The position numbers and the translations under genes are program-made. This document shows, piece after piece, positions 1 to 7,884 of a stretch of DNA of 7,884 bases (positions are counted from its first letter, which is position 1; each line of letters opens with the position of its first letter). The notes under the pieces are model-generated. The model saw nothing but the letters and a program-made list of their open reading frames with translations. It did not search any database and was not told where the DNA came from. The stretch lies in assembly GCA_900552605.1 (NCBI GenBank), contig USAR01000060.1:1-7884 (forward strand). The letters run 5' to 3'. The stretch is from an uncultured Oscillospiraceae bacterium (lineage in GTDB: Bacteria; Bacillota; Clostridia; Oscillospirales; Acutalibacteraceae).

Positions 1-2
1 GC

Positions 3-59
3 AAAAACTATTTTTATTATTACTTTAATAAGACGGACTTTCTGTACAAAACCTTTTAA
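3..59 (+). CDS. Candidate Tyr/Phe-rich leader peptide (5' end outside window)
   Basis: Seen: reading from base 3, the frame encodes KNYFYYYFNKTDFLYKTF and stops at TAA 57-59. Five of the 18 residues are Tyr and four are Phe, with six aromatic codons in a row at 9-26. The upstream codon ends in GC and no start codon lies in the window, so the start must be further upstream. Known: attenuator peptides such as those of enterobacterial pheA and pheST carry runs of the regulated amino acid and lie just before a terminator. Inference: a ribosome stalling on the Tyr/Phe run would sense charged tRNA-Tyr and tRNA-Phe and control the operon behind it. Caveats: T-rich DNA favours TAT and TTT codons, and frame 1 is also open to a TAA at 73-75, so this could be the tail of an unrelated upstream gene. 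Confidence 0.55.
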   Translation, partial: KNYFYYYFNKTDFLYKTF

Positions 60-94
60 AACCTCGTTGTTTTAAATATTGTATGGTAAGCCCG
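34..94 (+). promoter_or_regulatory. Candidate antiterminator RNA structure competing with the terminator
   Basis: Seen: bases 34-49 pair with 79-94 at 14 of 16 positions. The exceptions are an A37 x C91 and a T41 x T87 mismatch, and two of the pairs are G-U. This helix is capped by a perfect 8-bp hairpin, 55-62 with 69-76, with a 6-base loop at 63-68. The 3' part of the long helix (88-94) is the same sequence as most of the left arm of the terminator hairpin (88-96), so both cannot form at once. Inference: it acts as the antiterminator. A ribosome paused on codons 9-26 would leave 34-49 free and allow it. A ribosome at the stop codon 57-59 would cover 34-49 and release 88-96 for the terminator. 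No folding energy was computed. Confidence 0.58.
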
Positions 95-140
95 CATTTT
101 CCGTTTGCTTTGTTGCAAGGATTTGCGGGCTTTTGTTTTT
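88..140 (+). terminator. Rho-independent terminator, probably an operon attenuator
   Basis: A perfect 9-bp GC-rich stem pairs AAGCCCGCA (88-96) with TGCGGGCTT (124-132). The loop contains a small inner stem, TTGC 105-108 with GCAA 115-118. A T-rich tract, TTTTGTTTTT, follows at 131-140. The hairpin ends only about 20 bases before the ribosome binding site of the first structural gene, leaving little room for a promoter between them. Transcription of the operon must therefore read through it, which is the arrangement of a transcription attenuator. The alternative is the ordinary terminator of an upstream gene with leaky read-through. Confidence 0.8.
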
Positions 141-160
141 GGAAAAATTATTTTGAAACT

Positions 161-167
161 AAAGGAG
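161..167 (+). promoter_or_regulatory. Ribosome binding site of the aminotransferase gene
   Basis: AAAGGAG lies 10 bases before ATG 178. It supports this start over the in-frame ATG at 193, and shows that the first structural gene is translated independently of the leader peptide. Confidence 0.85.
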
Positions 168-177
168 TTCTGTTAAG

Positions 178-1380
178 ATGATATCGGAAAAAATGATGCA
201 GCTCGGAAAAAAAAGCTCGGTTATACGCGAGATTTTTGAGTACAGCAAAAAAAGAAAGGCAGAAATCGGAGAAGATAAGGTTTTCGATTTCAGCATAGGT
301 AACCCCAATGTGCCCACGCCCGATGAAGTCGCCGATATAATAATCGACCTTGTTAAAAACACTGACCCTGTGGCACTGCACGGTTATACATCGGCTCCGG
401 GTGACCTCGGCGTAAGAAAAGCAATTGCAGACGATATCAACGCAGAGCACGGTACAAATATTGATCCTGCGCTTATTTATATGACCTGCGGCGCTGCGGC
501 ATCGTTAACCATATCCCTTACCGCTCTTTTAAACGAGGGCGAGGAGGTTATAATAATAGCTCCGTTTTTTCCGGAATATCGCGTGTTTATTGAAAAAGCA
601 GGCGGCAAGGCGGTTGTTGTAAAATCCGATGAAAGCAGCTTTCAGCTCGACTTTACGGCGCTGAAAGACGCAATAACAAAAAAGACAAAAGCAATTATAA
701 TCAACTCTCCAAACAATCCTTCAGGCGCTGTGCTTAAGGAAGACAGCCTTAAAAAGCTTGGTTCGCTTTTGGAAGAAAAGCAAAGGGAATTCAACAGCGA
801 TATATATTTAATTTCAGATGAACCTTACAGAAAGCTGGTTTACGGAAATGCAACGGTGCCGTATGTAACAAAGTTTTATAATAATACGCTTGTGTGCTAT
901 TCTTACAGCAAGGCTTTATCGTTGCCGGGTGAGAGAATCGGTTATATCGCCGTTTCACCGCTGTGCAAAGACGCCGCAGATGTTTTTGCCGCAGTGTGCG
1001 GCGCAGGCAGAGCGCTGGGCTTTGTTTGCGCTCCGAGCCTTTGGCAGTTTGTTGTAAAGCGTGCGTTAAAGCTTACAGCGGATACTGAGGTCTACAAAAG
1101 AAACCGTGCGGCGCTTTATGAAGGACTTAATGAAATCGGCTATGAATCGGTTGTGCCGGACGGGGCATTTTATCTTTTCACAAAGGCATTGGAGCCCGAC
1201 GCAAATGCATTTTGCGAGCGTGCAAAAAAATATGAGCTTCTGCTTGTTCCGAGCGATGATTTCGGAATAGAGGGTTATGTAAGAATTGCATACTGTGTGA
1301 CAGAGCAGCAGATAAAGAACTCGCTGCCGTCATTTAAAAAGCTTTATGAAGAATATGAAAAGGAAAAGAAAAATGGGTAA
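178..1380 (+). CDS. PLP-dependent aminotransferase, class I/II (probable aromatic aminotransferase)
   Basis: A fold-type I, aspartate aminotransferase-like enzyme of 400 residues, the usual length. Seen: the N-terminal SIGNPN segment (39-44), PNNPSG at 178-183 with cofactor-contacting N180, the DEPY motif with D214 (pyridine nitrogen) and Y217, the PLP lysine K245 in SYSKALSLPGERIGY with R253, and R369 in the VRIAYC segment, which matches the arginine that binds the substrate carboxylate. No signal peptide or membrane segment is visible, so it is cytosolic. It is the first structural gene after the attenuator-like leader and overlaps pheA by 8 bases. Inference: it converts phenylpyruvate and 4-hydroxyphenylpyruvate, the PheA and TyrA products, to Phe and Tyr using glutamate as donor. 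Substrate preference cannot be read from sequence. An aspartate or prephenate aminotransferase role is also possible, so no symbol is given. Confidence 0.9.
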   Translation: MISEKMMQLGKKSSVIREIFEYSKKRKAEIGEDKVFDFSIGNPNVPTPDEVADIIIDLVKNTDPVALHGYTSAPGDLGVRKAIADDINAEHGTNIDPALIYMTCGAAASLTISLTALLNEGEEVIIIAPFFPEYRVFIEKAGGKAVVVKSDESSFQLDFTALKDAITKKTKAIIINSPNNPSGAVLKEDSLKKLGSLLEEKQREFNSDIYLISDEPYRKLVYGNATVPYVTKFYNNTLVCYSYSKALSLPGERIGYIAVSPLCKDAADVFAAVCGAGRALGFVCAPSLWQFVVKRALKLTADTEVYKRNRAALYEGLNEIGYESVVPDGAFYLFTKALEPDANAFCERAKKYELLLVPSDDFGIEGYVRIAYCVTEQQIKNSLPSFKKLYEEYEKEKKNG

Positions 1381-2455
1381 GCTTGAAGACGCAAGAGAGC
1401 AAATTAACATTATTGATAAAGAAATGGCGACGCTTTTTTCAAAGCGTATGGAGGCGGTAAAGGCAGTTGCCGAAAGCAAGCAGGAAATGGGATTGCCCGT
1501 TTTTAACCCCGGCAGGGAGCAGGAGGTTATAAAGCGCGGAGTAAAAAACCTTAATAATCCTGATATTGAGAGCTATTATATTAACTATCTGAAGTATGTT
1601 ATGCAGCTTTCAAAGAGCTATCAGCATCGTCTTTTAAAGGGTCTTCGTGTGGCATACAGCGGAGTGCCCGGTGCATTTGCAAACATTGCGGCAAAGCGTA
1701 TTTTTGCAGACGGTATAGATATACCTTATCCCGATTTTGCAGCAGCGTATGCAGCTGTTGTGAACGGCGAGTGTGACTGTGCGGTATTGCCTATTGAAAA
1801 CAGCTTTGCAGGTGATGTTTCGCAGGTTATGGACCTTGCTTTCTCAGGTGATTTGTTTATAAACGGAGTATATGACCTTGAAATAACACAGAATTTACTT
1901 GGAGTTAAAGGTGCAAGTCTTCGCGATGTTCGAGAGGTTATAAGTCACCGCCAAGCGCTTGACCAATGCGCTGTTTTCATAAAGGAACATTCGCTTGTTG
2001 AAAGCGAGGCTTCAAATACAGCGGCGGCAGCTCAGGCGGTTGCAGAGCGCGCCGACAAAAGTGTTGCCGCAATTGCAAGCGAGGAAACCGCCGGACTTTA
2101 CGGCTTGCAGGTAATCGAAAAGGCGATAAACCAGAGCCACAGCAACACAACTCGTTTCGCGGTTTTTTCAAGAACGCAGAGCGCCGGTAAGGACGGCAAG
2201 TTTATAATGTTCTTCACCGTAGGCAACACCCCCGGCGCGCTTAGCCGTGCTATATCTGTTATCGGTGAAAACGGATTTAATATGAGAGCACTTAAAAGCC
2301 GCCCTACAAAAGAGCAGAATTTTGAATATTATTTTTATGTTGAGTGCGACGGCGGTATTAGATCGGACAGCGGTAAAAAAATGCTGAGATCTCTTAAAGA
2401 GGCTTGCAGCTCTTTAAGAGTAGTTGGAATATACGAAAACGAAAGCGCAATTTAA
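1373..2455 (+). CDS. pheA: Bifunctional chorismate mutase/prephenate dehydratase with ACT domain (P-protein)
   Basis: Makes phenylpyruvate from chorismate through prephenate, the committed branch to Phe. The ATG at 1373 is preferred (360 residues): AAGGA at 1360-1364 lies 8 bases before it, whereas the in-frame ATG at 1346 only adds a Lys-rich tail inside the previous gene. Residues 1-88 are an AroQ-type mutase; R8, R25, K36, R48, E49 and Q84 line up with E. coli R11, R28, K39, R51, E52 and Q88, while D48 is N45 here. Residues 92-267 are the dehydratase, with PIENS 140-144, SHRQAL 191-196, SNTAAAA 214-220 and the catalytic TRF at 260-262. Residues 276-360 are an ACT domain with GAL 288-290 and KSRP 308-311, where ESRP is usual. 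ACT domains here normally bind Phe for feedback inhibition. It overlaps the aminotransferase by 8 bases. Confidence 0.95.
   Translation: MGKLEDAREQINIIDKEMATLFSKRMEAVKAVAESKQEMGLPVFNPGREQEVIKRGVKNLNNPDIESYYINYLKYVMQLSKSYQHRLLKGLRVAYSGVPGAFANIAAKRIFADGIDIPYPDFAAAYAAVVNGECDCAVLPIENSFAGDVSQVMDLAFSGDLFINGVYDLEITQNLLGVKGASLRDVREVISHRQALDQCAVFIKEHSLVESEASNTAAAAQAVAERADKSVAAIASEETAGLYGLQVIEKAINQSHSNTTRFAVFSRTQSAGKDGKFIMFFTVGNTPGALSRAISVIGENGFNMRALKSRPTKEQNFEYYFYVECDGGIRSDSGKKMLRSLKEACSSLRVVGIYENESAI
2391..2420 (+). repeat. Perfect 11-bp inverted repeat at the end of pheA
   Basis: CTCTTAAAGAG at 2391-2401 is the exact reverse complement of CTCTTTAAGAG at 2410-2420, with an 8-base loop at 2402-2409. 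Each arm is itself nearly palindromic. It lies within the pheA coding sequence, ending 32 bases before the TAA, and no T tract follows, so it does not look like a terminator. It may fold in the mRNA just before the only sizeable gap between genes in the operon. Function is unknown. Confidence 0.6.
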
Positions 2456-2470
2456 CGGCAATATCAACCC

Positions 2471-2478
2471 AAAAGGAG
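2471..2478 (+). promoter_or_regulatory. Ribosome binding site of aroB
   Basis: AAAAGGAG sits 10 bases before ATG 2489 in the 33-base gap after pheA. This is the only junction between complete genes in the operon without overlap, and it has one of the strongest Shine-Dalgarno sequences, so aroB can initiate independently. Confidence 0.85.
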
Positions 2479-2488
2479 TCGGCAATTT

Positions 2489-3493
2489 ATGATAATAAAC
2501 GTTAAAACCTCTAAAGGACAATACCCCATTTATCTTGAAAGGGGATTTTTAAAAAAAGCAGGCACTGTATTGCCGCAGACAGGGCGCGCGCTTATTGTTA
2601 CAGACAGCGGTGTTCCAAAGGAATATGCGGAAACAGTGGCATCACAACTGCCGAATGCCGCAATACACACAGTGCCTAAAGGCGAGAGCAGCAAGTGTAT
2701 TAGAATTTATGCAGAACTGCTTGAGGCTTTGTGCAAAGACGGCTTCACCCGCTCCGATTGTGTTATTGCTGTCGGCGGCGGTGTTGTGGGCGACCTTGCA
2801 GGCTTTGTTGCTGCCACATATTTAAGAGGTGTTGCGTTTTATAATATTCCCACCACCGTTTTATCTCAGGTAGATTCCTCTATCGGAGGCAAGGTGGCAG
2901 TTGACTTTTGCGGATATAAAAACAACGTCGGTGCTTTTTATCCGCCAAACGCGGTTATAATCGATTCCGACGTTTTAAATACTTTGCCGAGTCGGCAGAT
3001 TTCAAACGGTCTTGCAGAAGCGGTCAAAATGTCGCTGACAGGCGACAGCGAGCTTTTCGGGTTGTTTGAGAACGGTAATATTACGGAAAATATTGATAAG
3101 ATTATCGAAAAATCACTGCTTTATAAAAAATCTGTTGTGGAGCAGGACGAAAGAGAATCGGGACTTCGCAGGGTACTTAATTTCGGCCACACAATAGGTC
3201 ACGCAATTGAAAGCCGCGAGGGATTCGACGGACTGTACCACGGCGAATGTGTTGCTCTCGGAATGTTGCCTATGTGCTCAAAGGAAGTGCGGCAGAGGCT
3301 GATAAATGTTTTAAAGCGCCTTAATTTGCCGTATGAAATACCTTATAAAGCAGAAGAGCTTATTGAAAGAATGAAGCACGATAAAAAAATGAGCGGCAGA
3401 GAGATAACCGTTGTAAAAGTGGAAAAGATTGGCGAGTTTGTTTTAAAAACAGAGCCGTTTACAGAGTTTGCAAAAGAGGTGGAAATGCTTTGA
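2489..3493 (+). CDS. aroB: 3-dehydroquinate synthase
   Basis: Cyclises DAHP to 3-dehydroquinate, the second step of the shikimate pathway, using NAD and a divalent metal, in the cytosol. Seen in the 334 residues: the NAD-binding GGGVVGD at 96-102, PTTVLSQVDSSIGGKVAVD around 121-139, KNNVGAFYPP at 144-153, and the three expected metal ligands E177 (in GLAEAVK), H233 (in NFGHTIGHAIE) and H250 (in HGECVALGM). The length is slightly below the family's usual 350 or so residues, with short termini and no motif lost. It starts 33 bases after pheA behind a strong ribosome binding site. Its stop overlaps the TTG start of aroC by 4 bases (TTGA). All key residues are present, so it should be active. Its substrate requires a DAHP synthase that is not in the window. 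Confidence 0.96.
   Translation: MIINVKTSKGQYPIYLERGFLKKAGTVLPQTGRALIVTDSGVPKEYAETVASQLPNAAIHTVPKGESSKCIRIYAELLEALCKDGFTRSDCVIAVGGGVVGDLAGFVAATYLRGVAFYNIPTTVLSQVDSSIGGKVAVDFCGYKNNVGAFYPPNAVIIDSDVLNTLPSRQISNGLAEAVKMSLTGDSELFGLFENGNITENIDKIIEKSLLYKKSVVEQDERESGLRRVLNFGHTIGHAIESREGFDGLYHGECVALGMLPMCSKEVRQRLINVLKRLNLPYEIPYKAEELIERMKHDKKMSGREITVVKVEKIGEFVLKTEPFTEFAKEVEML
3475..3482 (+). promoter_or_regulatory. Ribosome binding site that fixes the TTG start of aroC
   Basis: AGAGGTGG lies inside the end of aroB, 7 bases before TTG 3490. It supports TTG as the start; the next in-frame ATG at 3511 would remove the conserved TFGN segment. Confidence 0.7.
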
Positions 3494-4575
3494 AAAATAC
3501 ATTCGGTAATATGCTTAGCGTTACAATTTTCGGAGAGAGTCACGGAGCTGCCGTCGGGGCGGTATTGGACGGGCTGCCGTCGGGAATTGAAGTTGACGAA
3601 GAATATATTAAAGAGCGTTTAAGCTTGCGCCGACCGAGCGGCGCTGTATCAACCGGCAGAGCCGAGCCGGACGAATTTATTATTGAAAGCGGAGTTTATC
3701 GCGGCAAAACAACAGGCACACCGCTTTGTATTGTTATCCCCAACACCTGCCAGCGCAGCGGCGACTATGAATCGCTGCAAAATAAACCGCGTCCGTCGCA
3801 TGCCGATTTTGCGGCGCATATCAGATACGGCGGTTTTGAAGATCCGCGTGGTGGCGGTCATTTCAGCGGCCGCATAACAGCAGCTTTGGTTGCGGCAGGG
3901 GCAATTGTGCTGCCTGAGCTTAAAAGGCAGGGTGTTGAAATCGGTTGTCATATCAAGCGCTGCGCAGGAATAGAGGACAGGGGATTTGAAGATTTCGGCG
4001 AGGATTTTAAAAAGCTGTCAACTGCCGCATTCGGTGTGCTTGACGACAACAAAAAAGCACAGATGATTGAAAGAATCAAGCAGGCAAAAGCCGAGACAGA
4101 CAGCGTTGGAGGCATTTTGGAAACGGCGGTAATCGGCATGCCTAAAGGTGTCGGAGAGCCGTGGTTTGATTCTGTTGAGAGTGTTTTGGCGCACGCGCTT
4201 TTCAGCATACCTGCCGTAAAAGGTGTTGAGTTTGGCAGCGGATTCGGCTTTGCCGATATGAAAGGCAGCGAGGCTAACGATGCTTTTATGTTTGAAAACG
4301 GCGAAGTAAAAACCAAAACCAATCACAACGGCGGAATAAACGGCGGCATTACAAACGGAATGGAGATACTTTTTTCTTGCGCCGTTAAGCCGACTCCCTC
4401 AATCGGTAAGGAGCAGGCTACAGTTGACCTTAAAAGTATGCAAAACACCACTATTAAAGTCGGTGGCAGGCACGACCCTTGTATTGTTCACAGAGCACGT
4501 CCTGTTGTTGAAAGTGTTGCTGCACTTGCGCTTTACGATTGCTTGCTTACAGGCGGCAAGGCGGGGTGCAGATAA
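3490..4575 (+). CDS. aroC: Chorismate synthase
   Basis: Converts EPSP to chorismate by anti-1,4 elimination with reduced FMN, the last shared step. There are 361 residues, a normal bacterial length. Seen: TFGN then FGESHG (14-19) with H18, RRPSGAVSTGR (47-57), GTP at 76-78, RPSHAD (101-106) with H104, GGGHFSGR (121-128), DSVGG and NHNGGINGGITNG, followed by KPTPSI and the RHDPCIVHRARPVVES signature near the C terminus. The two histidines match the family's conserved catalytic pair. The usual GGGRSSAR is GGGHFSGR here, a divergent but plausible variant. Translation starts at TTG, overlapping the aroB stop as TTGA, and its TAA shares one base with the next ATG (TAATG). This suggests coupled translation. 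FMN reduction would need a separate reductase, since no reductase domain is fused. Confidence 0.95.
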   Translation: MKNTFGNMLSVTIFGESHGAAVGAVLDGLPSGIEVDEEYIKERLSLRRPSGAVSTGRAEPDEFIIESGVYRGKTTGTPLCIVIPNTCQRSGDYESLQNKPRPSHADFAAHIRYGGFEDPRGGGHFSGRITAALVAAGAIVLPELKRQGVEIGCHIKRCAGIEDRGFEDFGEDFKKLSTAAFGVLDDNKKAQMIERIKQAKAETDSVGGILETAVIGMPKGVGEPWFDSVESVLAHALFSIPAVKGVEFGSGFGFADMKGSEANDAFMFENGEVKTKTNHNGGINGGITNGMEILFSCAVKPTPSIGKEQATVDLKSMQNTTIKVGGRHDPCIVHRARPVVESVAALALYDCLLTGGKAGCR

Positions 4576-5825
4576 TGGAATACGGCTTAATTGCAAATAC
4601 ATTAAAGCACAGCTTTTCAAAAGAAATACATGCGCTTTTTGCCGATTACGATTACACTTTAAAAGAGCTTGATGAGGACAGCGTTAGGTCTTTTATGATG
4701 GAACGCAATTTTAAGGCGATAAACGTTACAATACCTTATAAACAAACCGTTATTCCTTATCTTGACAGCATTTCGGAAACGGCAAAGGGAATCGGTGCTG
4801 TTAACACAGTTGTTAATAAAAACGGCAAGCTCTTTGGATTTAATACCGACTTTTTCGGAATGAAAGCATTGCTGCTTCACGCAGGAATTGATATAAAAGC
4901 AAAAAAGGTTGCCGTGCTCGGCACCGGCGGCACAAGCAAAACGGCAAACTATGTTGCAAAAATCCTTGGTGCAAAAGAGGTTTTAACTGTCTCAAGAAAT
5001 CCGAAAATCGGACAAATAGGCTATGATGAGCTTTACGAAAGCCATACCGATACCGATGTTATCATCAACACAACACCTGTCGGAATGTTTCCGAAAACCG
5101 ATGCGTGCGCAGTTGAAATTGACAGCTTTAAAAATTTAAGCGGCGTTGCGGATGCAATTTATAACCCGCTGAGAACAGAGCTTGTGCTAAATGCCGAAAA
5201 ACGTGGTATACCTGCTGCCGGCGGACTGTATATGCTTGTTGCACAGGCAGCTGAGGCTGTGGAAAAGTTTATCGGCAAAAAAATACCGGAAGAGCAAATA
5301 GATGCGGTTTATAACTCGGTAAAGTGTCGAAAGCAGAACATTGTGCTTTACGGTATGCCGGCGAGCGGTAAGAGCACTCTCGGCAGTCAGCTTGCAAAGG
5401 AATTGGGAAAAAGCTTTTTTGACACCGACGAACTTATTGAAAAGCGAGAAAACAAAACTATAACTCAGATTTTTTCGGAAAGCGGTGAACAGGGCTTTCG
5501 CAAAACGGAAGCGGAGGTTATTGCAGAAGTTGCGGTATCGACAGGTGCGGTAATTGCAACGGGCGGCGGCGCAGTGCTTAATTCAAGAAATATTTTTGAG
5601 CTTTCAAAAAACGGTATTGCGATTTTTATTGACAGACCTCTTGAAAAGCTGCACGGCACCCCCGACAGACCCCTTGCAAAAAATGCAGAGCAGTTGGCGG
5701 CTTTGTATAACGAGCGAAAAAAGCTGTATTTGAATGCAGCAGACATATGCTTTTTGCCGACTGATGATATAAACGATAATGTTAAGAGGCTTAAAGTAAT
5801 TGCGAAAAGCGGTGTGAAAAAATGA
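4575..5825 (+). CDS. Shikimate dehydrogenase-shikimate kinase fusion (AroE-AroK)
   Basis: One uninterrupted frame of 416 residues joins two successive shikimate enzymes. Residues 1-250 are AroE (3-dehydroshikimate to shikimate): S13 and S15 in HSFSKEIH, NVTIPYK with T52 and K56, GAVNT with N77, GFNTD with D92, the nucleotide loop GTGGTSKT at 116-123, NTTPVGM at 165-171 and GLYMLVAQA with Q224. Residues 255-416 are AroK (shikimate to shikimate-3-phosphate): Walker A GMPASGKST at 260-268, DTD at 283-285, FR with R309, GGG at 330-332, lid arginine R365 in TPDRPLA and R381 near the end. The linker is only a few residues. ATG 4575 is preferred to an in-frame TTG at 4539, since AroE proteins begin near this YGLI motif. 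It overlaps aroC by 1 base and aroA by 4. Confidence 0.93.
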   Translation: MEYGLIANTLKHSFSKEIHALFADYDYTLKELDEDSVRSFMMERNFKAINVTIPYKQTVIPYLDSISETAKGIGAVNTVVNKNGKLFGFNTDFFGMKALLLHAGIDIKAKKVAVLGTGGTSKTANYVAKILGAKEVLTVSRNPKIGQIGYDELYESHTDTDVIINTTPVGMFPKTDACAVEIDSFKNLSGVADAIYNPLRTELVLNAEKRGIPAAGGLYMLVAQAAEAVEKFIGKKIPEEQIDAVYNSVKCRKQNIVLYGMPASGKSTLGSQLAKELGKSFFDTDELIEKRENKTITQIFSESGEQGFRKTEAEVIAEVAVSTGAVIATGGGAVLNSRNIFELSKNGIAIFIDRPLEKLHGTPDRPLAKNAEQLAALYNERKKLYLNAADICFLPTDDINDNVKRLKVIAKSGVKK

Positions 5826-7018
5826 ATGTAACAATTAAAAAAGGCACGGCTTGCGGCAGAATTGTTGCCCCTCCTTCAAAAAGTATGGCACACCGATATT
5901 TAATTCTTGCAGCGTTTTGCGGTGATAACTGCACAGTAAGCGGTGTTGATTTTTCAAAGGATATTAAAGCAACACTTAACGGACTTGAGAGCCTCGGCGC
6001 GAGGTTCTCGGTTGATGGTTATAAGGTTATCGCGCAAAAGGCGGTGGGCAGCGTTGATAATGCTTTGGTCGATTGCATTGAAAGCGGCAGCACGCTAAGG
6101 TTTTTAATTCCTATTGCGGCAGCGCTTGGGATAAAAACAAAATTTGTCGGCGCAAAAAGACTTTTTGAAAGACCGCTTACGGTTTATGAAGAAGTGTTTA
6201 AAAAAAGCAAAGTGTCCTTTTCTTGCAATGAGAACGGCGCTGAGGTAAGCGGTAGGCTGAATTCCGACTGCTTTAGCGTGCGCGGAGATATAAGCAGTCA
6301 ATTTATAACAGGGCTTATTTTTGCACAGCTTTTGACAAACGGCGGTGAGATAAAGCTTACAACACTCCTTGAAAGCGCACCGTATGTTGAACTTACACGT
6401 CAGGCGGTGTCGGCTTTCGGCGGCTTTGTTGAAAAAAACGACAACGGTTTTATTGTGGAAAACCGCAGGCTTTCTTCGCACGATATAGTTGTTGAGGGCG
6501 ATTATTCAAATGCTGCGTTTTTCTTTGCCCTTAATTCGCTCGGCGGTTCGGTTACTGTTGAGGGACTTGAAACCGACAGCCTGCAGGGCGACGCAGTTTG
6601 CAAAGAGTATTTGAAAAAAATCGAAAAGGGACACTGCACGCTTGATATTACCGATTGCCCCGATTTAGCTCCGGTGCTTTTTGCTGTTGCAGCGGCAAAG
6701 GACGGTGCGAAGTTTTTTGGCACGGCAAGGCTGAGAATAAAGGAGAGCGACCGCGGTGCGGCAATGTCGGAGGAGCTTAAAAAGTTCGGTGTAAAGACAG
6801 TTATAGACGATAACGAAATTGAAATTTTCGGCAATGCCAAGTCTCCGACGTCACCGCTTTTCTGCCACAACGATCACCGAATTGCAATGGCTCTCAGTGT
6901 TCTTTGCACGCTTTTCGGAGGCACGCTTTTCGGTGCGGAGTGTGTTGAAAAAAGCTTTGGCGGATTTTTTAAAGCCTTGCAAAAACTTGGAATAGAGGTT
7001 AAGACAGATGAAACTTGA
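5822..7018 (+). CDS. aroA: 3-phosphoshikimate 1-carboxyvinyltransferase (EPSP synthase)
   Basis: Joins shikimate-3-phosphate and PEP to form EPSP, the enzyme that glyphosate inhibits. There are 398 residues, slightly short for the family. Seen: PPSKSMAHR (17-25) with K20, S21 and R25; ESGSTLRF (87-94) with G89 and R93; R117 in ERPL; SSQF at 158-161; PYVELTRQ; VEGDYSNAAFF from 224; catalytic D281 in DCPD; RIKESDR (305-311) with K307, E308, D310 and R311; DHRIAM at 351-356; and K377 in KSFGGFF. These match E. coli K22, R124, D313, K340/E341 and K411. Two variants stand out: F94 replaces the Pro101 position and Gly380 replaces the usual Pro of KTFP. There is no clear ribosome binding site. The ATGA overlap with the fusion gene suggests re-initiation by terminating ribosomes. 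Confidence 0.95.
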   Translation: MNVTIKKGTACGRIVAPPSKSMAHRYLILAAFCGDNCTVSGVDFSKDIKATLNGLESLGARFSVDGYKVIAQKAVGSVDNALVDCIESGSTLRFLIPIAAALGIKTKFVGAKRLFERPLTVYEEVFKKSKVSFSCNENGAEVSGRLNSDCFSVRGDISSQFITGLIFAQLLTNGGEIKLTTLLESAPYVELTRQAVSAFGGFVEKNDNGFIVENRRLSSHDIVVEGDYSNAAFFFALNSLGGSVTVEGLETDSLQGDAVCKEYLKKIEKGHCTLDITDCPDLAPVLFAVAAAKDGAKFFGTARLRIKESDRGAAMSEELKKFGVKTVIDDNEIEIFGNAKSPTSPLFCHNDHRIAMALSVLCTLFGGTLFGAECVEKSFGGFFKALQKLGIEVKTDET

Positions 7019-7862
7019 TAATAACACTAACATACTTATTGTGGGTCTGGGACTTCTCGGCGGAAGCTATGCCAAGGCCCTTAAAAAACGCGGCTTTCAT
7101 GTTAACGCAATAACACTGAGGCAAGAGGATATAGACTATGCTTTGCAAAACAATATGATTGATAAGGGGAGTGCTTTTGTTGACAAAACCCTTGTTTCAA
7201 ATGCAGACCTTGTTGTATTTGCGCTGTATCCGCACACGTTTTTAAGCTGGATAAAGGATAATCAACATCTTTTTAAAAGCGGAGCAATTATCACCGATGT
7301 AACAGGTGTTAAGTGCGGTGTTGTTTATGAAGTGCAAAATATGTTGAGAGGCGATGTTGAATTTATTGCAGCTCACCCTATGGCGGGCAGAGAACGCTCG
7401 GGAGTTCGGCACAGCGACGATTCCGTTTTCAGCGGTGCGAACTACATTGTAACTCCGACAGAGAAGAACACACCGCAGGCAATTGGACTTTGCTCAAAGC
7501 TCGGGTACACCTTAGGGTTTTCTGCCGTATCTCAGCTCGACCCCGAAACGCACGATAAGATGATTGCGTTTCTCTCGCAGCTTACGCACTGCATTGCGGT
7601 AACGCTGATGTGCAGCAGCGACAATGAACACCTTGTAAAATATACAGGAGACTCATTTAGAGATCTTACAAGAATTGCAAAAATCAATGCCGATATGTGG
7701 TGTGAGCTGTTTTTGATGAATAAGGGAGCATTGCTTAACAGTATGGAGTCTTTTGAAAACAGCTTTAATAGGCTTAAAACCGCAATAGAAACCGATGACA
7801 GTGAAACCATAAAAGAAATGATGATACTTTCAACCAAGCGCCGCGAAGCGTTTGACCGATAA
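7008..7862 (+). CDS. tyrA: Prephenate dehydrogenase (or arogenate dehydrogenase)
   Basis: Oxidatively decarboxylates prephenate to 4-hydroxyphenylpyruvate for tyrosine. There are 284 residues with an N-terminal Rossmann fold, VGLGLLGGSYAKAL at 12-25 (GxGxxGG), then ITDVTGVK (95-102), catalytic H123 in HPMAGRERSG, HD at 182-183, SQLTH at 190-194 and FRDLTRIA (217-224), where R222 matches the prephenate-binding arginine. No C-terminal ACT domain is present, so this shorter form probably lacks domain-based Tyr feedback. At the end of the second beta strand, T36-L37-R38 replaces the acidic residue usual in NAD enzymes, hinting at NADP use. The substrate could also be arogenate; sequence does not decide. 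It overlaps aroA by 11 bases, with GAGG at 6995-6998, 9 bases before the ATG. Confidence 0.94.
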   Translation: MKLDNNTNILIVGLGLLGGSYAKALKKRGFHVNAITLRQEDIDYALQNNMIDKGSAFVDKTLVSNADLVVFALYPHTFLSWIKDNQHLFKSGAIITDVTGVKCGVVYEVQNMLRGDVEFIAAHPMAGRERSGVRHSDDSVFSGANYIVTPTEKNTPQAIGLCSKLGYTLGFSAVSQLDPETHDKMIAFLSQLTHCIAVTLMCSSDNEHLVKYTGDSFRDLTRIAKINADMWCELFLMNKGALLNSMESFENSFNRLKTAIETDDSETIKEMMILSTKRREAFDR

Positions 7863-7863
7863 A

Positions 7864-7870
7864 AAAGGAG
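7864..7870 (+). promoter_or_regulatory. Ribosome binding site of the next, truncated gene
   Basis: AAAGGAG starts two bases after the tyrA stop and lies 9 bases before an ATG at 7880. No terminator separates it from tyrA, so the operon continues beyond the window. Confidence 0.85.
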
Positions 7871-7879
7871 TGCAAGACA

Positions 7880-7884
7880 ATGAA
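7880..7884 (+). CDS. Start of a downstream gene, cut by the window edge
   Basis: Only ATG plus two bases are visible. The start is inferred from the strong ribosome binding site 9 bases upstream and the 17-base gap after tyrA. Nothing can be said about its product from sequence. By pathway logic it could be DAHP synthase or 3-dehydroquinate dehydratase, both absent from the window, but that is a guess. Confidence 0.7.

Follow-up and report, generated by a model that had tools for sequence, protein, structure and literature searches.

A probable leader-peptide attenuator with tyrosine and phenylalanine codons ahead of an aromatic amino acid operon in gut Clostridia

The stretch of DNA analyzed here (7,884 nt; hereafter the window) carries an operon of seven genes on the forward strand, preceded by a short leader. 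The first gene encodes a PLP-dependent aminotransferase of the PRK06836 family (178–1380; NCBIfam NF005305, 558.8 bits against a cut-off of 376), with AAAGGAG at 161–167 as its likely ribosome-binding site. It is followed by genes for a pheA-type chorismate mutase/prephenate dehydratase (1373–2455; best matches under curated cut-offs), 3-dehydroquinate synthase AroB (2489–3493; TIGR01357 above cut-off), chorismate synthase AroC (3490–4575; NF003793 and TIGR00033 above cut-off), a shikimate dehydrogenase–shikimate kinase fusion (aroE-aroK; 4575–5825; matches under curated cut-offs), EPSP synthase AroA (5822–7018; TIGR01356, 246 bits, under the cut-off of 287) and prephenate dehydrogenase TyrA (7008–7862; matches under curated cut-offs). 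The sole Rfam hit in the window, a group II intron fragment within tyrA (7565–7700; 17.4 bits, cut-off 34), was taken as a chance match.

The window opens inside the leader reading frame, the start codon, ribosome-binding site and promoter of which are all upstream of it; the leader promoter was therefore out of view in a consensus promoter scan of the window. The visible 3′ part of the frame (3–59, forward strand; ...KNYFYYYFNKTDFLYKTF*, stop codon TAA at 57–59) contains the putative sensor codons Tyr-Phe-Tyr-Tyr-Tyr-Phe (9–26), and Phe and Tyr (F/Y) codons are enriched at the same offsets across the family described below. Within the same frame lies the 5′ arm of an antiterminator (region 2; 34–49), the 3′ arm of which (region 3) occupies 79–94, and between the two arms folding places an inner hairpin (55–76; 55–62 with 69–76) that holds the leader stop codon. 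The terminator has its 5′ arm at 88–96 and its 3′ arm at 124–132, and ends in a U tract (131–140, TTTTGTTTTT). All of these elements are on the forward strand.

A preliminary description of this DNA had reported a helix paired at 14 of 16 positions that shares bases 88–94 with the terminator, and the sequence bears this out: the antiterminator helix (34–49/79–94) contains two G-U pairs among its 14 and mismatches at A37–C91 and U41–U87, and the terminator stem (88–96/124–132) is paired at 9/9 positions before the U tract, with bases 88–94 belonging to both stems. The same description had called the two hairpins mutually exclusive, which holds for the shared part (34–40/88–94), to which strict exclusion is limited, but not for 42–49/79–86, which is compatible with the terminator; both are present in the minimum free energy fold of 34–140. 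Compared with dinucleotide shuffles, the fold of 34–140 has a z-score of −4.5 (0/200 shuffles as stable), that of the antiterminator segment (32–96) −3.5 (0/200), that of the terminator (71–140) −3.6 (1/200), and that of 1–177 −3.2 (1/200). Leader-peptide attenuators are recognized by a short translated frame with consecutive codons for an amino acid end product, an intrinsic terminator ahead of the first gene, and an antiterminator that overlaps the 5′ arm of the terminator; all three are seen here, the frame being putatively translated and the antiterminator having an exception in the family (locus L002).

Relatives were collected through the aminotransferase, a search with which gave 19 loci in genome contigs and matches in 77/398 genomes from a family sample built around genome G011; 30 loci were fetched from the family sample, four of which were copies of earlier loci. 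With a distant match (L019) omitted, the region upstream of 44 distinct loci (18 + 26) was viewed by eye as a first set. A frame with a Phe/Tyr run together with a terminator is present upstream of 21 of these 44 loci, and of none of the other 23. All 21 leader-bearing loci head an aminotransferase-pheA operon, as do 12 of the leaderless ones (L005, L006, L007, L009, L021, L026, L040, L043, L044, L046, L047, and L048), such that 21 of 33 aminotransferase-pheA operons in the first set have the leader; the remaining 11 leaderless loci show no pheA beside the aminotransferase. Two leaderless loci, L010 and L013, are on contigs that stop shortly after the aminotransferase gene. Complete leader frames with a ribosome-binding site occur in relatives, and in 21/21 leader-bearing relatives of the first set a TTGACA-17-TATAAT-like promoter (at most two mismatches allowed in the TATAAT-like hexamer) is located 58–76 bases 5′ of the leader start, which places the leader at the start of the operon transcript.

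A covariance model (R1) that includes the antiterminator helix was built from an alignment of 20 relatives (A2), with the window and L002 omitted. Although blind to the window, R1 recovers positions 2–139 of it with a score of 66.8 bits (E 4e-9; 26 sources were searched, and the next-best match has an E of 5.3), and because this recovery comes from relatives alone, the arrangement at 34–140 is not a chance fold. R1 misses L002. At that locus (L002:3017–3185) a leader (MMNVAVVRFYYCRQSGFSAFAEMR) and terminator are present and the antiterminator is absent from the family register; a candidate helix of 11 bp, recognized by eye, stops a few bases short of the terminator arm.

The element is spread across many genomes, with the counts that follow being lower bounds since only about 7–10 candidates were scored per genome. 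In the family sample, R1 matches at least 31 of 398 genomes (E ≤ 0.05), and in an order sample at least 33 of 394 (E ≤ 0.01); a second model built from 59 sequences (R2) matches at least seven of 391 genomes in a class sample and at least two of 299 in a phylum sample, both of the latter also being in the order sample. Across these four overlapping samples there are at least 64 distinct genomes (31, then 29, four and zero new ones), and match rates, as lower bounds, are about 8% in the family and order samples, falling to 2% in the class sample and 1% in the phylum sample. The leader-bearing records include two labelled Oscillospiraceae bacterium and four labelled Clostridia bacterium, the latter from ruminant cecum or rectum.

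The 61 loci fetched from these matches comprise 19 training members of R1 and 42 that were absent from the training set of whichever model recovered them (38 with R1, four with R2). Eight genes (the seven of the window and a DAHP synthase gene) were searched for nearby, and at 61/61 loci the nearest of them downstream on the same strand is that for the aminotransferase (31), pheA (16) or DAHP synthase (14; L070, L073–L078, L082, L084, L085, L088, L095, L107, and L108), i.e., three different first genes stand behind one element. The gap between attenuator and gene has a median of 23 bases and is within 100 bases at 59/61 loci, with 164 and 290 bases at the other two; the spacing of 290 bases from terminator to first gene is at L004:7711–8000. 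The combination singled out in the preliminary description, in which a leader peptide with Tyr and Phe precedes an antiterminator/terminator switch and then an aromatic operon, is conserved as a unit in relatives. Genome G279 has the attenuator before a separate pheA near a contig end (L065, G279:C66), and its aminotransferase-pheA operon (L026, G279:C28) is leaderless, a split that a binning error may explain. At L061:1–176, a Gut-1 RNA (RF01706, above cut-off) and a tRNA are located upstream of an attenuated pheA operon, on the opposite strand.

Covariation was assessed in an alignment of 59 distinct sequences (A5) made from sequence only. In the antiterminator (16 pairs), 73.2% of 943 cells are paired, vs. 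32.0–39.0% when slid by 1–3 columns; in the terminator (nine pairs), 89.3% are paired, vs. 28.6–43.1% when slid. By comparison with shuffles that ignore kinship, the antiterminator has 99 cells changed on both sides (56.0 expected, SD 8.1; reached by 0/500) and 13 pairs changed on both sides (matched by 7/500), and the terminator has 36 both-side changes (18.0 expected; 0/500), its score for further pair types being equalled by 36/500. A smaller alignment (A1, 22 sequences) agrees with A5 on both helices. On a rough PheA tree (at most 100 residues, 56 tips; L053, L076 and L077 missing), 11 antiterminator pairs undergo 19 double changes between standard pairs, vs. 0–8 when slid, together with 58 changes that break pairs; for eight terminator pairs there are 6 double changes, vs. 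0–5 when slid, and hence, once kinship is considered, the antiterminator retains good support and the terminator weak support. The least regular antiterminator positions in A5 are the five outermost pairs (unpaired in 25–42 of 59) and the sites of the two mismatches in the window (U41–U87, unpaired in 32/59; A37–C91, in 13/59). At least four pairs form between the antiterminator arms in 57/59 members, and the stop codon falls between the arms in 58/59. Both helices thus show the compensatory changes that the preliminary description had set as a test, with L002 as one relative that has no antiterminator helix in the family register.

These data also bear on whether the element might be either the plain terminator of a gene further upstream or a partial one that acts constitutively, with the helix 34–49/79–94 having arisen by chance in an A+T-rich leader. 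Such a view would account for the finding that the terminator of the window wins at equilibrium (see below), and for a simple scan in which terminator-like sites are not commoner in the window than in shuffled sequence (11 vs. 10.2); 88–96/124–132 is not among the 11 sites, as the scan takes loops of 3–8 bases and this stem encloses 27. However, it does not account for an antiterminator that covaries in a fixed register or for the conservation of the F/Y frame, and a promoter right before the leader in 21/21 first-set relatives marks the 5′ end of an operon rather than the 3′ end of another gene. We therefore regard a plain or constitutive terminator as highly improbable.

The coding signal is found in one frame. 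Over six codons (−23 to −8, counted back from the GG conserved in the arm), 280 of the 354 codons of the 59 members encode Phe or Tyr in the leader frame, which for this count was chosen only after the first ribosome-folding simulation; they comprise TTT (111), TAT (108), TAC (56), and TTC (5), and there is no stop codon at these positions. Over the same six codons, the counts in the remaining two frames are 74 and 70 for F/Y, with 4 and 31 stops. F/Y codons occupy −17 and −14 in 57/59 members each and −11 in 56/59, and the codon at −14 is Tyr in 53/59. After the F/Y run the peptide often ends in Asp-Cys-Leu/Pro (A5 columns 37–48), a tail that is most likely dictated by the antiterminator arm, which its codons form.

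An attenuator-like element could instead respond to translation in general, such as to antibiotics or ribosome speed, rather than to Tyr and Phe. Firmicutes do have frames thought to sense antibiotic-stalled ribosomes, with uORFC-6-1 (PMC8632094) and Bacillus subtilis vmlR (PMC9226507) as examples. A general signal, however, would not explain why F/Y codons are kept at −17, −14 and −11, nor why an aromatic pathway or aminotransferase gene is the nearest searched gene downstream at every one of the 61 loci, which makes this alternative very unlikely, if a shade less so than a plain terminator. The same evidence favors an attenuator that senses charged Tyr- or Phe-tRNA, which we consider likely.

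Amino acid genes of Firmicutes are usually regarded as T-box territory. The leader might accordingly be a T-box or a riboswitch that binds tRNA or a metabolite directly, with the short frame being incidental; T-boxes usually control amino acid genes in this phylum (PMC2965389), and they are common in related genomes (RF00230 in 20/20 searched, with 6–13 matches each). Yet Rfam gives no match, T-box or otherwise, over the leader of the window or those of 12 family members, no T-box reaches the gathering score at 15 of the 23 leaderless loci (including all 12 with pheA), and among the matches listed for the 20 genomes none is within 10 kb of the aminotransferase. Further, no conserved aptamer is visible, the stretch that separates the arms being variable in length and sequence, and the enrichment in F/Y codons is confined to the leader frame. 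Direct binding of tRNA or a metabolite is consequently about as improbable as a plain terminator, and a translated sensor remains the preferred reading.

The effect of ribosome position was modelled by folding the 59 members with an assumed footprint of −15 to +12 around the A site, at two stages: with the terminator arm full, or with its last four bases withheld. Values of P are the mean of the best three pairs, and therefore partial helices score for both folds. The shared antiterminator pairs form without a ribosome in 58/59 members (four bases withheld) and 33/59 (full arm), and they are kept with a ribosome at the first F/Y codon (59/59 and 39/59, respectively) or at the middle one (58/59 and 44/59), whereas only 15/59 members retain them when the ribosome stalls at the last F/Y codon (four bases withheld). 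With a ribosome inside the arm the antiterminator is lost in 59/59 and the terminator forms in 49–59 of 59. It had been claimed that a ribosome at the stop codon covers 34–49; this fails, since such a ribosome covers 44% of the arm in the window, 20% on average, and at least half in only 9/59 members. The shared pairs still form in this state in 47/59 members (four bases withheld) and 17/59 (full arm), with a P of 0.14 in the window (four bases withheld).

Constrained folding of this kind, also proposed in the preliminary description, thus gives a divided result: a ribosome within the arm abolishes the antiterminator (kept in 0/59), but with the full arm free the terminator of the window has a P of 1.00 at equilibrium in every ribosome state. 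With the last four bases of the arm withheld, both folds appear in the window (antiterminator 0.73, terminator 0.94–0.95). For a mid-run stall with the full arm, P exceeds 0.5 for the terminator in 45/59 members and for the shared antiterminator pairs in 44/59, these being measures that overlap. Equilibrium folding was accordingly set aside as proof of a switch; it supports a block by a ribosome in the arm, and yields no stable antiterminator in the window. Classical attenuators of the trp type have a protector hairpin, formed by segments 1 and 2; in the folding of the 59 members, no upstream segment was seen to pair with region 2.

Taken together, 3–140 comprises the end of a Tyr/Phe leader-peptide frame and, after it, an antiterminator and a terminator with bases 88–94 in common. 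These likely serve ribosome-dependent transcription attenuation of the aromatic operon, a reading to which we assign a probability of roughly 0.87. Under a shortage of charged Tyr- or Phe-tRNA, a ribosome would stall in codons 9–26 and leave 34–49 free; once 79–94 has been made, the free arm would pair with it, 88–94 could not start the terminator, and RNA polymerase would read on into the operon. When the tRNAs are charged, the ribosome would cross 34–49 while 79–132 is being made, the arm would be unable to pair, and the terminator would form, with transcription stopping near 135–140. Passage of the ribosome over the arm, rather than arrest at the stop codon, appears to be the better account of how the antiterminator is blocked: as the arm lies in the reading frame, passage over it would terminate transcription. 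Given that the finished terminator of the window wins at equilibrium, the switch would be kinetic, with the order of events being that inferred above. The folding, in having no protector hairpin, also predicts read-through (ON) as the default state of an untranslated leader.

Among the F/Y codons, the Tyr codon at −14 relative to the conserved GG (21–23 in the window) is predicted to act as the main sensor. Under the assumed footprint, an A site at −14 puts the leading edge of the ribosome at −2, immediately short of the arm, whereas with the A site at −11 the ribosome touches the arm and at −8 it enters it. Codon −14 would therefore be the last at which a stall leaves the arm free, which fits the presence of Tyr there in nearly all members, and the reach of the footprint into the arm fits the loss of the shared pairs in most members when the stall is at the final F/Y codon. 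More broadly, the locus may represent an undescribed class of attenuator, found mainly in a single order of gut Clostridia and governing the aromatic pathway in a place at which one would expect a T-box, in which passage over the arm (and neither arrest at the stop codon nor a protector hairpin) terminates transcription, the Tyr at −14 is the main sensor, the untranslated state is ON, and three different first genes are controlled; as a whole this proposal is tentative, and we would put it somewhat short of an even chance.

The preliminary description had put the system forward as a candidate for an undescribed one, and the searches made here agree with this. Rfam searches of the window (E up to 5) and of 12 family members (E up to 1) gave no leader family (Phe_leader, which we take to be RF01859, and Trp_leader, presumably RF00513, included) and no match over the leader. 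Comparative surveys of attenuation reportedly exist by Vitreschak and by Lopatovskaya. A literature search that covered few subscription papers found no published description of the element. The family and its lineage therefore appear to be new, while the mechanism is one already known. The element precedes a shikimate–Phe–Tyr operon of gut Clostridia that are known mainly from metagenome bins, and it yields a covariance model for annotation and a predicted shut-off point for the pathway; it would also provide a natural case of an attenuator with a translated antiterminator arm, and a prediction that concerns a single codon.

As in Escherichia coli pheL-pheA and trpL, the peptide is rich in the regulated amino acid, the position of the ribosome would select the hairpin, and biosynthetic genes follow. 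Unlike in those systems, there is no Rfam leader match and no upstream segment pairing with region 2, and region 2 is inside the reading frame with the stop codon between the arms (58/59). In the literature consulted, leader-peptide attenuation in Firmicutes is reported for histidine genes, plus one motif suggested for aroF in Acholeplasma. The latter, uORFC-13-1, is described in PMC8632094 as a proposed attenuator upstream of aroF, with 24 representatives in Acholeplasma and environmental DNA and “at least one phenylalanine”; compared by this description only, it resembles the present family in having a frame with one or more Phe codons and a terminator before a DAHP synthase gene. In PMC2965389, a His leader is reported in bacilli, and its authors state that no leader-peptide system was known beyond Proteobacteria and Actinobacteria, save ermC. 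His leader attenuators with three to five His codons in a row are given in PMC9413887 (2022). As described in these two sources, the His leaders of Firmicutes are similar in being Gram-positive leader-peptide attenuation in place of a T-box, with a row of codons and a terminator/antiterminator pair, and differ in their codons (histidine), genes (his or hisS) and lineages (bacilli including the B. cereus group, Peptostreptococcaceae, Lutispora, and Erysipelotrichales). The T-box (RF00230), which occurs elsewhere in the same genomes, has the same physiological task in Firmicutes; unlike in the T-box, the sensor here would be a translated frame.
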